Below are positions 1-64,000 of a stretch of DNA of 64,000 bases, piece by piece. The stretch is from assembly GCF_011082085.1 (NCBI RefSeq), contig NZ_CP041063.1, positions 496,001 to 560,000 of the forward strand, read 5' to 3'. The stretch's first letter is position 1, and each line of letters starts with the position of its first letter. A model generated the notes under the pieces. It searched no databases. It was given only the letters and a program-made list of their open reading frames with translations, and was not told the origin of the DNA. A program made the translations under genes and the position numbers. Source of the stretch: Bacillus sp. Cs-700. GTDB lineage: Bacteria; Bacillota; Bacilli; Bacillales; Guptibacillaceae.

Positions 1-2
1 CA

Positions 3-239
3 AACTGGTGCCCTGATTGCAAACGTCTTGATTTTTTTATTGATGATATTATGAATGTTAATCAAGATAAATCGTGGGCTCAAATTGACATTGAACAGTT
101 TCCTGAAATTACAGAGGAAAATGATGTAATGGGGATTCCTAGCTTACTTGTTTATAAAGACGGGAAGAAAATTGGTCACTTGCATAGTGCTAATACAAAA
201 AACCCCGATCAAGTGAAAGAATATTTAAGTCAGTTTTAA
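3..239 (+). CDS. Thioredoxin-like protein, 5' end cut by window edge
   Basis: The reading frame is open from base 3 and begins N-W-C-P-D-C-K, a thioredoxin-type CxxC active site, followed by a thioredoxin-fold remainder with the cis-Pro loop (M-G-I-P-S-L) and the usual V-Y-K-D-G-K strand. About 78 residues are present; only the part before the active site is missing, so the whole protein is about the size of a single thioredoxin domain. A small cytosolic thiol-disulfide oxidoreductase is likely. The exact substrate or paralogue cannot be told. The gene ends at a strong hairpin terminator. Confidence 0.85.
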   Translation, partial: NWCPDCKRLDFFIDDIMNVNQDKSWAQIDIEQFPEITEENDVMGIPSLLVYKDGKKIGHLHSANTKNPDQVKEYLSQF

Positions 240-241
240 TA

Positions 242-278
242 ATGAGAGAAGGTTGCACTTGCAACCTTCTCTCATTTT
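242..278 (+). terminator. Intrinsic terminator of the thioredoxin-like gene
   Basis: A perfect 16-bp stem (242-257 with 260-275) with a 2-base loop is followed by TTTT. It starts three bases after the stop codon. It also abuts the stop of the small minus-strand ORF at 272-502, so it may serve both strands, although the minus-side T-run is poor. Confidence 0.85.
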
Positions 279-502
279 GTAAGTACATATTCAACTGTGC
301 CATCGTTAAGTGAATGAACGTAAGCAATTGAGTAGCCGATGCTAAGATAAATCGATAGTGTTTCGGTACATGAAGGATGGAGGGACTCAGTTGGCGCGTG
401 AAGACTTTTGTAGAGTGCAGTTGTTTGATTGGAAAATGGTGAACAGTGGAGAAGTACGACATGTTTTCCACTCCAAGCAGTCCCAATTTGATGTCGTCTC
501 AT
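272..502 (-). CDS. Small hypothetical protein, 76 aa
   Basis: This ORF has a good ribosome-binding site on the minus strand (AAAGGAAG, 6-7 bases before ATG at 502) and stops exactly at the terminator hairpin shared with the convergent thioredoxin-like gene. The protein starts M-R-R-H-Q-I-G-T-A-W-S-G-K, contains two Cys and several His, and has a mixed alpha/beta composition that looks like a real protein. I do not recognise a domain. A longer overlapping ORF in another minus frame (190-486) lacks a ribosome-binding site and is rejected. Existence of the gene is probable rather than certain. Confidence 0.5.
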   Translation of the reverse strand: MRRHQIGTAWSGKHVVLLHCSPFSNQTTALYKSLHAPTESLHPSCTETLSIYLSIGYSIAYVHSLNDGTVEYVLTK

Positions 503-657
503 AACACTCTTCCTTTACCGTATTTTTAGTGCTCTTCAATCACCTACAACAATGAAAAGCTACTCGGTTTAGACGGAAAGATTCACTTTGGTGATAGGAG
601 TATGATATGATTCATGCGAGTTGAATGATATGAATACGACATTATTTTAAAAATATT

Positions 658-699
658 TTGAATTTTATATTCTTAGCTGGTATATTAGTAACATATACC
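658..699 (+). promoter_or_regulatory. Promoter with overlapping inverted repeat, upstream of the c-di-GMP riboswitch
   Basis: TTGAAT (658-663) and TATATT (681-686) are separated by 17 bases, a SigA-type promoter. A 7-bp inverted repeat, GGTATAT at 679-685 and ATATACC at 693-699, straddles the -10 box and expected start site and could be a repressor site. Transcription would begin near 693, about 90 bases before the aptamer. The rest of the stretch 503-657 shows nothing I recognise apart from the presumed upstream region of the minus-strand small ORF. Confidence 0.6.
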
Positions 700-782
700 G
701 GCAAACTTCTATTGAAAATTTGTAATTTATTTAAAAACATGTAAGATTTCTAGGAAAATAGTCGGTGCATGTCATTTCTTAA

Positions 783-891
783 TTCTCCAGATAAGGGCAA
801 ACCATTCTAAAGAATGGGACGCAAAGACACAGGTCTAATGTTGGGTCACCAACGATGACGGCTGGTCCTCCTGGAAACCCGATAAGGAGGA
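783..891 (+). promoter_or_regulatory. Cyclic-di-GMP riboswitch, class I (GEMM-I), with SD-sequestering platform
   Basis: The core matches the class I c-di-GMP aptamer: GGGCAAACC (795-803), a 6-bp hairpin closing on a TAAA loop, the invariant GGGACGCAAAG (816-826), then AGGTCTAATG, an internal hairpin GTTGG/CCAAC around GTCA (840-853) and ATGACGGCTGG. A closing helix P1 can form between TCCAG (786-790) and CTGGA (871-875). A competing 7-bp helix pairs TCCTCCT (866-872) with AGGAGGA (885-891), which is the ribosome-binding site of the next ORF. Bases 871-872 are used by both helices, so ligand-stabilised P1 should weaken SD sequestration. From that I infer a translational ON switch. Motif identity is strong; the direction of control is inference. 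Confidence 0.87.
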
Positions 892-898
892 GAAAAGA

Positions 899-1051
899 AT
901 GACCATGGCAGAGATTAAGCCTAAGAATGTACTGGATCAAGAATGGGTTATTCTAATGAGGGCTGCCCGTGAACTTGGACTACAGAAGGAAGAGGTAAGG
1001 TCATTCTTGAGACAAGACAATAAACCGACATCTATGAATGTACATAAATGA
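899..1051 (+). CDS. SinI-like anti-repressor, 50 aa
   Basis: Fifty codons start at ATG 899, eight bases after GGAGG (886-890) embedded in the riboswitch platform. Residues 12-28 (L-D-Q-E-W-V-I-L-M-R-A-A-R-E-L-G-L), then Q-K-E-E-V-R-S-F-L, reproduce the SinI dimerisation segment; Bacillus subtilis SinI has the same L-D-Q-E-W-V-x-L-M pattern. No DNA-binding helix-turn-helix precedes it, so this is an antagonist rather than a SinR repressor. Members of this family sequester SinR and de-repress biofilm matrix genes. No sinR is in this window, so the partner must lie elsewhere. It forms a monocistronic unit with its own promoter, riboswitch and terminator. Confidence 0.85.
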   Translation: MTMAEIKPKNVLDQEWVILMRAARELGLQKEEVRSFLRQDNKPTSMNVHK

Positions 1052-1052
1052 T

Positions 1053-1079
1053 GAACGGCCTATGAGGTCGTTCTTTTTC
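1053..1079 (+). terminator. Terminator of the sinI-like transcript
   Basis: An 8-bp stem (1053-1060 with 1066-1073, one G-U pair) and a 5-base loop are followed by TTTTT, directly after the stop codon. Confidence 0.85.
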
Positions 1080-1090
1080 TAGGTTAATCC

Positions 1091-1120
1091 TTGACTTTAG
1101 GAGAACTTTTTTTGTATCAT
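1091..1120 (+). promoter_or_regulatory. Promoter of glyQS T-box transcript
   Basis: TTGACT (1091-1096), an 18-base spacer and TATCAT (1115-1120) precede the T-box leader. The start site is predicted near 1127. Confidence 0.6.
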
Positions 1121-1126
1121 ATGACA

Positions 1127-1354
1127 TATCAATCTCATACATAACCATACTAACTATGAAGGACAAATAGTAATCAGATAAACCTCATTGAAGCGATTCG
1201 GGGATGGTGCGAGCCCGAATAAGGTCTGATGAAACGGCGGTCTGGAGTTTACGTTCTGAAAGTGGATGCATGAAAGGCATCAACTAGGGTGGAACCGCGG
1301 GTGCAATAGCTCTCGTCCCTGGACAATTATTGTCCATGGAGCGAGAGCTTTTTA
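1127..1354 (+). promoter_or_regulatory. T-box riboswitch (glycine) with attenuator
   Basis: The T-box consensus AGGGTGGAACCGCGGG is present at 1286-1301. It is followed by an intrinsic terminator whose arms AGCTCTCG (1308-1315) and CGAGAGCT (1342-1349) run into TTTTT. The upstream leader is structured, and a GGC triplet in G-A-A-A-C-G-G-C-G-G is a candidate glycine specifier. Uncharged tRNA-Gly should stabilise the antiterminator and allow glyQS transcription. The T-box and terminator are seen directly; the specifier position is tentative. Confidence 0.93.
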
Positions 1355-1381
1355 TATTGATTGAAAAAAGGAGAGAATAAC

Positions 1382-2764
1382 ATGACAATTTCAATGGATC
1401 AGATCGTATCTGTATCAAAGCACAGAGGATTTATTTTTCCGGGGTCTGATATTTACGGAGGACTCGCAAATACGTGGGACTATGGTCCACTTGGCGTAGA
1501 ATTAAAAAACAATATTAAAGGAGCATGGTGGAAGAAATTTGTTCAAGAATCACCATACAATAGTGGCCTAGACGCTGCCATATTAATGAACCCTAAGACT
1601 TGGGAAGCTTCTGGGCATCTAGGTAACTTTAATGATCCATTAATTGATTGCAAAAGCTGTAAAACACGACACCGTGCTGACAAGTTAATTGAAGACGCCC
1701 TATCGACAGAAGAAGATGAAATGATTGCTGACGGTCTTTCATTTGAAGAAATGGAAAGACTTATTAAAAACAACAACATTACATGTCCTGAATGTGGTAG
1801 TGAAGATTTTACAGAAATTCGTCAGTTTGATTTAATGTTTAAAACACATCAGGGTGTAACGAAATCAAGCACAAGTGAAATTTACCTTCGACCGGAAACG
1901 GCACAAGGGATTTTTGTTAACTTTAAAAATGTACAGCGTTCGATGCGCAAAAAGGTACCTTTTGGTATTGCACAAATAGGAAAAAGCTTCCGAAACGAAA
2001 TCACACCTGGTAACTTTACGTTCCGTACTCGGGAATTTGAACAAATGGAGCTTGAATTTTTCTGTAAACCTGGTGATGAATTAGAATGGCATGACTATTG
2101 GAAAGAGTATTGCAAAAACTGGTTGCTAAATCTTGGGGTAAGTGAGGATAGCATTCGCTTACGTGAGCATGCGGAAGATGAGCTTTCTCATTATAGTAAT
2201 GCAACAACTGATATTGAGTATAAATTCCCATTTGGTTGGGGTGAGCTATGGGGTGTTGCTTCAAGAACAGATTACGATCTTAAGCAGCATATGGAACACT
2301 CTAATGAAGATTTTACTTATCATGATCAGCAAACGGGTGAAAAGTATGTACCATACTGTATTGAGCCTTCACTCGGTGCAGATCGTGTGACGCTTGCCTT
2401 TATGATTGAAGCATATGAAGAGCAAGAGCTTGAAGATGGCACTTCAAGAAGTGTGATGCACTTCCACCCGGCGATTGCGCCATTTAAAGCCGCTGTCTTC
2501 CCACTTTCTAAAAAGCTTTCTGAAGAAGCGCGTGCCGTTCATGCTGAGCTATCTAAATACTTTATGGTTGATTATGACGAAGCTGGTTCAATCGGTAAAC
2601 GTTATCGTCGCCATGATGAAATTGGTACACCATACGCGATTACGTTTGATTTTGATTCTGTAGAAGATCAGCAAGTAACGATTCGTGACCGTGATACGAT
2701 GGAACAAAAAAGAATGCCGATTTCAGAACTGAAAAGCTTTCTTGAAGAAAAAACACAATTTTAA
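1382..2764 (+). CDS. glyQS: Glycyl-tRNA synthetase, single-chain type
   Basis: Charges tRNA-Gly with glycine in the cytosol. The protein is about 460 residues and belongs to the class II alpha2 type (one polypeptide), not the alpha2beta2 GlyQ/GlyS pair of B. subtilis. It begins M-T-I-S-M-D-Q and shows the family N-terminus ([14 protein letters not shown]), two Cys pairs (C-K-S-C and C-P-E-C), the motif 2 arginine region (F-R-N-E-I-T-P) and motif 3 (G-A-D-R-V-T-L-A-F). ATG 1382 is chosen because AGGAGAG lies 7-8 bases upstream; an in-frame TTG at 1361 has no ribosome-binding site. Expression is controlled by the T-box leader immediately upstream. Confidence 0.97.
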
Positions 2765-2771
2765 TTAAAGT

Positions 2772-2797
2772 AGCCGCTCATGTACGAGCGGCTTTTC
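2772..2797 (+). terminator. Terminator of glyQS
   Basis: AGCCGCTC (2772-2779) pairs with GAGCGGCT (2786-2793), followed by a T-rich tract. Confidence 0.85.
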
Positions 2798-2824
2798 TTT
2801 ACTAATGAGGAGAGTGAGTGAAAG

Positions 2825-3400
2825 GTGAGAATACTTTGGGATTTTGATGGGACATTATTTGATACATACCCAGCGTTTACAAAAGTGATGAAACAGTTAG
2901 TCTCCTCTGAGATATCGGAAGAAGAGATATTGAGGGAGTTGAAAGTTTCCTTTCATCATGCAACAGAAGTGTTTCAATTAACTGAGGAGCAGATTACAGC
3001 ATTTCGCAAAAAAGATAATGCCCTTTCGCCTGACGACAAACCACCATTTAGAGGATTAAAAACGATTCTGGAAAAAGCCGAGTTAAATGTGATCATGACA
3101 CACAAACCACGTGCTGAAGTAATTGCTATTTTAAAGCATTTTGATATGGAACATTATTTTGCTGATCTCGTAGCAGGTGACGATGGTTTTCCACGAAAGC
3201 CCGATCCTGCTTCGTACCATCATTTGAACGATCAATACCATTTGGACCTTGCAGTAGGGGATCGTCTGCTGGATATTCTTCCTGCAAAAGAAGTTGGTAT
3301 GAAAACATGTCTCTTTCAAAATGACTCTCCAGGAGCCGATTTTTATGTGACAAATTATCATGACCTAAATGAAAGGCTTTGGCCTTCTAATTATTCATAA
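2825..3400 (+). CDS. HAD-IA family phosphatase
   Basis: A haloacid-dehalogenase-type hydrolase of about 191 residues, probably a cytosolic phosphatase for a small phosphorylated metabolite (phosphoglycolate-like). Motif I is W-D-F-D-G-T with the nucleophile Asp6 and Asp8. Motif II (M-T-H-K) occurs mid-protein and motif III/IV (R-K-P-D-P then V-G-D-R-L-L-D) further on. The cap is the small helical C1 type. The start is GTG with GAGGA about 13 bases upstream, a rather long spacing. The gene ends at the 22-bp hairpin described next. The substrate cannot be assigned. Confidence 0.85.
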   Translation: MRILWDFDGTLFDTYPAFTKVMKQLVSSEISEEEILRELKVSFHHATEVFQLTEEQITAFRKKDNALSPDDKPPFRGLKTILEKAELNVIMTHKPRAEVIAILKHFDMEHYFADLVAGDDGFPRKPDPASYHHLNDQYHLDLAVGDRLLDILPAKEVGMKTCLFQNDSPGADFYVTNYHDLNERLWPSNYS

Positions 3401-3411
3401 TCAAGTAGTTG

Positions 3412-3461
3412 ATCCCCTTTGTGTTCATATGTGATAATACACATATGAACACAAAGGGGAT
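3412..3461 (+). terminator. 22-bp perfect hairpin between HAD and MFS genes
   Basis: Arms 3412-3433 and 3440-3461 are perfectly complementary over 22 bp with a 6-base loop, followed by TGTTTTTG. It looks like a terminator for the HAD gene. Its 3' arm ends in AAGGGGAT, which is the ribosome-binding site for the MFS gene that starts seven bases later. The hairpin could therefore also mask that site in read-through RNA. Confidence 0.75.
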
Positions 3462-3468
3462 GTTTTTG

Positions 3469-4884
3469 TTGGATAAAAAACTTCGGTTTATATTGATTAC
3501 ATTTTTGCTAGGTGTTTTTCTAGGTGCTCTTGACTCAGGCATCGTATCTCCTGCGTTAACCACACTTATAGAAGATCTAGGAATTGACTTAAAATGGACG
3601 GTTTGGGTAGTAACGATTTATACGCTTGTCTATGCAGTAAGCATGCCAATTGTAGGGAAACTTGCTGATTTATTTGGAAGAAAGAGAATTTTTCTAACTG
3701 GTATTACGTTATTTGCCATTGGTTCTGTAATCGCCGGATTTAGTCAATCACTTTCCTTTCTTCTTGTTGGTCGAGCCGTTCAAGCTCTTGGTGGTGGTGG
3801 CATTATCCCTATTGCAAATGCCGTAATCGGAAGCAGCTTTCCAAAGGAAAAACGGGGCATGGCTCTCGGTTTTGTTGGAGCTATGTTTGGAATAGCGACG
3901 ATTCTTGGTCCAAATGTAGGCGGTTTTTTCGTTGCTCAGTTTAGTTGGAGATGGATATTCTTCATTAACGTCCCTATTGCACTTATTATCATCATAATGG
4001 GCTTAAAACTTCCCGATGATCGAAAAGAGACAAAAAAACCTTCACTTGATTGGGGCGGAGCAGGCGTATTATCTTTTGTTATTATAAGTCTTCTACTTGG
4101 ATTAACGAATCTCGATACCAATGAATTTGCGCAATCGATCCAATCGCTCATGGTTTGGCCGCTTTTACTTATTAGTGTTGTTTTTATTTATCCACTTATT
4201 CGAGTGGAAAAATCTGCAAAAGACCCGATTCTTAAATTAAGTTACTTTAAAGACCGCAATATCGTGTTAGCATTACTTATTTCAATGATTACAGGTATTG
4301 GCATTATTAGTATGATTTTTGTTCCTTCATTCTCAGAAATCATATTATTACTGTCTAGAGGTCAAGGTGGATACGTTATGACAATTCTGGCAGTAGCATC
4401 TGGTTTTGCTGCTCCAATAGGTGGAGTGCTTCTCGACAAGTGGGGAGCAAAACAAGTAGTATTACTTGGCTTTTCATTAAGTCTTCTTGGTTCACTTTCC
4501 TTTGTTTATCTAGCAGATGGATGGATCACACTATCTCTTGGCATGATTTTATCTGGAATAGGGATAGGATTCACTATGGGGACACCGTTAAATTATATTA
4601 TTCTTGAGTTAACACCTGACCATGAAGCAGGATCAGCTCTATCTCTCGTAAGTTTGTTTAGATCGGTAGGTACTTCACTAGGTCCTGTTATTCTTGCTGG
4701 TTTTATCGCTATGTCAGGAGTAACATTTAGCGGAAGCAAAATGTCTGAAGCGATTCGAGATGTGATTTTAGCCGGCTATCAACATATGTACCTTGCTGCC
4801 TCAGTTATTTTCTTGATTGGTCTTATACTTGGAGTCTTTCTGAAAATGCCTCCCAAGTCTTCCGAAGTTCATAGTAAACGGTAG
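3469..4884 (+). CDS. MFS drug exporter, DHA2-like (EmrB/QacA) family
   Basis: An integral membrane protein of 471 residues with many hydrophobic spans, probably a proton-driven exporter of small molecules. Motif A is visible as G-K-L-A-D-L-F-G-R-K-R after the second span and motif C-like glycine-rich sequence (L-G-P-N-V-G-G) follows. The length and span density suit a 14-TM DHA2-type carrier. TTG 3469 is chosen because AAGGGG lies seven bases upstream. An ATG at 3460 abuts that site, and the longer ORF back to 3409 reads through the hairpin. The gene is separated by a terminator from the convergent gltC. The substrate is unknown. Confidence 0.85.
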   Translation: MDKKLRFILITFLLGVFLGALDSGIVSPALTTLIEDLGIDLKWTVWVVTIYTLVYAVSMPIVGKLADLFGRKRIFLTGITLFAIGSVIAGFSQSLSFLLVGRAVQALGGGGIIPIANAVIGSSFPKEKRGMALGFVGAMFGIATILGPNVGGFFVAQFSWRWIFFINVPIALIIIIMGLKLPDDRKETKKPSLDWGGAGVLSFVIISLLLGLTNLDTNEFAQSIQSLMVWPLLLISVVFIYPLIRVEKSAKDPILKLSYFKDRNIVLALLISMITGIGIISMIFVPSFSEIILLLSRGQGGYVMTILAVASGFAAPIGGVLLDKWGAKQVVLLGFSLSLLGSLSFVYLADGWITLSLGMILSGIGIGFTMGTPLNYIILELTPDHEAGSALSLVSLFRSVGTSLGPVILAGFIAMSGVTFSGSKMSEAIRDVILAGYQHMYLAASVIFLIGLILGVFLKMPPKSSEVHSKR

Positions 4885-4919
4885 ATTCGCTAGATTTATC
4901 CTTCATTAAAATAGCTTGC

Positions 4920-4963
4920 AAAAAGCCAGATCTGAACACGTATGCTCGATCTGGCTTTTTTTA
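4920..4963. terminator. Bidirectional terminator between MFS gene and gltC
   Basis: AAAAGCCAGATC (4921-4932) pairs with GATCTGGCTTTT (4948-4959), with an A-run on the left and a T-run on the right, so it can stop both convergent transcripts. Confidence 0.85.
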
Positions 4964-5866
4964 TTGCCCAAACCTGTTAAGAACTTCATAGAAGTGTTTA
5001 AGAAATTCGAAAAACTTTCTTTCTGAAGGGGCTAGTTCTCTTCCTTGAGGAATAATGACGCCCACAGTCCTTGTCACGTTGGGCTCTGATAATTCAATTT
5101 TTACTGTTTCACCAGGCAACTGTTCTGAAAGTGTTATTTCAGGTAAGAGACTTACACCTAATCCTGCTGCTACAAGCCCCTTAATCGTATCAATATCTTC
5201 CCCTTCAAATGCAATCCGAGGTTTAAAACCAACCTGCTGACATGCTGATGTAACTAAATGATGAAGCGCATAGCCTGAACGAAATAAAACAAATGGTTCA
5301 TTCTTCAATTGCCCTAGTCTCAACATTGGATAATCCGCTAACTCGTGTGAGATTGGTAGAAGAGCGAGTAGTTTTTCAGTGAAAAAGATGTGGCCTTCAA
5401 CATCTGTTCGATCTTTTGGTACTGGAGATACGAAGGCAATATCGATTTCTCCTTTGCTGACAGCATCCGTCAGATCTTGCACAGATCCTTGCCTTAATTG
5501 AAATCCAACGCTTGGATGCTCTTTACGAAACGCTGAGATAACAGTAGGTAGCGTTTTGGCGGCTAAACTGTTCGGAAAGCCGATACGGATTGTTCCGGTG
5601 TCTGGATTAAGAAATTCATAGACTGCTTGTCTCGCACGTTCAATTTCTGAAATGGCTGTCTCGGCGTGATCCATAAATATTTGTCCAACTTGAGTTAACT
5701 TTACATTTCTCCCTTCCCGAATAAATAATTGTACGCCAAGTTCCGATTCAAGATTGGCGATTTGTCGACTTACAGCTGATTGAGCAACGTGAAGAGAAGT
5801 AGCTGCTGCTGTAACATGTTCTCTTTTTGCAACTTCCATAAAATAATATAACTGCCTAAGTTCCAT
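4961..5866 (-). CDS. gltC: LysR-family activator of glutamate synthase
   Basis: A 301-residue LysR regulator with an N-terminal winged helix-turn-helix (M-E-L-R-Q-L-Y-Y-F, then A-A-A-T-S-L-H-V-A-Q-S-A-V-S-R-Q-I) and a C-terminal effector domain (F-V-S-P-V-P-K-D, A-G-L-G-V-S-L-L-P-E). Divergent placement against gltAB and the N-terminal sequence identify it as GltC, the activator of gltAB that responds to 2-oxoglutarate and glutamate in B. subtilis. The start at 5866 has AAGGGAGA upstream; an in-frame ATG at 5893 lacks a ribosome-binding site. As in B. subtilis the two genes share one regulatory region. Confidence 0.93.
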   Translation of the reverse strand: MELRQLYYFMEVAKREHVTAAATSLHVAQSAVSRQIANLESELGVQLFIREGRNVKLTQVGQIFMDHAETAISEIERARQAVYEFLNPDTGTIRIGFPNSLAAKTLPTVISAFRKEHPSVGFQLRQGSVQDLTDAVSKGEIDIAFVSPVPKDRTDVEGHIFFTEKLLALLPISHELADYPMLRLGQLKNEPFVLFRSGYALHHLVTSACQQVGFKPRIAFEGEDIDTIKGLVAAGLGVSLLPEITLSEQLPGETVKIELSEPNVTRTVGVIIPQGRELAPSERKFFEFLKHFYEVLNRFGQ

Positions 5867-6043
5867 AAAAAAGCAATCTCCCTTTTGATTCATATCAATA
5901 ATAGATTAATTATATCTAAATTATATATTGGAAGCATTGGTTAATGCAATGTACAATGAGTGTAGAATATTTAAACAATTTCGACGTTATGGCGTTAAAG
6001 CGAGAAACCATAATGAATTGGGATAAGAGCGAGGAGTGGGAAT
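5867..6043. promoter_or_regulatory. gltC/gltA divergent control region
   Basis: This 177-bp region holds an AT-rich stretch around 5910-5930 with LysR-like symmetry (ATCTAAATTATATAT) and a candidate gltA promoter, TTGGAA (5928-5933), 18 bases, TACAAT (5952-5957). GltC boxes are expected here by analogy; I can see AT-rich dyads but not an unambiguous consensus. Confidence 0.5.
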
Positions 6044-9000
6044 ATGGATAGAACAAACTTTCCAGAGAAACAGGGATTATATGATCCAATTCATGAGCAT
6101 GACGCTTGTGGCATCGGACTGATTGCCAATATAAATAATGTACCAGCGCATGACATTATTGAAAAGGGAGTCTATATGCTACGTCAGCTAGATCATCGCG
6201 GAGGGCAGGGAAGCGATCCTGACACGGGTGACGGTGCGGGCATTATGCTACAGATTCCACACGAATTTTTCCAAAAGAATTCTGGGTTTAACCTCCCGAA
6301 TAAAGGGGAGTACGGTGTAGGAATGATGTTCCTACCCGTTGATAATCAGCTGAGACAGCGCGCAAAACAAATTGTTGAAAAAGCAATCGAGGAAGCAGGC
6401 CAAGAATTTATTGGCTGGAGAACCGTTCCTGTAGATGAAACAACAATTGGAGAAGCTGCATGTATTGCTCAGCCTGTCATTCGACAGGTTTTTATTAAGA
6501 AGAGCGATATATCTGCTGAAGAATTTGAACGTAAATTGTACGTGATTCGTAAAAAAGCAGAGAAGCAAGTATCTCAAGATTCACAGCTATCAAAGACAAA
6601 GTATTACGCAGCTAGTTTCTCAAAAGATACGATTGTTTATAAAGGAATGCTTACACCAGAACAGCTTGATCAATTTTATTTGGATTTAAAAGATCCAAGT
6701 TTTAAATCTGCTTTTTCAATGGTACATTCACGTTTCAGTACAAATACTTTTCCTAGTTGGGATCGGGCGCATCCAAACCGCTACCTCATTCATAATGGAG
6801 AGATTAATACGCTTCGAGGAAATGTAAACTGGATGAGAGCAAGAGAAGGTGCTCTTCAATCAGATGTATTTGGAGATGATATGAAGGACATTGCTCCAAT
6901 CGTACGACCAAATGGGAGTGATTCTTCATCATTAGATAACTGTCTTGAATTTTTGAATCTTTCAGGTCGTTCACTACCCCATGCGGCAATGATGATGATA
7001 CCAGAACCGTGGGATCGTGATGCAACGATGCTTGATCCTAAAAAAGCCTTTTATGAATACCATAGTACATTAATGGAACCATGGGACGGACCTACTGCGA
7101 TTGCGTTTACGAACGGTCGTCAAATCGGAGCGATGCTTGATCGAAATGGACTGCGTCCTGCTCGATACGTGATCACAAACGATGATACGTTTATACTTTC
7201 ATCCGAAGTTGGTGTCATTGAAATCGATGAAGAGAAAATAGTGGAAAAGGGTCGCTTAAGCCCTGGCAAAATGCTTCTATTAGATCTTGAAGAAAAGCGA
7301 CTTGTGTATGATGAAGAGATTAAAACACAAATCGCAACAGACAAACCGTACCGCAAATGGTTAGATGAAAATTTAATGAGCTTGTCTCCTGAAGCAAGTA
7401 AAACGAGAAAAATTGATGAGAAAGAGCTCATTAAAACGCAAAGAGCATTCGGTTACACATATGAAGAGTTAACGAAGAATATTGCTCCTATGGTAACAGA
7501 AAAGAAAGACCCAATCGGCTCAATGGGGAACGATGTCCCTCTTGCTGTTCTTTCTGAGCGACCGCAGCTATTGTTTAACTACTTTAAGCAACTGTTTGCT
7601 CAAGTTACGAATCCACCGATCGACTCCATTCGAGAAGAATCGGTTACTTCAACAATGACGTTGCTTGGACCAGAAGGCAACTTGCTTGAAACGGAACCAG
7701 GAAGTGCTAGAAGAATTCGACTTGAAACACCGATTCTTACAGATAGTCGTTTTGAAGCCATTAAATCATTGAATGATGAGGATTTTCATCCCGAAACTTT
7801 AAGTTTGCTGTTTGATGCAGCTCGTGGTGAAACGGAAATGGAACATGCTTTACTTGCCTTGTTCCGAAAAGCTGATCGTGCCATTAAAAACGGGAAAAGC
7901 ATCCTTGTTCTTTCAGATTCAGGGGTGAACCGTGATAAAGCAGCGATTCCATCATTACTTGCTTTGAGTGGACTTCATCATCACTTAATTAAGAGAGAAA
8001 CTCGAACGAAAGTAAGTTTAATCGTTGAATCAGGTGAGGCTAGGGATGTCCATCAGTTTGCCATGCTAATTGGCTATGGTGCTGACGCTATTTATCCTTA
8101 TGCAGCTTACGATTCAATTGATCAGATGATTTTGGACGGCACCATTGAAGGATTTACGTTCGATGAGGCAATTGAAAATTACATTGAGGCTGCCACTACA
8201 GGTATCGTTAAAGTGATGTCGAAAATGGGTATTTCGACTATTCAAAGTTATCGTGGAGCTCAAATCTTTGAAGCAATCGGGGTAAGCAACGAAGTGATCG
8301 ATCGTTATTTTGCCGGCACCGCCTCACAAATTGACGGCATTCCAATCGATATTATTGCCACAGAAACGCTGATGAGACACCATTTTGCTTATCATGACTC
8401 TGAATATAGTGATTTAACTCTGGAAACAGGAAGTGAACTTCAGTGGCGGAATGGAGGAGAGCACCACTCATTCAATCCGAAAACAATTCATACGCTACAA
8501 CACGCTGCTAGAAGTAATAATTATGAACTATATAAAAAATTCTCTGGAATGGCTCTTGAAGAGAATTTAACTTATCTTAGACAAGCGATTGATTTTGGTT
8601 CAAAAGAAGCGATTTCAATTGATGAGGTAGAAAGTATTGAATCCATTACACGTCGGTTTAAGACAGGTGCAATGAGTTACGGCGCTCTAAGTGGTGAGGC
8701 TCACGAAGCTCTCGCGATTGCAATGAACCGCATTGGAGGACGAAGCAATAGCGGTGAAGGTGGAGAAGATCCTTCTCGCTTTACGCCAGATGAAAATGGG
8801 GATCTTCGTCGAAGTGCGATTAAACAGGTCGCCTCAGGTCGCTTTGGCGTATCAAGCTATTACTTGAGCAATGCAGATGAAATTCAAATTAAAATGGCAC
8901 AAGGTGCCAAGCCTGGTGAAGGTGGTCAGTTACCTGGTAAGAAAGTATATCCTTGGATCGCCGAAGTTCGTGGATCGACGCCAGGAGTCGGTTTGATTTC

Positions 9001-10633
9001 ACCACCACCACACCATGATATTTATTCGATTGAGGATCTTGCCCAACTTATCCATGATTTGAAAAATGCGAATCCATCTGCACGAATCAACGTAAAGCTC
9101 GTTTCAAAAGCAGGCGTTGGTACGATTGCTGCAGGAGTAGCGAAAGGGCTGGCAGATGTTATTCTCATTAGCGGATATGAGGGTGGAACAGGAGCATCGC
9201 CAAGAACGAGTATTAAACACGCGGGTCTTCCGTGGGAACTTGGTTTAGCTGAAACGCATCAAACGCTCGTATTGAATGATCTTCGTGATCGCGTTGTTCT
9301 TGAAGCGGATGGAAAAATGATGACCGGTCGTGATGTTGTAATGGCAGCCATTCTTGGCGCTGAAGAGTTTGGATTTTCAACTGCACCTCTTGTTGTTCTT
9401 GGATGTATTTTAATGAGGGCTTGTCATTTGGATACATGTCCAGTTGGTGTGGCAACCCAAAATCCTGAACTTCGTAAGAAATTTATGGGTAACCCAGATC
9501 ATGTGGTTAATTATATGCAGTTTATTGCTCAAGAAGTGCGAGAAATTATGGCTGAACTTGGATTTAGAACAATTGAAGAAATGATTGGTCGTACCGATGT
9601 ACTGAAAGTTAGTCGTCGTACAAAAGACCATTGGAAAGCAAGATATCTTGATCTTAAACCGCTTCTTTATCAGCCGCATGTGTCCGATGAAGTCGGTAGA
9701 TTCAACCAGCGACAGCAGGATCATAAACTAGATGCTGCGCTTGATAATACGTCAATCATACCTGCAGCACTTGGAGCGCTTGAGGAGCAAAAACCTTTTG
9801 AAGGCTCTTACGTTATTCGCAATACAAACCGTGTTGCTGGTGCGCTATTAGGACATGAGATTACGAAGCGATATGGTGCTGATGGACTTCCAGAAGACAT
9901 GATTCGCCTGCATTTTAAAGGATCTGCTGGTCAAAGTTTCGGAGCATTCGTACCTAACGGGGTGACAATGCTGTTAGAAGGCGATGCAAACGACTATGTT
10001 GGAAAAGGATTATCAGGCGGGAAACTCATTATTCATCCTTCCGCTAAAGCAGGGTTTGCTAGAGACGAAAATACAATCGTTGGTAACGTTGCTTTTTATG
10101 GAGCAACTTCAGGTGAAGCATATATCAGTGGGCTTGCAGGAGAACGTTTCTGTGTAAGAAACAGTGGTGCAAAAGCGGTTGTAGAAGGAATTGGCGACAA
10201 TGGATGTGAATACATGACTGGTGGCCGTGTCGTTGTGCTTGGTGAGACAGGAAAGAACTTTGCAGCCGGTATGTCTGGAGGAATTGCATATGTTCTATCA
10301 GATGATCAAGAAGCATTTAAACGCAATGTTAATGCTGAAATGGTCCATGTTGAAACATTGAGCAACTATGAAGAGATTCTTGAAGTAAAGCATATGATTC
10401 AACAGCATGCTTACTTTACTGATAGTCCAAAAGCAATTCGTTTTATTCAAAACTGGAATGAAGTTGTAGGGAAGATCGTGAAGATAATTCCTAAAGAATT
10501 TAAGAGAATTACAGAATCGTTAGAAGAGCTTAAAGAACAAGGCTACAAAGACGATGACGCAGCATATGAAGTGTTCCAACAGGCAAAGAACGGTGGTGTA
10601 AAGCCACGTAAAAGTGATCTGGAGCCGGTATAA
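6044..10633 (+). CDS. gltA: Glutamate synthase (NADPH), large subunit
   Basis: Converts glutamine and 2-oxoglutarate to two glutamates, with the small subunit supplying electrons. The 1529-residue chain shows the class II glutamine amidotransferase N-terminus, H-D-A-C-G-I-G, where Cys22 becomes the N-terminal nucleophile after propeptide removal. The central and FMN-binding synthase domains follow (G-A-M-S-Y-G-A-L-S, R-S-N-S-G-E-G-G-E). The 3Fe-4S cysteines are C1121, C1127 and C1132, and the glycine-rich beta-helix (G-x-x-G-G repeats) is at the C-terminus. The start has a GAGGAG site. It is the first gene of gltAB, 14 bases before gltB. Full length. Confidence 0.98.
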   Translation: MDRTNFPEKQGLYDPIHEHDACGIGLIANINNVPAHDIIEKGVYMLRQLDHRGGQGSDPDTGDGAGIMLQIPHEFFQKNSGFNLPNKGEYGVGMMFLPVDNQLRQRAKQIVEKAIEEAGQEFIGWRTVPVDETTIGEAACIAQPVIRQVFIKKSDISAEEFERKLYVIRKKAEKQVSQDSQLSKTKYYAASFSKDTIVYKGMLTPEQLDQFYLDLKDPSFKSAFSMVHSRFSTNTFPSWDRAHPNRYLIHNGEINTLRGNVNWMRAREGALQSDVFGDDMKDIAPIVRPNGSDSSSLDNCLEFLNLSGRSLPHAAMMMIPEPWDRDATMLDPKKAFYEYHSTLMEPWDGPTAIAFTNGRQIGAMLDRNGLRPARYVITNDDTFILSSEVGVIEIDEEKIVEKGRLSPGKMLLLDLEEKRLVYDEEIKTQIATDKPYRKWLDENLMSLSPEASKTRKIDEKELIKTQRAFGYTYEELTKNIAPMVTEKKDPIGSMGNDVPLAVLSERPQLLFNYFKQLFAQVTNPPIDSIREESVTSTMTLLGPEGNLLETEPGSARRIRLETPILTDSRFEAIKSLNDEDFHPETLSLLFDAARGETEMEHALLALFRKADRAIKNGKSILVLSDSGVNRDKAAIPSLLALSGLHHHLIKRETRTKVSLIVESGEARDVHQFAMLIGYGADAIYPYAAYDSIDQMILDGTIEGFTFDEAIENYIEAATTGIVKVMSKMGISTIQSYRGAQIFEAIGVSNEVIDRYFAGTASQIDGIPIDIIATETLMRHHFAYHDSEYSDLTLETGSELQWRNGGEHHSFNPKTIHTLQHAARSNNYELYKKFSGMALEENLTYLRQAIDFGSKEAISIDEVESIESITRRFKTGAMSYGALSGEAHEALAIAMNRIGGRSNSGEGGEDPSRFTPDENGDLRRSAIKQVASGRFGVSSYYLSNADEIQIKMAQGAKPGEGGQLPGKKVYPWIAEVRGSTPGVGLISPPPHHDIYSIEDLAQLIHDLKNANPSARINVKLVSKAGVGTIAAGVAKGLADVILISGYEGGTGASPRTSIKHAGLPWELGLAETHQTLVLNDLRDRVVLEADGKMMTGRDVVMAAILGAEEFGFSTAPLVVLGCILMRACHLDTCPVGVATQNPELRKKFMGNPDHVVNYMQFIAQEVREIMAELGFRTIEEMIGRTDVLKVSRRTKDHWKARYLDLKPLLYQPHVSDEVGRFNQRQQDHKLDAALDNTSIIPAALGALEEQKPFEGSYVIRNTNRVAGALLGHEITKRYGADGLPEDMIRLHFKGSAGQSFGAFVPNGVTMLLEGDANDYVGKGLSGGKLIIHPSAKAGFARDENTIVGNVAFYGATSGEAYISGLAGERFCVRNSGAKAVVEGIGDNGCEYMTGGRVVVLGETGKNFAAGMSGGIAYVLSDDQEAFKRNVNAEMVHVETLSNYEEILEVKHMIQQHAYFTDSPKAIRFIQNWNEVVGKIVKIIPKEFKRITESLEELKEQGYKDDDAAYEVFQQAKNGGVKPRKSDLEPV

Positions 10634-10647
10634 GGGGAGGTATTCGA

Positions 10648-12132
10648 TTGGGTAAGCCAACAGGATTTTTAGACTATCCTAGAGAAAAAGCACGTGAAAG
10701 AGATTTATCAACACGACTGAAAGATTGGGGAGAATACCAACTTCCTCAATCTGAAGAAAACTTGAAAACACAGGGGGCACGCTGCATGGATTGCGGCACG
10801 CCCTTCTGCCACTCAGGAATAGAATTAAATGGTAGTGCATCAGGTTGTCCACTCTATAACCTTATTCCAGAATGGAATCATCTTGTTTATCAAGGGAAAT
10901 GGAAAGATGCCCTCGATCGCCTGCTTAAAACAAATAATTTTCCTGAATTCACTGGCAGGGTATGTCCTGCGCCATGCGAAGGTGCCTGCGTAGCAGCCAT
11001 TCCTGACGATGCAGTTGCAATTAAAAGCATTGAAAAAGAAATTATTGACCGCGGTTTTGCAGAAGGATGGATGACACCTCAGCCTCCTAAAAATCGTACG
11101 GGGAAAAAGATTGCGATCGTGGGATCAGGTCCCGCAGGGTTGGCTGCCGCTGATCAGCTGAATAAAGCAGGACACTCCGTAACAGTATATGAACGTGATG
11201 ATCGTATTGGTGGTTTATTGATGTACGGCATTCCTAACATGAAACTAGATAAAGAGTTAGTAGAGCGCCGTGTAAAACTTCTTGCTGATGAGGGCGTAAC
11301 CTTTGTTACGAATACAGAAATCGGTAAAGATGTGACGCAAGCTGAGCTTCGTGATGAACATGATGCGGTGATTCTTTGTACGGGAGCTCAAAAGCACCGT
11401 GACCTTCCAATTGAAGGACGTAAGCTTGGAGGAATCCATTATGCAATGGATTACTTAAAGCAAAACACAAAGAGCTTGTTAGATTCGGAGCTTCAAGATA
11501 AGAAGTATGTTTCAGCAGAAGGAAAAAATGTTATTGTAATTGGTGGTGGAGATACAGGGGCGGACTGTGTTGCTACAGCACTTCGACACGGATGCAAAAG
11601 CGTCCACCAATTTGGTAAACATCCACAGCTAACAGCAGATCGAATGATCGATAACCCTTGGCCAGAATTCCCTAAAGTTTTTACTCTTGATTATGCTTAT
11701 GAAGAGGCTCAAGCAGAGTACGGTGAAGATCCTCGTCAATATTCCATCATGACGAAAAAATTCGTTGGTGATGAGAATGGTCAAGTAAAAGAGCTACACA
11801 CGGTTACGATCGAAAAACATGTTGATAAAAGAGGGAATGTGTTCATGAAAGAACTTCCTGGAACAGAACAAGTTTGGCCAGTTGAACTTGTGTTAATTGC
11901 AATTGGGTTTACTGGACCTGAGGAAGGCGTTCTTGAGCATTTTGAAGTAGATCAAGATAACCGTAAGCGAGCAAAGGCAGAATTTGAAGATTACCGTACA
12001 AATGTAGACGGTGTGTTTGCAGCGGGTGATGTTCGTAGAGGACAGAGCCTCATCGTATGGGCAATCAATGAAGGACGCGGAGTAGCTCGTGAAACGGATC
12101 GCTATTTAATGAACAAAACGGTTATGCCTTAA
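10648..12132 (+). CDS. gltB: Glutamate synthase (NADPH), small subunit
   Basis: The 494-residue FAD- and NADPH-binding subunit passes electrons to the large subunit through 4Fe-4S clusters. N-terminal Cys groups are visible (C-M-D-C-G-T-P-F-C, then C-P-A-P-C-E-G-A-C). The FAD dinucleotide fold is [11 protein letters not shown] and the NADPH fold is [11 protein letters not shown]; a final G-D-V-R-R-G-Q closes the FAD site. The start is TTG with GGGGAGG seven bases upstream. Co-transcribed with gltA and ended by a terminator. The same fold recurs in PreT at 30934 in this window. Confidence 0.97.
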
Positions 12133-12138
12133 TAACAA

Positions 12139-12165
12139 GAAAAGCACTCCAGTGGAGTGCTTTTC
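12139..12165. terminator. Terminator after gltB, also facing the small toxin gene
   Basis: GAAAAGCACTCC (12139-12150) pairs with GGAGTGCTTTTC (12154-12165). The hairpin has T-runs on both strands and so can end both gltB and the minus-strand toxin-like ORF at 12172-12261. Confidence 0.85.
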
Positions 12166-12171
12166 GGCTTG

Positions 12172-12261
12172 TTACGAAGAACGATCTTTCGTGTGGATGA
12201 TGGCGAGCACAAGAGCGGAAAAGCTGACCATTAACGATAGGGCCTCAAATACGCTAAGCAT
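12172..12261 (-). CDS. Putative holin-like toxin, 29 aa (type I toxin-like)
   Basis: On the minus strand, AAAGGAG precedes an ATG by about seven bases. The 29-residue product begins M-L-S-V-F-E-A-L-S-L-M-V-S-F, continues as one hydrophobic helix, and ends with a charged tail (H-T-K-D-R-S-S). That matches the 'putative holin-like toxin' pattern (short, F-E-A-L-x-L-M followed by a single membrane span) related to TxpA/BsrG-type type I toxins. Such peptides insert in the membrane and are normally silenced by an antisense RNA. The ORF runs against gltB and shares its terminator. I could not locate the antisense RNA promoter confidently. Confidence 0.7.
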   Translation of the reverse strand: MLSVFEALSLMVSFSALVLAIIHTKDRSS

Positions 12262-12328
12262 CACATCACTCCTTTACAAATAGAATGTCACTTTCAGGGG
12301 TTGTCCTATACGCAAAAAAGTGAAGTAT

Positions 12329-12383
12329 TTGACAGAATGTCTGTAATCAAATACACTTAAATCAAATATCTCGAATTAAAGGT
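12329..12383 (+). promoter_or_regulatory. mhqE promoter with MhqR-type operator
   Basis: TTGACA (12329-12334), 17 bases, TACACT (12352-12357) form a near-consensus SigA promoter. Just downstream, at 12368-12383, ATCTCGAATTAAAGGT matches 13 of 16 positions of the palindrome ATCTCGAATTCGAGAT that occurs perfectly upstream of the pirin gene at 56375. The position over the start of transcription fits a repressor site. B. subtilis MhqR binds this kind of sequence. Confidence 0.7.
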
Positions 12384-12473
12384 ATTTATCATTTTCAAAT
12401 TAGATGATTAAGATAATTGCATTGCGGGAACCTTCTAAAGTGGATATAACAATGAAAAGGAGACTTATAACTT

Positions 12474-13418
12474 ATGAAGCACACAACAGGAATACACCAT
12501 ATTACTGCAATCGTAGGAAATCCTCAGGAAAATGTCGACTTTTATAGCGGTGTTTTGGGGCTACGCCTCGTTAAAAAAACAGTGAATTTTGATGACCCAG
12601 GAACGTATCATCTTTACTTCGGAAACGAAGAAGGAGCACCAGGTACAATTATGACGTTTTTCCCCTGGTCGAATGCTCATGATGGTGAAATTGGTTCTGG
12701 TCAAGTAGGCGTAACAAGCTTCGTAGTTCCAACAGGTAGCCTATCATTCTGGAAAAAACGACTGGACAAGTTAAATGTAGAGAACGGTGAGATGAATCGC
12801 TTTGGTGAGAAGGTTCTTGCTTTTGATGATCCTCATGGCTTGCATCTAGAGCTTGTTGAACGAGAAGAAGGTGAACCTAATACTTGGAGTTTTGGTGGTG
12901 TTAGTACGAAACATGCAATCAAAGGATTTGCAGGTGCAACGCTATTAACAGGAACACCAGATTCAACAATGACAGTACTTGAAGAAGTTCTCGGTTTTAT
13001 CCGTGTTGCGGAAGAAGAGGATTTCGTTCGGTTCAAATCAAGTGCTTCTATTGGTAATACGATCGATGTTAAGAAAACACCAATGGTTTCTGGAAGAATG
13101 GGGTCAGGGACAGTCCACCATATTGCATTCCGTGCAAATGATTTCAATGATCATGAGGAATGGAGAAATTTACTCGAGGAAAAAGAGTATGGTCCTACAC
13201 CAGTCGTTGATCGTCAATATTTTAATGCCATATACTTTAGAGAAGAAGGCGGAATACTCTTTGAAATCGCAACTGATCCTCCAGGATTTGCAAAAGATGA
13301 AGACCCTGATGAAATGGGGAAAAAGCTTCTTCTACCACCATGGCTTGAGGAAAAGCGTCCTGAGATTGAACGTGTTTTAGAGCCTGCAAATGCAAGAGTT
13401 CTTGAGGGTGACAAATAG
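12474..13418 (+). CDS. mhqE: Ring-cleaving dioxygenase, MhqE/MhqO type
   Basis: A 314-residue glyoxalase/bleomycin-fold protein with two vicinal-oxygen-chelate repeats: H-H-I-T-A-I near the N-terminus, H-G-L-H-L-E-L-V mid-protein, then V-H-H-I-A-F-R and I-L-F-E-I-A-T-D. The metal-binding His and Glu sets are intact. In B. subtilis such enzymes are induced by hydroquinone or catechol and are thought to cleave aromatic rings. The next gene overlaps its stop region and encodes the carboxylesterase partner, as in mhqED. Upstream is an operator-like site for MhqR. Confidence 0.88.
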   Translation: MKHTTGIHHITAIVGNPQENVDFYSGVLGLRLVKKTVNFDDPGTYHLYFGNEEGAPGTIMTFFPWSNAHDGEIGSGQVGVTSFVVPTGSLSFWKKRLDKLNVENGEMNRFGEKVLAFDDPHGLHLELVEREEGEPNTWSFGGVSTKHAIKGFAGATLLTGTPDSTMTVLEEVLGFIRVAEEEDFVRFKSSASIGNTIDVKKTPMVSGRMGSGTVHHIAFRANDFNDHEEWRNLLEEKEYGPTPVVDRQYFNAIYFREEGGILFEIATDPPGFAKDEDPDEMGKKLLLPPWLEEKRPEIERVLEPANARVLEGDK

Positions 13419-14023
13419 TGAAGCATATTTTCAAACAAGGAAAAAAGGACCTTCCCGTATTACTCTTACTTCATGGAACGGGAGGAACAGAAGAAGATTT
13501 GGTTCCTCTAGCTGAGCTTATTGCACCAGAGCACTCTATTCTAAGTGTGAGAGGCAATGTTTCAGAAAATGGAATGCCGCGGTTTTTTAAACGATTAGCA
13601 GAGGGCGTTTTTGATGAGGCTGATTTAATTGAGAGAACGCATGAGTTAAATACTTTCATTGATGAATGCGCGAAAGATTACAACTTTGATCGTAATCATG
13701 TTATTGCCATAGGCTATTCCAATGGTGCTAACATAGCCGGAAGTTTGCTTTTCCATGACGCAAACGCTTTTAGAGGCGCCATTCTTCATCACCCGATGGT
13801 GCCATTGCGAAATCTGAAGCTACCTAATCTTTCTGGAAAGCCTATCTTTATAGGAGCAGGAGAGAATGATCCGATTTGCTCTCCCGAGGAAACGAAGAAA
13901 CTTTATGAAATGTTCTCTCATGCTGGGGCAGATGTATCGGTCCATTGGGAAAGTGCTGGACATCAATTAACAAGGTCTGAAGCTGAAACAGCGGCAGATT
14001 GGTTTTATAAACATTTTAAATAG
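13418..14023 (+). CDS. mhqD: Alpha/beta hydrolase (carboxylesterase), MhqD type
   Basis: A 201-residue phospholipase/carboxylesterase-family hydrolase. Ser101 lies in the nucleophile elbow G-Y-S-N-G; the oxyanion loop L-L-H-G-T-G-G is at the start; a likely Asp (G-E-N-D-P) and the catalytic His (G-H-Q-L-T) complete the triad. It starts where mhqE ends (translational coupling) and should act with it on quinone-related compounds, according to the B. subtilis mhqED precedent. Ended by a strong terminator. Confidence 0.88.
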   Translation: MKHIFKQGKKDLPVLLLLHGTGGTEEDLVPLAELIAPEHSILSVRGNVSENGMPRFFKRLAEGVFDEADLIERTHELNTFIDECAKDYNFDRNHVIAIGYSNGANIAGSLLFHDANAFRGAILHHPMVPLRNLKLPNLSGKPIFIGAGENDPICSPEETKKLYEMFSHAGADVSVHWESAGHQLTRSEAETAADWFYKHFK

Positions 14024-14054
14024 CTTAGCTAGCGCTTTATTGTAAGTGAATAAC

Positions 14055-14103
14055 AAAAAAGCAAGCATCAAAGTCGCATAACTTTGATGCTTGCTTTTTT
14101 TTG
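14055..14103 (+). terminator. Terminator of mhqED
   Basis: A 20-bp stem (14055-14074 with 14081-14100), a 6-base loop and a long T-run. Confidence 0.9.
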
Positions 14104-14168
14104 TATACCAGTTTAAGTAGAAGAACTTTAGCGTGAAATAAGGATACGTTCTCCATTAATTGTTATTG

Positions 14169-14198
14169 GTTGATTTTTTTGAACAAAAAAAAATCAAC
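14169..14198. repeat. AT-rich inverted repeat between convergent genes
   Basis: GTTGATTTTTTT (14169-14180) is the reverse complement of 14187-14198, with a 6-base loop. It sits between two genuine terminators and has no assigned role. Confidence 0.5.
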
Positions 14199-14242
14199 AG
14201 CAGACTAGTAGTTGTTTGAAGATGAGCGGTTGAATAAATTTT

Positions 14243-14286
14243 TAAAGGCGTCTCACGTATTTGTTGAAATACGTGAGACGCCTTTA
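14243..14286 (-). terminator. Terminator of the symporter gene
   Basis: A 20-bp perfect stem (14243-14262 with 14267-14286) with a 4-base loop lies ten bases past the stop of the minus-strand symporter. The minus side continues with a T-rich tract. Confidence 0.85.
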
Positions 14287-14295
14287 ACGTATCTA

Positions 14296-15531
14296 CTAAC
14301 CAGCAGAATTCGTTGTTTTCTTTTCATCACGATCGATCACAGCAGCTCCGATAATGTCTCCTAGTACGTTTGAAGCTGTGCCAGCCATACCAATTAGTAC
14401 ATCAACACCTGCGATGAGAGCGACAATTTCTAATGGTAAATTAAACATTGTTAAAACAGCTGATAGTGTCACTAAGCCAGCAGCAGGAATGCCTGCTGTA
14501 CCTATAGAGAGAAGAGTGCCAATCGTAACGATGATCACATAATCGGTAATTGAGAAGTTTAACCCTGTTACATTTGCAGCAAATACAATCGAGGCTCCCA
14601 TTCTTAATGCTCCTCCATCAGAGTTAAACACAGCTCCAATCGGTAAAGAAAAGTTCACAATTCGCTCTGAAATACCAGCTTTTTTTGCAGAATCAATGGC
14701 TATCGGAAGAGAGGCGATACTACTTGATGTGAAAAAGGCTGTAAGATAAGCGTCCTTCGTTTGAGAGAAGAAGTGTCGAATACTCAACTTTGAGTATTTT
14801 AGAAAAGAAGTATAAATCAGTGCCCACAACAATAGAACACCCAAGTAAAACACCCCTGTAAAAGCGAGGAGTGACTGGAAGGTTTGAAAGCCCTGATTAC
14901 CGAACGTTGTTGCGCTGATCGCAAAAATACCAATTGGTGCATAAAGCAAAATGCCCTGTAATAGCAAGAAGAACAAGTCATTTGCAGATGAGAAAAGACG
15001 ATGGAGCCTTTCACCTGATTCCCGCAGATCTTTTTTCTCGGAATAACGCATTTTTCCCATCGTTAACCCGATGATCACAGCGAGAAAGAGAATGCCCATT
15101 AGCTGACTAGAAGAAAAAGTTTCAAAAAGGTTACTAGGCACAATGTTAAGAAGTACATCAGAAAATCCTGGTGTATCTGGCTTTTCTACTTTAGCATCTG
15201 GAAGGGTTAAGCCAGAACCGGGGTTAATCCATAAAGCGATTGTGACCCCTATTAATACAGCTGCGGCTGTCGTTAATCCGTAATACACGAGCAGCTTGCC
15301 GCCAAGTCGACCAAGGTGTTTCGGATTCATTTGATTAATTGCGATCACTACTGTTAAGAAAATGACTGGAATTGCCACGAGGTTGAGCAAGTTGATCAAA
15401 ATGGTACCAAGTGGTTTAATCATTTCAATACTTGGGCCAAAAAGAACACCTGTTACTATTCCTAATAGAAACCCAAGGGTCATTTTTAATACGAAAGAAG
15501 AATTTTTATACAATTGCCACATTACCTGCAT
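14296..15531 (-). CDS. Dicarboxylate/amino acid:cation symporter (DAACS)
   Basis: A 411-residue sodium- or proton-coupled importer of glutamate, aspartate or C4-dicarboxylates in the cytoplasmic membrane. About eight hydrophobic spans plus two hairpins are visible. The family serine-rich loop (T-S-S-S-I-A-S-L-P-I) and the substrate region (N-S-D-G-G-A-L; D-V-L-I-G-M-A-G-T-A-S-N-V) are present. The minus-strand start has AGAGGTG five to six bases upstream. It is monocistronic, convergent with mhqED. Substrate choice within the family (GltP, GltT or DctP type) cannot be read from sequence. Confidence 0.9.
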   Translation of the reverse strand: MQVMWQLYKNSSFVLKMTLGFLLGIVTGVLFGPSIEMIKPLGTILINLLNLVAIPVIFLTVVIAINQMNPKHLGRLGGKLLVYYGLTTAAAVLIGVTIALWINPGSGLTLPDAKVEKPDTPGFSDVLLNIVPSNLFETFSSSQLMGILFLAVIIGLTMGKMRYSEKKDLRESGERLHRLFSSANDLFFLLLQGILLYAPIGIFAISATTFGNQGFQTFQSLLAFTGVFYLGVLLLWALIYTSFLKYSKLSIRHFFSQTKDAYLTAFFTSSSIASLPIAIDSAKKAGISERIVNFSLPIGAVFNSDGGALRMGASIVFAANVTGLNFSITDYVIIVTIGTLLSIGTAGIPAAGLVTLSAVLTMFNLPLEIVALIAGVDVLIGMAGTASNVLGDIIGAAVIDRDEKKTTNSAG

Positions 15532-15807
15532 GGTTACACCTCTTATTAAATAGTGTTATTAGTATAACAGCTAGAAAGGAAAATGTTTAGAAGTTATATT
15601 TCCTTTTAAAATAAAATATCTTTACAAAAGGTTATTTATCATTGGATATTAAGATTGTATTTGATTTTTATATAGCTTTTTAAGATATTTATAAGTTTTT
15701 TTATGTTTTTTCAGAATAGTATTTTTTGGATAACCTATTCCTCTATTATTTGCTTTTGAAGGCACATGGTATACTAACTAAGAAGGAATTAGAAGGAGTT
15801 TAGAAGA

Positions 15808-16584
15808 ATGATTTTTACAACCGCAGGTAGACCAACTGAAGCGCTAGTGTTAGAAGCGAATAGACTGAGCCGCTTACACAAAGGCACATACATACCAAGG
15901 GAAAAACGATCGATTAGCCAACTTATGAATCTATGTGATGAACCACTTATAGTTGTTGGATTTGATCGCCTTTTTCTATATAAAGATCATGCAGAAAAGC
16001 CTGTTTTCTTCCATCCAAATTCAGCCATGTTTCGTACTAAAGCTCTCTTACGTGGACGCAGCGATGCGTTCATTCAGGCGAGTGGACTTTATAAAGGTAT
16101 GAGTATGTTAGACTGTACTGCGGGTCTGGGAGCTGACAGCATCGTTGCGAGCCTTGTTGTAGGAGAAGCTGGAAGTGTTCAAGCAATTGAAGGCTCAGAC
16201 CATGCTCTTATACTTCAAGAGGGACTAAAAAATTGGCAAAGTGGCGAGGCAAAGATCGATAATGCTATGAGGAGAGTAGTTGTGATAGGGAAGCGTTATG
16301 AAGCTGTTTTACCGAATTTACCTGATGATTCAGTAGATGTGGTTTATTTTGACCCAATGTTTGAAGATACCATACTAGAATCTGATGGGGTACTAGAAAT
16401 GAAAAAGATTGCCCTGTACGATGCACTATCTGAGGAAATGATAAAAGAAGCAAAACGAATTGCTCGTATAAGAGTTGTTTTAAAAGATTCATGGAAAAGT
16501 TCACAGTTTCAAAAGTTTGGCTTTCAACAGCAAATTCGAAAAACATCCAAATTTCATTACGGAATCCTTGAATGTAAGGAGTGA
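15808..16584 (+). CDS. Class I SAM-dependent methyltransferase (YpiP/RsmJ-like)
   Basis: A 258-residue protein with the SAM-binding motif L-D-C-T-A-G-L-G-A-D-S-I, an acidic loop at the second strand (A-I-E-G-S-D) and a catalytic-region D-P-M-F. The resemblance is to RsmJ-type 16S rRNA methyltransferases and the B. subtilis YpiP family; the nucleic-acid substrate is an inference. An extended -10 (TGGTATACT near 15773) and AGAAGGAG precede the start. It is the first gene of a tight operon with mug and a DUF4256 gene. The AT-rich 15532-15770 stretch upstream shows no other feature. Confidence 0.8.
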   Translation: MIFTTAGRPTEALVLEANRLSRLHKGTYIPREKRSISQLMNLCDEPLIVVGFDRLFLYKDHAEKPVFFHPNSAMFRTKALLRGRSDAFIQASGLYKGMSMLDCTAGLGADSIVASLVVGEAGSVQAIEGSDHALILQEGLKNWQSGEAKIDNAMRRVVVIGKRYEAVLPNLPDDSVDVVYFDPMFEDTILESDGVLEMKKIALYDALSEEMIKEAKRIARIRVVLKDSWKSSQFQKFGFQQQIRKTSKFHYGILECKE

Positions 16585-16590
16585 AGCAAT

Positions 16591-17091
16591 TTGTTACCAG
16601 ATCACTTAGATTATAATTTGAAAATCCTGTTTATCGGTTTCAATCCTGGGCTTCAATCTGAAGAAGTAGGCCATCACTATGCGAATCCTACAAATCGTTT
16701 TTTTGCTGTCTTAAATGAAGCGGGACTGACTGACCGGAAGCTCTCACCAGAAGAAGATCATAGACTTTTAGAATATGGGTATGGATTAACGAATATCGTT
16801 GATCGTCCTACAAGAGGAGCGAGTGACTTAACTATTGAAGATTATGTCCAAGGAAGAAAACATCTTTTAAAAAAAATTAATGTGTATATGCCCTTAGTAA
16901 ACTGCTATGTCGGGAAAGGAGTATATCAGAAATTATCTGGTATAAAAAAGGTTGATTGGGGATTTCAACCGATTGATCAAGTGGAAGGTGTACGCGACTT
17001 TGTTGCACCATCTACAAGCGGATTAGTTAGGATGTCTCTTAAGGAATTAACTGACATTTATCGTCAATTAAAAGAGAATAAGGTCAATTAG
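16591..17091 (+). CDS. mug: Mismatch-specific uracil/thymine DNA glycosylase
   Basis: A 166-residue Mug-family base-excision enzyme that removes U (or T) from mispairs with G. Motif 1 is G-F-N-P-G-L with Asn18 in the place of the catalytic Asn of E. coli Mug (G-I-N-P-G-L). N-P-T-N-R-F-F follows, and the second motif is A-P-S-T-S-G-L instead of N-P-S-G-L-S, a one-residue insertion relative to E. coli. The start is TTG with AAGGAG upstream, six bases after the methyltransferase stop. The stop codon overlaps the ribosome-binding site of the next gene. Confidence 0.88.
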   Translation: MLPDHLDYNLKILFIGFNPGLQSEEVGHHYANPTNRFFAVLNEAGLTDRKLSPEEDHRLLEYGYGLTNIVDRPTRGASDLTIEDYVQGRKHLLKKINVYMPLVNCYVGKGVYQKLSGIKKVDWGFQPIDQVEGVRDFVAPSTSGLVRMSLKELTDIYRQLKENKVN

Positions 17092-17103
17092 GAGGTAATG
17101 TGT

Positions 17104-17685
17104 ATGTCAAATCCAAATAAGAGTACTGAGAGAAAAAACTTGCTACCAGAACATAAGGAAGAATTACTTCGCAAACTAAAAGAGCGCTTTGAAAAACATA
17201 TGCAGCGTCATAATGATCTTGAATGGGCAGGTGTACGATCAAAGCTTGAAGAAAATCCGGATAAACTATGGACTCTAAATGAAATGGAAATGACGCAAGG
17301 AGAGCCGGATGTTGTAGGTTATTTGCAAGAAAGTGACGAATACATTTTTTATGATTGTTCGTCTGAGAGTCCTAAGGGCCGCAGAAGTGTTTGTTATGAT
17401 CGAAAAGCTTTAGAATCCAGAAAAAAATTCAAGCCTGAGAATAACGCTATTGAAATGGCAACATCCATTGGAGCTGAACTCCTAACAGAAGAAGAGTACC
17501 GCGAATTGCAAACGCTTGGTAACTTTGATGTGAAAACGTCGAGTTGGGTGCAAACTCCCGCTGATGTGAGAGAACTCGGGGGCGCCCTTTTTTGTGATCG
17601 TCGCTATGGTCGTGTGTTTGTTTATCACAACGGCGCAGAATCATATTATGCTGCTAGGGGATTTCGCTGCTCACTAAAGGTGTAA
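17104..17685 (+). CDS. DUF4256 family protein
   Basis: A 193-residue soluble protein. The C-x-Y-D-R-K, R-R-Y-G-R-V-F-V-Y-H-N-G-A and Y-Y-A-A-R-G-F-R pattern near the C-terminus is that of the uncharacterised DUF4256 family common in Bacillus. ATG 17104 is preferred over 17098 because GGAGG at 17091-17095 is then eight bases away. It is the last gene of the methyltransferase-mug operon. No function is known. Confidence 0.8.
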   Translation: MSNPNKSTERKNLLPEHKEELLRKLKERFEKHMQRHNDLEWAGVRSKLEENPDKLWTLNEMEMTQGEPDVVGYLQESDEYIFYDCSSESPKGRRSVCYDRKALESRKKFKPENNAIEMATSIGAELLTEEEYRELQTLGNFDVKTSSWVQTPADVRELGGALFCDRRYGRVFVYHNGAESYYAARGFRCSLKV

Positions 17686-17789
17686 TTATCATTTGGACTT
17701 AGTAAATCTAATTTTAGTACTTGATCTACTAATTTCAGTTTCAAAGTAATGTAAGCGCTATTGTGAAGTTAACTTGAACGGAGGTTAAG

Positions 17790-18830
17790 ATGAACCAGGG
17801 CAGTTTTTTCATAAAGGAACGCATGGCAACTCATAACGTAATTGGTATAAGTTTAGCGGTTTTGAACAACTGCAAAATAAGTCATACGGAATGTTTTGGT
17901 TTATTAGAAGCACATTCAACTAAGAGGGTAGAAACTTCTTCACTTTTTAATGCGTGTTCTGTTAGTAAGTTTCTTACGTCAGTACTTGTAATGATTTTAG
18001 TGGAAAAAGGTAATCTTGATTTAGATATAGATGTAAATGAACTTCTAACTTCCTGGAAGCTTCCAAACAAACTATTTATGAATCAGAAGGTGACGCTTCG
18101 TTACTTACTTAGTCATCAATCAGGAATAGTAGACCCTATTGATAGTTTTGGTCAGCTTGATCAAATTGATACGGATCCTCCATCCATGGTGGAACTTCTA
18201 AAAGGAAGAACAGTCTATTGTAAAGAACCTATTCAGGTAACATACAAACCTGGCAGTGACTTTCAGTATTCTGATGCTGGATTTTGTATCATTGAACAAA
18301 TAGTAGAAGATGTGACGGGTATGAATTTTCATGAAGTTATGAACGACTTCATTTTTAAACCATTAAACATGAATCGTAGCACCACAGATTTCACCAGGTT
18401 AACAGCCTTTAGTGGAGAAGTTGCTTCTGGTCATCATAAAACGGGTGAAAAAGTTAAAGAAAACGATACGATTTATCCATATGCAGCTGCATGTGGTCTT
18501 TGGACCACACCCACAGATTTATCTTTGTTTATGATGGATTTCTTGAAGTCTATGAAAAATGAAAGCAGAATAGGACTATCTGCAAGTACTGCCATGAAGA
18601 TAATCAGTTCGTATGGTGATAGAGAGTGGACAGGATTAGGTGTATTTCTAGAACGCTCAGATAAACATTTCAAAGTCTTTTCTCTTGGATGGGGAGTTGG
18701 TTTTCAATGTATGATGGCACTGTACCCCAAATTAGAAAATGGAGTAATCATTATGACAAATACAGATTTAGGTGTACATCAAGATGAAGGCATTATAGGG
18801 GACATCATTCGATCACTTACACTCGAATAA
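17790..18830 (+). CDS. Serine hydrolase, beta-lactamase (class C/esterase) family
   Basis: A 346-residue protein with the class C beta-lactamase/penicillin-binding fold. The active site S-V-S-K is at Ser57-Lys60 and Y-S-D takes the place of Y-x-N. No signal peptide is visible (the chain begins M-N-Q-G-S-F-F-I-K), so it is probably cytosolic and an esterase or peptidase rather than a secreted beta-lactamase. It has a strong GGAGG site and its own terminator. Substrate unknown. Confidence 0.82.
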   Translation: MNQGSFFIKERMATHNVIGISLAVLNNCKISHTECFGLLEAHSTKRVETSSLFNACSVSKFLTSVLVMILVEKGNLDLDIDVNELLTSWKLPNKLFMNQKVTLRYLLSHQSGIVDPIDSFGQLDQIDTDPPSMVELLKGRTVYCKEPIQVTYKPGSDFQYSDAGFCIIEQIVEDVTGMNFHEVMNDFIFKPLNMNRSTTDFTRLTAFSGEVASGHHKTGEKVKENDTIYPYAAACGLWTTPTDLSLFMMDFLKSMKNESRIGLSASTAMKIISSYGDREWTGLGVFLERSDKHFKVFSLGWGVGFQCMMALYPKLENGVIIMTNTDLGVHQDEGIIGDIIRSLTLE

Positions 18831-18880
18831 TAGTTAGGACAAGGGTGGACTATTTAGACATAAGTCATTAACTGTGAATG

Positions 18881-18921
18881 AAAAACGATCCTGCTTGCTC
18901 GACAAGATCAGGATCGTTTTT
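18881..18921. terminator. Bidirectional terminator between serine hydrolase and yojO
   Basis: AAAAACGATCCTG (18881-18893) pairs with CAGGATCGTTTTT (18909-18921), with runs on both sides. Confidence 0.88.
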
Positions 18922-18922
18922 A

Positions 18923-20806
18923 TTATACAAATCGTAGCAATAACCGCTTTAACAATGGTGTTAAATATGCGGGTATTTCATTCGCGGATGGAATGACAAG
19001 ACTTTGCGTCCCATAGATATTTCGCATCGTATTTTTCTCTTTTTCTTGTGGTTCTCCATTTGATAAAAAGACACCGATTACTTCATAACCTTTTTTTCGT
19101 GTCTGAATAACGGCTTCATGTGTATCGATGATGCCATTTTCACTATAATCGTAAGCAGAAGGCTCTCCATCTGTAAAGACGAGTAAGATTTTATGTTTTT
19201 CATTTCGTTCAGCTAGTTCTTCAGCAGCTTTTCGAATCGCGTAACCATCCCGATTGTCTTCTTCAGGCTCCAATTGCATAATTTTTGCACCTTCATTAGG
19301 TTGAGTGGAGCGATTATAATCCACGATTTGGAAAAGGGTATTTGGCTGCTCCTCGTCATCCGCATCGAAAGCATCTTCATAGAAGCCAGTGATCGAGTGT
19401 TTAATATTGAGTCCTTTTAACGTCTCGTGGAAAAGCGTAATTCCTAGACGTGTTTCTTCCATCTTGTCGTACATCGATGCCGAGCAATCGACAAGCAATG
19501 AGAATGTAACATCTAGTTCAGTACTAGGAGCATTTTTTTTATAAAAGAGACGAGGGTTTTCGTCTGTTACTAACCTTAGTAGCTTGCGGTTCAATCGCCC
19601 AAAATGAAGATCACTTCTGGGAGCGATTTGCTTTTGCTCAATCGTTTTTTGAATGGCAGAGCGAAGTGATTTTTCAGCGTATTGAATTTCAGCTTTCGCA
19701 GTTCGATAATTCGAGAGCTCTTCAGAAGTCGGTTTGTCAGCGAGACGAATCACTTCTTTAACGTTTCGGTTCGCTTCACCTAGAGGATCCTGAGAAGAAG
19801 CGACGGCTTTAGTATCATGGCTTTCAAGAAGAGCTTCTTCATCAAACTGACTTCCTTCAGACTGTTTAGAAGCCCCTTGAACACTAACAAAGGCCTGATC
19901 ACCAGATTCTTCTTTTCGTTCTCCTTCACCGATGAGGTCGGATTTTGCCCCTTCTTCCAGGTCAAATTGAAGGAAATTGGTGCCTTCTTGTTCCTGTTCT
20001 TCATGCCACGTATTCATTTCTTCATCATACGTTTCTTTATCTTCTTTATCCGTCGTTTCCATAGTATCGTCACTTTTCAACTGACGAGCTTCTTCATCCT
20101 CTACTACTACCGAGGGATTTGCGGATGTCCCATACATCGTTAAATATTCTGTTGACATATCGAAATGATCATCATTTAGTTCCTGACAAAAAGCGTTTGT
20201 GAGCGTAACCACGGCTTTTGTTGAACTCGCTTTAGAAATCTCCATAATTAAATGGCGCAAATAGGGCTTATATTCTGCCAGGTCATTTCCAAGAGCAACT
20301 GGTTTACCGATCGCTTGGAGGTAGATGGCGCAAAATAAAGCATCAAGCAGCTGGTTCTGACGATTATGAACGTCCAGACGTCCTCGAAAACGCTTCTGAA
20401 ATAGCGTTCGTCTCGTATCAAAAGCTGCACTCATTCCAGGACGAATCGATTTGCAAATCTTCTCAAGTCTTATATCTTCTAATAACGCAAACAGCTGTTT
20501 ACGAAAAAGGGGATGTGATTGGTTTTTAAGAGTAGAGAGGTAACGATCTACTTCATTAAAATTTGTATAATGAACATTACCAAGTGCACGAAGGTAGATA
20601 TCACTTTTCATGCCATCAAATTGTGTGCCATCAAAAATATCATTCCAATAATGACTGACCGTAATCAACTTTTCAGCCGGTCTGTAGTAAGAATGGAAAG
20701 CAAACTGAACTTCACTCTCTATGTGACTCAGTGTTTCAGCGAGATCAGATAAACTTAGATGAAGAAAAGGATCCGTCTGATTCTCAGCAAAGTTTAGAAA
20801 CTTCAT
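18923..20806 (-). CDS. yojO: VWA-domain protein, YojO (NorD/CobT-like)
   Basis: A 627-residue cytosolic protein. The N-terminal 200 residues are helical; an acidic low-complexity linker (many Glu/Asp, residues about 230-370) follows; a von Willebrand factor A domain is at the C-terminus with the metal site D-C-S-A-S and a later F-T-D-G-E-P. Such proteins pair with MoxR AAA ATPases to remodel or insert metal in target enzymes. Its start directly follows the yojN stop (TAA-ATG) and its ribosome-binding site lies inside yojN, so the two are translated together. The target complex is not evident from the surroundings. Confidence 0.88.
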   Translation of the reverse strand: MKFLNFAENQTDPFLHLSLSDLAETLSHIESEVQFAFHSYYRPAEKLITVSHYWNDIFDGTQFDGMKSDIYLRALGNVHYTNFNEVDRYLSTLKNQSHPLFRKQLFALLEDIRLEKICKSIRPGMSAAFDTRRTLFQKRFRGRLDVHNRQNQLLDALFCAIYLQAIGKPVALGNDLAEYKPYLRHLIMEISKASSTKAVVTLTNAFCQELNDDHFDMSTEYLTMYGTSANPSVVVEDEEARQLKSDDTMETTDKEDKETYDEEMNTWHEEQEQEGTNFLQFDLEEGAKSDLIGEGERKEESGDQAFVSVQGASKQSEGSQFDEEALLESHDTKAVASSQDPLGEANRNVKEVIRLADKPTSEELSNYRTAKAEIQYAEKSLRSAIQKTIEQKQIAPRSDLHFGRLNRKLLRLVTDENPRLFYKKNAPSTELDVTFSLLVDCSASMYDKMEETRLGITLFHETLKGLNIKHSITGFYEDAFDADDEEQPNTLFQIVDYNRSTQPNEGAKIMQLEPEEDNRDGYAIRKAAEELAERNEKHKILLVFTDGEPSAYDYSENGIIDTHEAVIQTRKKGYEVIGVFLSNGEPQEKEKNTMRNIYGTQSLVIPSANEIPAYLTPLLKRLLLRFV

Positions 20807-21712
20807 TTATGCTTTCTCCTGATAACGTCCAAAAATCGTTTCTGCGATGTTTTCCACTGCAGCTTTTTCACGCTCATCTTCAAGTTTATCTGTAATCGCA
20901 CGTTTAATCGCACGTCTCGCTTCCATAAATGTTGTTAAGTCACACGCATCAAGGAGTGAACGAGGAGAGGCGGCTTCTTCTGAAATCTGGCCATCTCTTA
21001 CTTTTGATTGAAGGTCAGCAGATAGCGTTACAAACTGATCAAGCTGATCTGAGTCGTCGAGAAGTGATTGTTCACTTAACATTTCTTTTAAAGCTTCCCC
21101 TTGTAAGTAAGGCACTTCTATTACGATAAAGCGATTTTTTAATGCTTCATTTAATGGTGCTGTTCCAATATATCCTTCATTAATCGCAGCAATAACACCA
21201 AAGTTCTCTTTTGCACGAACCGTTTCTCCAGTGAAAGGATTGAGCACCATGCGTCGATAGTCAAGAACACCGTTTAGAATAGGAAGTGTTTCTGCTTTCG
21301 CTGTATTTATTTCATCAATATAGAGAAGTTCGCCGTTTTTCATCGCATTTTCCACAGGTCCAGGAATGAAGGTGATATGCGCATTGTTTTGTTCGTCATA
21401 ACTTAGCGTTTTGTACCCTAGGAGCGCTTCCGCATCTAGATCAACAGAACAGTTAATCGAGTACATAGGTTGGTTAAAGAAATAACTAATTAATTCGGCT
21501 AGTTTTGTTTTACCAGCTCCTGTTGGTCCTTTTAGTAAAACATTCTTTCCTAGAATTAGAGCTGTTACGGCATCTTTTACAATTGACATGTCCGGTGCTG
21601 TGTACCCTTCTGAACCAATTAGATAGTGGTCCGGGTTTGAATTTGCATCGCGTCGGTCTTCAATACGATTCTGTATTTTATCTGGAATATCAAACGTTTC
21701 ATATAATTTCAT
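20807..21712 (-). CDS. yojN: MoxR-type AAA+ ATPase, YojN (NorQ-like)
   Basis: A 301-residue AAA ATPase. The Walker A motif is G-P-T-G-A-G-K-T (about residues 62-69) and Walker B is L-L-Y-I-D-E-I-N. Sensor and arginine-finger regions follow (A-A-I-N-E-G-Y, L-K-N-R-F). It probably works as a chaperone with the VWA protein encoded immediately downstream. GGAGG precedes the start. It is divergent from yojF, with about 175 bases between. Confidence 0.9.
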   Translation of the reverse strand: MKLYETFDIPDKIQNRIEDRRDANSNPDHYLIGSEGYTAPDMSIVKDAVTALILGKNVLLKGPTGAGKTKLAELISYFFNQPMYSINCSVDLDAEALLGYKTLSYDEQNNAHITFIPGPVENAMKNGELLYIDEINTAKAETLPILNGVLDYRRMVLNPFTGETVRAKENFGVIAAINEGYIGTAPLNEALKNRFIVIEVPYLQGEALKEMLSEQSLLDDSDQLDQFVTLSADLQSKVRDGQISEEAASPRSLLDACDLTTFMEARRAIKRAITDKLEDEREKAAVENIAETIFGRYQEKA

Positions 21713-21818
21713 CTGTCATACCTCCGAGTTTCAAATTCACATCTATTCAAAAGTTAACTATAACGGAAAAAAACAGTCTCTGTCTAATGAAAGTCGTTTG
21801 GATGTCAACGCCAATCAT

Positions 21819-21847
21819 TTTACCGAGCGGAATAGATGAGCTATACT
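21819..21847 (+). promoter_or_regulatory. Candidate yojF-bshB2 promoter
   Basis: TTTACC (21819-21824), 17 bases, TATACT (21842-21847), about 40 bases before yojF. Confidence 0.5.
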
Positions 21848-21888
21848 AGTTCTAGCAAGTAGGCCTTAGAAAGAAGGGGGCATAAGAA

Positions 21889-22230
21889 ATGAAGCCTATT
21901 CAAATAGAAAAAGTACAAGAAATTCTTGAAACATTTGAAAACAAAGAGCTGTATTTTCACTTAGAAACAACGAGTGGAGCCTATGCTGCTCAAGATAAAG
22001 AAAAGCTTGCGGTTGGAGCTTACATAAGAAACGGCTCAATTAAATTTACCAATGTAAAAATGGCTGGTAGCGGTCCATTTCGCGTTGGGTTCAAATTAAA
22101 TGACGGCTGGATGTATGCGGAAGGCTTAACCGATTATCAGTTGGATGATGGTCGCCTATTAATGGCAGGTCATGATTCAAGCGGCCGTTTAGCTGTAGCC
22201 GTACAATTAAGCTATACACCATTCGACTAA
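21889..22230 (+). CDS. yojF: YojF family protein (DUF1806)
   Basis: A 113-residue soluble protein with beta-rich sequence (L-Y-F-H-L-E-T-T-S-G-A-Y, G-P-F-R-V-G-F-K-L, G-W-M-Y-A-E-G-L-T). It matches YojF, which precedes the bacillithiol deacetylase gene in Bacillus as it does here. Function unknown; the tight linkage to bshB2 suggests a role in thiol metabolism or in control of that enzyme. Confidence 0.85.
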   Translation: MKPIQIEKVQEILETFENKELYFHLETTSGAYAAQDKEKLAVGAYIRNGSIKFTNVKMAGSGPFRVGFKLNDGWMYAEGLTDYQLDDGRLLMAGHDSSGRLAVAVQLSYTPFD

Positions 22231-22240
22231 GGAGGTAACT

Positions 22241-22909
22241 ATGATGGAGAAACAAGTCCTAGTTGTTTTCCCGCACCCGGATGATGAAGCTTTCGGAACT
22301 GCAGGGCTAATAACGAAATTTGTAAATGATGGCGTGCCTGTCACTTATGCATGTGCAACGCTAGGAGAAATGGGACGCAATATGGGAAACCCATTCTTTG
22401 CAACAAGAGAAACCCTTCCAGAAGTACGTAAGAAAGAATTGCAGGATGCTTGCAATGCAATGGGGGTAAAGGACCTTCGCATGCTTGGCTTCCGTGATAA
22501 AACGCTCGAATTTGAAGATCCTGAACTGCTCGTTTCAACGATAGCGAAGCTCGTTGATGAATTGAAGCCGTCGTTAGTCATTACATTTTATCCGGAATAC
22601 GGTATCCATCCCGATCATGATGCCTGTTCGGCTGCAGTCATTGAGACGTTAAAACGTATGCCGAAAGAAGACCGTCCAACGGTTTATGCATTGCCAATTA
22701 CTCCGGATCGTGAAGCAGTACTTGGTAAGCCAGATAAAGTATTTGATGTAACCGATGTGTTAGAAACGAAGATTAAAACAATTGAAGCTCACCGTTCCCA
22801 AACGGAGGCTATGGTGGCAAGACTTGAAGATGGCTCAATGGATCCTAACTCCGAAATGATGTCATTCATTAAGCAAGAATCCTTCTGGATCTATCCATTT
22901 GATGAATAA
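22241..22909 (+). CDS. bshB2: Bacillithiol deacetylase BshB2
   Basis: A 222-residue zinc-dependent LmbE-type deacetylase that converts GlcNAc-malate to GlcN-malate in bacillithiol synthesis; it may also act on bacillithiol conjugates. The metal motif is H-P-D-D-E near the N-terminus (A-H-P-D-D/F-P-H-P-D-D-E family pattern), with a second site G-I-H-P-D-H-D. GGAGG at 22231-22235 could serve ATG 22241 or ATG 22244. Ten bases separate it from yojF, so the two are one operon. Confidence 0.92.
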   Translation: MMEKQVLVVFPHPDDEAFGTAGLITKFVNDGVPVTYACATLGEMGRNMGNPFFATRETLPEVRKKELQDACNAMGVKDLRMLGFRDKTLEFEDPELLVSTIAKLVDELKPSLVITFYPEYGIHPDHDACSAAVIETLKRMPKEDRPTVYALPITPDREAVLGKPDKVFDVTDVLETKIKTIEAHRSQTEAMVARLEDGSMDPNSEMMSFIKQESFWIYPFDE

Positions 22910-22991
22910 GTTCTGAAGCGTTCATATCTATTCCGAACAGAACGTGATATAATTTGCACTATAATATGATAGATGGAGGAATACGACCTAA

Positions 22992-24611
<1,620 letters not shown>

Positions 24612-24616
24612 TATGG

Positions 24617-24650
24617 TAAAAGCGGGTCCCCTAAATGGGGCCCGCTTTTA
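24617..24650. terminator. Bidirectional terminator between abc-f and MATE gene
   Basis: TAAAAGCGGGTCCCC (24617-24631) pairs with GGGGCCCGCTTTTA (24637-24650) and has A/T runs on both flanks. The right arm covers the MATE stop region. Confidence 0.88.
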
Positions 24651-26003
24651 TTCGTATATTGTTCGTTTTGCTTTTTGAACATGACGCAAACGAAGAAATA
24701 GGGTGATGGCTGCAACAAAAAGTCCAGCACTCAGTCCAACCCAATAACCGTAAGGACCAAACGCTGTGTATTTCGCAAGTATAAAACCTGAAGGAAGACC
24801 GATCACCCAATAAGAAATTAAGCTCATAACGAGTGTCACATTCACATCTTTATATCCTCGGAGTGCTCCCTGAATTGGAGCAGCAACTGCATCTGAAAGC
24901 TGGAAAAAGATCGCATAGATTAAGAATATTTTAATCAAATCGAAAACGTCCTCATTACTTGTATACCAGCTTGCAACTGCATCGTTGAATAGAAACAAAC
25001 AAAGAGCTGAAAACAAAGCCATACCAACTGCAAAAGCAATTCCCATGTAACTGTAGTGCTTCGCATCTTGTAATCTTCTTGCGCCAACTTCAAATCCGAT
25101 GGCAATCGTTAACGCCATAGAAATACTAAGTGGAATCATATATAGAAGAGAAGCGAAGTTGATAGCTGCCTGATGAGCGGCGATCGTTTCGGTTGAATAC
25201 GTGCTCATTAATAGCGTAACAGCGGCGAAGATACTAACTTCAAAAAAGATGGAAAAACCAATAGGGACGCCAATTTTTAACTGTTCTTTCCAAGTGGAAA
25301 ATGAGACTGGATAAAAACGTTTAAAGACACCATATGCACTAAACGGTCTCACCTTTATCACGACCAATAATGCAATTAGAAGAATAAACCAGTAAGTGAT
25401 CGCTGATGCATAACCGGCACCAACACCACCTAATTTAGGGAATCCCCATTTACCGAAAATGAGAACGTAATTGAAAAACACATTGATTGGAAGCGATGTA
25501 AGAGTAACAAGCATCGTGGTCCTTGTCTGTCCAAGTGCATCAAAGAAACTTCTAAGCACCGAGTAAATAAACAGTGGGACAATCCCAAATGAAAGTCCGA
25601 TTAAATACTCTTTTGCAATTTGAGCTACGTTATCCTGAAGATCCATCGTATTTAAAATTGGATCTAAAATAAAACTTCCAACTACTAAAATACTAAGAGA
25701 TAAAGCAATGGAAAGATAAATGCCCTGCAGGACTGAAAAAGAAACACGTTCTTCCTGTTTGGCCCCAATATAATGCGATACGATTGGCGTTATGGCAAGT
25801 AAAATACCACTTAAGCCTGTGAAGATAGGTACCCAAAGACTTGAGCCAATCGCAACCCCGGCAAGATCATTCGCTCCAGCTCTTCCGCTCATGATCGTGT
25901 CTACAAAGTTCATTGAATAAAGACCAACTTGCGTAATTAAAATCGGGTACAAAATGACAATTAATAGTTTGATTTTTTCCTTGAGTGAATGAGTTGGATA
26001 CAT
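24648..26003 (-). CDS. MATE family multidrug/Na+ exporter (NorM type)
   Basis: A 451-residue polytopic membrane protein with about 12 hydrophobic spans in two similar halves. The NorM-type start (Y-P-I-L-I-T-Q-V-G-L-Y-S-M-N-F-V-D-T-I-M-S-G-R) is clear. It should export cationic drugs in exchange for Na+ or H+. B. subtilis YojI occupies a comparable neighbourhood. It is convergent with the ABC-F gene. Confidence 0.9.
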   Translation of the reverse strand: MYPTHSLKEKIKLLIVILYPILITQVGLYSMNFVDTIMSGRAGANDLAGVAIGSSLWVPIFTGLSGILLAITPIVSHYIGAKQEERVSFSVLQGIYLSIALSLSILVVGSFILDPILNTMDLQDNVAQIAKEYLIGLSFGIVPLFIYSVLRSFFDALGQTRTTMLVTLTSLPINVFFNYVLIFGKWGFPKLGGVGAGYASAITYWFILLIALLVVIKVRPFSAYGVFKRFYPVSFSTWKEQLKIGVPIGFSIFFEVSIFAAVTLLMSTYSTETIAAHQAAINFASLLYMIPLSISMALTIAIGFEVGARRLQDAKHYSYMGIAFAVGMALFSALCLFLFNDAVASWYTSNEDVFDLIKIFLIYAIFFQLSDAVAAPIQGALRGYKDVNVTLVMSLISYWVIGLPSGFILAKYTAFGPYGYWVGLSAGLFVAAITLFLRLRHVQKAKRTIYE

Positions 26004-26128
26004 GGTGCAACACCCTTGCTATGTAATATACTGAACACGGAAATTATAGCACATTCCACATCATCAAATAGAAAGTTATGCTACACTTAATATGTGAATT
26101 AGTGAACATACAAACGAGGTGTTAATAC

Positions 26129-26539
26129 ATGAAAAGTCGAGTAGACGTGGACACAAATATTATTCTATTTGATGGGGTTTGCAATTTATGCAATGGATTA
26201 GTAAAGTTTATGTTTAAATACGATAAGAAAGCCATTTTCTCTTTTGCATCTCTTCAATCAGAATCGGCACAGATTCTTCTTAAGAAAGCTGGTCTAACAG
26301 AAGTCCCAGATAGTGTGATTGTGATAAAACAAGGGAAGGCGCTTGTTAAATCTGAAGCTGTTCTTTCGATCATTCAACAACTTGAAGGTTGGTTTAAGCT
26401 ATTGCTAGTTTTTCGCTTATTCCCACGTTCCATTCGAGATCGGCTCTATGACGAAATAGCCAAACGTCGTTATAAATGGTTCGGAAAAAAAGAGAGCTGT
26501 ATGATCCCAACAAAGGAACAAAGAAAGCGATTTTTGTAA
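26129..26539 (+). CDS. DCC-family thiol-disulfide oxidoreductase-like protein (DUF393)
   Basis: A 136-residue protein with the hallmark D-G-V-C-N-L-C (Cys18, Cys21) close to the N-terminus and the family tail F-R-L-F-P-R-S-I-R-D-R-L-Y-D. DUF393/DCC proteins resemble thioredoxin-fold proteins; substrates are not known. Monocistronic, with a GAGGTG site. Divergent from the MATE gene. Confidence 0.87.
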   Translation: MKSRVDVDTNIILFDGVCNLCNGLVKFMFKYDKKAIFSFASLQSESAQILLKKAGLTEVPDSVIVIKQGKALVKSEAVLSIIQQLEGWFKLLLVFRLFPRSIRDRLYDEIAKRRYKWFGKKESCMIPTKEQRKRFL

Positions 26540-26561
26540 AAAGAAAAACGGTGAAAAGTGC

Positions 26562-26589
26562 TTACCTATCAATATTGTTGTTATATAAT
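26562..26589 (+). promoter_or_regulatory. Candidate promoter of the ABC-2 exporter operon
   Basis: TTACCT (26562-26567), 16 bases, TATAAT (26584-26589), about 110 bases before the ATPase gene. Confidence 0.5.
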
Positions 26590-26699
26590 GGAAAAATAAT
26601 GGTGAGAAGAAGGAGATACAAATTCTTCTAGCAAGAAAGGCATTGATCACTCATATAACTTACATATCGCCATCATGCATCACTTGAGAGGGGGATTTC

Positions 26700-27611
26700 A
26701 TGGAGCATGTCATTATAGTAGAGGGTGTATCTAAAAAATATGGTTCTGTTTTTGCAGTGAAGGATTTATCTTTCAAAGTAAAAAAGGGTGAAATCTTCGG
26801 GATTATTGGTCCTAATGGTGCAGGCAAAACAACGACGCTTGAAATGCTTGAAGGCATATTAAAACCTAACAGCGGTACCATTGATGTATTGGGCTATGTT
26901 CCAACGAAACAGTTGCGCGCATTGAATAAGCGCATTGGCGTACAACTTCAATCTACTTCGATTCAAAAGAAAATGAAAGTAAAAGAAGCGCTTCAATTAT
27001 TTGCATCATTTTATGATGGGCCGAGTCAAAAGGATCATTTGATCAAATTACTAGGATTGCACGAGAAGTTAAATGTACATTTTGAAGATCTATCAGGAGG
27101 TTGGAAGCAACGTGTCACCCTAGCACTCGCTACGATTCATCAGCCTGAAATTTTATTTCTTGATGAGCCAAGTATGGGGCTGGATCCTCATGCTCGTAGG
27201 GAGATGTGGTCATTGATTGAACGATTGAGAAAACAAGGCTGTACAATTGTGATTACTACCCATTACATGGAGGAAGCAGAAAAATTATGCGACCGTGTCG
27301 CTATGATTTACCATGGCGAATTAAAAGCGCTTGATACGCCACAGCAGCTATTAAGTGGGAGCATTTCAAAAAACATCACTTTCGAAAGTCAACAGTTAAA
27401 ACTTGAGGATATAGAACCAATACCAGGTGTGATAAGAGCCGAAGAAAATGATGGACTATTTCACGTGTTTTGTAAAAATCAGCAAGAAACAGCTTATCAT
27501 ATTTTTCGCATCTGTCATGAACGAGAAATTTTTCTTTCGAACTTCAATTTCGAGAAAGGTACTTTAGACGATCTATTTGTACACTATCTCGAAGAGGAGG
27601 CTGTCCAATGA
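26700..27611 (+). CDS. ABC transporter ATP-binding protein
   Basis: A 303-residue ATPase of an ABC-2 type exporter. Walker A is G-P-N-G-A-G-K-T, the signature is L-S-G-G-W-K-Q-R (normally L-S-G-G-Q/M), and Walker B is I-L-F-L-D-E-P-S-M-G-L-D followed by the H-loop (T-T-H-Y). The C-terminal 90 residues form the extra domain seen in drug-export ATPases. The following permease gene overlaps by four bases (ATGA). Substrate unknown. Confidence 0.92.
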   Translation: MEHVIIVEGVSKKYGSVFAVKDLSFKVKKGEIFGIIGPNGAGKTTTLEMLEGILKPNSGTIDVLGYVPTKQLRALNKRIGVQLQSTSIQKKMKVKEALQLFASFYDGPSQKDHLIKLLGLHEKLNVHFEDLSGGWKQRVTLALATIHQPEILFLDEPSMGLDPHARREMWSLIERLRKQGCTIVITTHYMEEAEKLCDRVAMIYHGELKALDTPQQLLSGSISKNITFESQQLKLEDIEPIPGVIRAEENDGLFHVFCKNQQETAYHIFRICHEREIFLSNFNFEKGTLDDLFVHYLEEEAVQ

Positions 27612-28348
27612 ACGCTGTCGTGCAATTAGCGATTCTAGAAACGAAAATGTTCTTTCGAGATCGTTTAAGTGTGTTTTGGACCTTTCTTTTTCCAGTTGTC
27701 ATGATCTGGCTCTTTGGTTCTCTGTTCGTTGGAAATGAAATGAACGGACTTACTTTTGCTGAGCAGTTTGTTCCTTCTTGGATTGGAGTAAATATTGTAA
27801 CAACTTCTTTTTTTACTTTAGGTACGGTTCTTGCTGGATACCGTGAAACAGGTGTACTGCGAAGGTATCAATCAACCCCACTTCAGCCTTGGAAAATTCT
27901 CGCAGCGCATACTGTGCAGGGGACTGTTATTTTCTTTTTTTCTGCAGTGTTACTGATGGTCTTTGGAATGTGGAGGTATGGCCTCTCCTTACCTGAATAT
28001 ATTGGAAGCACATTGCTGGCTTTATTTATTAGTATTCTAGCTTTCTTTCCTTTTGCTCTATTCCTTACATCGCTTGCTAAAAATACTCAGGCTGCTGCCG
28101 CAATTAGTTCCCTCTTCTTAAATGTCATGCTTTTTTTATCTGGGGCCACTTTTCCAATTGCCTTTATGCCAGAAGCGCTTCAGTTCGTTGCCAAACTACT
28201 TCCACTTTATTATGTGATTAACTTGCTTCGTGGAACGTGGAACGAAGCTCCTATTTCTTCATATGGATTTGAAGTAGGGATTTTGTTAGGAATTTCAGTA
28301 GTTTCAATCCTACTGGCCTCTCGTTTTTTTAGATGGAGCGGAAAGTAG
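27608..28348 (+). CDS. ABC-2 type transporter permease
   Basis: A 246-residue membrane protein with six predicted spans and the ABC-2 signature region (L-F-L-N-V-M-L-F-L-S-G-A-T-F-P-I followed by L-P-L-Y-Y-V-I-N-L-L-R-G). It partners the overlapping ATPase. The cargo could be a drug or a lipid-linked molecule; nothing in the context decides. Confidence 0.9.
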   Translation: MNAVVQLAILETKMFFRDRLSVFWTFLFPVVMIWLFGSLFVGNEMNGLTFAEQFVPSWIGVNIVTTSFFTLGTVLAGYRETGVLRRYQSTPLQPWKILAAHTVQGTVIFFFSAVLLMVFGMWRYGLSLPEYIGSTLLALFISILAFFPFALFLTSLAKNTQAAAAISSLFLNVMLFLSGATFPIAFMPEALQFVAKLLPLYYVINLLRGTWNEAPISSYGFEVGILLGISVVSILLASRFFRWSGK

Positions 28349-28473
28349 CGGTAGACGAAAAAGGTAAGGGTTGTAAAAATTGAATTTTACTCATTTTAAC
28401 CATCTTTAATTTGATGATCTAGTTTAAAATACGAACGTTTTCCTATTTTTATTAAAAAATATTCATGTTTTAC

Positions 28474-28502
28474 TTGAACCTCACTTATTGGTTTGCTATG
28501 GT
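28474..28502 (+). promoter_or_regulatory. Promoter of the purine-riboswitch transcript
   Basis: TTGAAC (28474-28479), 17 bases, TATGGT (28497-28502). The start is predicted about 20 bases before the aptamer. Confidence 0.6.
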
Positions 28503-28529
28503 AGGTAAGTACTAACTAAATCAATTTTC

Positions 28530-28599
28530 ACTCGTATATTCTCAGAAATATGGTCTGAGCGTTTCTACCCGGTTCCCGCTAAAGTACTGGACTACGAGT
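28530..28599 (+). promoter_or_regulatory. Purine riboswitch aptamer, guanine type
   Basis: P1 is formed by ACTCGTA (28530-28536) and TACGAGT (28593-28599). P2 uses CTCAG/CTGAG and contains the conserved ATATGG loop. The junction TTTCTACC is intact, and P3 uses CCGGT/ACTGG. The discriminator in G-A-C-T-A is C, the guanine/hypoxanthine-type base (adenine aptamers have T). This is the standard xpt-class aptamer. The switch controls a lipoprotein nucleosidase gene 245 bases further on. Confidence 0.95.
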
Positions 28600-28615
28600 T
28601 GAAGTATGCTGATAA

Positions 28616-28661
28616 CTGTCTTTAACTTTATGATTAGGAAATAAGGTGACAGCTATTTTTT
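28616..28661 (+). terminator. First terminator downstream of the purine aptamer
   Basis: CTGTC (28616-28620) pairs with GACAG (28648-28652), reinforced by CTTTAT/ATAAGG, and is followed by ATTTTTTG. Probably the expression platform of the guanine riboswitch. Confidence 0.6.
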
Positions 28662-28681
28662 GTATACTTGAACTTTCGTAG

Positions 28682-28723
28682 GTCTGGAGGGTAGAACATT
28701 TTCTACATGATCCAGACTTTTTT
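28682..28723 (+). terminator. Second terminator-like hairpin before the lipoprotein gene
   Basis: GTCTGGA (28682-28688) pairs with TCCAGAC (28711-28717), with inner pairs GTAGAA/TTCTAC, followed by TTTTTT. Two stop signals in a row between aptamer and gene are unusual. Confidence 0.7.
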
Positions 28724-28844
28724 ATTTTCATGAATACGAGAATTGTAATCTAGAAGGGAGCAGCAAAAGAAAAGGTTAGTCAGTCACGATGAACGTGTTT
28801 ATTAAAAAAAGTATCCGAACTTACATACTAAGGAGAGAGCAACC

Positions 28845-29726
28845 ATGAGGAAACCATTTATTAAAAAATACGTAGCCACAACGATGATCACTTTACTTTT
28901 GCTAGGTGTACTATCAGCATGTAACACTGAATCAGAATCTTCTGCAGAGCAAGAGACAACGGAGCGGCCCATTCTTGTTCAAGGGCCAATGCCAATTGAA
29001 GCAGAAGAATTTGCACAAAAACTAGAGAATGTAACGGAAGAAACTTCAGGTTCGTTTGTTTTTTATAAAGGAACGGTAGATGATTATCCAGTTATCGTTG
29101 CAAAAACAGGCAAAGGCATGGAAAATACAGCAGCAGCTACTGCCGTTGCAATCGAGAAATACAATCCACGTGCGATAATTAACCAGGGAACTTCGGGTGG
29201 CCATGATCCTGAATTAGAAGTATTTGACATCGTTTTAGGAAAAAGAACGACGAACACCGGATCTTTAAAAACGGTTAACTTGAATGAAAATGAGGGTATA
29301 AAGCCAACTGAATGGAAGCCAATGGATTTATTGGCGTCTGAAGGTAGCGCTGGGGAGGATCCTGATGCAGAAAACATCCGGTATTTTGAAGGTGACTCAG
29401 ACTTACTGGCTGCCGCAAACGCAGTGAAAGATGATTATCAAAAAGGAAAAGTTGTGGAAGGAACGATTGGTTCTGCCGACGTGTGGAATAATGAAGTTGA
29501 TCGTATTAATTGGTTTCATGAGAAGTATGGAACTTCCGTTGAAGAAATGGAAGGAGCTGCAGGAGCACAAATCGCTCAAGCCTACGACGTACCTTTCCTT
29601 GGGATTCGTATTCTTTCGAACAATAAAGTAAACGGAGGAGAATACAACCCAAATACCGCTGAAGCGAATCAGGAGTATGTTTACAAAGTTGTCCAGCAGT
29701 ATATTAAGAATCAAGGAAATAACTAG
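28845..29726 (+). CDS. Lipoprotein of the nucleoside phosphorylase/nucleosidase superfamily
   Basis: A 293-residue exported protein. The signal peptide R-K-P-F-I-K-K plus a hydrophobic core ends in the lipobox L-S-A-C (Cys26), so it is lipid-anchored on the outer face. The mature part has the PNP/UDP fold (V-A-K-T-G-K-G-M-E-N-T-A, N-Q-G-T-S-G-G, E-M-E-G-A-A-G-A-Q-I-A, I-R-I-L-S-N-N), like MTA/SAH nucleosidase. It would release bases from nucleosides outside the cell. Control by a guanine riboswitch supports a purine salvage role. Exact substrate unproven. Confidence 0.88.
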   Translation: MRKPFIKKYVATTMITLLLLGVLSACNTESESSAEQETTERPILVQGPMPIEAEEFAQKLENVTEETSGSFVFYKGTVDDYPVIVAKTGKGMENTAAATAVAIEKYNPRAIINQGTSGGHDPELEVFDIVLGKRTTNTGSLKTVNLNENEGIKPTEWKPMDLLASEGSAGEDPDAENIRYFEGDSDLLAAANAVKDDYQKGKVVEGTIGSADVWNNEVDRINWFHEKYGTSVEEMEGAAGAQIAQAYDVPFLGIRILSNNKVNGGEYNPNTAEANQEYVYKVVQQYIKNQGNN

Positions 29727-29748
29727 AATCTGACCGGGTTTTTACAAG

Positions 29749-29805
29749 AAACAGCTTAAGTCATAAGTGCACGGTAAGACGCACTTATCTTAAGCTGTTT
29801 TTTTT
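29749..29805 (+). terminator. Terminator of the lipoprotein gene
   Basis: AAACAGCTTAAG (29749-29760) pairs with 29789-29800, with a second inner stem (ATAAGTGC/GCACTTAT), followed by eight T. Confidence 0.88.
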
Positions 29806-29853
29806 ATTTTCTCATCCACTCTACTAGCTTACTTGCGACAGTATGCTAGTTTT

Positions 29854-29886
29854 TTGTGCATTTCATTTTACACTTTGTATAGTGTA
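29854..29886 (+). promoter_or_regulatory. Promoter and dyad operator of the pyrimidine degradation locus
   Basis: TTGTGC (29854-29859), 18 bases, TATAGT (29878-29883). A perfect dyad TACACT-N6-AGTGTA (29869-29886) covers the -10 box. Because a PucR-type regulator is encoded in the locus, this dyad is a candidate for its site, but the repeat is not seen elsewhere in the window. Confidence 0.5.
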
Positions 29887-29959
29887 TCGAAGAAATGAAT
29901 CTTCTACACTTTTGTTAGAAAGAAAATTCAGTTAATTACTCGAATGGGAGGGTATACAT

Positions 29960-30850
29960 ATGTCAGATTCAGTGAAAATTGGGTTGATTCAGGCAAAAAA
30001 TGAGGTTGATGGCAACGAACCGGTTGAGCTGCATAAGCAAAAAGCGATTGAAAAACATATTCAGCTTGTAAGAGAAGCAAGTGAAAAGGGGGCTCAAATT
30101 GTTTGTTTACAAGAGATCTTCTATGGACCGTATTTCTGTGCAGAGCAGAATACGAAGTGGTACGACGCTGCAGAGGAAATTCCAGAGGGACCGACAACGG
30201 TAAGGTTTCAAGCACTTGCTCGTGAACTTGGAATCGTGATCGTTTTACCTATATATGAACGTGAAGGTATCTCTACCTATTACAACACAGCAGCTGTCCT
30301 TGATGCGGACGGTTCCTATCTTGGAAAATACCGGAAACAACATATTCCGCATGTAGCGGTTGGGGACAACGGACACGGCTTCTGGGAAAAGTATTATTTT
30401 AAGCCAGGAAACCTTGGATATCCAGTGTTTGATACGGCTTTCGGAAAAATTGGCGTATACATTTGTTATGATCGTCACTTTCCTGAAGGAGCGCGATTAC
30501 TTGGTTTAAACGGAGCAGAGATTGTTTTTAATCCTTCTGCTACAGTAGCTGGACTTTCTGAATATTTATGGAAGCTTGAGCAGCCAGCTCATGCTGTTGC
30601 AAACGGGTACTATTTAGGAGCTATTAATCGTGTCGGGACTGAAGCACCATGGAATATGGGAGAATTTTATGGTCAGTCTTATTTGGTAGATCCACGTGGG
30701 AACTTTGTTGCGATGGGCTCCCGTGATGAAGATGAAGTTATTATCGGTGAAGTGAATAAAAAGATGATTCGAGAAGTTCGAGATACATGGCAATTCTATC
30801 GTGATCGCCGTCCAGAAACTTACGGAGAAATGACATCGTTATTGCCTTAG
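29960..30850 (+). CDS. pydC: Beta-ureidopropionase (N-carbamoyl-beta-alanine amidohydrolase)
   Basis: A 296-residue nitrilase-superfamily enzyme that hydrolyses N-carbamoyl-beta-alanine to beta-alanine, CO2 and ammonia, the last ring-derived step of reductive pyrimidine breakdown. The catalytic triad is visible: Glu52 (C-L-Q-E-I-F), Lys126 (Y-R-K-Q-H-I-P-H) and Cys169 (V-Y-I-C-Y-D-R-H-F-P-E). It lies upstream of preTA and hydantoinase but has its own terminator, so it may be made in excess of the later genes. Ribosome-binding site GGGAGGG. Confidence 0.93.
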   Translation: MSDSVKIGLIQAKNEVDGNEPVELHKQKAIEKHIQLVREASEKGAQIVCLQEIFYGPYFCAEQNTKWYDAAEEIPEGPTTVRFQALARELGIVIVLPIYEREGISTYYNTAAVLDADGSYLGKYRKQHIPHVAVGDNGHGFWEKYYFKPGNLGYPVFDTAFGKIGVYICYDRHFPEGARLLGLNGAEIVFNPSATVAGLSEYLWKLEQPAHAVANGYYLGAINRVGTEAPWNMGEFYGQSYLVDPRGNFVAMGSRDEDEVIIGEVNKKMIREVRDTWQFYRDRRPETYGEMTSLLP

Positions 30851-30852
30851 CG

Positions 30853-30882
30853 AGCAGGTGTGGCTTGGCCACCTGCTTTTTC
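30853..30882 (+). terminator. Terminator after beta-ureidopropionase gene
   Basis: AGCAGGTG (30853-30860) pairs with CACCTGCT (30870-30877) followed by TTTT. It lies inside the pathway cluster, so it is either partial or preT has its own promoter, which I could not define. Confidence 0.75.
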
Positions 30883-30933
30883 AGTTAAAGCTCTTGCAGT
30901 TCAGAGCTCATTTTAATTATAGGGGGGACCCAT

Positions 30934-32295
30934 ATGAGTACTAGCGAACCAATGATCCAAAAGGAGCTTCAGAAACGTTTTAGCGAAGTAACACCACCGC
31001 TCTCGAACCAGGAAGCGCTTCAAGAATCGCAAAGGTGTCTTTATTGTTACGATGCACCGTGCATCCAGGCGTGTCCAACTGGCATTGATATTCCTACCTT
31101 TATTAAGAAAATAGCGTCAGGTAATATGAAAGGTTCCGCCAAAACAATCATGACAGCCAATCCTGTAGGGGCAAGTTGTGCCAGAGTTTGTCCAACTGAA
31201 GAATTATGTGAAGGTGCATGCGTACTTAACCATTCGACTAAACCGATTTTAATCGGAAATCTTCAAAGGTACGCCACCGATTGGGCAATAAAAAATGATC
31301 AGGTCCTATTTAAAGAAGGTCAACCGAACGGTAAGAGCGTCGCCATTGTGGGTGGAGGTCCAGCGGGATTATCTGCTGCTCGTGAGCTTGCTCTGCTTGG
31401 GTATAGTGTGACGGTTTATGAAGCTGAAAAGCAAGCAGGCGGGCTCGATACTTATGGTATCGTCTCATTTCGCTTACCGAAGGCCATATCTTTATGGGAA
31501 GTTGAACAAATTGAAAACCTTGGCGTTACGATTAAAACGGGTGTAAAAATTGGGAAGGATATACCATTTGATGAACTTGTTTCAAATAATGATCGCGTGA
31601 TTTTAGCCATTGGAATGGCAAACGTCCCTGATCTTCAAATTCCAGGTGAAAATGCGGAGGGCGTTTATGATGCGATTGAACTCGTGAAGATGACGAAAGA
31701 CGCACCATTTCCATCTCACTTAAAAGATAAGAAAGTTGTTGTGATTGGCGCGGGCAATACTGCAATCGATGGTGCTACTTGCTCAGTTCGACTTGGAGCA
31801 GAAAATGTGAAAATTCTTTATCGTCGATCCGAACAAGAAATGACCGCCTATGATTTTGAATATGAGTTTGCTAAACAAGATGGCGTTGAGTTTCGCTGGT
31901 TAACGCAGCCTGTTGAAATCGTCACAAATAAATCAGGACAAGTTACAGGGATGAAATGCGTGAAAATGAAGCTTTCAGAAGCCGCTGAAGATGGGAGAAG
32001 GAGAACTGAACCTATTCCGAACTCTGAATTTTTAATTGAATGCGATGCGATCGTAAAGGCGATCGGTCAAAAGCGTCATCTTTCTTTTATTGAAGATCTT
32101 GGTATTGCGCATAACGACGGCGTTATTTTAATTAACCCTGATACGATGGAAACATCCAATCCAAAAATCTATGCTTGTGGAGATGTGATCTTTGGAAAAG
32201 GTCAAGGGGAAGCCATGGTTGTTTCCGCGGCACAACAGGGGAAAACAGCTGCTTATCATATGCATGAAAGTTTAAAAGAAACTTACTCAGCGTAA
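30934..32295 (+). CDS. preT: NAD(P)-dependent dihydropyrimidine dehydrogenase, subunit PreT
   Basis: A 453-residue flavoprotein electron-input subunit that oxidises NAD(P)H and passes electrons through Fe-S clusters to PreA for reduction of uracil or thymine. N-terminal cysteines (C-L-Y-C-Y-D-A-P-C, A-C-P-T-G, C-A-R-V-C-P-T-E-E-L-C) bind the clusters. The FAD fold is I-V-G-G-G-P-A-G-L-S-A and the NAD(P)H fold V-I-G-A-G-N-T-A-I-D. The GltB subunit in this window is a homologue. Followed 20 bases later by preA. Confidence 0.95.
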   Translation: MSTSEPMIQKELQKRFSEVTPPLSNQEALQESQRCLYCYDAPCIQACPTGIDIPTFIKKIASGNMKGSAKTIMTANPVGASCARVCPTEELCEGACVLNHSTKPILIGNLQRYATDWAIKNDQVLFKEGQPNGKSVAIVGGGPAGLSAARELALLGYSVTVYEAEKQAGGLDTYGIVSFRLPKAISLWEVEQIENLGVTIKTGVKIGKDIPFDELVSNNDRVILAIGMANVPDLQIPGENAEGVYDAIELVKMTKDAPFPSHLKDKKVVVIGAGNTAIDGATCSVRLGAENVKILYRRSEQEMTAYDFEYEFAKQDGVEFRWLTQPVEIVTNKSGQVTGMKCVKMKLSEAAEDGRRRTEPIPNSEFLIECDAIVKAIGQKRHLSFIEDLGIAHNDGVILINPDTMETSNPKIYACGDVIFGKGQGEAMVVSAAQQGKTAAYHMHESLKETYSA

Positions 32296-32315
32296 GAGGA
32301 GAAAGGGGAATAACG

Positions 32316-33596
32316 ATGGCAGATCTTAGAACGAACCTTGCGGGAATTACTTCACCGAACCCATTTTGGCTCGCTTCTGCACCACCTACGAACTCAGGAT
32401 ATCAAGTACAGCGTGCGTTTGAAGCAGGATGGGGAGGGGCTGTTTGGAAAACGCTAGGTGATCCGATTTTAAATGTTTCTTCAAGGTATGCTGCCGTTCA
32501 CTTTAATGGGCAAAGGGTAGCAGGATTTAATAATATTGAGCTCATCACGGATCGACCGCTGGAAGTGAATTTGAAAGAAATCTATGAAACGAAGAAAAAA
32601 TTTCCGAATCACGCCGTAGTTGCTTCGCTAATGGTTGAGCCCAATCAAGAAGCATGGCATGAAATCGTTAAAAAGACAGAGGCGGCTGGTGTCGATGGTC
32701 TCGAACTTAACTTTGGTTGTCCTCATGGAATGGCTGAACGAGGAATGGGTTCTGCGTCCGGGCAAGTGCCTGAACTTGTAGAAAAACAAACCTATTGGGC
32801 AAAAGAAGCGGCTGAAACACCAGTCATTGTTAAGTTAACACCTAATATTACGGATATTACGGCTACGGCTGAGGCAGCAGTTAGGGGTGGAGCCGATGCG
32901 GTGAGCATGATTAATACGATTAATAGTCTTGCTGGAGTGGATATTGATACGTGGCGACCCATTCCGCATGTTGGAGGAAAAGGAGCCCATGGTGGCTATT
33001 GCGGACCTGCCGTGAAGCCGATCGCATTAAACATGGTCAGTGAATGTGCTAGGAATAGTCGTATTAATGTCCCGATTTCTGGTATGGGTGGCGTATCTAA
33101 TTGGCAGAATGCGATTGAATTTATGTTAATGGGCGCAAGCAATGTACAAATTTGTACAGCAGCGATGCACCACGGTTTCCGTATTGTCGAAGATCTTATC
33201 GACGGTTTGTCTACGTATCTTGATGAAAGAGGCATTCTTTCAGTTCAAGATATTATTGGAAAATCTGTTCCTACCTTTTCAGACTGGGGAAACCTCGACC
33301 TCAATTACAAAGTTGTCGCGCGGATTAATAATGACGTTTGCATTAATTGCAATAAATGTCACATTGCCTGCGAAGACACTTCTCATCAATGTATTGATAT
33401 GTTAAAAGATCCAAAAGGACATGCCATTCTTCAAGTAAGAGAAGAAGATTGTGTTGGCTGTAACTTATGTTCCATCGTCTGTCCAGTTGATGGTGCGATT
33501 GATATGGTGGAGCTAAAAAGTGACTTACCACCGATGACCTGGAATGAACGCCAATCGCTCATTACTTCGCTTAAAGATCATAAAGTTACAAAATAA
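32316..33596 (+). CDS. preA: NAD(P)-dependent dihydropyrimidine dehydrogenase, subunit PreA
   Basis: The 426-residue catalytic subunit is an FMN barrel of the dihydroorotate dehydrogenase type (residues about 1-310: A-S-A-P-P-T-N-S-G, E-L-N-F-G-C-P-H-G). A C-terminal ferredoxin domain has two 4Fe-4S motifs (C-I-N-C-N-K-C-H-I-A-C and C-V-G-C-N-L-C-S-I-V-C-P). It reduces uracil or thymine to the 5,6-dihydro form with electrons from PreT. Full length, in the pyd operon. Confidence 0.96.
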   Translation: MADLRTNLAGITSPNPFWLASAPPTNSGYQVQRAFEAGWGGAVWKTLGDPILNVSSRYAAVHFNGQRVAGFNNIELITDRPLEVNLKEIYETKKKFPNHAVVASLMVEPNQEAWHEIVKKTEAAGVDGLELNFGCPHGMAERGMGSASGQVPELVEKQTYWAKEAAETPVIVKLTPNITDITATAEAAVRGGADAVSMINTINSLAGVDIDTWRPIPHVGGKGAHGGYCGPAVKPIALNMVSECARNSRINVPISGMGGVSNWQNAIEFMLMGASNVQICTAAMHHGFRIVEDLIDGLSTYLDERGILSVQDIIGKSVPTFSDWGNLDLNYKVVARINNDVCINCNKCHIACEDTSHQCIDMLKDPKGHAILQVREEDCVGCNLCSIVCPVDGAIDMVELKSDLPPMTWNERQSLITSLKDHKVTK

Positions 33597-33611
33597 ATAG
33601 GAGGGTTTTTT

Positions 33612-35030
33612 ATGAAAAAAATCATTCGCAATGGAACAATTGTAACGGCAAGTGAAACGTATCAAGCAGATATTCTTATATCAAATGGCGTCATTTCTTC
33701 TATCGGAAAAAGCATTGAAGTGGAGGGTGCTGAAGTTGTTGATGCTACGGATCGCTATGTTTTTCCTGGCGGTATTGACCCACATACACATCTTGAAATG
33801 CCATTTGGAGGCACAGTAACAAAAGACGATTTTGAGACTGGAACGATAGCGGCAGCTTTTGGTGGAACAACCTCGGTCATTGATTTTTGTCTTACTGAGA
33901 AAGGAAAACCACTTTCTCACGCCATTAAAACGTGGCATGACAAATCAAAAGATAAATCGGTTATCGATTATAGCTTTCATTTAATGATTAGTGAAATAAA
34001 TGACGCTGTTTTGGATCAATTACCTGATGTGATCAATCAAGAAGGAATTACATCTTTTAAAGTATTTATGGCCTATAAAAACGTCTTTCAAGCAGATGAT
34101 GAAACACTTTATCGTACTCTTTTAGCAGCGAAAGAGCATGGGGCGCTCGTCATGGTTCATGCGGAAAATGGAGATGTGATCGAGTATTTAACAAAAGAGG
34201 CGCTAGCAAAAGGACAGACAGAGCCGATTTATCATGCTCTTACAAGGCCACCAGAAGTTGAAGGAGAGGCCACTGGGCGTGCTGCACAATTAACAGGACT
34301 CGCCTCTTCTCAATTATATGTCGTTCACGTAAGTTGCCAGGAAGCGGCGGATAAAATTGCCGAAGCAAGAAAGAAAGGTTATGACATACATGGAGAAACG
34401 TGTCCGCAATACCTTGTTTTAGATCAATCGTACTTAGAGAAGCCAAACTTCGAAGGCGCAAAATATGTGTGGAGTCCACCTCTGAGAGAAAAATGGAATC
34501 AGGATGCGCTTTGGAATGCACTTAGAACAGGGCAGCTAGAAACAATTGGCTCGGATCAGTGCTCTTTTGACTTTAATGGTCAAAAAGATTTGGGAAGAGA
34601 TGATTTTACAAAAATACCAAACGGTGGACCAATGATTGAAGATCGATTTAGCATTCTTTTTTCAGAAGGTGTTCGAAAAGGCAGGATTTCATTAAATAAA
34701 TTTGTTGATATTACTTCTACAAAATCAGCAAAGCTATTTGGGTTATTCCCTAAGAAAGGAACCATATCGATTGGAGCAGATGCTGATTTAGTCATTTTTA
34801 ATCCAGAAACAAAACGAAAAATTTCTGCTGACACTCACCATATGGCAGTTGACTACAATGCGTTCGAAGGGATGGAAGTGACTGGTGAACCTGAAACGGT
34901 ACTTGTAAGAGGAGAGTTTGTTATCAAAAACAAACAGTTTGTTGGAACACCGGGTTCAGGACAGTATCTAAAACGAGCAAAGTATGGCAAGACGACAAAT
35001 ATAACAGACAAGCCGATGATGATCCAGTAA
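33612..35030 (+). CDS. hydA: Dihydropyrimidinase
   Basis: A 472-residue amidohydrolase that opens dihydrouracil to N-carbamoyl-beta-alanine. Dinuclear metal ligands are visible: D-P-H-T-H-L near residue 60, the lysine to be carbamylated in S-F-K-V-F-M-A-Y, M-V-H-A-E-N-G, and G-S-D-Q-C later on. AGGAGGG precedes the ATG by about six bases. Fifteen bases after preA and 24 before the permease, so operonic. Confidence 0.95.
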   Translation: MKKIIRNGTIVTASETYQADILISNGVISSIGKSIEVEGAEVVDATDRYVFPGGIDPHTHLEMPFGGTVTKDDFETGTIAAAFGGTTSVIDFCLTEKGKPLSHAIKTWHDKSKDKSVIDYSFHLMISEINDAVLDQLPDVINQEGITSFKVFMAYKNVFQADDETLYRTLLAAKEHGALVMVHAENGDVIEYLTKEALAKGQTEPIYHALTRPPEVEGEATGRAAQLTGLASSQLYVVHVSCQEAADKIAEARKKGYDIHGETCPQYLVLDQSYLEKPNFEGAKYVWSPPLREKWNQDALWNALRTGQLETIGSDQCSFDFNGQKDLGRDDFTKIPNGGPMIEDRFSILFSEGVRKGRISLNKFVDITSTKSAKLFGLFPKKGTISIGADADLVIFNPETKRKISADTHHMAVDYNAFEGMEVTGEPETVLVRGEFVIKNKQFVGTPGSGQYLKRAKYGKTTNITDKPMMIQ

Positions 35031-35054
35031 GAGACTGAAAAAGGAGATAGCTGA

Positions 35055-36536
35055 ATGAAAAAAGAGGAGAGCTATTTAAAATCGCCTGATCTTTTGCCAA
35101 TTGCACATAAGGATAAAAAGATCGGGACCGGCGGGTTTGCTATGATGTGGGTTGGAATGGCAGTTGTACTTGCAGCATTTGCAATTGGTGGAGCCGGTGT
35201 TCAATCCTTATCACTGACATGGGTCGTCGTTGCAACGATTATTGGAACGATTGGAATTGGGTTGTTTATTACGGTGATAGGTGATATCGGCATTGAACAT
35301 GGGTTATCTTTTCCCGTCTATATGAGAGCGCCTTTTGGAACGATTGGAACCCATATACCCTCAATTGTTAGAGGACTTGCAGCATCATTCTGGTTTGGAA
35401 TCAACACTTACTTTGGCGCAACCGCGATGAATGCGATTTTAAACGTTCTATTTGGATTTGATAACTGGTTCGTCTGTTTCCTTATTTTTGCTACTGTTCA
35501 GCTTGTTAATACAGCGCTTGGGATTAAAGCTGTGGAACGATTCGCCGATCTTGCGGCCCCGGTTATTATCATTATTTCGGTTTGGATGTACGCTTCTCTT
35601 TCGGAACAAGCCATTTCTCAGGGTAGAGAAGTATGGACTTGGATTGAAAGTCCCGTAACAGGTGGGGCTGCAGTAACTGCTTTTCTCGTCGTCATCTTTA
35701 GTAATATGGGGTTTTGGGCAACGATTTCAGCTGACATTCCATCGATCTCTCGCTTCATAAAAGCACCTAAATTTGAACGAAGTTGGGTAAAAAGAAATAA
35801 AGGAACACTTGTCGGAAGTATGGTTGCGTTACCGATTACCCAGACCTTCATGGTCGTGATAGGTGGTGTTTCTTACATTGCTGTATCAAATTACGATCCA
35901 GTAGTTGCGTTACAAGAAGCAGCGACAGGTTTGGTACTAGGTGTCCTTCTATTAATGATTGTCCTTGCACAGTGGTCAACAAATGTTTCAGCAAATCTTG
36001 TGCCAGCCGCAACGATTTTTTCAAATGTTGGAGGCCCAAGAGTACCGTTTTGGGCTGGGGTATTCATTGCAGGGGTTGTCGGATCGGTTGTTCAACCATG
36101 GAGTCTATTTAATATACTTATTCCTATTCTATTGATCGTGGGTGGCATCTTATCCGCAATCGTTGGTATTCTCTTTGCTGACTATTATCTTTTACGAAAA
36201 AGACGAGTAAATGTGCCAGACTTGTATGAGAAAGATGGCCAGTATCGCTATAAGAACGGGGTTAATGCTGCTGGTTTTATCGCCTGGTTCATCGGGGGAT
36301 TAGCTGCTTATTTTCTTTCTAACTACTCGTTTTTAGTCGGTTTTCTTGTAGGCGCCGGCACTTATTACGTATTAGCAAAGTACTGGTGGTTCAAAAAATA
36401 CAAACAAGCAGAAATGCTTGATCCAAGTGATGAGAAATATCTCGGCATTACAGTTGGGCGTGATTGGATCATCGGAAGTGACAGTGAATCTCAAGCTGTG
36501 CAAGAAGTCGGTAGTGGACTTGATGAAGGGAGGTAA
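35055..36536 (+). CDS. NCS1 family nucleobase/hydantoin permease
   Basis: A 493-residue membrane transporter with about 12 spans. The NCS1 sequence M-R-A-P-F-G (substrate loop) and S-V-Y-M-R-type N-terminal half are seen, with I-S-A-D-I-P-S-I-S-R-F mid-protein. By context it imports uracil, thymine or a dihydropyrimidine for the degradation enzymes encoded upstream. The C-terminus is followed four bases later by an unknown small gene. Confidence 0.9.
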   Translation: MKKEESYLKSPDLLPIAHKDKKIGTGGFAMMWVGMAVVLAAFAIGGAGVQSLSLTWVVVATIIGTIGIGLFITVIGDIGIEHGLSFPVYMRAPFGTIGTHIPSIVRGLAASFWFGINTYFGATAMNAILNVLFGFDNWFVCFLIFATVQLVNTALGIKAVERFADLAAPVIIIISVWMYASLSEQAISQGREVWTWIESPVTGGAAVTAFLVVIFSNMGFWATISADIPSISRFIKAPKFERSWVKRNKGTLVGSMVALPITQTFMVVIGGVSYIAVSNYDPVVALQEAATGLVLGVLLLMIVLAQWSTNVSANLVPAATIFSNVGGPRVPFWAGVFIAGVVGSVVQPWSLFNILIPILLIVGGILSAIVGILFADYYLLRKRRVNVPDLYEKDGQYRYKNGVNAAGFIAWFIGGLAAYFLSNYSFLVGFLVGAGTYYVLAKYWWFKKYKQAEMLDPSDEKYLGITVGRDWIIGSDSESQAVQEVGSGLDEGR

Positions 36537-36540
36537 GGTG

Positions 36541-36771
36541 ATGAAAGAACATCAGCATTACTTAATTGAACGCGAGAAGATCGACTATTTTATTGATCGG
36601 GGCTATCGTATTAATGGAATTACGGAAAATTTAAGTGGAGCCTTCATCGAATTTGTTCTAAAGGACGTAAAGTCAGGTGAAATTTCGAATGAAATTCTTC
36701 ATATTCAGACAGCAAATGGGAGAAAATATTTCTCAGCTCTTCTATTAAAACAGATCCAATCCGTTACTTAA
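36541..36771 (+). CDS. Small unknown protein of the pyrimidine degradation operon, 76 aa
   Basis: The ORF begins at ATG 36541 with GGGAGG seven bases upstream; a longer frame back to 36418 runs inside the permease gene and is spurious. The product is soluble, charged and mixed alpha/beta (I-D-Y-F-I-D-R-G-Y-R-I-N-G-I-T, I-E-F-V-L-K-D), with no Cys and no membrane span. I do not recognise a family. Placement between the permease and the regulator, with good ribosome-binding sites and tight spacing, argues it is a real operon member, perhaps a regulatory or accessory subunit. Confidence 0.8.
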   Translation: MKEHQHYLIEREKIDYFIDRGYRINGITENLSGAFIEFVLKDVKSGEISNEILHIQTANGRKYFSALLLKQIQSVT

Positions 36772-36785
36772 GGAGGAGGGAAGAG

Positions 36786-37028
36786 ATGGAGTACAATTTG
36801 TATTCAAAAGATAGCGCCTATCCATGTGAAGTGACGATCGATGAGGAAAACGGTCGCTATATGATAAGAAAAGCGGATACGAGCGGAGAAATATTTAATT
36901 CAGCAGCGGAATTAACTTCATGGATTCGATGCAATTGGAAAGAGACGGACTTTCGAAGTAAAAAACAGTATTATTATCTCATGGAAATATTAGATGAATA
37001 TGAATGGGAAGGAGAATCCGGGCAATAG
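36786..37028 (+). CDS. Small unknown protein of the pyrimidine degradation operon, 80 aa
   Basis: Starts at ATG after GGAGGAGGG, 15 bases past the previous gene. The protein is acidic (tail D-E-Y-E-W-E-G-E-S-G-Q), aromatic-rich, with two Cys (Y-P-C-E-V and I-R-C-N-W). No domain is recognised. It is the last gene before the operon terminator, whose stem overlaps its final codons. Confidence 0.8.
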   Translation: MEYNLYSKDSAYPCEVTIDEENGRYMIRKADTSGEIFNSAAELTSWIRCNWKETDFRSKKQYYYLMEILDEYEWEGESGQ

Positions 37029-37044
37029 TTGCCCGGTGTTTTTT
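37018..37044 (+). terminator. Terminator of the pyrimidine degradation operon
   Basis: CCGGGCAA (37018-37025) pairs with TTGCCCGG (37029-37036), a 3-base loop, then TGTTTTTT. Confidence 0.9.
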
Positions 37045-37176
37045 AAATTATTAATTAAATTTCATATACCGTACTAACATAAAACAAATAAAACCAGTCA
37101 TTATGACTAATTGTGTCACAATATAGAGAATAAGTAGAAATGATTTTGATGATATAGTAAAGTTATTCTCACAAGA

Positions 37177-37190
37177 TGTAAGCGCTAACA
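37177..37190. promoter_or_regulatory. CcpA (cre) site upstream of the PucR-type regulator
   Basis: TGTAAGCGCTAACA fits the cre consensus at every conserved position, including the central CG. It lies about 100 bases before the regulator start and suggests carbon catabolite control of the pyrimidine locus. Confidence 0.75.
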
Positions 37191-37287
37191 TAAATGATGA
37201 CTGAAAGATAATCTTCCACAATTCCCCATCATTACAAAACTTCATGGTTAGATTAATCATATAATCTTCAGAAGAGGAAGTGATCGG

Positions 37288-38886
37288 ATGCTGAGAATGA
37301 CCAGTTTAACAGTCCATGAAGTGTTAGAAAGAGATCATTTTCAACATGCTACTGTCATAGCTGGTAAAGAGGGCTTAACTAGACGGATTAAATGGGTGCA
37401 CGTGATGGAAGTAACGAGTGTAAAACAGCTCTTACACGGAGAAGAATTAATTCTATCGACTGGCTTTGTATGGAAAGATAATGTGCAGGTTTTTCGTTCG
37501 ATCGTAAAACAATTGATACAAAGTCATGCTGCAGGTCTTTGTATTGAAATAGGTACATATATGGATCATATCCCCTTAGAAATTATTGAACTTGCTAATC
37601 AACATCATTTCCCCATTATTGTATTTACAAAAGAAGTTCGCTTTGTAGATATCACCCAAGATCTTCACTCCCTTTTAATTGCCCATCATTATCAGATGAT
37701 TTCAGATCTCGAACAATTTTCACAAGAACTCAACCGTCTCCTTCTTCTTCCTGGATGTTTAACGAAGATCTTATCGCTATTGTCTATAAAAACAGGTATG
37801 CAGGTCATTTATGACCCAAAAGAAGCAGTGCCTATTTTTGTGCCAGAAGCGACAGAAGAAAAACGAGAAACTTTCTTGCATTTTCTGAAAATCCAACCTG
37901 ACGGGAAAGGCCTCGTACTTCAACCCGTTCGTGCAATGGATTACCATTTTGCAAACCTTAGTCTTGTACCAGCTCAGCATGCGTCCGTCTCAGATTATGA
38001 CATGTTACTACTTGATCGTAGCGCAACCGCAATTGCTCAATATCTTCTTCGAGAGCTATATATTGAGGAAAAGAAGCGAGCACTAGAGACAGAATGGTTA
38101 TATGATTGGCTTGAAGGAAAGCACACCGAAGAGCGAATTTTATCCTATCTCGTTGACGTAGACGAAACGCTCATTCCACGTGGACTTCATGTATGTACAT
38201 GCAAATTTAAAATGCCACATGATTCATACACATCTTCTCAAATGACGTATTTCATGCTCCTTATGCGTTCGATGTTTGAGCAAGAAGGTTTTTTTATATT
38301 ATCGTTAACAACTCGGAATAAGCTGATCATTATCGTACTTAATCGGCGAACAGAAGAAAATGTGGAAGAACGATTGCGTGAAGCTTTTAACCGTTTTCTA
38401 CAAAGTGATATTTTACAGAAGGAAACCGTACCAGAAGTTGAAAAAATCGGGGTTGGAAAACATGTCAGATTATTAAAAGACATGCACAGAAGCTATGATT
38501 CGTCGCTTGAAACCATCACAATGAATGACAAGATACCGACAAATCCTTCAATCGTTACCTATTACAACGACTTTCATATCTACCGTATGATCTTCCACCT
38601 GGCAAAAGGAAAAGAGCTAAATGAGTTTATGTATGATTATTTAGATCCAGTTATTGAATATGATGTAAAGAACAATAGTAATCTTTTAAACACCTTGAAA
38701 GTCTATATGTGTTGTAATGGTTCAAAAAAGGAAACTGCTGAACAACTCTATGTAGTGAGACAAACACTTTATCACCGCTTAGAAAAACTAGAGGAATTGC
38801 TTGGTCCAGATTTCATGTGTTCTCCTAAACGTTTAGCAATTGAATTCGCTATTCATGCATACAGTTATTTAAAACAGCAACGCTAA
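37288..38886 (+). CDS. PucR-family transcriptional regulator
   Basis: A 532-residue regulator with an N-terminal PucR domain (V-H-E-V-L-E-R-D, W-V-H-V-M-E-V, G-E-E-L-I-L-S-T-G) and a C-terminal helix-turn-helix of the PucR type (K-E-T-A-E-Q-L-Y-V-V-R-Q-T-L-Y-H-R-L-E-K-L). The middle is GGDEF-like in length but lacks its motifs. PucR proteins control purine and pyrimidine breakdown or amine use. Its position between the pyd genes and the two beta-alanine-side genes makes it their likely regulator. Start ATG with GAGGAAG upstream. Confidence 0.88.
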   Translation: MLRMTSLTVHEVLERDHFQHATVIAGKEGLTRRIKWVHVMEVTSVKQLLHGEELILSTGFVWKDNVQVFRSIVKQLIQSHAAGLCIEIGTYMDHIPLEIIELANQHHFPIIVFTKEVRFVDITQDLHSLLIAHHYQMISDLEQFSQELNRLLLLPGCLTKILSLLSIKTGMQVIYDPKEAVPIFVPEATEEKRETFLHFLKIQPDGKGLVLQPVRAMDYHFANLSLVPAQHASVSDYDMLLLDRSATAIAQYLLRELYIEEKKRALETEWLYDWLEGKHTEERILSYLVDVDETLIPRGLHVCTCKFKMPHDSYTSSQMTYFMLLMRSMFEQEGFFILSLTTRNKLIIIVLNRRTEENVEERLREAFNRFLQSDILQKETVPEVEKIGVGKHVRLLKDMHRSYDSSLETITMNDKIPTNPSIVTYYNDFHIYRMIFHLAKGKELNEFMYDYLDPVIEYDVKNNSNLLNTLKVYMCCNGSKKETAEQLYVVRQTLYHRLEKLEELLGPDFMCSPKRLAIEFAIHAYSYLKQQR

Positions 38887-38899
38887 ATGTGCAACGTGT

Positions 38900-38931
38900 A
38901 CAAAACGTAGCATATCCATGTTACGTTTTGT
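38900..38931. repeat. Inverted repeat between pucR and mmsA
   Basis: ACAAAACGTA (38900-38909) and TACGTTTTGT (38922-38931) are perfect complements around a 12-base loop, with no T-run after them. Could be an operator or weak terminator. Confidence 0.5.
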
Positions 38932-38995
38932 CTAATGAATGAAAGCCATTACATCCCCTACAATGAAAATAGGAAAGATTAAAGGAGGGTATGTA

Positions 38996-40462
38996 ATGAC
39001 TGTTGTAAAAAAGGGAACCACTTTATTAAAAAACTTTGTCAACGGAGAATGGGTGAGCGCCAAAAGTAAAGATACGCTTGAGGTACCAAACCCTGCAACT
39101 GATGAAAATTTAGCATATGTCCCACTGTCTTCAAAAGAGGACGTGGATCTTGCGGTTAGTGCTGCATCAGCTGCCTTTCAAACATGGAGTAAAGTACCTG
39201 TTCCGAAAAGGGCACGCATCCTCTTTAAGTATCACTCCCTTTTAGTGAAACACCATGATGAACTAGCAGAACTAGTTGTAAAAGAAAATGGTAAAAGCTT
39301 TAAAGAAGCTCATGGAGAAGTGCTTCGAGGTATTGAGTGTGTAGAGTTTGCAACAGGTGCCCCTTCTTTAATGATGGGAGACAATCTGTCGACGATTGCA
39401 GAAAATATTGATTCAGAAATGTTCCGTTATCCAGTAGGCGTAGTCGGAGGAATTACACCTTTTAACTTTCCAATGATGGTGCCTCATTGGATGTTTCCAC
39501 TTGCGATCGCGTGTGGCAATACGTTTGTCTTAAAGCCTTCTGAACGAACGCCAATTCTTGCGAATCGTATGGCTGAATTATTAACAGAAGCAGGATTACC
39601 AAAAGGGGTATTTAATATCGTGCACGGAGCACATGACGTTGTAAATGGGTTATTAGAACATGATGACATAAAAGCAATTTCATTTGTCGGATCCCAACCG
39701 GTTGCTAAATATGTCTATGAAGAAGCTGCCTCTCGTGGTAAGAGAGTGCAGGCCCTTTCTGGAGCCAAAAATCATCATATTGTTATGCCCGATGCTGATA
39801 TTGAGAAAGCAGTACAACAAGTCATAAGCTCAACATTTGGTAGTGCTGGACAGCGGTGTATGGCTTGTAGTGCCGTTGTAATTGTTGGAGATGGTGAGTC
39901 ATTTATTTCTGCACTTAAAGAAAAAGCAGATGATTTAAAAATGGGAAATGGTTTAGATGAAGAAGTTCTACTAACGCCTGTTATCCGAAAATCTCATCGA
40001 GAAAAAGTGCTAGGTTATATCGAGAAAGGATTAGAAGAAGGGGCAGCGTTAATTCGTGATGGTCGAAGGGAAATGGATGCCCACGAAGAAGGGAACTTTC
40101 TTGGACCAACAATATTTGATGAAGTAACGCCTGATATGACGGTTGCGAAAGAAGAAATATTCGCACCTGTTCTAAGCTTGTTACATGCAGATTCGATCGA
40201 TTCCGCTCTCGGCATTCTTCGTAAATCACGATATGGAAATGGTGCGACTATTTATACGAAAGATGCAGGTGTGATTAGGCAATTCCGTGAAGAAGCAGAT
40301 GCGGGGATGCTTGGTGTTAATGTTGGTGTACCAGCTCCTATGGCTTTTTTCCCTTTTTCAGGATGGAAAGATTCTTTTTATGGGGATCTGCATGCAAATG
40401 GAAAAGATGGTGTCAATTTTTATACAATAAGAAAAATGATTACAACTCGCTTTGACTACTAG
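38996..40462 (+). CDS. mmsA: CoA-acylating (methyl)malonate-semialdehyde dehydrogenase
   Basis: A 488-residue aldehyde dehydrogenase. The catalytic Cys is in G-S-A-G-Q-R-C-M-A, the MmsA/IolA signature rather than the F-x-N-x-G-Q-x-C of ordinary ALDHs. N-terminal G-E-W-V and the P-F-N-F-P cofactor region are intact. It should convert malonate semialdehyde to acetyl-CoA and CO2, finishing the beta-alanine branch. ATG 38996 has AAAGGAGGG at an ideal distance; the in-frame ATG at 38939 does not. Directly followed by the transaminase gene. Confidence 0.92.
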   Translation: MTVVKKGTTLLKNFVNGEWVSAKSKDTLEVPNPATDENLAYVPLSSKEDVDLAVSAASAAFQTWSKVPVPKRARILFKYHSLLVKHHDELAELVVKENGKSFKEAHGEVLRGIECVEFATGAPSLMMGDNLSTIAENIDSEMFRYPVGVVGGITPFNFPMMVPHWMFPLAIACGNTFVLKPSERTPILANRMAELLTEAGLPKGVFNIVHGAHDVVNGLLEHDDIKAISFVGSQPVAKYVYEEAASRGKRVQALSGAKNHHIVMPDADIEKAVQQVISSTFGSAGQRCMACSAVVIVGDGESFISALKEKADDLKMGNGLDEEVLLTPVIRKSHREKVLGYIEKGLEEGAALIRDGRREMDAHEEGNFLGPTIFDEVTPDMTVAKEEIFAPVLSLLHADSIDSALGILRKSRYGNGATIYTKDAGVIRQFREEADAGMLGVNVGVPAPMAFFPFSGWKDSFYGDLHANGKDGVNFYTIRKMITTRFDY

Positions 40463-40477
40463 AGGGGAGTGAAGAGT

Positions 40478-41815
40478 ATGCAAACTGCTCACGAGAATCT
40501 TGCAGGAAAAGACGAGAAATATGTTTGGCATGCGATGCGACCATTTGATCCGAAATCGACAATGGTAATTGAAAAAGCAAAAGGCGCGTGGTTATCTGAT
40601 TACGATGGGAATCAATTTCTTGATGCTATGGCGGGTCTTTGGTGTGTGAATGTTGGATATGGTCGAGAAGAGCTCGCTCAGGCAGCTTTCGATCAGCTTA
40701 AAGAACTATCTTATTATCCCTTAACACATACACATGCTCCGGCAATTAAATTAGCGGAAAAGTTAAATGAAATGCTTGGTGGAGGATATGTCGTCTTCTT
40801 TTCAAACAGTGGTTCTGAAGCAAATGAAACTGCATTTAAGATCGCGAGGCAGTATCATGAGCAAAAAGGAGAAAGAAGTAGACATAAAATTGTATCACGT
40901 TATCGAGCGTATCATGGAAATACGATGGGGTCATTAGCTGCAACCGGTCAGGCACAGCGGAAGTATAAGTATGAACCGCTTGGCCAGGGTTTTTTACATG
41001 TGCAGCCACCAGATACGTACCGGGATGTAGAAGACGATCGAGTTCAACTTGCGTCCGTCAAAGCAGTTGACGATCTGATGACCTGGGAACTGAGTCAGAC
41101 TGTAGCAGCAATGATCATGGAACCCATCATCACAGGTGGAGGAATCATCATGCCTCAACAAGATTACATGAAATCCGTAAAAGAAGTATGCGAAAAGCAC
41201 GGTGCTCTTTTAATCTGTGATGAAGTGATTTGTGGTTTTGGAAGAACAGGAAAAGCATTTGGTTTTATGAATTACGATGTTAAACCTGACATTGTAACAA
41301 TGGCAAAGGGTCTAACGAGTGGATACCTTCCTTTATCAGCTACAGCAGTGAAAGAAGAAATTTATGAAGCATTTAAAGGGAAAGATTCATATGATCACTT
41401 TCGTCATATAAATACATTCGGAGGTAATCCTGCATCATGCGCACTTGCTCTAAAAAATCTAGAAATTATGGAACGGGAAAAGCTTTTCGACCGGTCGCAA
41501 GAATTAGGAGAGAAGCTGAAGCGTCAATTAATAGAGCAGTTATCTTCTCATTCCAATGTCGGTGATATCCGTGGTAAAGGGTTGTTGATTGGAATTGAGC
41601 TTGTTGAAGACAAAAGGACAAAAAAACCGCTTACCGTGGGGGAACTAAATAAAGTGATCGGTTATTGCAAATCGAAGGGAGTAATCATTGGAAAAAATGG
41701 TGACACCGTAGCAGGTTATAATAATGTTCTTACGATGGCCCCTCCATTAATGATCGAAGAAAAAGACATCGATTTACTTGTGGATACCATCGTAGAAGGA
41801 ATATCCCATTTATAA
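40478..41815 (+). CDS. Class III aminotransferase, beta-alanine:pyruvate type
   Basis: A 445-residue PLP enzyme. Features are A-M-A-G-L-W-C-V-N-V-G-Y-G near the start, N-S-G-S-E-A-N-E-T, the PLP Asp in I-C-D-E-V-I-C-G-F-G, and the PLP lysine in T-M-A-K-G-L-T-S-G. By context it transaminates beta-alanine to malonate semialdehyde for the preceding dehydrogenase; omega-amino acid or taurine transaminase is the alternative. Start ATG 40478 is chosen over GTG 40469, which overlaps the ribosome-binding site. Confidence 0.9.
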   Translation: MQTAHENLAGKDEKYVWHAMRPFDPKSTMVIEKAKGAWLSDYDGNQFLDAMAGLWCVNVGYGREELAQAAFDQLKELSYYPLTHTHAPAIKLAEKLNEMLGGGYVVFFSNSGSEANETAFKIARQYHEQKGERSRHKIVSRYRAYHGNTMGSLAATGQAQRKYKYEPLGQGFLHVQPPDTYRDVEDDRVQLASVKAVDDLMTWELSQTVAAMIMEPIITGGGIIMPQQDYMKSVKEVCEKHGALLICDEVICGFGRTGKAFGFMNYDVKPDIVTMAKGLTSGYLPLSATAVKEEIYEAFKGKDSYDHFRHINTFGGNPASCALALKNLEIMEREKLFDRSQELGEKLKRQLIEQLSSHSNVGDIRGKGLLIGIELVEDKRTKKPLTVGELNKVIGYCKSKGVIIGKNGDTVAGYNNVLTMAPPLMIEEKDIDLLVDTIVEGISHL

Positions 41816-41839
41816 AAGTGCGCCTCGCGCGCACTTTTT
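41815..41839 (+). terminator. Terminator of the mmsA-transaminase operon
   Basis: AAAGTGCGC (41815-41823) pairs with GCGCACTTT (41829-41837), followed by TT. Confidence 0.85.
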
Positions 41840-41862
41840 CCTATAGACTCGTTATAAAAAGA

Positions 41863-41920
41863 TTGAATAATTAAAATAATTGGTTTATAGTAAAGGTGTT
41901 ACATACCGACTGGTCAGTTA
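41863..41920 (+). promoter_or_regulatory. Promoter and TetR-type operator of the quinone oxidoreductase
   Basis: TTGAAT (41863-41868), 17 bases, TATAGT (41886-41891). Downstream of it the palindrome-like ACCGACTGGTCAGTTA (41905-41920), centred on GACTGGTCAGT, is of the kind bound by TetR/AcrR regulators. It lies in the leader, where binding would block transcription. Confidence 0.55.
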
Positions 41921-41936
41921 ATAAAGGAGGATGAAA

Positions 41937-42920
41937 ATGAAAGCGATTCAATTAACAGAGTTTGGTGGTCCGGAAGTATTAAAACTAATCGACTTGGATG
42001 TGCCTGAGCCAAAAGGACACGAAGTACTTATTGAGATTCAGGCAATCGGGGTTAATTACGCAGATACCGCAAGAAGAGAAGGCCAATATGTTGTGGAAAC
42101 TCCTCTACCATATGTGCCAGGTTCTGAAGTGGCTGGCGTTGTAAAAGCAGTTGGAGAAAAAGTGACTTCTGTAAAACCAGGTTCTTCGGTGGTCACTTTA
42201 TTAGGAACGAAAAATGCGACAGGTTATGCAGAATATACGTTAGCTGATGAAAGAGGACTCATTGCGATTCCAGATGGCGTTGATCCTCAGTATGCAGTAG
42301 CTCTCCCTCTACAGGGATTAAGTGCTTATCACACACTTAAGACAATGGGTCGTTTTGAAAATGGAGAAACGGTTTTGATTCATGCTGCAGCAGGCGGTGT
42401 TGGAACAATTGCCGTACAGCTCGCCAGACTATGGGGAGCTAAAACAATTATTGGTACAGCAAGCAGTGAAGAAAAAAGAAAGCTTGCAGCTGATATGGGA
42501 GCAGATATTACGATCGATTATACGAAAGAAGGCTGGGAACAAGAAGTTTTAGAAGCTACGGAAGGTAAGGGAGTAGACGTGATTCTTGAAATGGCAGGAG
42601 GAGACGTTTTCAGAAAATCGTTAAATTGCCTTGCACCTTTCGGACGACTCGTTATATATGGGGTAGCAAGTGGAGAACAAAGCCGCTTTTATCCATCTTC
42701 CTTAATGGAGAAAAATCAGACAGTAGTTGGCTTTTTCCTACCACAAATGATGCGTAAGCCATCTCTTTATCAGAAGAGTCTAGAAGAACTTCTAAGCTAT
42801 ATGCAGAGTGGAGAACTTAAATTGACGATTGGTGGGGTTTTTGAGTTAGAAAAGGCAGCTGATGTTCATCGTATGCTTCAAGGACGCCAAACGAAAGGGA
42901 AGTTAATCCTCACTCCTTAA
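41937..42920 (+). CDS. NADPH:quinone oxidoreductase (zinc-less MDR family)
   Basis: A 327-residue medium-chain dehydrogenase/reductase of the quinone oxidoreductase subfamily. The cofactor loop is A-A-A-G-G-V-G-T-I-A-V-Q-L-A, and the structural zinc Cys cluster is absent. It reduces quinones or enones with NADPH. ATG 41937 is chosen: GGAGG at 41926-41930 touches the upstream ATG 41931 and cannot serve it. A TetR-type operator precedes it. Fits the electrophile-stress theme of mhqED and pirin but has a different operator. Confidence 0.88.
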   Translation: MKAIQLTEFGGPEVLKLIDLDVPEPKGHEVLIEIQAIGVNYADTARREGQYVVETPLPYVPGSEVAGVVKAVGEKVTSVKPGSSVVTLLGTKNATGYAEYTLADERGLIAIPDGVDPQYAVALPLQGLSAYHTLKTMGRFENGETVLIHAAAGGVGTIAVQLARLWGAKTIIGTASSEEKRKLAADMGADITIDYTKEGWEQEVLEATEGKGVDVILEMAGGDVFRKSLNCLAPFGRLVIYGVASGEQSRFYPSSLMEKNQTVVGFFLPQMMRKPSLYQKSLEELLSYMQSGELKLTIGGVFELEKAADVHRMLQGRQTKGKLILTP

Positions 42921-42946
42921 TTGAAAAAGGAAGCGTGCATCAAACG

Positions 42947-42976
42947 AAGACGATCGAATTTGGTCGTCTTTTTTTA
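42947..42976 (+). terminator. Terminator of the quinone oxidoreductase gene
   Basis: AAGACGA (42947-42953) pairs with TCGTCTT (42964-42970), followed by a T-run. Confidence 0.85.
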
Positions 42977-43132
42977 CATGGAGAAATTAGTTTTGAGATT
43001 CTCTGTTAGAAAATCGCTATTGCCTATTCACTATGTTAACACTTTGTGGTAATTTAGTATTGCACTGTGTTAATATTCGAAATATTTTTCAGTGAAAATT
43101 TGATGTTACGGAAAATTTTTTCGGAAATTTGC

Positions 43133-43189
43133 TTGAAAGTTTTGTGAGCAATCTAATACTATGCTAAAATATCAATGAAAGCGTTTTTT
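43133..43189 (+). promoter_or_regulatory. odhA promoter with cre-like site
   Basis: TTGAAA (43133-43138), 18 bases, TACTAT (43157-43162). At 43176-43189 TGAAAGCGTTTTTT differs from the cre consensus at one position and lies about +8 to +21. CcpA repression of odhAB is known in Bacillus. The remaining 42977-43132 is AT-rich and unassigned. Confidence 0.6.
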
Positions 43190-43310
43190 TAAAAGAATGT
43201 TTCAAAAAGTGAAAAGAGTGTAAAGAACTAGTAAGAAACCAAACTTTAACAAAGTTAGAAACCGTTCAATGCAAGATTTAAGATTAAACCCAGCAGGGAG
43301 GTAGCATGCT

Positions 43311-46169
43311 TTGAATACCAAACAGTCTAGAGTGGAACATCCATGGCAAGAATTTTATGGACCAAACCTTGGCTATGCCATTGAATTATACGAGAAATAT
43401 CAAGAGGATCCTGAGTCAGTTGATCCTGAAATGCGTCAAAAATTTGATCAGTGGGGACCTCCACCTTCATCACAGGAAGTCATTGAATCTACTAGTCAGC
43501 CAGCCAACCTCAAAAAGGTTATTTCTGCTGTTAAATTAGCCGACAACATTCGTACATATGGGCATTTAGCAGCAGCAATTAATCCACTAACGAATGAAAA
43601 ATCTGATCAAGATTTCATGACACCTCAAAATTACGGGCTTTCCGATGAAGACTTGAAAGCGATTCCTGCTCAGGTTATTTGGGAGAACGCACCAAGAGAT
43701 GTTACCAATGGACTACAAGCAATTCAAAAACTTCAGGATCTTTATACTAAGTCTATGTCTTATGAGTTTACTCATGTTCATGCGGAAGATGAGCGTAAAT
43801 GGTTAGATGAGATGGTTGAGAACGATTCTGTAAGCCGTACGCTTACAAATGACGATCGTATCGCACTGCTAAGAAGACTAACAGAAGTAGAAGGCTTCGA
43901 AAAATTCCTTCATAAAACATTTGTTGGTCAAAAGCGTTTCTCGATTGAGGGCGTTGATGCTATGGTGCCAATGCTAGACGATGTGATTAAATGCGGTGCA
44001 AGTGATGGCGCTAAGAACGTTATGATTGGAATGGCTCACCGTGGTCGCTTAAATGTTCTTACACATGTTTTAAATAAGCCTTACGAAAAGATTTTTGCGG
44101 AATTCCACCATGCTCCAAACAAGGAACTCGTTCCTTCTGAAGGTTCAATGGGTATTAACTATGGTTGGACAGGCGATGTCAAATATCACATGGGTGCTGA
44201 CAGACAAATCGAGGATTCGGAAACAGCAAGTGCAACCATTACACTAGCCAATAATCCAAGTCACCTTGAGTTTGTTGATCCTGTTGTAGAAGGTTATGCT
44301 CGCGCTGCACAAGAAACGCGTAATGAAAAAGGTGAACCGAAGCAAGATTTCACTAAATCTTTTGCGATATTAATCCATGGTGACGCTGCTTTTCCAGGCG
44401 AAGGTGTGGTAGCAGAAACGCTAAACTTAAGTCAGCTAAAGGGATATCATACGGGTGGCACAATTCATATCATCGCCAATAATCAGCTAGGTTTTACAAC
44501 GGAAAGCACGGATTCAAGATCTACAAAGTATGCAAGTGATCTCGCAAAAGGATACGAAATTCCAATTGTTCATGTGAACGCCGATGATCCGGAAGCTTGT
44601 CTTGCAGCGATGCATCTTGCGTATGAATATCGAATGAAATTTAATAAAGATTTCCTTATTGATTTAATTGGCTATCGTCGTTTCGGTCATAATGAAATGG
44701 ATGATCCAGCAGTTACTCAGCCACATTTATATGAAAAAATAAAGAATCACCCTACTGTTCGAGCGAGCTATGCAAAGTATTTAACAGAGCAAAGTGTGAT
44801 TGAAGACGGTCAGGGCGAAAAATTAGATGAAGAAGTACTTTCTGAGCTTCAGACCGAATACGACAAGATCGCTAAAGGTGGAGACGGCGATGGCGAAGTA
44901 AAAGAGCTTCAACCACCAAAAGAAATAGTGAAGGGACTCCCTTCTATAGATACAGCTGTTTCACTAGAAACGCTAAAAGATATTAACAACAAGCTGTTAA
45001 GCCGTCCAGATGGATTTAATGTCTATCCTAAGCTAGAGCGCATTCTTAAACGCCGACTTGATATGTTAGAAGAAGGCGGTAAAGTAGACTGGGCTTTAGG
45101 TGAAACGTTGGCATTTGCTTCAATTCTTAGCGACGGAACGCCAATTCGTATTACAGGGCAGGACTCTCAGCGTGGAACATTTGCTCAGCGTCATCTTGTT
45201 CTTCATGATAAAGAAACAGGCGAAACTTTTTGCCCACTACATGAATTACCAGAAGCTGAATCGTCCTTTGCGATTCACAATAGTCCACTTTCTGAAGCAT
45301 CAGTGGTCGGGTTTGAATACGGATATAACGTGTTTGCACCAGAAACGCTCGTTATTTGGGAAGCGCAGTATGGCGACTTTGCGAATGCTGCTCAAGTCAT
45401 TTTTGATCAATTCGTTTCGGCCGGTCGAGCTAAATGGGGACAAAAATCAGGAATGGTTCTTTTATTACCACATGGTTACGAAGGTCAAGGTCCTGAACAT
45501 TCAAGTGGCCGAGTTGAACGCTTCTTGACATTAGCTGCTGAAAATAACTGGACAGTTGCTAATTTAACGAGTGCTGCTCAGTACTTCCACATTTTAAGAA
45601 GACAAGCGGCTATTCTAGAGAAACAGGAAGTGCGTCCACTTGTTATCATGACGCCAAAGAGCCTTCTACGTAATCAGCGCACATCATCTCCTGGCTTTGA
45701 ATTTAGTCAAGGTCAATTCTTGAGTGTTGTTGAGCAAGCAGGACTTGGTGAAAAGAAAGATAAAGTAGAGCGTATTGTTTTATGTACTGGGAAAGTAGCT
45801 GTGGACCTTGCAACTGAAATAGAGTCTTCTGATGAGAAGTACGATTGGCTGCATGTTCTTAGAGTTGAGCAGCTATATCCTTTCCCTGAAGAAGAAGTAA
45901 AAAATATATTTGACCGTTATTCAAACGTCAAAGAAATTATCTGGCTGCAAGAAGAACCAAAAAATATGGGATCTTGGAATTACATTTCTCCTCGTTTAAG
46001 GGAGACAGCACCAGAAGGCGTTTCTGTAAGCTATGTAGGACGTCCCGATCGTTCAAGTCCTGCTGGCGGGGAACCGAATGTGCATAAAAAAGATCAAGAA
46101 CGAATCATTCAGGAAGTACTAGAACCATCTAAAACTGTTTCCCATCAAGGAGGTAATCGTCGTGATTGA
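43311..46169 (+). CDS. odhA: 2-oxoglutarate dehydrogenase E1 component
   Basis: A 952-residue thiamine diphosphate enzyme of the TCA cycle that decarboxylates 2-oxoglutarate and succinylates the lipoyl group of OdhB. Visible features are the N-terminal [11 protein letters not shown] segment, [10 protein letters not shown], the ThDP motif beginning G-D-A-A-F-P-G-E-G, and the C-terminal E1 domain ([10 protein letters not shown]). The start is TTG with GGGAGG nine bases upstream. odhB begins eight bases before the odhA stop. No E3 (lipoamide dehydrogenase) gene follows, so E3 is shared from elsewhere, as in B. subtilis. Confidence 0.97.
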
Positions 46170-47457
46170 AGTTAAAGTACCAGAACTAGCAGAATCCATT
46201 ACAGAAGGTACCATTTCTCAATGGTTAATCAAAGTAGGCGACAAAGTTGAAAAAGGTGACAACCTTGTTGAGCTTGAAACAGATAAAGTTAACATTGAAG
46301 TAAGTGCAGAAAACGATGGCGTCATAGAAGAACTTTTGAAAGAGCCTGGCGATAATGTTGAAGTTGGAGAGATTATTGCTTATCTTGGCAATGGAGAAGG
46401 TAGTTCTTCTAAGTCGTCAGATCAGGACTCTTCACCAAAAGAAGAAGCCAAGAAAGAAGAGAAAGAAGCACCTGAAGAAGCAAAGTCAAACGAAGAATCT
46501 AAGGCGCATGCAACAGAATCTTCAGAAGACGAAAAATCTGAGAATGGACGCACAGTAGCTTCACCTTCTGCAAGAAAGCTTGCACGTGAACTAGGCGTTG
46601 ATTTGAATAACGTTGAAACGCGTGATCCATTAGGTCGCGTTCGGCCAGACGATGTGAAGGCTCATGCAGACAAAGCAAACCAAAAAGAAGCGCCTAAGGA
46701 AAAGAAACAAGAGGCGCCTAAGCAACAAAAGGCATCTCCTGAAGCGAATGACGGCAAACCGGTCGAGAGAGTTAAGATGTCTCGTCGTCGTCAAACCATT
46801 GCGAAACGTCTTGTTGAAGTTCAGCATACTGCAGCAATGCTAACAACTTTTAACGAAGTAGACATGACGGCAATTATGGAACTTCGGAAACGTCGCAAAG
46901 ATAAATTCCTTGAAGACAATGATGTGAAGCTTGGCTTTATGTCCTTCTTTACGAAAGCAGTTGTTGGCGCACTTAAGAAATATCCACGTCTAAACGCTGA
47001 AATTCAGGATACTGATATTGTATTGAAGAAATTTTATGATATCGGTATCGCGGTTGGAGCAGAAGAAGGACTAGTAGTACCAGTCGTTCGTGATGCAGAC
47101 AAGCTATCTTTTGCAGGAATAGAACAAGAAATTGGTAATCTTGCAAAGAAAGCACGAGACAATAAACTAAAACTTGATGAACTACAAGGTGGTTCATTTA
47201 CGATTACAAACGGAGGAATCTTTGGATCGATGCTTTCAACACCGATTCTAAATGCACCTCAAGTTGGTATACTAGGTATGCACAAGATCCAGTGGCGCCC
47301 TATGGCAATTGATCAGGAACGAATGGAAAACCGTCCGATGATGTACATTGCATTATCCTATGATCACCGTATTGTTGACGGTGGAGAAGCAGTTAGCTTC
47401 CTTGCTAAAATTAAAGAACTCCTTGAAGATCCAGAACAGCTTCTTCTAGAAGGATAA
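46162..47457 (+). CDS. odhB: Dihydrolipoyllysine succinyltransferase (E2)
   Basis: The 431-residue core of the 2-oxoglutarate dehydrogenase complex. It has a lipoyl domain with Lys42 (E-T-D-K-V-N-I-E-V), a Glu/Lys-rich linker (residues about 90-125), an E1/E3-binding domain ([10 protein letters not shown]), a second charged linker, and the catalytic acyltransferase domain ending with the active site [13 protein letters not shown] start with AAGGAGG. Overlaps odhA and ends at a terminator. Confidence 0.97.
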
Positions 47458-47461
47458 AACC

Positions 47462-47497
47462 AAAGAACCTGAATCTACTGATTCAGGTTCTTTTTTT
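47462..47497 (+). terminator. Terminator of odhAB
   Basis: A 14-bp stem (47462-47475 with 47480-47493), a 4-base loop and a T-run. Confidence 0.9.
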
Positions 47498-47581
47498 ACA
47501 TTTTTGAAAGGAGAAGGTGGATCCTTTATCTTATCGCTCCTGTCATGTAAAATAGAAAGAAAGTTGAAAGGGGTGAAAGAT

Positions 47582-47788
47582 TTGATTCATCAAACATGGA
47601 AAGAGACATCGACGATTAAAAAGGTGAAGTGCATACATACTGATGCAAAGAAGTACATGGTTAACCGCGTTTTAACTGAAGGTCAAACTTATGAAGTGAA
47701 AAATGAAACAGAAGAATTTTTATTCGTTTTAGACAATAGTGGTAAAATCGGTGGGTTTTATAAAGAGTATTTTGAAGAAGTAGAGTGA
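47582..47788 (+). CDS. Small conserved protein, DUF6501-like, 68 aa
   Basis: Starts at TTG 47582 with AAAGGGGTG upstream; the longer frame to 47504 crosses the untranslated leader. The product (K-C-I-H-T-D-A-K-K-Y, then T-Y-E-V-K-N-E-T-E-E-F) resembles, from memory, the short uncharacterised Bacillus family DUF6501. It has no membrane span. Monocistronic, with its own terminator. Function unknown. Confidence 0.72.
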   Translation: MIHQTWKETSTIKKVKCIHTDAKKYMVNRVLTEGQTYEVKNETEEFLFVLDNSGKIGGFYKEYFEEVE

Positions 47789-47795
47789 GTGTATG

Positions 47796-47825
47796 AAACC
47801 AGATCAAAATTGATCTGGTTTTTTA
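47796..47825 (+). terminator. Terminator of the DUF6501-like gene
   Basis: AAACCAGATCA (47796-47806) pairs with TGATCTGGTTT (47811-47821), followed by T. Confidence 0.88.
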
Positions 47826-47840
47826 TTTTGTTAGCGCAAA

Positions 47841-47871
47841 AAGGGACATTGGATTATATCCAATGTCCCTT
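47841..47871 (-). terminator. Terminator of the YeeE/YedE gene
   Basis: A 13-bp stem (47841-47853 with 47859-47871); on the minus strand it ends in CCCTTTTTGCG. Lies just past the stop of the minus gene. Confidence 0.8.
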
Positions 47872-47878
47872 ACGTAAT

Positions 47879-49123
47879 TTAACAAAATTGATCATTTTTA
47901 TTAGGGTTCTTCAATCCGAAAATCGGTCTTAAATATAGAGCAAGATAGGATCCTGCCAGAGCGACGACCATCCAAACCCATCCGTGGAGACTAAAGGAAG
48001 CAATTCCGCCAAAATAGGCACCAATATTACAACCGAAGGCTAACCTAGCACCGTATCCCATAAGCAGTCCCCCAATGATCGATGCGGCTGCTAACTTAAA
48101 TGGCACTCTTCTCATGATAAAGGCACCGCCAGCGCCAGCTGCCACAAATGCACCAAGAATAACACCAAAGTTCATGACGCTTGTTGAATCAGTAAGGATC
48201 GATTGCTGGAGTGCTTCACCTTTGGCACCTGACCAATATCCCCATTGTGTTACATCGATTCCAAGAAACAAAGCGATTTTTGAGCCCCATAAAGCAAAAG
48301 CGGATGTAATTCCCCATGGATTTCCGCGCGACATTAATGTTAGTGCATTTAAAACAGCTAATGCGATTGCTGCAATCCAAATCGGCCATGAGCCACGAAA
48401 AATTCGCTTCCAACCTGATGTTGTAGGAAGAGGCTTCATTTTTGGTGGCTGTCGTTTTTTTGCGATGAATTTTACTGCGAAAAAGATAATCCCAAACAAT
48501 GCAAGTTGCACAATCCAGGCACCAAAATATCCTAATCCAGTATCTTCAGCTAAGGAGATAGCTTGAAAAGAAGGCATTTGATTTACCCAGAAATCAAAGT
48601 GCCATGCACCGATGACGGATCCGACAATAAAACCGATAAGAGTCAGTAGCATTTCAGTTTTTCCCCACCCTACTGTATAGAGCGTACCTGAAGCGCATCC
48701 CCCGCCTAGCTGCATTCCAATTCCAAATAAGAATGAACCAACCACTACACTTGTTCCAACAGGAAATACATATCCCGTTGGAGTCGTTCCAAATAATCCA
48801 AAGCCGTTAGAGAGAATTGGCGCAAACAGCGTGCTAGCTACAGCAAGCATCAGCATATGCGACTGAATTGCTGTTCCATTTCCTACACTTAATAATTGCC
48901 TGAAAGCAGAAGTGAAACCAAATCTTGCATGTAATAAACAATAGCCAAGTAATAATCCTAAGCCAAATAAAACAAATTGCTGTATTCCTTGATCCACCAA
49001 TAAGATTAACGCGAGTAGACCAATGACCAAAAAGCCTCCTGTTAAAACTGGCTTTTGAGGAGCTTTTAAGAAAGGTAATTGTAAATTTGTTTTTGAAGAG
49101 TGAACAGGTTGTTCCATTGCCAT
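47879..49123 (-). CDS. YeeE/YedE family transporter (thiosulfate/sulfur uptake type)
   Basis: A 414-residue membrane protein with about ten spans. Two related motifs hold conserved cysteines: G-G-G-C-A-S-G-T-L-Y and F-G-C-N-I-G-A-Y-F-G-G-I, as in the thiosulfate carrier YeeE (TsuA). Reduced sulfur uptake is the likely role, with Cys relaying the ion. The minus-strand start has GAGGTG upstream. Divergent from nos. Confidence 0.87.
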   Translation of the reverse strand: MAMEQPVHSSKTNLQLPFLKAPQKPVLTGGFLVIGLLALILLVDQGIQQFVLFGLGLLLGYCLLHARFGFTSAFRQLLSVGNGTAIQSHMLMLAVASTLFAPILSNGFGLFGTTPTGYVFPVGTSVVVGSFLFGIGMQLGGGCASGTLYTVGWGKTEMLLTLIGFIVGSVIGAWHFDFWVNQMPSFQAISLAEDTGLGYFGAWIVQLALFGIIFFAVKFIAKKRQPPKMKPLPTTSGWKRIFRGSWPIWIAAIALAVLNALTLMSRGNPWGITSAFALWGSKIALFLGIDVTQWGYWSGAKGEALQQSILTDSTSVMNFGVILGAFVAAGAGGAFIMRRVPFKLAAASIIGGLLMGYGARLAFGCNIGAYFGGIASFSLHGWVWMVVALAGSYLALYLRPIFGLKNPNKNDQFC

Positions 49124-49266
49124 GTATAATGCACCTCATTCCGATGTATTTAGTATGAATTGATTTGTATATCCTACATGAATTTTTTGTATCTGTAAAC
49201 TATTACATACCAATTCTATTTAACTCTATCGGTGATATAGACATATCTTTCTATACTTGGAGATTG

Positions 49267-49275
49267 TGCTATAAT
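49267..49275 (+). promoter_or_regulatory. Extended -10 element upstream of nos
   Basis: TGCTATAAT is an extended -10 (TGnTATAAT). The -35 is poor, as often in this class. About 85 bases before the nos start. Confidence 0.5.
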
Positions 49276-49362
49276 GACACGTGTAGCAATGGAGGTTAAT
49301 TTATTCAACAGGAGCTTAAGATTAGGTTTTAAAACCGTCTCAGGCTATTGGAGGTTGAGACA

Positions 49363-50430
49363 ATGGAAAATGAGCAATTAATTGAAAAAGCATTTGATTT
49401 TATTAATCAAGCTTATGCTGAACTAACGATCGATCCGTCACGCTTAGAAGATCGTAAAAAGGAAATTATGCATGAAATCAAGGCAACAGGTTCCTATACA
49501 CATACATATGACGAACTATCTCAAGGGGCTAAGATGGCCTGGAGAAACAGCAATAAGTGTATTGGTCGTCTTTTCTGGAATACGATGACTGTATTAGATG
49601 CGCGGTATGCTTCGAAACCTAAAGAAGTAGCGGGTGCACTCCTTCACCACATTCGCACAGCGACAAACGGCGGAAAAATCAAGCCAACAATTACAATTTT
49701 TCAGCCAGGAAAAGTTCGGATTTGGAACCATCAGCTTATTCGCTATGCAGGTTATGAAACCGATAAAGGTATCGTTGGGGACCCTGATTCAGTCGCTTTT
49801 ACTAAGGAAGTCATGAACCTTGGATGGGAAGGAAAGGGAACACAATATGATATACTTCCGCTAGTTTTCTCAATAGATGGAGCTTTACCAAGTTTCGTTG
49901 AAATACCGAATGAAGACGTACTTCAAGTCGTGATTCAACACCCGGACTACGATTTCACGCCATTACGTGCACGGTGGTATGGTGTGCCCATCATTTCAGA
50001 TATGCGATTAGAAATTGGAGGTATTAGTTATGATGCCGCACCATTTAATGGGTGGTATATGGGCACAGAAATAGGAGCAAGAAATTTAGCTGATACTGAC
50101 CGGTACAATCTTTTGCCGGATGTAGCTAAACTCTTAGACCTAGATACAAGTTCAAATGCAACGCTATGGAAAGATCGGGCATTAATAGAATTAAATCGGG
50201 CTGTCCTTTATTCCTATCAAAATAAAGGGGTAAGTATTGTCGATCATCATACCGCTGCAAAACAATTTCAAAAATTTGAGCAAAATGAAGAGAAGGCCGA
50301 GCGAGAAGTTACTGGAAATTGGACATGGTTAATTCCACCTGTGTCGCCAGCTACTACTCATATTTTCCATAAACCTTACAAAAACAAAATTGTAACTCCG
50401 AACTATTTTTATCAATCAAAACCTTATTAA
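49363..50430 (+). CDS. nos: Nitric oxide synthase oxygenase
   Basis: A 355-residue bacterial NOS with the oxygenase domain only; it oxidises L-arginine to NO and citrulline using heme, tetrahydrofolate and a partner flavodoxin reductase. Heme thiolate Cys66 is in W-R-N-S-N-K-C-I-G-R-L-F-W. The arginine-binding Glu lies in W-Y-M-G-T-E-I-G-A-R-N-L, and the C-terminal P-Y-Y-type heme edge is present. ATG 49363 has GGAGG at a proper distance; the TTG 49348 overlaps it. Followed 13 bases later by an ABM-domain gene. Confidence 0.97.
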   Translation: MENEQLIEKAFDFINQAYAELTIDPSRLEDRKKEIMHEIKATGSYTHTYDELSQGAKMAWRNSNKCIGRLFWNTMTVLDARYASKPKEVAGALLHHIRTATNGGKIKPTITIFQPGKVRIWNHQLIRYAGYETDKGIVGDPDSVAFTKEVMNLGWEGKGTQYDILPLVFSIDGALPSFVEIPNEDVLQVVIQHPDYDFTPLRARWYGVPIISDMRLEIGGISYDAAPFNGWYMGTEIGARNLADTDRYNLLPDVAKLLDLDTSSNATLWKDRALIELNRAVLYSYQNKGVSIVDHHTAAKQFQKFEQNEEKAEREVTGNWTWLIPPVSPATTHIFHKPYKNKIVTPNYFYQSKPY

Positions 50431-50443
50431 GCGAGGGAGAAAC

Positions 50444-50740
50444 TTGGTTATTGAAAAAGCTTATTTCATTATTTATGAAGGTCTTGAATCAAAATTTGAA
50501 GCGACATTTAAAGAAGCTGTACGTTATATTGCAGAAACCGATGGATACATGAATTATCGCTTGTTGAAATCAATTGAAACAGAACGTAAATACGTCATTC
50601 TCATTGAATGGGAGACACTTGCCTCACATACTGAAGGCTTCATGTCATCCGATCGATTTGAAAAATTTACGTCTTTAGTGGATCCATTTCTTGAAAACGT
50701 AGAGATGGAGCATCTTGCACCCCTTGACTCAGATCTTTAA
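50444..50740 (+). CDS. Antibiotic biosynthesis monooxygenase (ABM) domain protein
   Basis: A 98-residue ferredoxin-fold protein. Sequence E-S-K-F-E-A-T-F-K-E-A-V-R-Y-I and Y-M-N-Y-R-L-L-K-S-I-E-T-E-R-K-Y-V-I-L-I-E-W are typical of the ABM superfamily, which includes heme-degrading IsdG/HmoA proteins and quinol monooxygenases. The N-W/H pair diagnostic of heme degraders is not evident. Coupled with nos (13-base gap), so it may deal with heme or NO products. Start TTG with GAGGGAG upstream. Confidence 0.85.
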   Translation: MVIEKAYFIIYEGLESKFEATFKEAVRYIAETDGYMNYRLLKSIETERKYVILIEWETLASHTEGFMSSDRFEKFTSLVDPFLENVEMEHLAPLDSDL

Positions 50741-50762
50741 ACCCACATTTTTGTGGGTTTTT
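50739..50762 (+). terminator. Terminator of the nos-ABM operon
   Basis: AAACCCACA (50739-50747) pairs with TGTGGGTTT (50752-50760), then TT; the left arm overlaps the stop codon. Confidence 0.88.
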
Positions 50763-50844
50763 ATATGCAAAAAACTATACAAGCGATTTTGAAAAGGGTA
50801 TGCTAGGATATAGTTACATTCCTATAAGAAAGGTTGGTTTTGGA

Positions 50845-51264
50845 ATGCCTTCATCTATCCCTAGGCCACTAGTTCGATTAAATCAATCGTTTATTTTTAT
50901 ATTTGCTACAGGTTTTGTAATCTTTTCCCATTGGCTTTTCCTCATGATCCCACTCATTGCTGGATTGATGGGTTTGTTACTCTATTTTAATCCAGTGCTG
51001 AAAGTGGGAAAACTATTCTTAAAGAAACCACTTAATCAATATATTCCTGAGGATGCCGAGCAACAAAATTTCAATCAAAAAATAGCAGTATCGCTTCTTA
51101 CAATTTCTTTTATAGCTCACATGTTTTCCGTTGAATGGTTAGCAATCACAGCTGCAGTCCTAGTAGCTTTAGCTTCGTTTATCGCTATTTTAGGCTTCTG
51201 TATCGGTTGTTTTGTTCGTTTTCAATGGAAGCAGTATCAATATAGACGGTCACAGCACTCTTAA
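50845..51264 (+). CDS. Membrane protein, DUF4395-like
   Basis: A 139-residue protein with four hydrophobic spans and the DUF4395 pattern (P-R-P-L-V-R-L-N-Q, L-Y-F-N-P-V-L, E-D-A-E-Q-Q-N-F-N-Q-K-I-A). Cys residues lie in the last span (G-F-C-I-G-C-F). ATG 50845 is preferred: the upstream in-frame ATG 50800 falls in the predicted promoter region. DUF4395 proteins often accompany thioredoxin or sulfur-transfer genes; here only a YedE-type transporter is in the vicinity. Confidence 0.78.
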   Translation: MPSSIPRPLVRLNQSFIFIFATGFVIFSHWLFLMIPLIAGLMGLLLYFNPVLKVGKLFLKKPLNQYIPEDAEQQNFNQKIAVSLLTISFIAHMFSVEWLAITAAVLVALASFIAILGFCIGCFVRFQWKQYQYRRSQHS

Positions 51265-51289
51265 AAGGCAGCTTGGCTGTCTTTTTTTT
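51263..51289 (+). terminator. Terminator of the DUF4395 gene
   Basis: AAGGCAGC pairs with GCTGTCTT across a 3-base loop (one G-U pair), then eight T. Confidence 0.85.
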
Positions 51290-51366
51290 GACTGAAAAAC
51301 CTGAAAAGTTAATTTCTGATATACTTAAGATAGAGATAAGATGAAGATTAGAAAGGATAGGTTTGG

Positions 51367-52677
51367 ATGAGAGAGAATATTTATGACTTAATCGGTGTAG
51401 GAATTGGACCATTTAATTTAGGATTAGCTGCATTGTTGGATCCAATAAATGAAGTGGATGCCTTGTTTTTCGATCAGAAACTTGAATTTGATTGGCATCC
51501 AGGTATGTTAATTGAAGGAACCAGATTACAGGTACCTTTCATGGCGGATTTGGTCACAATGGCGGACCCAACAAATCCATATAGTTATTTAAATTATTTG
51601 AAACATCAAAATCGCTTATATAACTTCTATTTCTTGCAACGACTTGAAATGCCTCGAAATGAATATAACCACTATTGCCAATGGGCAGCAGGTCAGTTGG
51701 AAAGCTGTCAATTTGGAACAAAAGTAACGAGCATTGTACCTGTAGGAGATCCAGTTGAACATTATGAAGTAGTTGTTGAAAACCTTGAAACACGAGAAGT
51801 GACTACGTATTTTGCTAAAAATATGATACTCGGTGTTGGAACCGTTCCTTCTTTACCTTCATCACTTCAGGGGATGAAAGAAGAAGATGTATTTCATTCA
51901 TCAACATTCCTTCAGCATGCTGACCGCTGTTCTAAGGCAAAAAGTATCACTGTTATTGGGTCAGGTCAGAGTTCTGCTGAAATTTTCAGGGAACTTTTGA
52001 AAGACCGAAAAGAGCATGGGTATTCAATTAATTGGATAACACGCTCACAGGGGTTTTTCCCAATGGAGGAAACTAGATTAAGCCTTGAGCATTTTTCACC
52101 CGAGTATATCGACTATTTCTATGACCTACCTCAGGCTCAAAAAGATGACATTTTTAGTGGTCAACAGCTTCTCTACAAGGGAATTAGTCCTCATACTATT
52201 ACTGACATATATAACCTGCTATATGAACAATCTGTAGGTGGCGAAAAGATGGATGTCACATTAATGCCGTTAATCGAAGTGAACGGGATTAAAGAAAAAG
52301 AAGACGGTACTGGTTATGAATTAGAATGTCGTCAATGGCAAAAGGATGAAAAGTTTCTCATTGAAAGTGAAGTTGTTGTGGCGGGCACTGGCTATCGACC
52401 TTTAATTCCTCACTGCCTTGAAGATCTTAAGCATTTAATTGAGTGGGATGAAAAGGGACGCTACCATGTAACAAAAGATTACCGTCTTCAATTAAAGAAA
52501 GAAGCGAATGCGAAAATCTTTGTACACAGCGGTATGCAACATACGCACGGAGTAGGATCAACAAACTTAGGACTTGCTGTTAATCGAAATAAAATTATTA
52601 TTAATGAGCTTTTAGGAAAAGAGTTTTATCCGATCCTAGAAGGAAATATTTTTCAACAATTTGAAGTAAAAGAGTAG
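51367..52677 (+). CDS. L-lysine/L-ornithine N-monooxygenase (IucD/SidA family)
   Basis: A 436-residue flavoprotein that N-hydroxylates the side-chain amine of lysine or ornithine, the first step of hydroxamate siderophore synthesis. FAD site: V-G-I-G-P-F-N-L-G-L-A-A; substrate/FAD loop D-W-H-P-G-M; NADPH site V-I-G-S-G-Q-S-S-A-E; C-terminal H-T-H-G-V-G-S-T-N-L-G. No siderophore synthetase (IucA/IucC or NRPS) or uptake gene is beside it, and I see no clear Fur box. Substrate specificity (lysine vs ornithine) is not decidable; lysine seems likelier. Confidence 0.87.
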   Translation: MRENIYDLIGVGIGPFNLGLAALLDPINEVDALFFDQKLEFDWHPGMLIEGTRLQVPFMADLVTMADPTNPYSYLNYLKHQNRLYNFYFLQRLEMPRNEYNHYCQWAAGQLESCQFGTKVTSIVPVGDPVEHYEVVVENLETREVTTYFAKNMILGVGTVPSLPSSLQGMKEEDVFHSSTFLQHADRCSKAKSITVIGSGQSSAEIFRELLKDRKEHGYSINWITRSQGFFPMEETRLSLEHFSPEYIDYFYDLPQAQKDDIFSGQQLLYKGISPHTITDIYNLLYEQSVGGEKMDVTLMPLIEVNGIKEKEDGTGYELECRQWQKDEKFLIESEVVVAGTGYRPLIPHCLEDLKHLIEWDEKGRYHVTKDYRLQLKKEANAKIFVHSGMQHTHGVGSTNLGLAVNRNKIIINELLGKEFYPILEGNIFQQFEVKE

Positions 52678-52736
52678 CTAAACTTTCTATTTATAGGTAA
52701 ACATTTTATGATAAAAGAAAATAGAAAGGAACGGTG

Positions 52737-52757
52737 ATGAGTGTGATGGTCCCATGA
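52737..52757 (+). CDS. Six-codon mini-ORF overlapping the next start
   Basis: AAAGGAACGGTG precedes ATG 52737, which opens a 6-codon frame (M-S-V-M-V-P) whose TGA overlaps the ATG of the next gene (ATGA). The main gene has no other well-placed ribosome-binding site, so its translation may depend on re-initiation after this mini-ORF. Confidence 0.4.
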   Translation: MSVMVP

Positions 52758-53374
52758 ATCAATACCAATCACTAACATCCAACAATTTTCTTGCAAAGTT
52801 GCTAACTCAGTACGCGAGCATTCATCATAGAGCAATTGGAGCTGCTGCAGAAGAATACATCAAACAGCTTGGAATTAAAACGGGAGAGTGGCTAGAGTCT
52901 TACTACCATCTTCTTGAATGGACGCCTGATGACTATGCCAGGGTGATCGTTGATATAAAGAATTCCATTGGAGGAGAGTTCTATATATCAGAAGTTACTC
53001 CTACCTATGTGGTTGTGAAAGCGAATCGCTGTCCATTTGGAGATCAAGTAACGAACGCACCACATCTTTGTACCATGACATCAAGTGTGTTTGGGGGAAT
53101 CGCAGCAAGGCATTTTAAGTATGGAGAAGTAAATCTTCGGCAAAGAATTGCACTTGGTGACCCGCTTTGTGAAGTAATGATAGCGTTTGAACCTGGAATT
53201 GAAACGGGAGACCGATATGAAAACCTCCCGGTAACACCCGAAAATGGTGATCCTTTTACGTGGGAAGAAGATACGATCACACTCTTAAACCAGGAGTTAA
53301 AACGGAGTGACGAGATGGTAATGAAATTGGTTCAAGAATTAGAAGAACTTAAAAATCAAGTTGACAATCGTTAG
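52754..53374 (+). CDS. Sensor-like protein with methanogen output domain 1-like region
   Basis: A 206-residue soluble protein. The central part (N-R-C-P-F-G-D, H-L-C-T-M-T-S-S-V-F-G-G-I-A-A-R-H-F, D-P-L-C-E-V-M-I) has three regularly placed Cys and resembles, from memory, the 'methanogen output domain 1' family of signalling proteins. The C-terminal 40 residues form a coiled coil (L-N-Q-E-L-K-R-S-D-E-M-V-M-K-L-V-Q-E). The spaced cysteines suggest metal, Fe-S or redox sensing. No DNA-binding motif. Follows the N-hydroxylase gene by 76 bases and may share its transcript. Confidence 0.65.
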   Translation: MNQYQSLTSNNFLAKLLTQYASIHHRAIGAAAEEYIKQLGIKTGEWLESYYHLLEWTPDDYARVIVDIKNSIGGEFYISEVTPTYVVVKANRCPFGDQVTNAPHLCTMTSSVFGGIAARHFKYGEVNLRQRIALGDPLCEVMIAFEPGIETGDRYENLPVTPENGDPFTWEEDTITLLNQELKRSDEMVMKLVQELEELKNQVDNR

Positions 53375-53379
53375 ATCTA

Positions 53380-53412
53380 AAACCAGCCTGGCAGTAAATG
53401 GGCTGGTTTTTT
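53380..53412 (+). terminator. Terminator of the sensor-like gene
   Basis: AAACCAGCC-type arm (53380-53388) pairs with GGCTGGTTT (53401-53409), followed by T. Confidence 0.85.
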
Positions 53413-53461
53413 GTATGAAATTCTGAAATAATCAGAAACTAATCACAAAGGGGTGAAGAAT

Positions 53462-53653
53462 ATGGAGAAAAACGCTAGAGGATATGTTCAGGAGAGTTGT
53501 CAAGCTCTAGAAGAAGCGAGTCGTTGTTTGCAACAAGCGTTATCAACAGTTGAGAAGGATCAAAATCGAGCTCGCATACAGCAGTCGTTAGATGGATTAA
53601 CAGCTGTTCAATCTCATTGTAGTGAAACGGTAAACGTACTTTCACAACAATAA
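53462..53653 (+). CDS. Small helical protein, 63 aa
   Basis: Starts at ATG 53462 with AAAGGGGTG upstream. The hydrophilic, entirely helical sequence (S-C-Q-A-L-E-E-A-S-R-C-L-Q-Q-A-L, then heptad-like L-D-G-L) has three Cys and suggests a short coiled coil. I do not recognise a family. Probably a real gene from its ribosome-binding site and codon pattern. Confidence 0.65.
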   Translation: MEKNARGYVQESCQALEEASRCLQQALSTVEKDQNRARIQQSLDGLTAVQSHCSETVNVLSQQ

Positions 53654-53743
53654 AATTTTCTTCAAGAAATTTGAAAAATGAAGTTTTAGAAGAAATAAAA
53701 TCGGAAATGGTGGACTAACGTTACACATAAGGAGGGATAGATC

Positions 53744-53878
53744 ATGAGTCTTTTATTTGGAAAAGGCATGCAGGCATTCGAACAAGATGCGAAAGCAGAG
53801 AGAGAAAAAGTACAAACTTCTCCAATAGCACACTCGAATAAAAAATCAAGGTTAAAACAAAAACCGACTAAATTCTAG
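53744..53878 (+). CDS. Small hypothetical protein, 44 aa
   Basis: ATG 53744 has GGAGGG eight bases upstream, and the frame ends directly before a terminator. The product starts M-S-L-L-F-G-K-G-M-Q-A-F and is basic at the C-terminus (K-K-S-R-L-K-Q-K-P-T-K-F). A complete transcription unit of ribosome-binding site, ORF and terminator supports a real small gene. Function unknown. Confidence 0.65.
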   Translation: MSLLFGKGMQAFEQDAKAEREKVQTSPIAHSNKKSRLKQKPTKF

Positions 53879-53901
53879 CCATCCTTTTGGATGGTTTTTT
53901 T
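53879..53901 (+). terminator. Terminator of the 44-aa gene
   Basis: CCATCC (53879-53884) pairs with GGATGG (53889-53894), followed by seven T. Confidence 0.85.
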
Positions 53902-54099
53902 ATTGATTTTTACAAGCGAGTTCATTACACTGTTTAAGAAAGAAATGGTAATAGAGGAATATTTTTATGGTATCTTCTATAGCTGAAGTTGGTCCTAACT
54001 CTTTTTTAAAAGGATCACTCAATAAATAGAAAGGAGATAAAAAGTTAACAAAAGAAAACGTTTTGTGATTAGTCAATCAAAACCAAAGGGGATTAGCTG

Positions 54100-54738
54100 T
54101 TGAAGAAAGTTAACGTAAGCAAGTTTATATTTTTTCCTGACATTGTGATAATGTCATTTTTTTTATTGAGCGGCATTATTTATTTATTCATTGAAGGATT
54201 GAGAGCGGAATATCTTATATTTGCCCTTGTTGGTCTACTCATTTTTAGTATAAGTGAATATTCAACTCATCGTTTTTTCTTTCACAGAAAAGCTCCAAAA
54301 AACAAGTTCTTATTAAAAGTTCTTCAGCGATTACATTATGATCATCATCAATATCCAAATCAGTTAAAGCTATTATTTATGCCTATCTGGTATAGCACGC
54401 CACAATTTGCAGTAATTACATTTATTATTTATCTCATCACTAATAGCTTACCAAACGCGATATCTGTTGCAGTGGGTTTAATGGTGATGCTGCTACTATA
54501 TGAATGGAGACATTTTAAAGCACATCAGCCTGGAAAAGCAAAAACGAAATATGGAAATTGGTTAAAAAAAACACATTTACTGCACCACTACAAAAACGAA
54601 AATTATTGGTTTGGTGTAACAAACCCATTTGTAGACGTTCTCTTCGGTACATTAAAAGATGAAAAAGAAGTAGGAAAAAGCCAAACGGCTAGAAATATCG
54701 AAACGGAAAATACATCATCTAAAGTAAAAATGCCATGA
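54100..54738 (+). CDS. Fatty acid hydroxylase/sterol desaturase family membrane protein
   Basis: A 212-residue membrane protein with four spans and the di-iron histidine boxes of the superfamily: E-Y-S-T-H-R-F-F-F-H, H-Y-D-H-H, and H-L-L-H-H-Y-K-N-E-N-Y-W-F-G-V-T. Expected to hydroxylate or desaturate a lipid or carotenoid in the membrane. Start is TTG with AAAGGGG upstream. In 53902-54099 there is a 20-codon ORF (53967-54029) with a weak site, not called. Confidence 0.85.
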   Translation: MKKVNVSKFIFFPDIVIMSFFLLSGIIYLFIEGLRAEYLIFALVGLLIFSISEYSTHRFFFHRKAPKNKFLLKVLQRLHYDHHQYPNQLKLLFMPIWYSTPQFAVITFIIYLITNSLPNAISVAVGLMVMLLLYEWRHFKAHQPGKAKTKYGNWLKKTHLLHHYKNENYWFGVTNPFVDVLFGTLKDEKEVGKSQTARNIETENTSSKVKMP

Positions 54739-54875
54739 AGTTGATCAATACACTACAGCACCTTATCTTTCTTTAATCGAGTTGAATGCGATAGGAACTG
54801 TAAAAAAATGATTAGATTATGATAAGAATGGGAAATGTCCTCTTGTGAGTATAAGAATAATGGAGGAGATTTCAA

Positions 54876-55703
54876 ATGGTTAAACAATGGACAACTACAA
54901 CATTGCATAATGGAGTAGAAATGCCAACACTTGGTCTTGGCGTTTGGAAAATGGAGAATAACGATGAAGTAAAAACAGCAGTTAATGCTGCAATTGATGC
55001 AGGGTATAAAGCGATCGATACTGCTGCTGCATACAAAAATGAAGAAGGTGTTGGAGCTGCTATTAAAGAAAGCAGTACACCACGTGAAGAACTTTTTATT
55101 ACATCAAAAGTATGGAATGATGATCAGGGCTATGATTCAACCCTTCAAGCATTTGAAGATACGGTTTCAAAGCTTGGAATTGATACGCTAGATCTTTATT
55201 TAATTCATTGGCCCGTAGAGGGCAAATATAAAGAGACGTGGAAAGCGATGGAGAAGCTCTACAAAGATGGTCGAATTCGTGCCATTGGGGTCAGCAATTT
55301 CCATCCCAATCACCTTGAAGATTTAATGAAAGATGCAGAAATTATACCGATGGTAAACCAGGTAGAATTCCATCCACTTTTAAATCAAAAAGAGCTTCGT
55401 GAGTATTGTAAACAGCATTCTATTCAACTAGAAGCATGGTCTCCACTTGCACAGGGAAAACTATTAGATCATGAGGTTGTGAAAGAAATTGCAGAACAGC
55501 ACGGTAAATCTACTGCTCAAGTGATTATTCGCTGGGATCTTGAACATGAAGTAGTGACAATTCCTAAGTCGTCAAATCCTGAGCGTATTAAACAAAACTT
55601 TGATGTTTTTGATTTTGAATTAACAGAAGATAACATTCGCGCGCTTGATGAGTTAAATCAGAATGAACGAATGGGTCCTGATCCTGACAACTTTGATTTT
55701 TAA
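54876..55703 (+). CDS. Aldo/keto reductase
   Basis: A 275-residue NADPH-dependent TIM-barrel reductase of aldehydes (methylglyoxal or glyoxal type, YvgN-like). Catalytic tetrad: Asp in A-I-D-T-A, Tyr in A-A-Y-K-N-E, Lys in I-T-S-K-V-W, His in L-I-H-W-P. The cofactor loop I-P-K-S-S-N-P-E-R-I is near the C-terminus. AGGAGA upstream; own terminator. Confidence 0.93.
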   Translation: MVKQWTTTTLHNGVEMPTLGLGVWKMENNDEVKTAVNAAIDAGYKAIDTAAAYKNEEGVGAAIKESSTPREELFITSKVWNDDQGYDSTLQAFEDTVSKLGIDTLDLYLIHWPVEGKYKETWKAMEKLYKDGRIRAIGVSNFHPNHLEDLMKDAEIIPMVNQVEFHPLLNQKELREYCKQHSIQLEAWSPLAQGKLLDHEVVKEIAEQHGKSTAQVIIRWDLEHEVVTIPKSSNPERIKQNFDVFDFELTEDNIRALDELNQNERMGPDPDNFDF

Positions 55704-55707
55704 GACG

Positions 55708-55732
55708 AAGCCGGCCATGTGCCGGCTTTTTG
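55708..55732 (+). terminator. Terminator of the aldo/keto reductase gene
   Basis: AAGCCGGC (55708-55715) pairs with GCCGGCTT (55721-55728), followed by TTT. Confidence 0.85.
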
Positions 55733-55784
55733 TATGCAACCATTCCTATTTTGTTACGTCTGTATTGTGAAGGGAGAGAAGAAA

Positions 55785-56330
55785 ATGAAGAAATGGCTGT
55801 ATGGATTTGTACTACTAGTATTGATCGTAACTTTTTTCTCAGGTGTGTGGTATACGATGATTCGAGAATCGAGTACAGAAGCGGTAAATTCTGTAGCACC
55901 TATCGCGAAGACTCAAGAAGATCGTGAGTACTATGAGCCTGGTGAGCCATATGTAGAAGAAGATATGGATGGGAAGGAGCTTTTTCGATTGGAAGTTCAT
56001 GTATTGGATGAATTGCCTGAAGAAGCCAAGTTAAAAGACTTAGATAAAACACAAGAGTATATTGGATTTGAACTTTATGCGAAAAACAATCAAGAAGCTG
56101 GCCTCGATTTCAAGCCTTATTATTCGAAACTAAAAATAAATGGTTCGCAAGTAGCACCTGCCGACTTTGTAATAATTGAACAAGACGGCTGGAACAAATT
56201 CATGATGAAAAGCAAAGGTTCATTTCGGCTTGTGCTTATTTATGCTGTCGACCGAAATGCAAAGGAAATGACTCTTATGATTTCCCCTGAATTCTACTAT
56301 AAGGATATCTTGTATAAATGGAAGAGGTAG
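55785..56330 (+). CDS. Exported or membrane-anchored hypothetical protein, 181 aa
   Basis: ATG 55785 follows GGGAGAG. The N-terminus (M-K-K-W-L-Y-G then about 17 hydrophobic residues) is a signal anchor, so residues 25-181 lie outside the membrane. The outer part is acidic at first (Y-E-P-G-E-P-Y-V-E-E-D), then beta-rich (L-F-R-L-E-V-H-V, I-G-F-E-L-Y-A-K-N). No known domain is recognised; an extracellular immunoglobulin-like fold is possible. The frame extends 22 codons further upstream to 55719, but those codons lie in the previous terminator and are rejected. Confidence 0.75.
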   Translation: MKKWLYGFVLLVLIVTFFSGVWYTMIRESSTEAVNSVAPIAKTQEDREYYEPGEPYVEEDMDGKELFRLEVHVLDELPEEAKLKDLDKTQEYIGFELYAKNNQEAGLDFKPYYSKLKINGSQVAPADFVIIEQDGWNKFMMKSKGSFRLVLIYAVDRNAKEMTLMISPEFYYKDILYKWKR

Positions 56331-56344
56331 CATTTTCATTAAGT

Positions 56345-56393
56345 TTGACAAAGCTTTAAAAAGAGGTTACTATTATCTCGAATTCGAGATAAT
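56345..56393 (+). promoter_or_regulatory. Pirin promoter with perfect MhqR-type operator
   Basis: TTGACA (56345-56350), 17 bases, TACTAT (56368-56373). A perfect 22-bp palindrome at 56372-56393, with core ATCTCGAATTCGAGAT (56375-56390), overlaps the -10 and start site. This is the B. subtilis MhqR binding sequence pattern; the mhqE promoter in this window has a degenerate copy at 12368. Confidence 0.85.
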
Positions 56394-56413
56394 TAAAAGG
56401 AGAGTTGAGTCAA

Positions 56414-57160
56414 TTGCGTATACAACGTTTTCGTGTAAATCAGCAGGGCGTAGGAGAATTTGATGGTGGTAAAATCACAGAACAAAAGCCAATTGGCTTT
56501 CCAGGAGAAGGATCAGAGGTAAAACGAGTTGGTCCTTTGTTTTATTGGGCATGGGCTAAAGCAGAGCATGAAGGTTATATCCCTCTCCATCCACATCAAG
56601 GATTTGAAATCATTACGTATGTTATAAGTGGAAAAGCAGAGCACGGAGACTCACTAGGAACTAGAAGTGTTGTGGGAGCCGGTGGCCTTCAAGTGATGCA
56701 AACAGGTTCGGGTGTTTCTCATGAGGAAGGATTCGTTGGTCCAGATATGCAAGGATTTCAAATTTGGTTTGAGCCTCATTTACGAGAAGCGCTGCGACGC
56801 AAACCAACTTACCAACAGTTTGAACACGAAGAGTTTCAAACAATCGTTAAAGATGGAGTGAAAATAAAAGAAATTCTAGGAGATGATTCCCCTGTTTCAT
56901 TCGAAACAGATGCACTTATGTGGGATGTTTTGATTGAGGACGAAATCATGTTTCAACAATCCTTAACTAAAGGACGCTCGCTCAGTGTTCTTGTTTTAGA
57001 TGGTGTTGGTGAACTAAATGAGCATGTTTATGAAGCGAAAGATTTTTTTGTTATTGATGGTGCAGAAGATGTTGAATTGATTGTTCAATCTAAAGAAAAG
57101 ACGCGACTTTTAATAATTGAGGTTCCGACATCAGTCAGTTATCCATTGCTTCGAAAATAA
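56414..57160 (+). CDS. Pirin family protein
   Basis: A bicupin protein of about 249 residues. The N-terminal metal-binding set is H-P-H-Q-G-F-E (H-x-H) with H-E-E-G near residue 105, as in pirins with quercetinase activity. Position directly after an MhqR-type operator suggests a role against quinone stress. TTG 56414 is preferred since AGGAG lies 11 bases away; TTG 56405 is too close to it. Confidence 0.87.
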   Translation: MRIQRFRVNQQGVGEFDGGKITEQKPIGFPGEGSEVKRVGPLFYWAWAKAEHEGYIPLHPHQGFEIITYVISGKAEHGDSLGTRSVVGAGGLQVMQTGSGVSHEEGFVGPDMQGFQIWFEPHLREALRRKPTYQQFEHEEFQTIVKDGVKIKEILGDDSPVSFETDALMWDVLIEDEIMFQQSLTKGRSLSVLVLDGVGELNEHVYEAKDFFVIDGAEDVELIVQSKEKTRLLIIEVPTSVSYPLLRK

Positions 57161-57256
57161 TCCTATATGCTTTTTCCAATCGATTTACTGGAGATTAATT
57201 CCTCTTGTAGTGTACGATAGATAGTATACATCAATTGGGAGGGCTGGAATCTTATT

Positions 57257-58432
57257 ATGAACCACTTGTATCATTCTTATATAAAAAATGATCGGCAGGA
57301 GAAATTATTGAAGATGGCGAATACGCTCGCAGATTCATTTTCTGAGAGGGCGGATGAAATCGACAAGGAAGGTCGTTTTCCTTTTGAGAATTTCGAAGAA
57401 TTAAAGAACTCCGGATATGTTGCTTTAACTGTTCCAACAAAGTTTGGTGGAACAGCGATTGATCTATATGAATTTGTTATGCTTCAAGAGCGTATTGCAA
57501 CAGGAGATGCTGCTACCGCGCTCTCAATTGGTTGGCACCTTGGGCTTATGCTTGAAATGAGAGACGAGCAAACGTGGACAGATGACGTTTTTGAACGACT
57601 TAGTCGTCTTGTTATAAAAGAAAATGCTCTGTTTAATCGTGCCGCTTCAGAGCCTGCGACAGGAAGTCCGACCCGTGGCGGAATGCCACAAACGAAGGCA
57701 ACAGAAAAAGATGGGCAATGGATTGTTAACGGACGAAAGTCGTTTACTTCAATGGCACCTGGACTCCAATACGCGCTTGTTTCTGCTCAAATTGGAGATA
57801 CAGGTGAAAAAGGTTTTTTTCTTATTGATATGAACCTGTCAGGTGTCAAGATTGAAGAAAAATGGGATACGATCTCGATGAGAGGGACACGAAGTGATGA
57901 TCTTGTACTAAACGATGTTCTCCTACCGAAGGATGCTTTAGTGGAAGGTCCTGAATCCCCTAAGAGTAAGTTACCAAAAGCCTGGCTTCTTCACATTCCT
58001 GCATGTTATTTAGGAGTTGCAATAGCTGCTCGAAATGAAGCGATCGCTTTTGCATCTACATATTCTCCGAATAGTCTACCCGGTCCCATTAAAGAGGTAC
58101 CCGAAGTGCAGCGGAAAATCGGCGAAATGGAACTAGAATTGATGCGAGCACGAGAAATGATGTACTCTGTTGCTTTAAGATGGGTTTCTGAACCTGAAAA
58201 AAGGTCAGAAATGGGACCGGAACTAGCTGCTGTTAAACATATTGCGACAAATAGCGCAGCTAATGTGGTAGATCAAGCAATGAGAATTGTTGGAGCTAGA
58301 GCGCTTTTTAAAGACAATCCAATGCAACGACATTATCGTGACGTAAGAGCGGGTTTACATAATCCACCTATGGATGACGCTGTTATTTCCATGCTTGCAG
58401 GGAATGCCATCAGTCATTATGAATCTTCCTAA
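57257..58432 (+). CDS. Acyl-CoA dehydrogenase family protein
   Basis: A 391-residue flavoprotein of the acyl-CoA dehydrogenase fold. The N-terminal helical domain, central FAD region (G-W-H-L-G, W-I-V-N-G-R-K-S-F-T-S) and C-terminal R-D-V-R-A-G motif are seen. Sequence is closer to the DszC/NcnH-like monooxygenase-type branch than to classical fatty acid enzymes, so the acyl substrate is uncertain. GGGAGGG lies 14 bases before ATG 57257, a long spacing; an internal start is possible. Confidence 0.83.
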   Translation: MNHLYHSYIKNDRQEKLLKMANTLADSFSERADEIDKEGRFPFENFEELKNSGYVALTVPTKFGGTAIDLYEFVMLQERIATGDAATALSIGWHLGLMLEMRDEQTWTDDVFERLSRLVIKENALFNRAASEPATGSPTRGGMPQTKATEKDGQWIVNGRKSFTSMAPGLQYALVSAQIGDTGEKGFFLIDMNLSGVKIEEKWDTISMRGTRSDDLVLNDVLLPKDALVEGPESPKSKLPKAWLLHIPACYLGVAIAARNEAIAFASTYSPNSLPGPIKEVPEVQRKIGEMELELMRAREMMYSVALRWVSEPEKRSEMGPELAAVKHIATNSAANVVDQAMRIVGARALFKDNPMQRHYRDVRAGLHNPPMDDAVISMLAGNAISHYESS

Positions 58433-58607
58433 GGGGAGATTTTTTTTTTGAGAAAAAATGAAACCATCTCCAATTAGATATTTTTTACTATCCCATGTTT
58501 CAATATGCCAGCAATCTAGTTCATTAGATTTAAATTAGTCAGAAAAAAAGGAAAAAACCATTCGAGTAGCGAAATAGATCATTAAGAAACGAAAGGAGGG
58601 GAGAAAA

Positions 58608-58754
58608 GTGAGAGAACGTCGAACCGTTTCTTTAAGTGGAAGCTTGTTGTTAACTTATCCATGGGAAATGGAGCGTAAGGAGCGAGCATTAAAAGAACAA
58701 GGTATTTATAATAGGAATAGCCAAAAAGAACAGGAGTTGAAGGAGAATAAATGA
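58608..58754 (+). CDS. Small hypothetical protein, 48 aa
   Basis: GTG 58608 follows AAAGGAGGGG at seven bases, one of the strongest ribosome-binding sites in the window. The product is charged (R-E-R-R-T-V at the start, K-E-Q-E-L-K-E-N-K at the end) with a short hydrophobic patch L-L-L-T-Y-P-W. Not recognised. The rest of 58433-58885 holds a weak terminator-like stem (about 58796-58828). Confidence 0.6.
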   Translation: MRERRTVSLSGSLLLTYPWEMERKERALKEQGIYNRNSQKEQELKENK

Positions 58755-58885
58755 TTTCCTTTCATGATAGTCTCTTCATAAATGCATTATAGCTTAGAGC
58801 CGCGCGAAAGAATAATCGCTTCGGCTCTATTTTAATTGGAAAGGATGTAGGTCTTATTTTATCTAAAAAAAAGATCGGTTATGGA

Positions 58886-60331
58886 ATGATGTTATCTAGT
58901 TTTCTTATCTTAAGTATGGGCTGTAAACAAGGGAAAGGCATCTTACATCAGAAAGGAAAATGGTCCTCATCTTTACATAGAATATTAAGCGATCATCGAC
59001 TTAAAGGAGCAATTGCTGGGGTCAGCGTTCGGTCTGCAAAAACTGGGGATTTACTTTTTAATCATAGTGGAGATACAAGATTAACTCCTGCTTCAAATAT
59101 GAAGCTCATTACTGGAGCTGCTGCTCTCGAAATGCTTGGTTCTGATTACCGTTTTACAACTGAGGTTTGTACAGATGGCGAAATACACGACGGAACTTTA
59201 ATCGGCAATCTTTATTTAAGAGGAAAGGGAGACCCTACCCTTTTAAGAGAAGACTTTGATCAATTTGTTAGTGAGCTTAAATCAATTGGTGTGAAACGGA
59301 TCGAAGGAAATGTAGTAGCAGATGAATCGTGGTTTGATGATCAGCATCTTTCTGAAGATATGATTTGGAGCGATGAGCACGAATATTATGGAGCGCAAAT
59401 TTCAGCGCTTACCGTTTCTCCAAATACCGATTACGATGCAGGAACTATTATGGTAACTGTTTCGGGAGGGGAAATCGGGAGTGCACCAGAAGTCGTGCTT
59501 CATCCTAAAACTAATTATGTCGACATTAATAATTTGGCAACCACCGTATCTTCTGAAGAAGAAGATGAAGGGGAACTTGTTATTAAACGGAATCATGGGT
59601 CAAACACGATCACTCTTTCAGGTACTATTTCACAGTTTGGTGATCCGAAAACGAATTGGATCGCCGTTTGGAATCCTTCCGCTTATGTTATGGACCTTTT
59701 TTTCGAATCGCTGCAAACACATCACATCACTCTATCAGGAAAAAAAGAGTTTGCGTCTACACCTATCCACGCAAAAACACTTTTATCCAAGAAATCGATG
59801 CCGCTTTCTGAATTACTCATACCGTTCATGAAACTAAGTAATAATGGACACGCAGAAGTACTTTTAAAAGAAATGGGGAAGGTTCATTTAGGAAAAGGGA
59901 GCTTTGAAGCAGGGTTAGAAGTTGTTAAAACTTTTTTAAGAAGTGAAGGGTTAAATCCTAATAACATGTGTCTACGAGACGGATCCGGCATCTCGCAAAT
60001 GAACCTTATTCAACCAAACGAACTTTCAAAGCTTTTATATACATTACAAAGCAAGAATTGGTTTTCATCGTTCTTTGATTCGCTCCCAGTAGCAGGAGCT
60101 CAAGAGCGGTTCGTAGGAGGTACACTACGTGAGCGGTTAAGACAAACTTCTGCTGAAAATGTAATCTTCGCTAAAACTGGTTCGCTAATAGGGGTTACCT
60201 CATTGTCCGGTTATATTAAAAGGAAAGAGCCTCTTGTTTTTTCAGTGATTATTAATAACTTTCTTGATGAAGAAGAAATGGAGAAAATTGAAGATGAAAT
60301 TATGCTTATATTAGCGAGTGACGTATTGTAA
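58886..60331 (+). CDS. D-Ala-D-Ala carboxypeptidase/endopeptidase, PBP4-type lipoprotein
   Basis: A penicillin-binding protein of class C (PBP4/DacB type, about 481 residues) that trims peptidoglycan cross-links outside the membrane. S-N-M-K (Ser70, Lys73), S-N-N-G-H-A-E (SxN) and K-T-G-S complete the active site. The long insertion domain is present (residues about 95-270). The N-terminus ends in the lipobox L-S-M-G-C, Cys13, indicating lipid anchoring. From ATG 58886 the signal peptide lacks its basic n-region; reading from an in-frame ATT at 58856 adds S-K-K-K-I-G-Y-G and gives a normal one. Confidence 0.9.
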   Translation: MMLSSFLILSMGCKQGKGILHQKGKWSSSLHRILSDHRLKGAIAGVSVRSAKTGDLLFNHSGDTRLTPASNMKLITGAAALEMLGSDYRFTTEVCTDGEIHDGTLIGNLYLRGKGDPTLLREDFDQFVSELKSIGVKRIEGNVVADESWFDDQHLSEDMIWSDEHEYYGAQISALTVSPNTDYDAGTIMVTVSGGEIGSAPEVVLHPKTNYVDINNLATTVSSEEEDEGELVIKRNHGSNTITLSGTISQFGDPKTNWIAVWNPSAYVMDLFFESLQTHHITLSGKKEFASTPIHAKTLLSKKSMPLSELLIPFMKLSNNGHAEVLLKEMGKVHLGKGSFEAGLEVVKTFLRSEGLNPNNMCLRDGSGISQMNLIQPNELSKLLYTLQSKNWFSSFFDSLPVAGAQERFVGGTLRERLRQTSAENVIFAKTGSLIGVTSLSGYIKRKEPLVFSVIINNFLDEEEMEKIEDEIMLILASDVL

Positions 60332-60334
60332 TAC

Positions 60335-60356
60335 GGCTGCAATTGCAGCCTTTTTT
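60335..60356 (+). terminator. Terminator of the PBP4-type gene
   Basis: GGCTGC and GCAGCC around AATT, then six T; starts four bases after the stop. The following 60357-60560 has a promoter-like TATAAT at 60422-60427 and no ORF. Confidence 0.85.
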
Positions 60357-60560
60357 AATGTAGATTATGAGGAAATCAGCCTCAGAATAATGGATTTTAC
60401 GTCAGTTTACATGATGACTGGTATAATAGATATGGATTTGATAAAGAGAAGTAAAGTCTTGAGCGAATTGCGATTATTTCAGATTTACATAGAATAGGCA
60501 TGCAGCTTAAATAAAAAGAAATACAAACGGTGCAATACCGATGAGAGAAAGGGGGATTTC

Positions 60561-61178
60561 ATGCTTAAACGTCTCTATCAGTATCTTTTATTTATATGTG
60601 TGATCTTATCTGTATCAACAATCTGGTATGAGTCTCCCATACAACAGGAGATTTTAGTTGGTACATGGATTGTATTCTTTATTGATTATATTGTGTTTCT
60701 TTATTTATCTAAAAGCCGATGGGATTACATTAAACGTCATCCTTTTGATTTGGTTGCATTGATCCCTCTTGACTCCATTTTTCAAGGAGCAAAGCTTGCC
60801 AGACTTTACCGATTATGGCGGATTAAAACAATTGCAAAGCGATTTAGTAACCCCATTCTAGGGAAAGCCATGGGCATGTCACCTCAAACATGGTTTTTCA
60901 CAAGTTTTGCCTTTGTAATTGTTTCAACATTCCCGTTTTATTTCTATGAGCCTGTTGTTGATTCTTTTCAGGATGCTGCGATATGGTCATTAGGTTCAAT
61001 TATATTTGTTGGACGATTTTCTGTTGAACCTACCTCTTTTATTGGAAAAATGGTGATCATTCTCCTTACGATTGTTGGCATTCTTCTTCATGCTTTGATC
61101 GTTCGGACAGCTTTTCGATACGTGGATTATTTACGAAAAAAATGGTCATCCAAAAAAGATGACCATTCAGAAGCCTAG
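60561..61178 (+). CDS. Voltage-gated ion-channel-like membrane protein
   Basis: A 205-residue protein with six spans in channel layout. The S4-like segment A-K-L-A-R-L-Y-R-L-W-R-I-K-T-I-A-K-R carries regularly spaced Arg/Lys. The pore helix and filter region of a K+ channel (T-V-G-Y-G-D) would fall at residues 148-154, which here read F-V-G-R-F-S. Potassium selectivity is therefore doubtful; the protein may be a non-selective or non-conducting member, or an electrical/voltage sensor. The downstream gene is convergent and stop codons overlap. Confidence 0.72.
   Translation: MLKRLYQYLLFICVILSVSTIWYESPIQQEILVGTWIVFFIDYIVFLYLSKSRWDYIKRHPFDLVALIPLDSIFQGAKLARLYRLWRIKTIAKRFSNPILGKAMGMSPQTWFFTSFAFVIVSTFPFYFYEPVVDSFQDAAIWSLGSIIFVGRFSVEPTSFIGKMVIILLTIVGILLHALIVRTAFRYVDYLRKKWSSKKDDHSEA
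61134..61167 (-). terminator. Terminator of yeiH located inside the channel gene
   Basis: AATGGTCATC (61141-61150) pairs with GATGACCATT (61158-61167), and on the minus strand the stem is followed by eight T. It lies inside the last codons of the convergent gene. Confidence 0.8.
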
Positions 61179-62200
61179 TAAAACCATTTAACGATAAAGA
61201 AAGTTACAAGAGAGAGCGTGATGGATACAATTGTGATAATCGCCATTGGCTTCAGTGCTTTATTTTTTAAGTCTTTTAAACTAACGCTTAAACCAAGACC
61301 TACCATAGCAGCGGTTAAGCACCACGTTGTAATCTCTGTCACAACATTCATGGATGAATCAGAGAAGGGGATAATGGGCCCGAGAAGGAATGTTCCAGCT
61401 AGACTCATGATCACAAAGCCTACTAAAAACCAAGGAAATGCTACTTTTTGTTGCGTACCTTTGTTTTTGCGTTTCATAAGATACATGAACAAAAAACATA
61501 CTGGGACAAGGAGAAAAACCCTTCCAAGCTTGGCGAGTAAGCCCATTGCTAATGCAGTTTCTCCCCCTGGCGCTGCTGCTAGAGCAACGTGAGCGACTTC
61601 GTGGAGTGAAATACCAGACCATACTCCATATTCACTTGATGTTAGTGGCAGGAATGGGCGAATAATCGTATACCCAATGGAAAAAATCGTTCCAAACAAA
61701 GCAATAATACCAACGCCGATTGCTGTATCTTCTTCTTTCGCTTCAACGATCGGTGCCACAGCTGCAATTGCAGCAGCTCCGCAAATCCCTGTACCTGCAC
61801 CAAGAAGCAGCGTAATAGACTTATTAGCATTCATTACTTTAGAAAGCCAAACGGATGATAATAGAGCAAATGCAATAACGAGTGCACCTAGTAATAGAAT
61901 AGGTAGTCCATCTTGAAGAATCATACTAACATTTAATTTAATTCCATATAAAATAATCGCAAACCTAAGTAGTTTTTTTGATGAAAATGTGATGCCTTTT
62001 CTCAGCCACTCCGGATAGCCAGCCACTTGTCGATATGCAATCGCAATTAAAATCGCTGAGGCTAGTTGTCCAGTAAGCTTAAACCCTGGGACCATGGCTA
62101 GAAAATAACCTAATAACGCAATAAAAAACGTAAAGGCAATGCCAAGAATCCAGCGTATGGGTTCCGGTAGAGATTGCTGATGTCTTAACGTGTTGATCAT
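61175..62200 (-). CDS. YeiH family putative sulfate exporter
   Basis: A 341-residue membrane protein with ten spans, of the YeiH/UPF0324 family annotated as putative sulfate exporters. Characteristic G-A-G-T-G-I-C-G-A-A-A-I and H-E-V-A-H-V segments are seen. It is divergent from a LysR regulator, the usual arrangement of yeiH with its activator. Confidence 0.9.
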   Translation of the reverse strand: MINTLRHQQSLPEPIRWILGIAFTFFIALLGYFLAMVPGFKLTGQLASAILIAIAYRQVAGYPEWLRKGITFSSKKLLRFAIILYGIKLNVSMILQDGLPILLLGALVIAFALLSSVWLSKVMNANKSITLLLGAGTGICGAAAIAAVAPIVEAKEEDTAIGVGIIALFGTIFSIGYTIIRPFLPLTSSEYGVWSGISLHEVAHVALAAAPGGETALAMGLLAKLGRVFLLVPVCFLFMYLMKRKNKGTQQKVAFPWFLVGFVIMSLAGTFLLGPIIPFSDSSMNVVTEITTWCLTAAMVGLGLSVSLKDLKNKALKPMAIITIVSITLSLVTFFIVKWFY

Positions 62201-62277
62201 ATTCTTTCCTCCGTTTCTCCTTCTATAGTTTACTTCACAAAGTATTATAAGTGAAATAATGATATTGAATGTTTATA

Positions 62278-62293
62278 ATAAGTAATAACTTAT
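62278..62293. promoter_or_regulatory. Dyad in the yeiH/LysR intergenic region
   Basis: ATAAGTAATAACTTAT is a 6-bp inverted repeat with a 4-base centre, in the 109-bp divergent region. It is a candidate LysR-type binding site for the regulator encoded at 62310. Confidence 0.5.
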
Positions 62294-62309
62294 AGCGAGA
62301 GGTGAGAAA

Positions 62310-63179
62310 GTGGATCAGCAATTAAAAGTATTTGTTACAGTCGTCGATAAGCGAAATTTCTCCAGAGCAGCAGAAGAACTACACATGACACAGCCTGCCG
62401 TTAGTCAATATATTAAAAGCTTAGAAGAGAGTCTTGGTACTAAGTTACTAGAAAGAAACAACCGATCGGTAGAAATGAACAAAGCTGGTGAAATTGTTTA
62501 TCATCATGCAATAGAGTTATTGAATTTATATTCAAAAATGAACTATTTATTGGATGACTTGACGAACAGAGCAAGTGGTAAACTGACAATCGGTGCAAGT
62601 TACACTTATGGTGAATATGTTTTGCCACATGTTATTGCTTCAATACGAGAAAAATATCCTTTAATTACACCAGCTGTCACCATTGGAAATTCAAGAGAAA
62701 TTGGAGATCTTGTTTATTCTCATCAGCTAGATGTTGGTATTATTGAGGGAGACTATCCAGCACGAGACATGAAAGTAGATAGTTTCACACAGGATGAAAT
62801 GGTCATTGTAGCAGCCCCTTCACATAAGGATGTCGATCATGGAAGCACTCTGGAAAATGAAATGTGGATTGTCCGTGAAGAAGGTTCTGGAACGAGAGAA
62901 GCGACTGAAAAAATGTGGGAGCTTCTATCGATTGTACCTTCTCAAAAAATGGCATTTGGAAGTACGCAACTCATTAAAGAGTCCGTTGAAGCTGGAATTG
63001 GCATAGGTATCCTATCAAAATGGACGATTCGAAAAGAATTGAAACTCGGAACACTAAAGATTCTTGAATTGCCCAATTTTAGATACACACGAACGTTTTC
63101 TATATTAATGCGCTCTCCCTTTCAAACGAAAGTTCTTGAAGTCTTTCTCGATCACGTCCATTCTCATCATAAAATATAA
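62310..63179 (+). CDS. LysR-family regulator (CysL/YeiE-like)
   Basis: A 289-residue LysR regulator. Helix-turn-helix: F-S-R-A-A-E-E-L-H-M-T-Q-P-A-V-S-Q-Y-I; effector domain with I-G-A-S-Y-T-Y-G-E-Y. Close in style to CysL (YwfK) and YeiE, sulfur-metabolism regulators. Divergence from yeiH supports control of that gene. Start GTG with GAGAGGTG. Confidence 0.87.
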   Translation: MDQQLKVFVTVVDKRNFSRAAEELHMTQPAVSQYIKSLEESLGTKLLERNNRSVEMNKAGEIVYHHAIELLNLYSKMNYLLDDLTNRASGKLTIGASYTYGEYVLPHVIASIREKYPLITPAVTIGNSREIGDLVYSHQLDVGIIEGDYPARDMKVDSFTQDEMVIVAAPSHKDVDHGSTLENEMWIVREEGSGTREATEKMWELLSIVPSQKMAFGSTQLIKESVEAGIGIGILSKWTIRKELKLGTLKILELPNFRYTRTFSILMRSPFQTKVLEVFLDHVHSHHKI

Positions 63180-63261
63180 GCGTTCAGTAGAGAGTTATTT
63201 GTGAGCATGATATAGTATAGAAATTGTGAAAGAACGAATGGTTAAAAGGAAGCGATAGATA

Positions 63262-64000
63262 ATGAAAGAAATGATAGAAGAATGGCAATTAGCACTTCGT
63301 GCGGAAATAGCCCATTTAAAAAAGTTTGGAAGTAGGCCAATTAAAATTGTTAACGGTCGATTAATATCCGGCGATGATTTTCGATACTATTTTGATGCAC
63401 GTTCGCCTATTCAGATTCCATCTGGATCAAAAATTCGAATTGAGATGAAACATATAAAACGCGATGGAAGAATGTTATCTTCAGAAGGGAAAAATGTCAT
63501 TCTCGCCCTTGAAGGTGATTTTGGCGATCAAATTAGAGAAGCCGATCTTTACCATGATCCTTGGGAATTGCTTGATGAGCTGCACGAACGCTTGGAAGAA
63601 ATAAAGAAAAGTAAAAGAAGGTTAGCGCGGGTTAGCAAATTAATGAATCCACCTAAAACGGTTAAACATCCTGAAGAAAAAATTAAAAGTCATCTTCACG
63701 AGTTGATTCTTAGATCAAAATACAATCCGGTAACTTATGTATGGGGGCCACCAGGAACTGGTAAAACGCATAACCTGGCAAGAGCCGCAGCAAACCACTT
63801 TTTTAAAGGAAATAGCGTTCTAATTTTATCGCATAGTAATCAAGCTGTTGATGTTTTAATGAGAGAAATAGCTCTTTTTGCTGAAAAAAGGGCGAAGTTT
63901 GAAGAAGGTAAAATCATGCGTTATGGCCTGCAACGTGATGTTCCATCAATCTTGCCGCTTTATACAGATCAGTTACTGAAGGCACAACATCCAGATCTTG
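63262..64000 (+). CDS. SF1 helicase/AAA ATPase, 3' end beyond window
   Basis: An ATG at 63262 opens a frame continuing to the window edge. The first about 130 residues are a helical/beta domain (D-D-F-R-Y-Y-F-D-A-R). Then Walker A G-P-P-G-T-G-K-T and I-L-S-H-S-N-Q-A-V-D are typical of UPF1/DNA2-like SF1 helicases (motif I and Ia). Upstream AAAAGGAAG. Only about 246 residues are visible, so the RecA domain is incomplete. Confidence 0.85.
   Translation, partial: MKEMIEEWQLALRAEIAHLKKFGSRPIKIVNGRLISGDDFRYYFDARSPIQIPSGSKIRIEMKHIKRDGRMLSSEGKNVILALEGDFGDQIREADLYHDPWELLDELHERLEEIKKSKRRLARVSKLMNPPKTVKHPEEKIKSHLHELILRSKYNPVTYVWGPPGTGKTHNLARAAANHFFKGNSVLILSHSNQAVDVLMREIALFAEKRAKFEEGKIMRYGLQRDVPSILPLYTDQLLKAQHPDL

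Follow-up and report, generated by a model that had tools for sequence, protein, structure and literature searches.

The standard teaching on Bacillus biofilms is a protein pathway from Spo0A through SinI to SinR: SinI proteins switch off the biofilm repressor SinR, and in B. subtilis sinI is itself controlled by Spo0A. Cyclic di-GMP (c-di-GMP) is the main biofilm messenger elsewhere; to our knowledge, no clear, direct route from it to SinR has so far been described. A c-di-GMP riboswitch on sinI would, if true, supply such a route in a single step that needs no protein receptor.

The published case nearest to the locus described here is one entry, '(c-di-GMP)-sinI', for Bacillus methanolicus MGA3 (Irla et al., 2015; PMC4342826, Table 4), where a putative c-di-GMP riboswitch likewise lies in the sinI 5' UTR. 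It is an RNA-seq annotation line, given without a platform, conservation, a second unit or a test; it nevertheless means that an initial sequence-only reading of this DNA, which knew of no described sinI-like gene under a c-di-GMP riboswitch, was not strictly correct on this point. Riboswitches Bc1–Bc5 of the B. cereus group (PMC11218506, PMC4759541, PMC7423583) share the c-di-GMP-I aptamer class and serve surface and motility targets, structural or chemotaxis genes, mainly via transcription terminators; unlike these, the platform described here is predicted to hide the Shine–Dalgarno sequence (SD) of an anti-repressor gene. In B. thuringiensis, sinI is upregulated at high c-di-GMP, without a riboswitch there (Fagerlund et al.). 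No other prior report linking a c-di-GMP riboswitch with sinI was found in the literature searched, from which subscription journals were mostly absent. Each part of the system is known. What appears to be undescribed is its breadth, the presence of two units in Guptibacillus and the SD-hiding logic that the leaders share.

A class I c-di-GMP aptamer upstream of a SinI-family gene

The window (the whole stretch of 64,000 nucleotides analysed) comes from a genome of the genus Guptibacillus. Rfam covariance search gave a full-length RF01051 alignment (model positions 1–87) with 66.9 bits, where the gathering score is 35, and E 6.6e-11; in a relaxed scan, c-di-GMP-I over the same bases was again the sole overlapping family (Table 1). 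The class I aptamer proposed in the sequence-only reading is thus borne out, and its covariance score, a low value of which that reading had named as evidence against it, is well over the gathering score. Its position 5' of the SinI gene also stands, but it does not extend to 891: the aptamer ends at 874 with P1 closing at 875, and the distance to the start codon is not nine bases but a linker of 24 nt (875–898) with a strong SD inside. Bases equivalent to G20, A47 and C92, ligand contacts in the Vc2 numbering, are present in the alignment as in canonical c-di-GMP binders; c-di-GMP is the ligand expected from the aptamer class.

Table 1. Features of the riboswitch–SinI unit, in window positions
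Feature	Position	Strand	Basis or remark
Predicted sigma-A promoter, -35 TTGAAT (658–663), extended -10 TG-g-TATATT (681–686)	658–686	+	Consensus scan
Alternative anti-SD UUCUCC, P1 5' side, partner of 889–894	783–788	+	Folding
Class I c-di-GMP riboswitch aptamer	786–874	+	RF01051 66.9 bits
P1 5' strand UCCAG	786–790	+	Partner 871–875; kept in nearly all genus leaders
Anti-SD UCCUCCU, partner of 885–891 with P1 open	866–872	+	Folding
P1 3' strand CUGGA, overlapping anti-SD	871–875	+	Leader stem search and folding
SD AGGAGGA of SinI gene	885–891	+	Sequence and folding
SinI-family anti-repressor gene, 50 aa	899–1051	+	Pfam SinI 42.1 bits; dN/dS
Intrinsic terminator, 9-bp stem then TTTTTCT	1053–1080	+	Closes short transcript

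The gene downstream encodes a short stand-alone protein of 50 amino acids, with an alternative in-frame ATG at 905. It matches Pfam SinI (PF08671; 42.1 bits, cut-off 31.4) over residues 12–38, so that the family named in the sequence-only reading was right and the extent given for it (residues 12–28) was too short; the SinI core LDQEWV..L is intact. A PDB profile search with this protein and its relatives had B. subtilis SinI as its top matches (1b0n_B and 5tmx), 1b0n being the closest solved relative. By comparison, the NCBIfam SinI equivalog model NF046031 scored 34.8 bits, below its cut-off of 80, and the protein would accordingly be classed as a member of the SinI-domain family and not as the equivalog of B. 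subtilis SinI. Median dN/dS within the genus is about 0.19 (72 usable genome pairs): the reading frame is under purifying selection and coding constraint. Examined with the two-helix hook of the SinI family in mind, an AlphaFold2 model has helices at residues 9–25 and 30–40 (pLDDT 74); a Foldseek search with this very short model gave no PDB match.

We looked for a terminator between aptamer and ATG and found none. The gene has its own terminator and a promoter-like site upstream, the latter kept as a block in most of the 14 genus genomes, and the single short transcript that had been proposed agrees with both predicted features. Two other RNA leaders were seen in the window: a T-box leader 5' of glycyl-tRNA synthetase (1147–1323; 80.6 bits, just under the Rfam gathering score of 93) and a purine riboswitch aptamer (28512–28614; 76.4 bits).

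Two riboswitch–SinI units in Guptibacillus

The genome contains four c-di-GMP-I aptamers, two of which are immediately 5' of SinI genes. The second such unit lies at the sin locus, where the aptamer (C1:2378591–2378687) directly precedes a 39-aa SinI gene. Downstream of this gene come a terminator-like hairpin and a 111-aa SinR gene, in that order. Both units are carried by 14/14 genomes of the genus and this, together with the share of aptamers placed before SinI genes, indicates that the pairing is more than chance. One window-type leader (genome G006, L035) has two mismatches that disrupt P1, with anti-SD and SD kept. Eight GGDEF-domain proteins are encoded in the genome, which can therefore probably make c-di-GMP. 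Away from SinI genes, c-di-GMP-I aptamers were also seen 5' of a 45-aa protein with a single membrane helix and no Pfam match (L015:1136-1407), and 5' of a 300-aa protein with no Pfam or NCBIfam match and an N-terminal hydrophobic stretch (L014:1086-2110).

Five proteins in the genome exceed the SinI-domain cut-off: three stand-alone SinI-like proteins and two SinR proteins. The SinR homologue that the sequence-only reading had called for is therefore present twice, as proteins of 111 and 113 aa that each combine HTH_3 and SinI domains; in this the genome resembles B. subtilis, in whose sinI–sinR system a SinI-domain anti-repressor likewise faces a SinR of this domain make-up. SinI–SinR binding, and a regulon behind it, are predicted for the source strain. 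The third SinI-like gene (L013:5319-5441, minus strand), which has no riboswitch, is near the second unit and beside the second sinR (113 aa).

With three SinI-like and two SinR-like proteins available, the 50-aa protein might have a different partner, either an SlrR-like protein or a particular one of the two SinRs, and its output might then not be general matrix de-repression. The window gene is an orphan, its riboswitch–SinI unit not being adjacent to any sinR, and for both SinRs the best NCBIfam model is SlrR, at scores far under its cut-off. Against this, the second unit is placed directly 5' of sinR, about half of such units across the order adjoin SinR (see below), and the core of the window protein is unaltered; we regard a different partner as doubtful, while giving it more weight than the other alternatives considered here, and retain SinR as the likelier target.

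Riboswitch–SinI units across Bacillales

The order was searched with a composite pattern that joins an aptamer core, an SD and a SinI core at set distances. It matched at least 77 of 397 sampled genomes and at least 34 of 135 genera, and a reversed-pattern control on the same sample gave 0 matches; as only 8/14 known second-unit leaders of the genus were recovered by the pattern, these order-wide counts are lower bounds. At least 118 stretches were matched in named genomes, and among the 118 listed, 102 contain an ORF that scored >25 bits against a SinI HMM made from sequences of the genus alone; the remainder look like chance matches, several of them from unrelated phyla. All 18 diverse test ORFs, the window's included, matched Pfam SinI. 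In a separate 71-genome sample of the order, the aptamer was found in at least 62 and SinI in 45, the overlap being a lower bound.

The possibility that a riboswitch for something else simply adjoins a spurious small ORF has in its favour that the ORF is short. Both families score over curated cut-offs, the ORF is under purifying selection and the pair is conserved throughout the genus; recurrence across the order, with zero matches in the control, refutes coincidence and leaves it a negligible probability.

SinR adjoins SinI in 62/132 units, a set in which some species are counted in both source sets: it is just downstream on the same strand in 43 and convergent in 19. These are genuine sin loci and not stray SinI domains.

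Rfam placed an aptamer where expected at 18/18 loci, 12 matching c-di-GMP-I best and 6 the sister model of the same clan, c-di-GMP-I-GGC. Variants of class I with altered specificity exist (PMC7266159), and the GGC matches among related leaders could be taken to mean that the window aptamer senses another cyclic dinucleotide such as c-AMP-GMP. The canonical G20 and A47 are kept in the window, though, the genome has the GGDEF domains described above, and one aligned GGC-labelled leader carries A at the position of a G in the GGC model (all pattern-selected leaders have this A by construction). On the basis of that single leader the GGC label was not taken to point to a different ligand, and c-di-GMP is kept as the working assumption; sensing of a different dinucleotide seems to us very unlikely.

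The interpretation given in the sequence-only reading is largely supported, and is general rather than local. The pairing looks like a common connection from c-di-GMP to the control of biofilms, and one that has drawn almost no remark. More broadly, direct c-di-GMP control of SinI translation may be a main, widespread setting of the SinR switch in Bacillales, possibly older or commoner than control of sinI by Spo0A as in B. subtilis, with some lineages, Guptibacillus among them, running two c-di-GMP-gated SinI genes against two SinRs; we consider the case for this evenly balanced. An RF01051 search of B. subtilis, included as a control, gave no match, and the leaders would allow one to ask why that species is without such a riboswitch.

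Leader folding and the direction of the switch

In the window leader the 3' strand of P1 shares bases with the anti-SD, coupling the expression platform to P1. In the predicted ensemble without ligand the SD is paired and P1 is open (P1 probability 0), with a pairing probability of about 0.5–0.73 for the UCCUCCU anti-SD and the SD. Closure of P1, when imposed on the model, has a cost of about 5–6 kcal/mol and raises SD accessibility to about 0.5 only, so that the predicted swing is moderate; with a shorter leader segment the direction is unchanged and the balance between the two anti-SDs differs. In the second unit, folding without forcing leaves the SD almost wholly paired with the 5' strand of P1, and forced P1 frees it to 0.6–0.8 in most genomes. 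The alternative anti-SD of the window thus lies on the same (5') side of P1 as the anti-SD that dominates in the second unit.

A third platform design is dominant across the order (CCUGAAAUAC...GUAUUUUAGG(AGG)), and here the 3' strand of P1 forms half of the SD-hiding stem. In 83/120 unique anchored leaders a stem that sequesters the SD overlaps the 3' strand of P1, and in 74 of these it is at least 7 bp long. P1 partners paired better than permuted partners in 1000/1000 permutations, with C–G/U–A exchanges seen, and forced P1 raised SD accessibility in 68/72 leaders (median 0.26 to 0.66). Several distant leaders have no recognisable P1 or SD stem. By covariation and folding, P1 and the anti-SD/SD helix are mutually exclusive.

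As there is no terminator between aptamer and ATG, control is most simply translational; and as the SD-sequestering helix competes with P1, c-di-GMP should switch SinI translation ON. With the parts of the unit in place and conserved, and the SinI gene constrained, we think it probable that a translation-level, c-di-GMP-ON riboswitch makes a SinI-family anti-repressor and so connects the SinR switch directly to c-di-GMP. With no c-di-GMP bound, P1 would be open and the anti-SD (UCCUCCU, or UUCUCC on the 5' side) would cover the SD, with little SinI made; binding of c-di-GMP would close P1, drawing bases from the anti-SD and leaving the SD free for translation of SinI, which would then bind the C-terminal domain of SinR and so derepress matrix genes, probably those for exopolysaccharide.

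The ON direction is inferred from folding models. Among known c-di-GMP-I riboswitches there are both ON and OFF types, and a B. thuringiensis example is described as an off switch. If the window riboswitch were of the OFF type, c-di-GMP would lower SinI and SinR would stay active; the SD that is still about half paired under forced P1 fits such a reading. An OFF switch is unlikely given that the SD-blocking stem competes with P1 in most leaders, via two or three anti-SD designs, and that ON is the sign expected if biofilm is favoured by c-di-GMP. The leaders yield testable predictions for the ON switch, including P1 versus anti-SD mutants, in culturable bacteria.

Exopolysaccharide as a candidate output

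A family search for which B. subtilis served as positive control found no TasA-family protein in the genome, and for this reason the matrix here is probably exopolysaccharide; the matrix de-repression envisaged in the sequence-only reading would thus probably concern exopolysaccharide. Exopolysaccharide operons are marked by two epsC (EAR) RNA elements. Upstream of the Wzz-type first gene of one EAR-marked operon is a SinR-box-like palindrome, TTGACATGTTCTTTATATAGAAC, beside a -35 hexamer TTGACA; the eps-promoter DNA of the source genome contains GTTCTTTATATAGAAC. The eps-operon box is present in 6/14 genus genomes, in four of them 5' of an epsA-like (Wzz-type) gene. A one-mismatch copy of the palindrome lies 5' of the Wzz-type gene in an EAR-bearing eps operon of Pseudalkalibacillus caeni, and this operon adjoins the riboswitch–sinI–sinR unit of that species.

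A genome-wide scan for SinR-type palindromes, allowing two mismatches, gave 96 sites, hardly more than the 63 in the reversed control, and does not by itself define a regulon; the longer eps-promoter motif is more informative, yet patchy. Together the box data support, and do not prove, exopolysaccharide as the output of the SinI/SinR circuit.

Perfect SinR-type palindromes were found at only two sites in the genome. One such palindrome, AAAGAACgttttGTTCTTT, is 5' of the third SinI-like gene (L013 about 5484–5502); both this and the eps palindrome resemble the SinR box known from the literature. A Spo0A-box-like 9-mer, TTTGTCGAA, lies about 20 nt 5' of sinR1 (L013 about 4415) and is present in many genomes of the genus.
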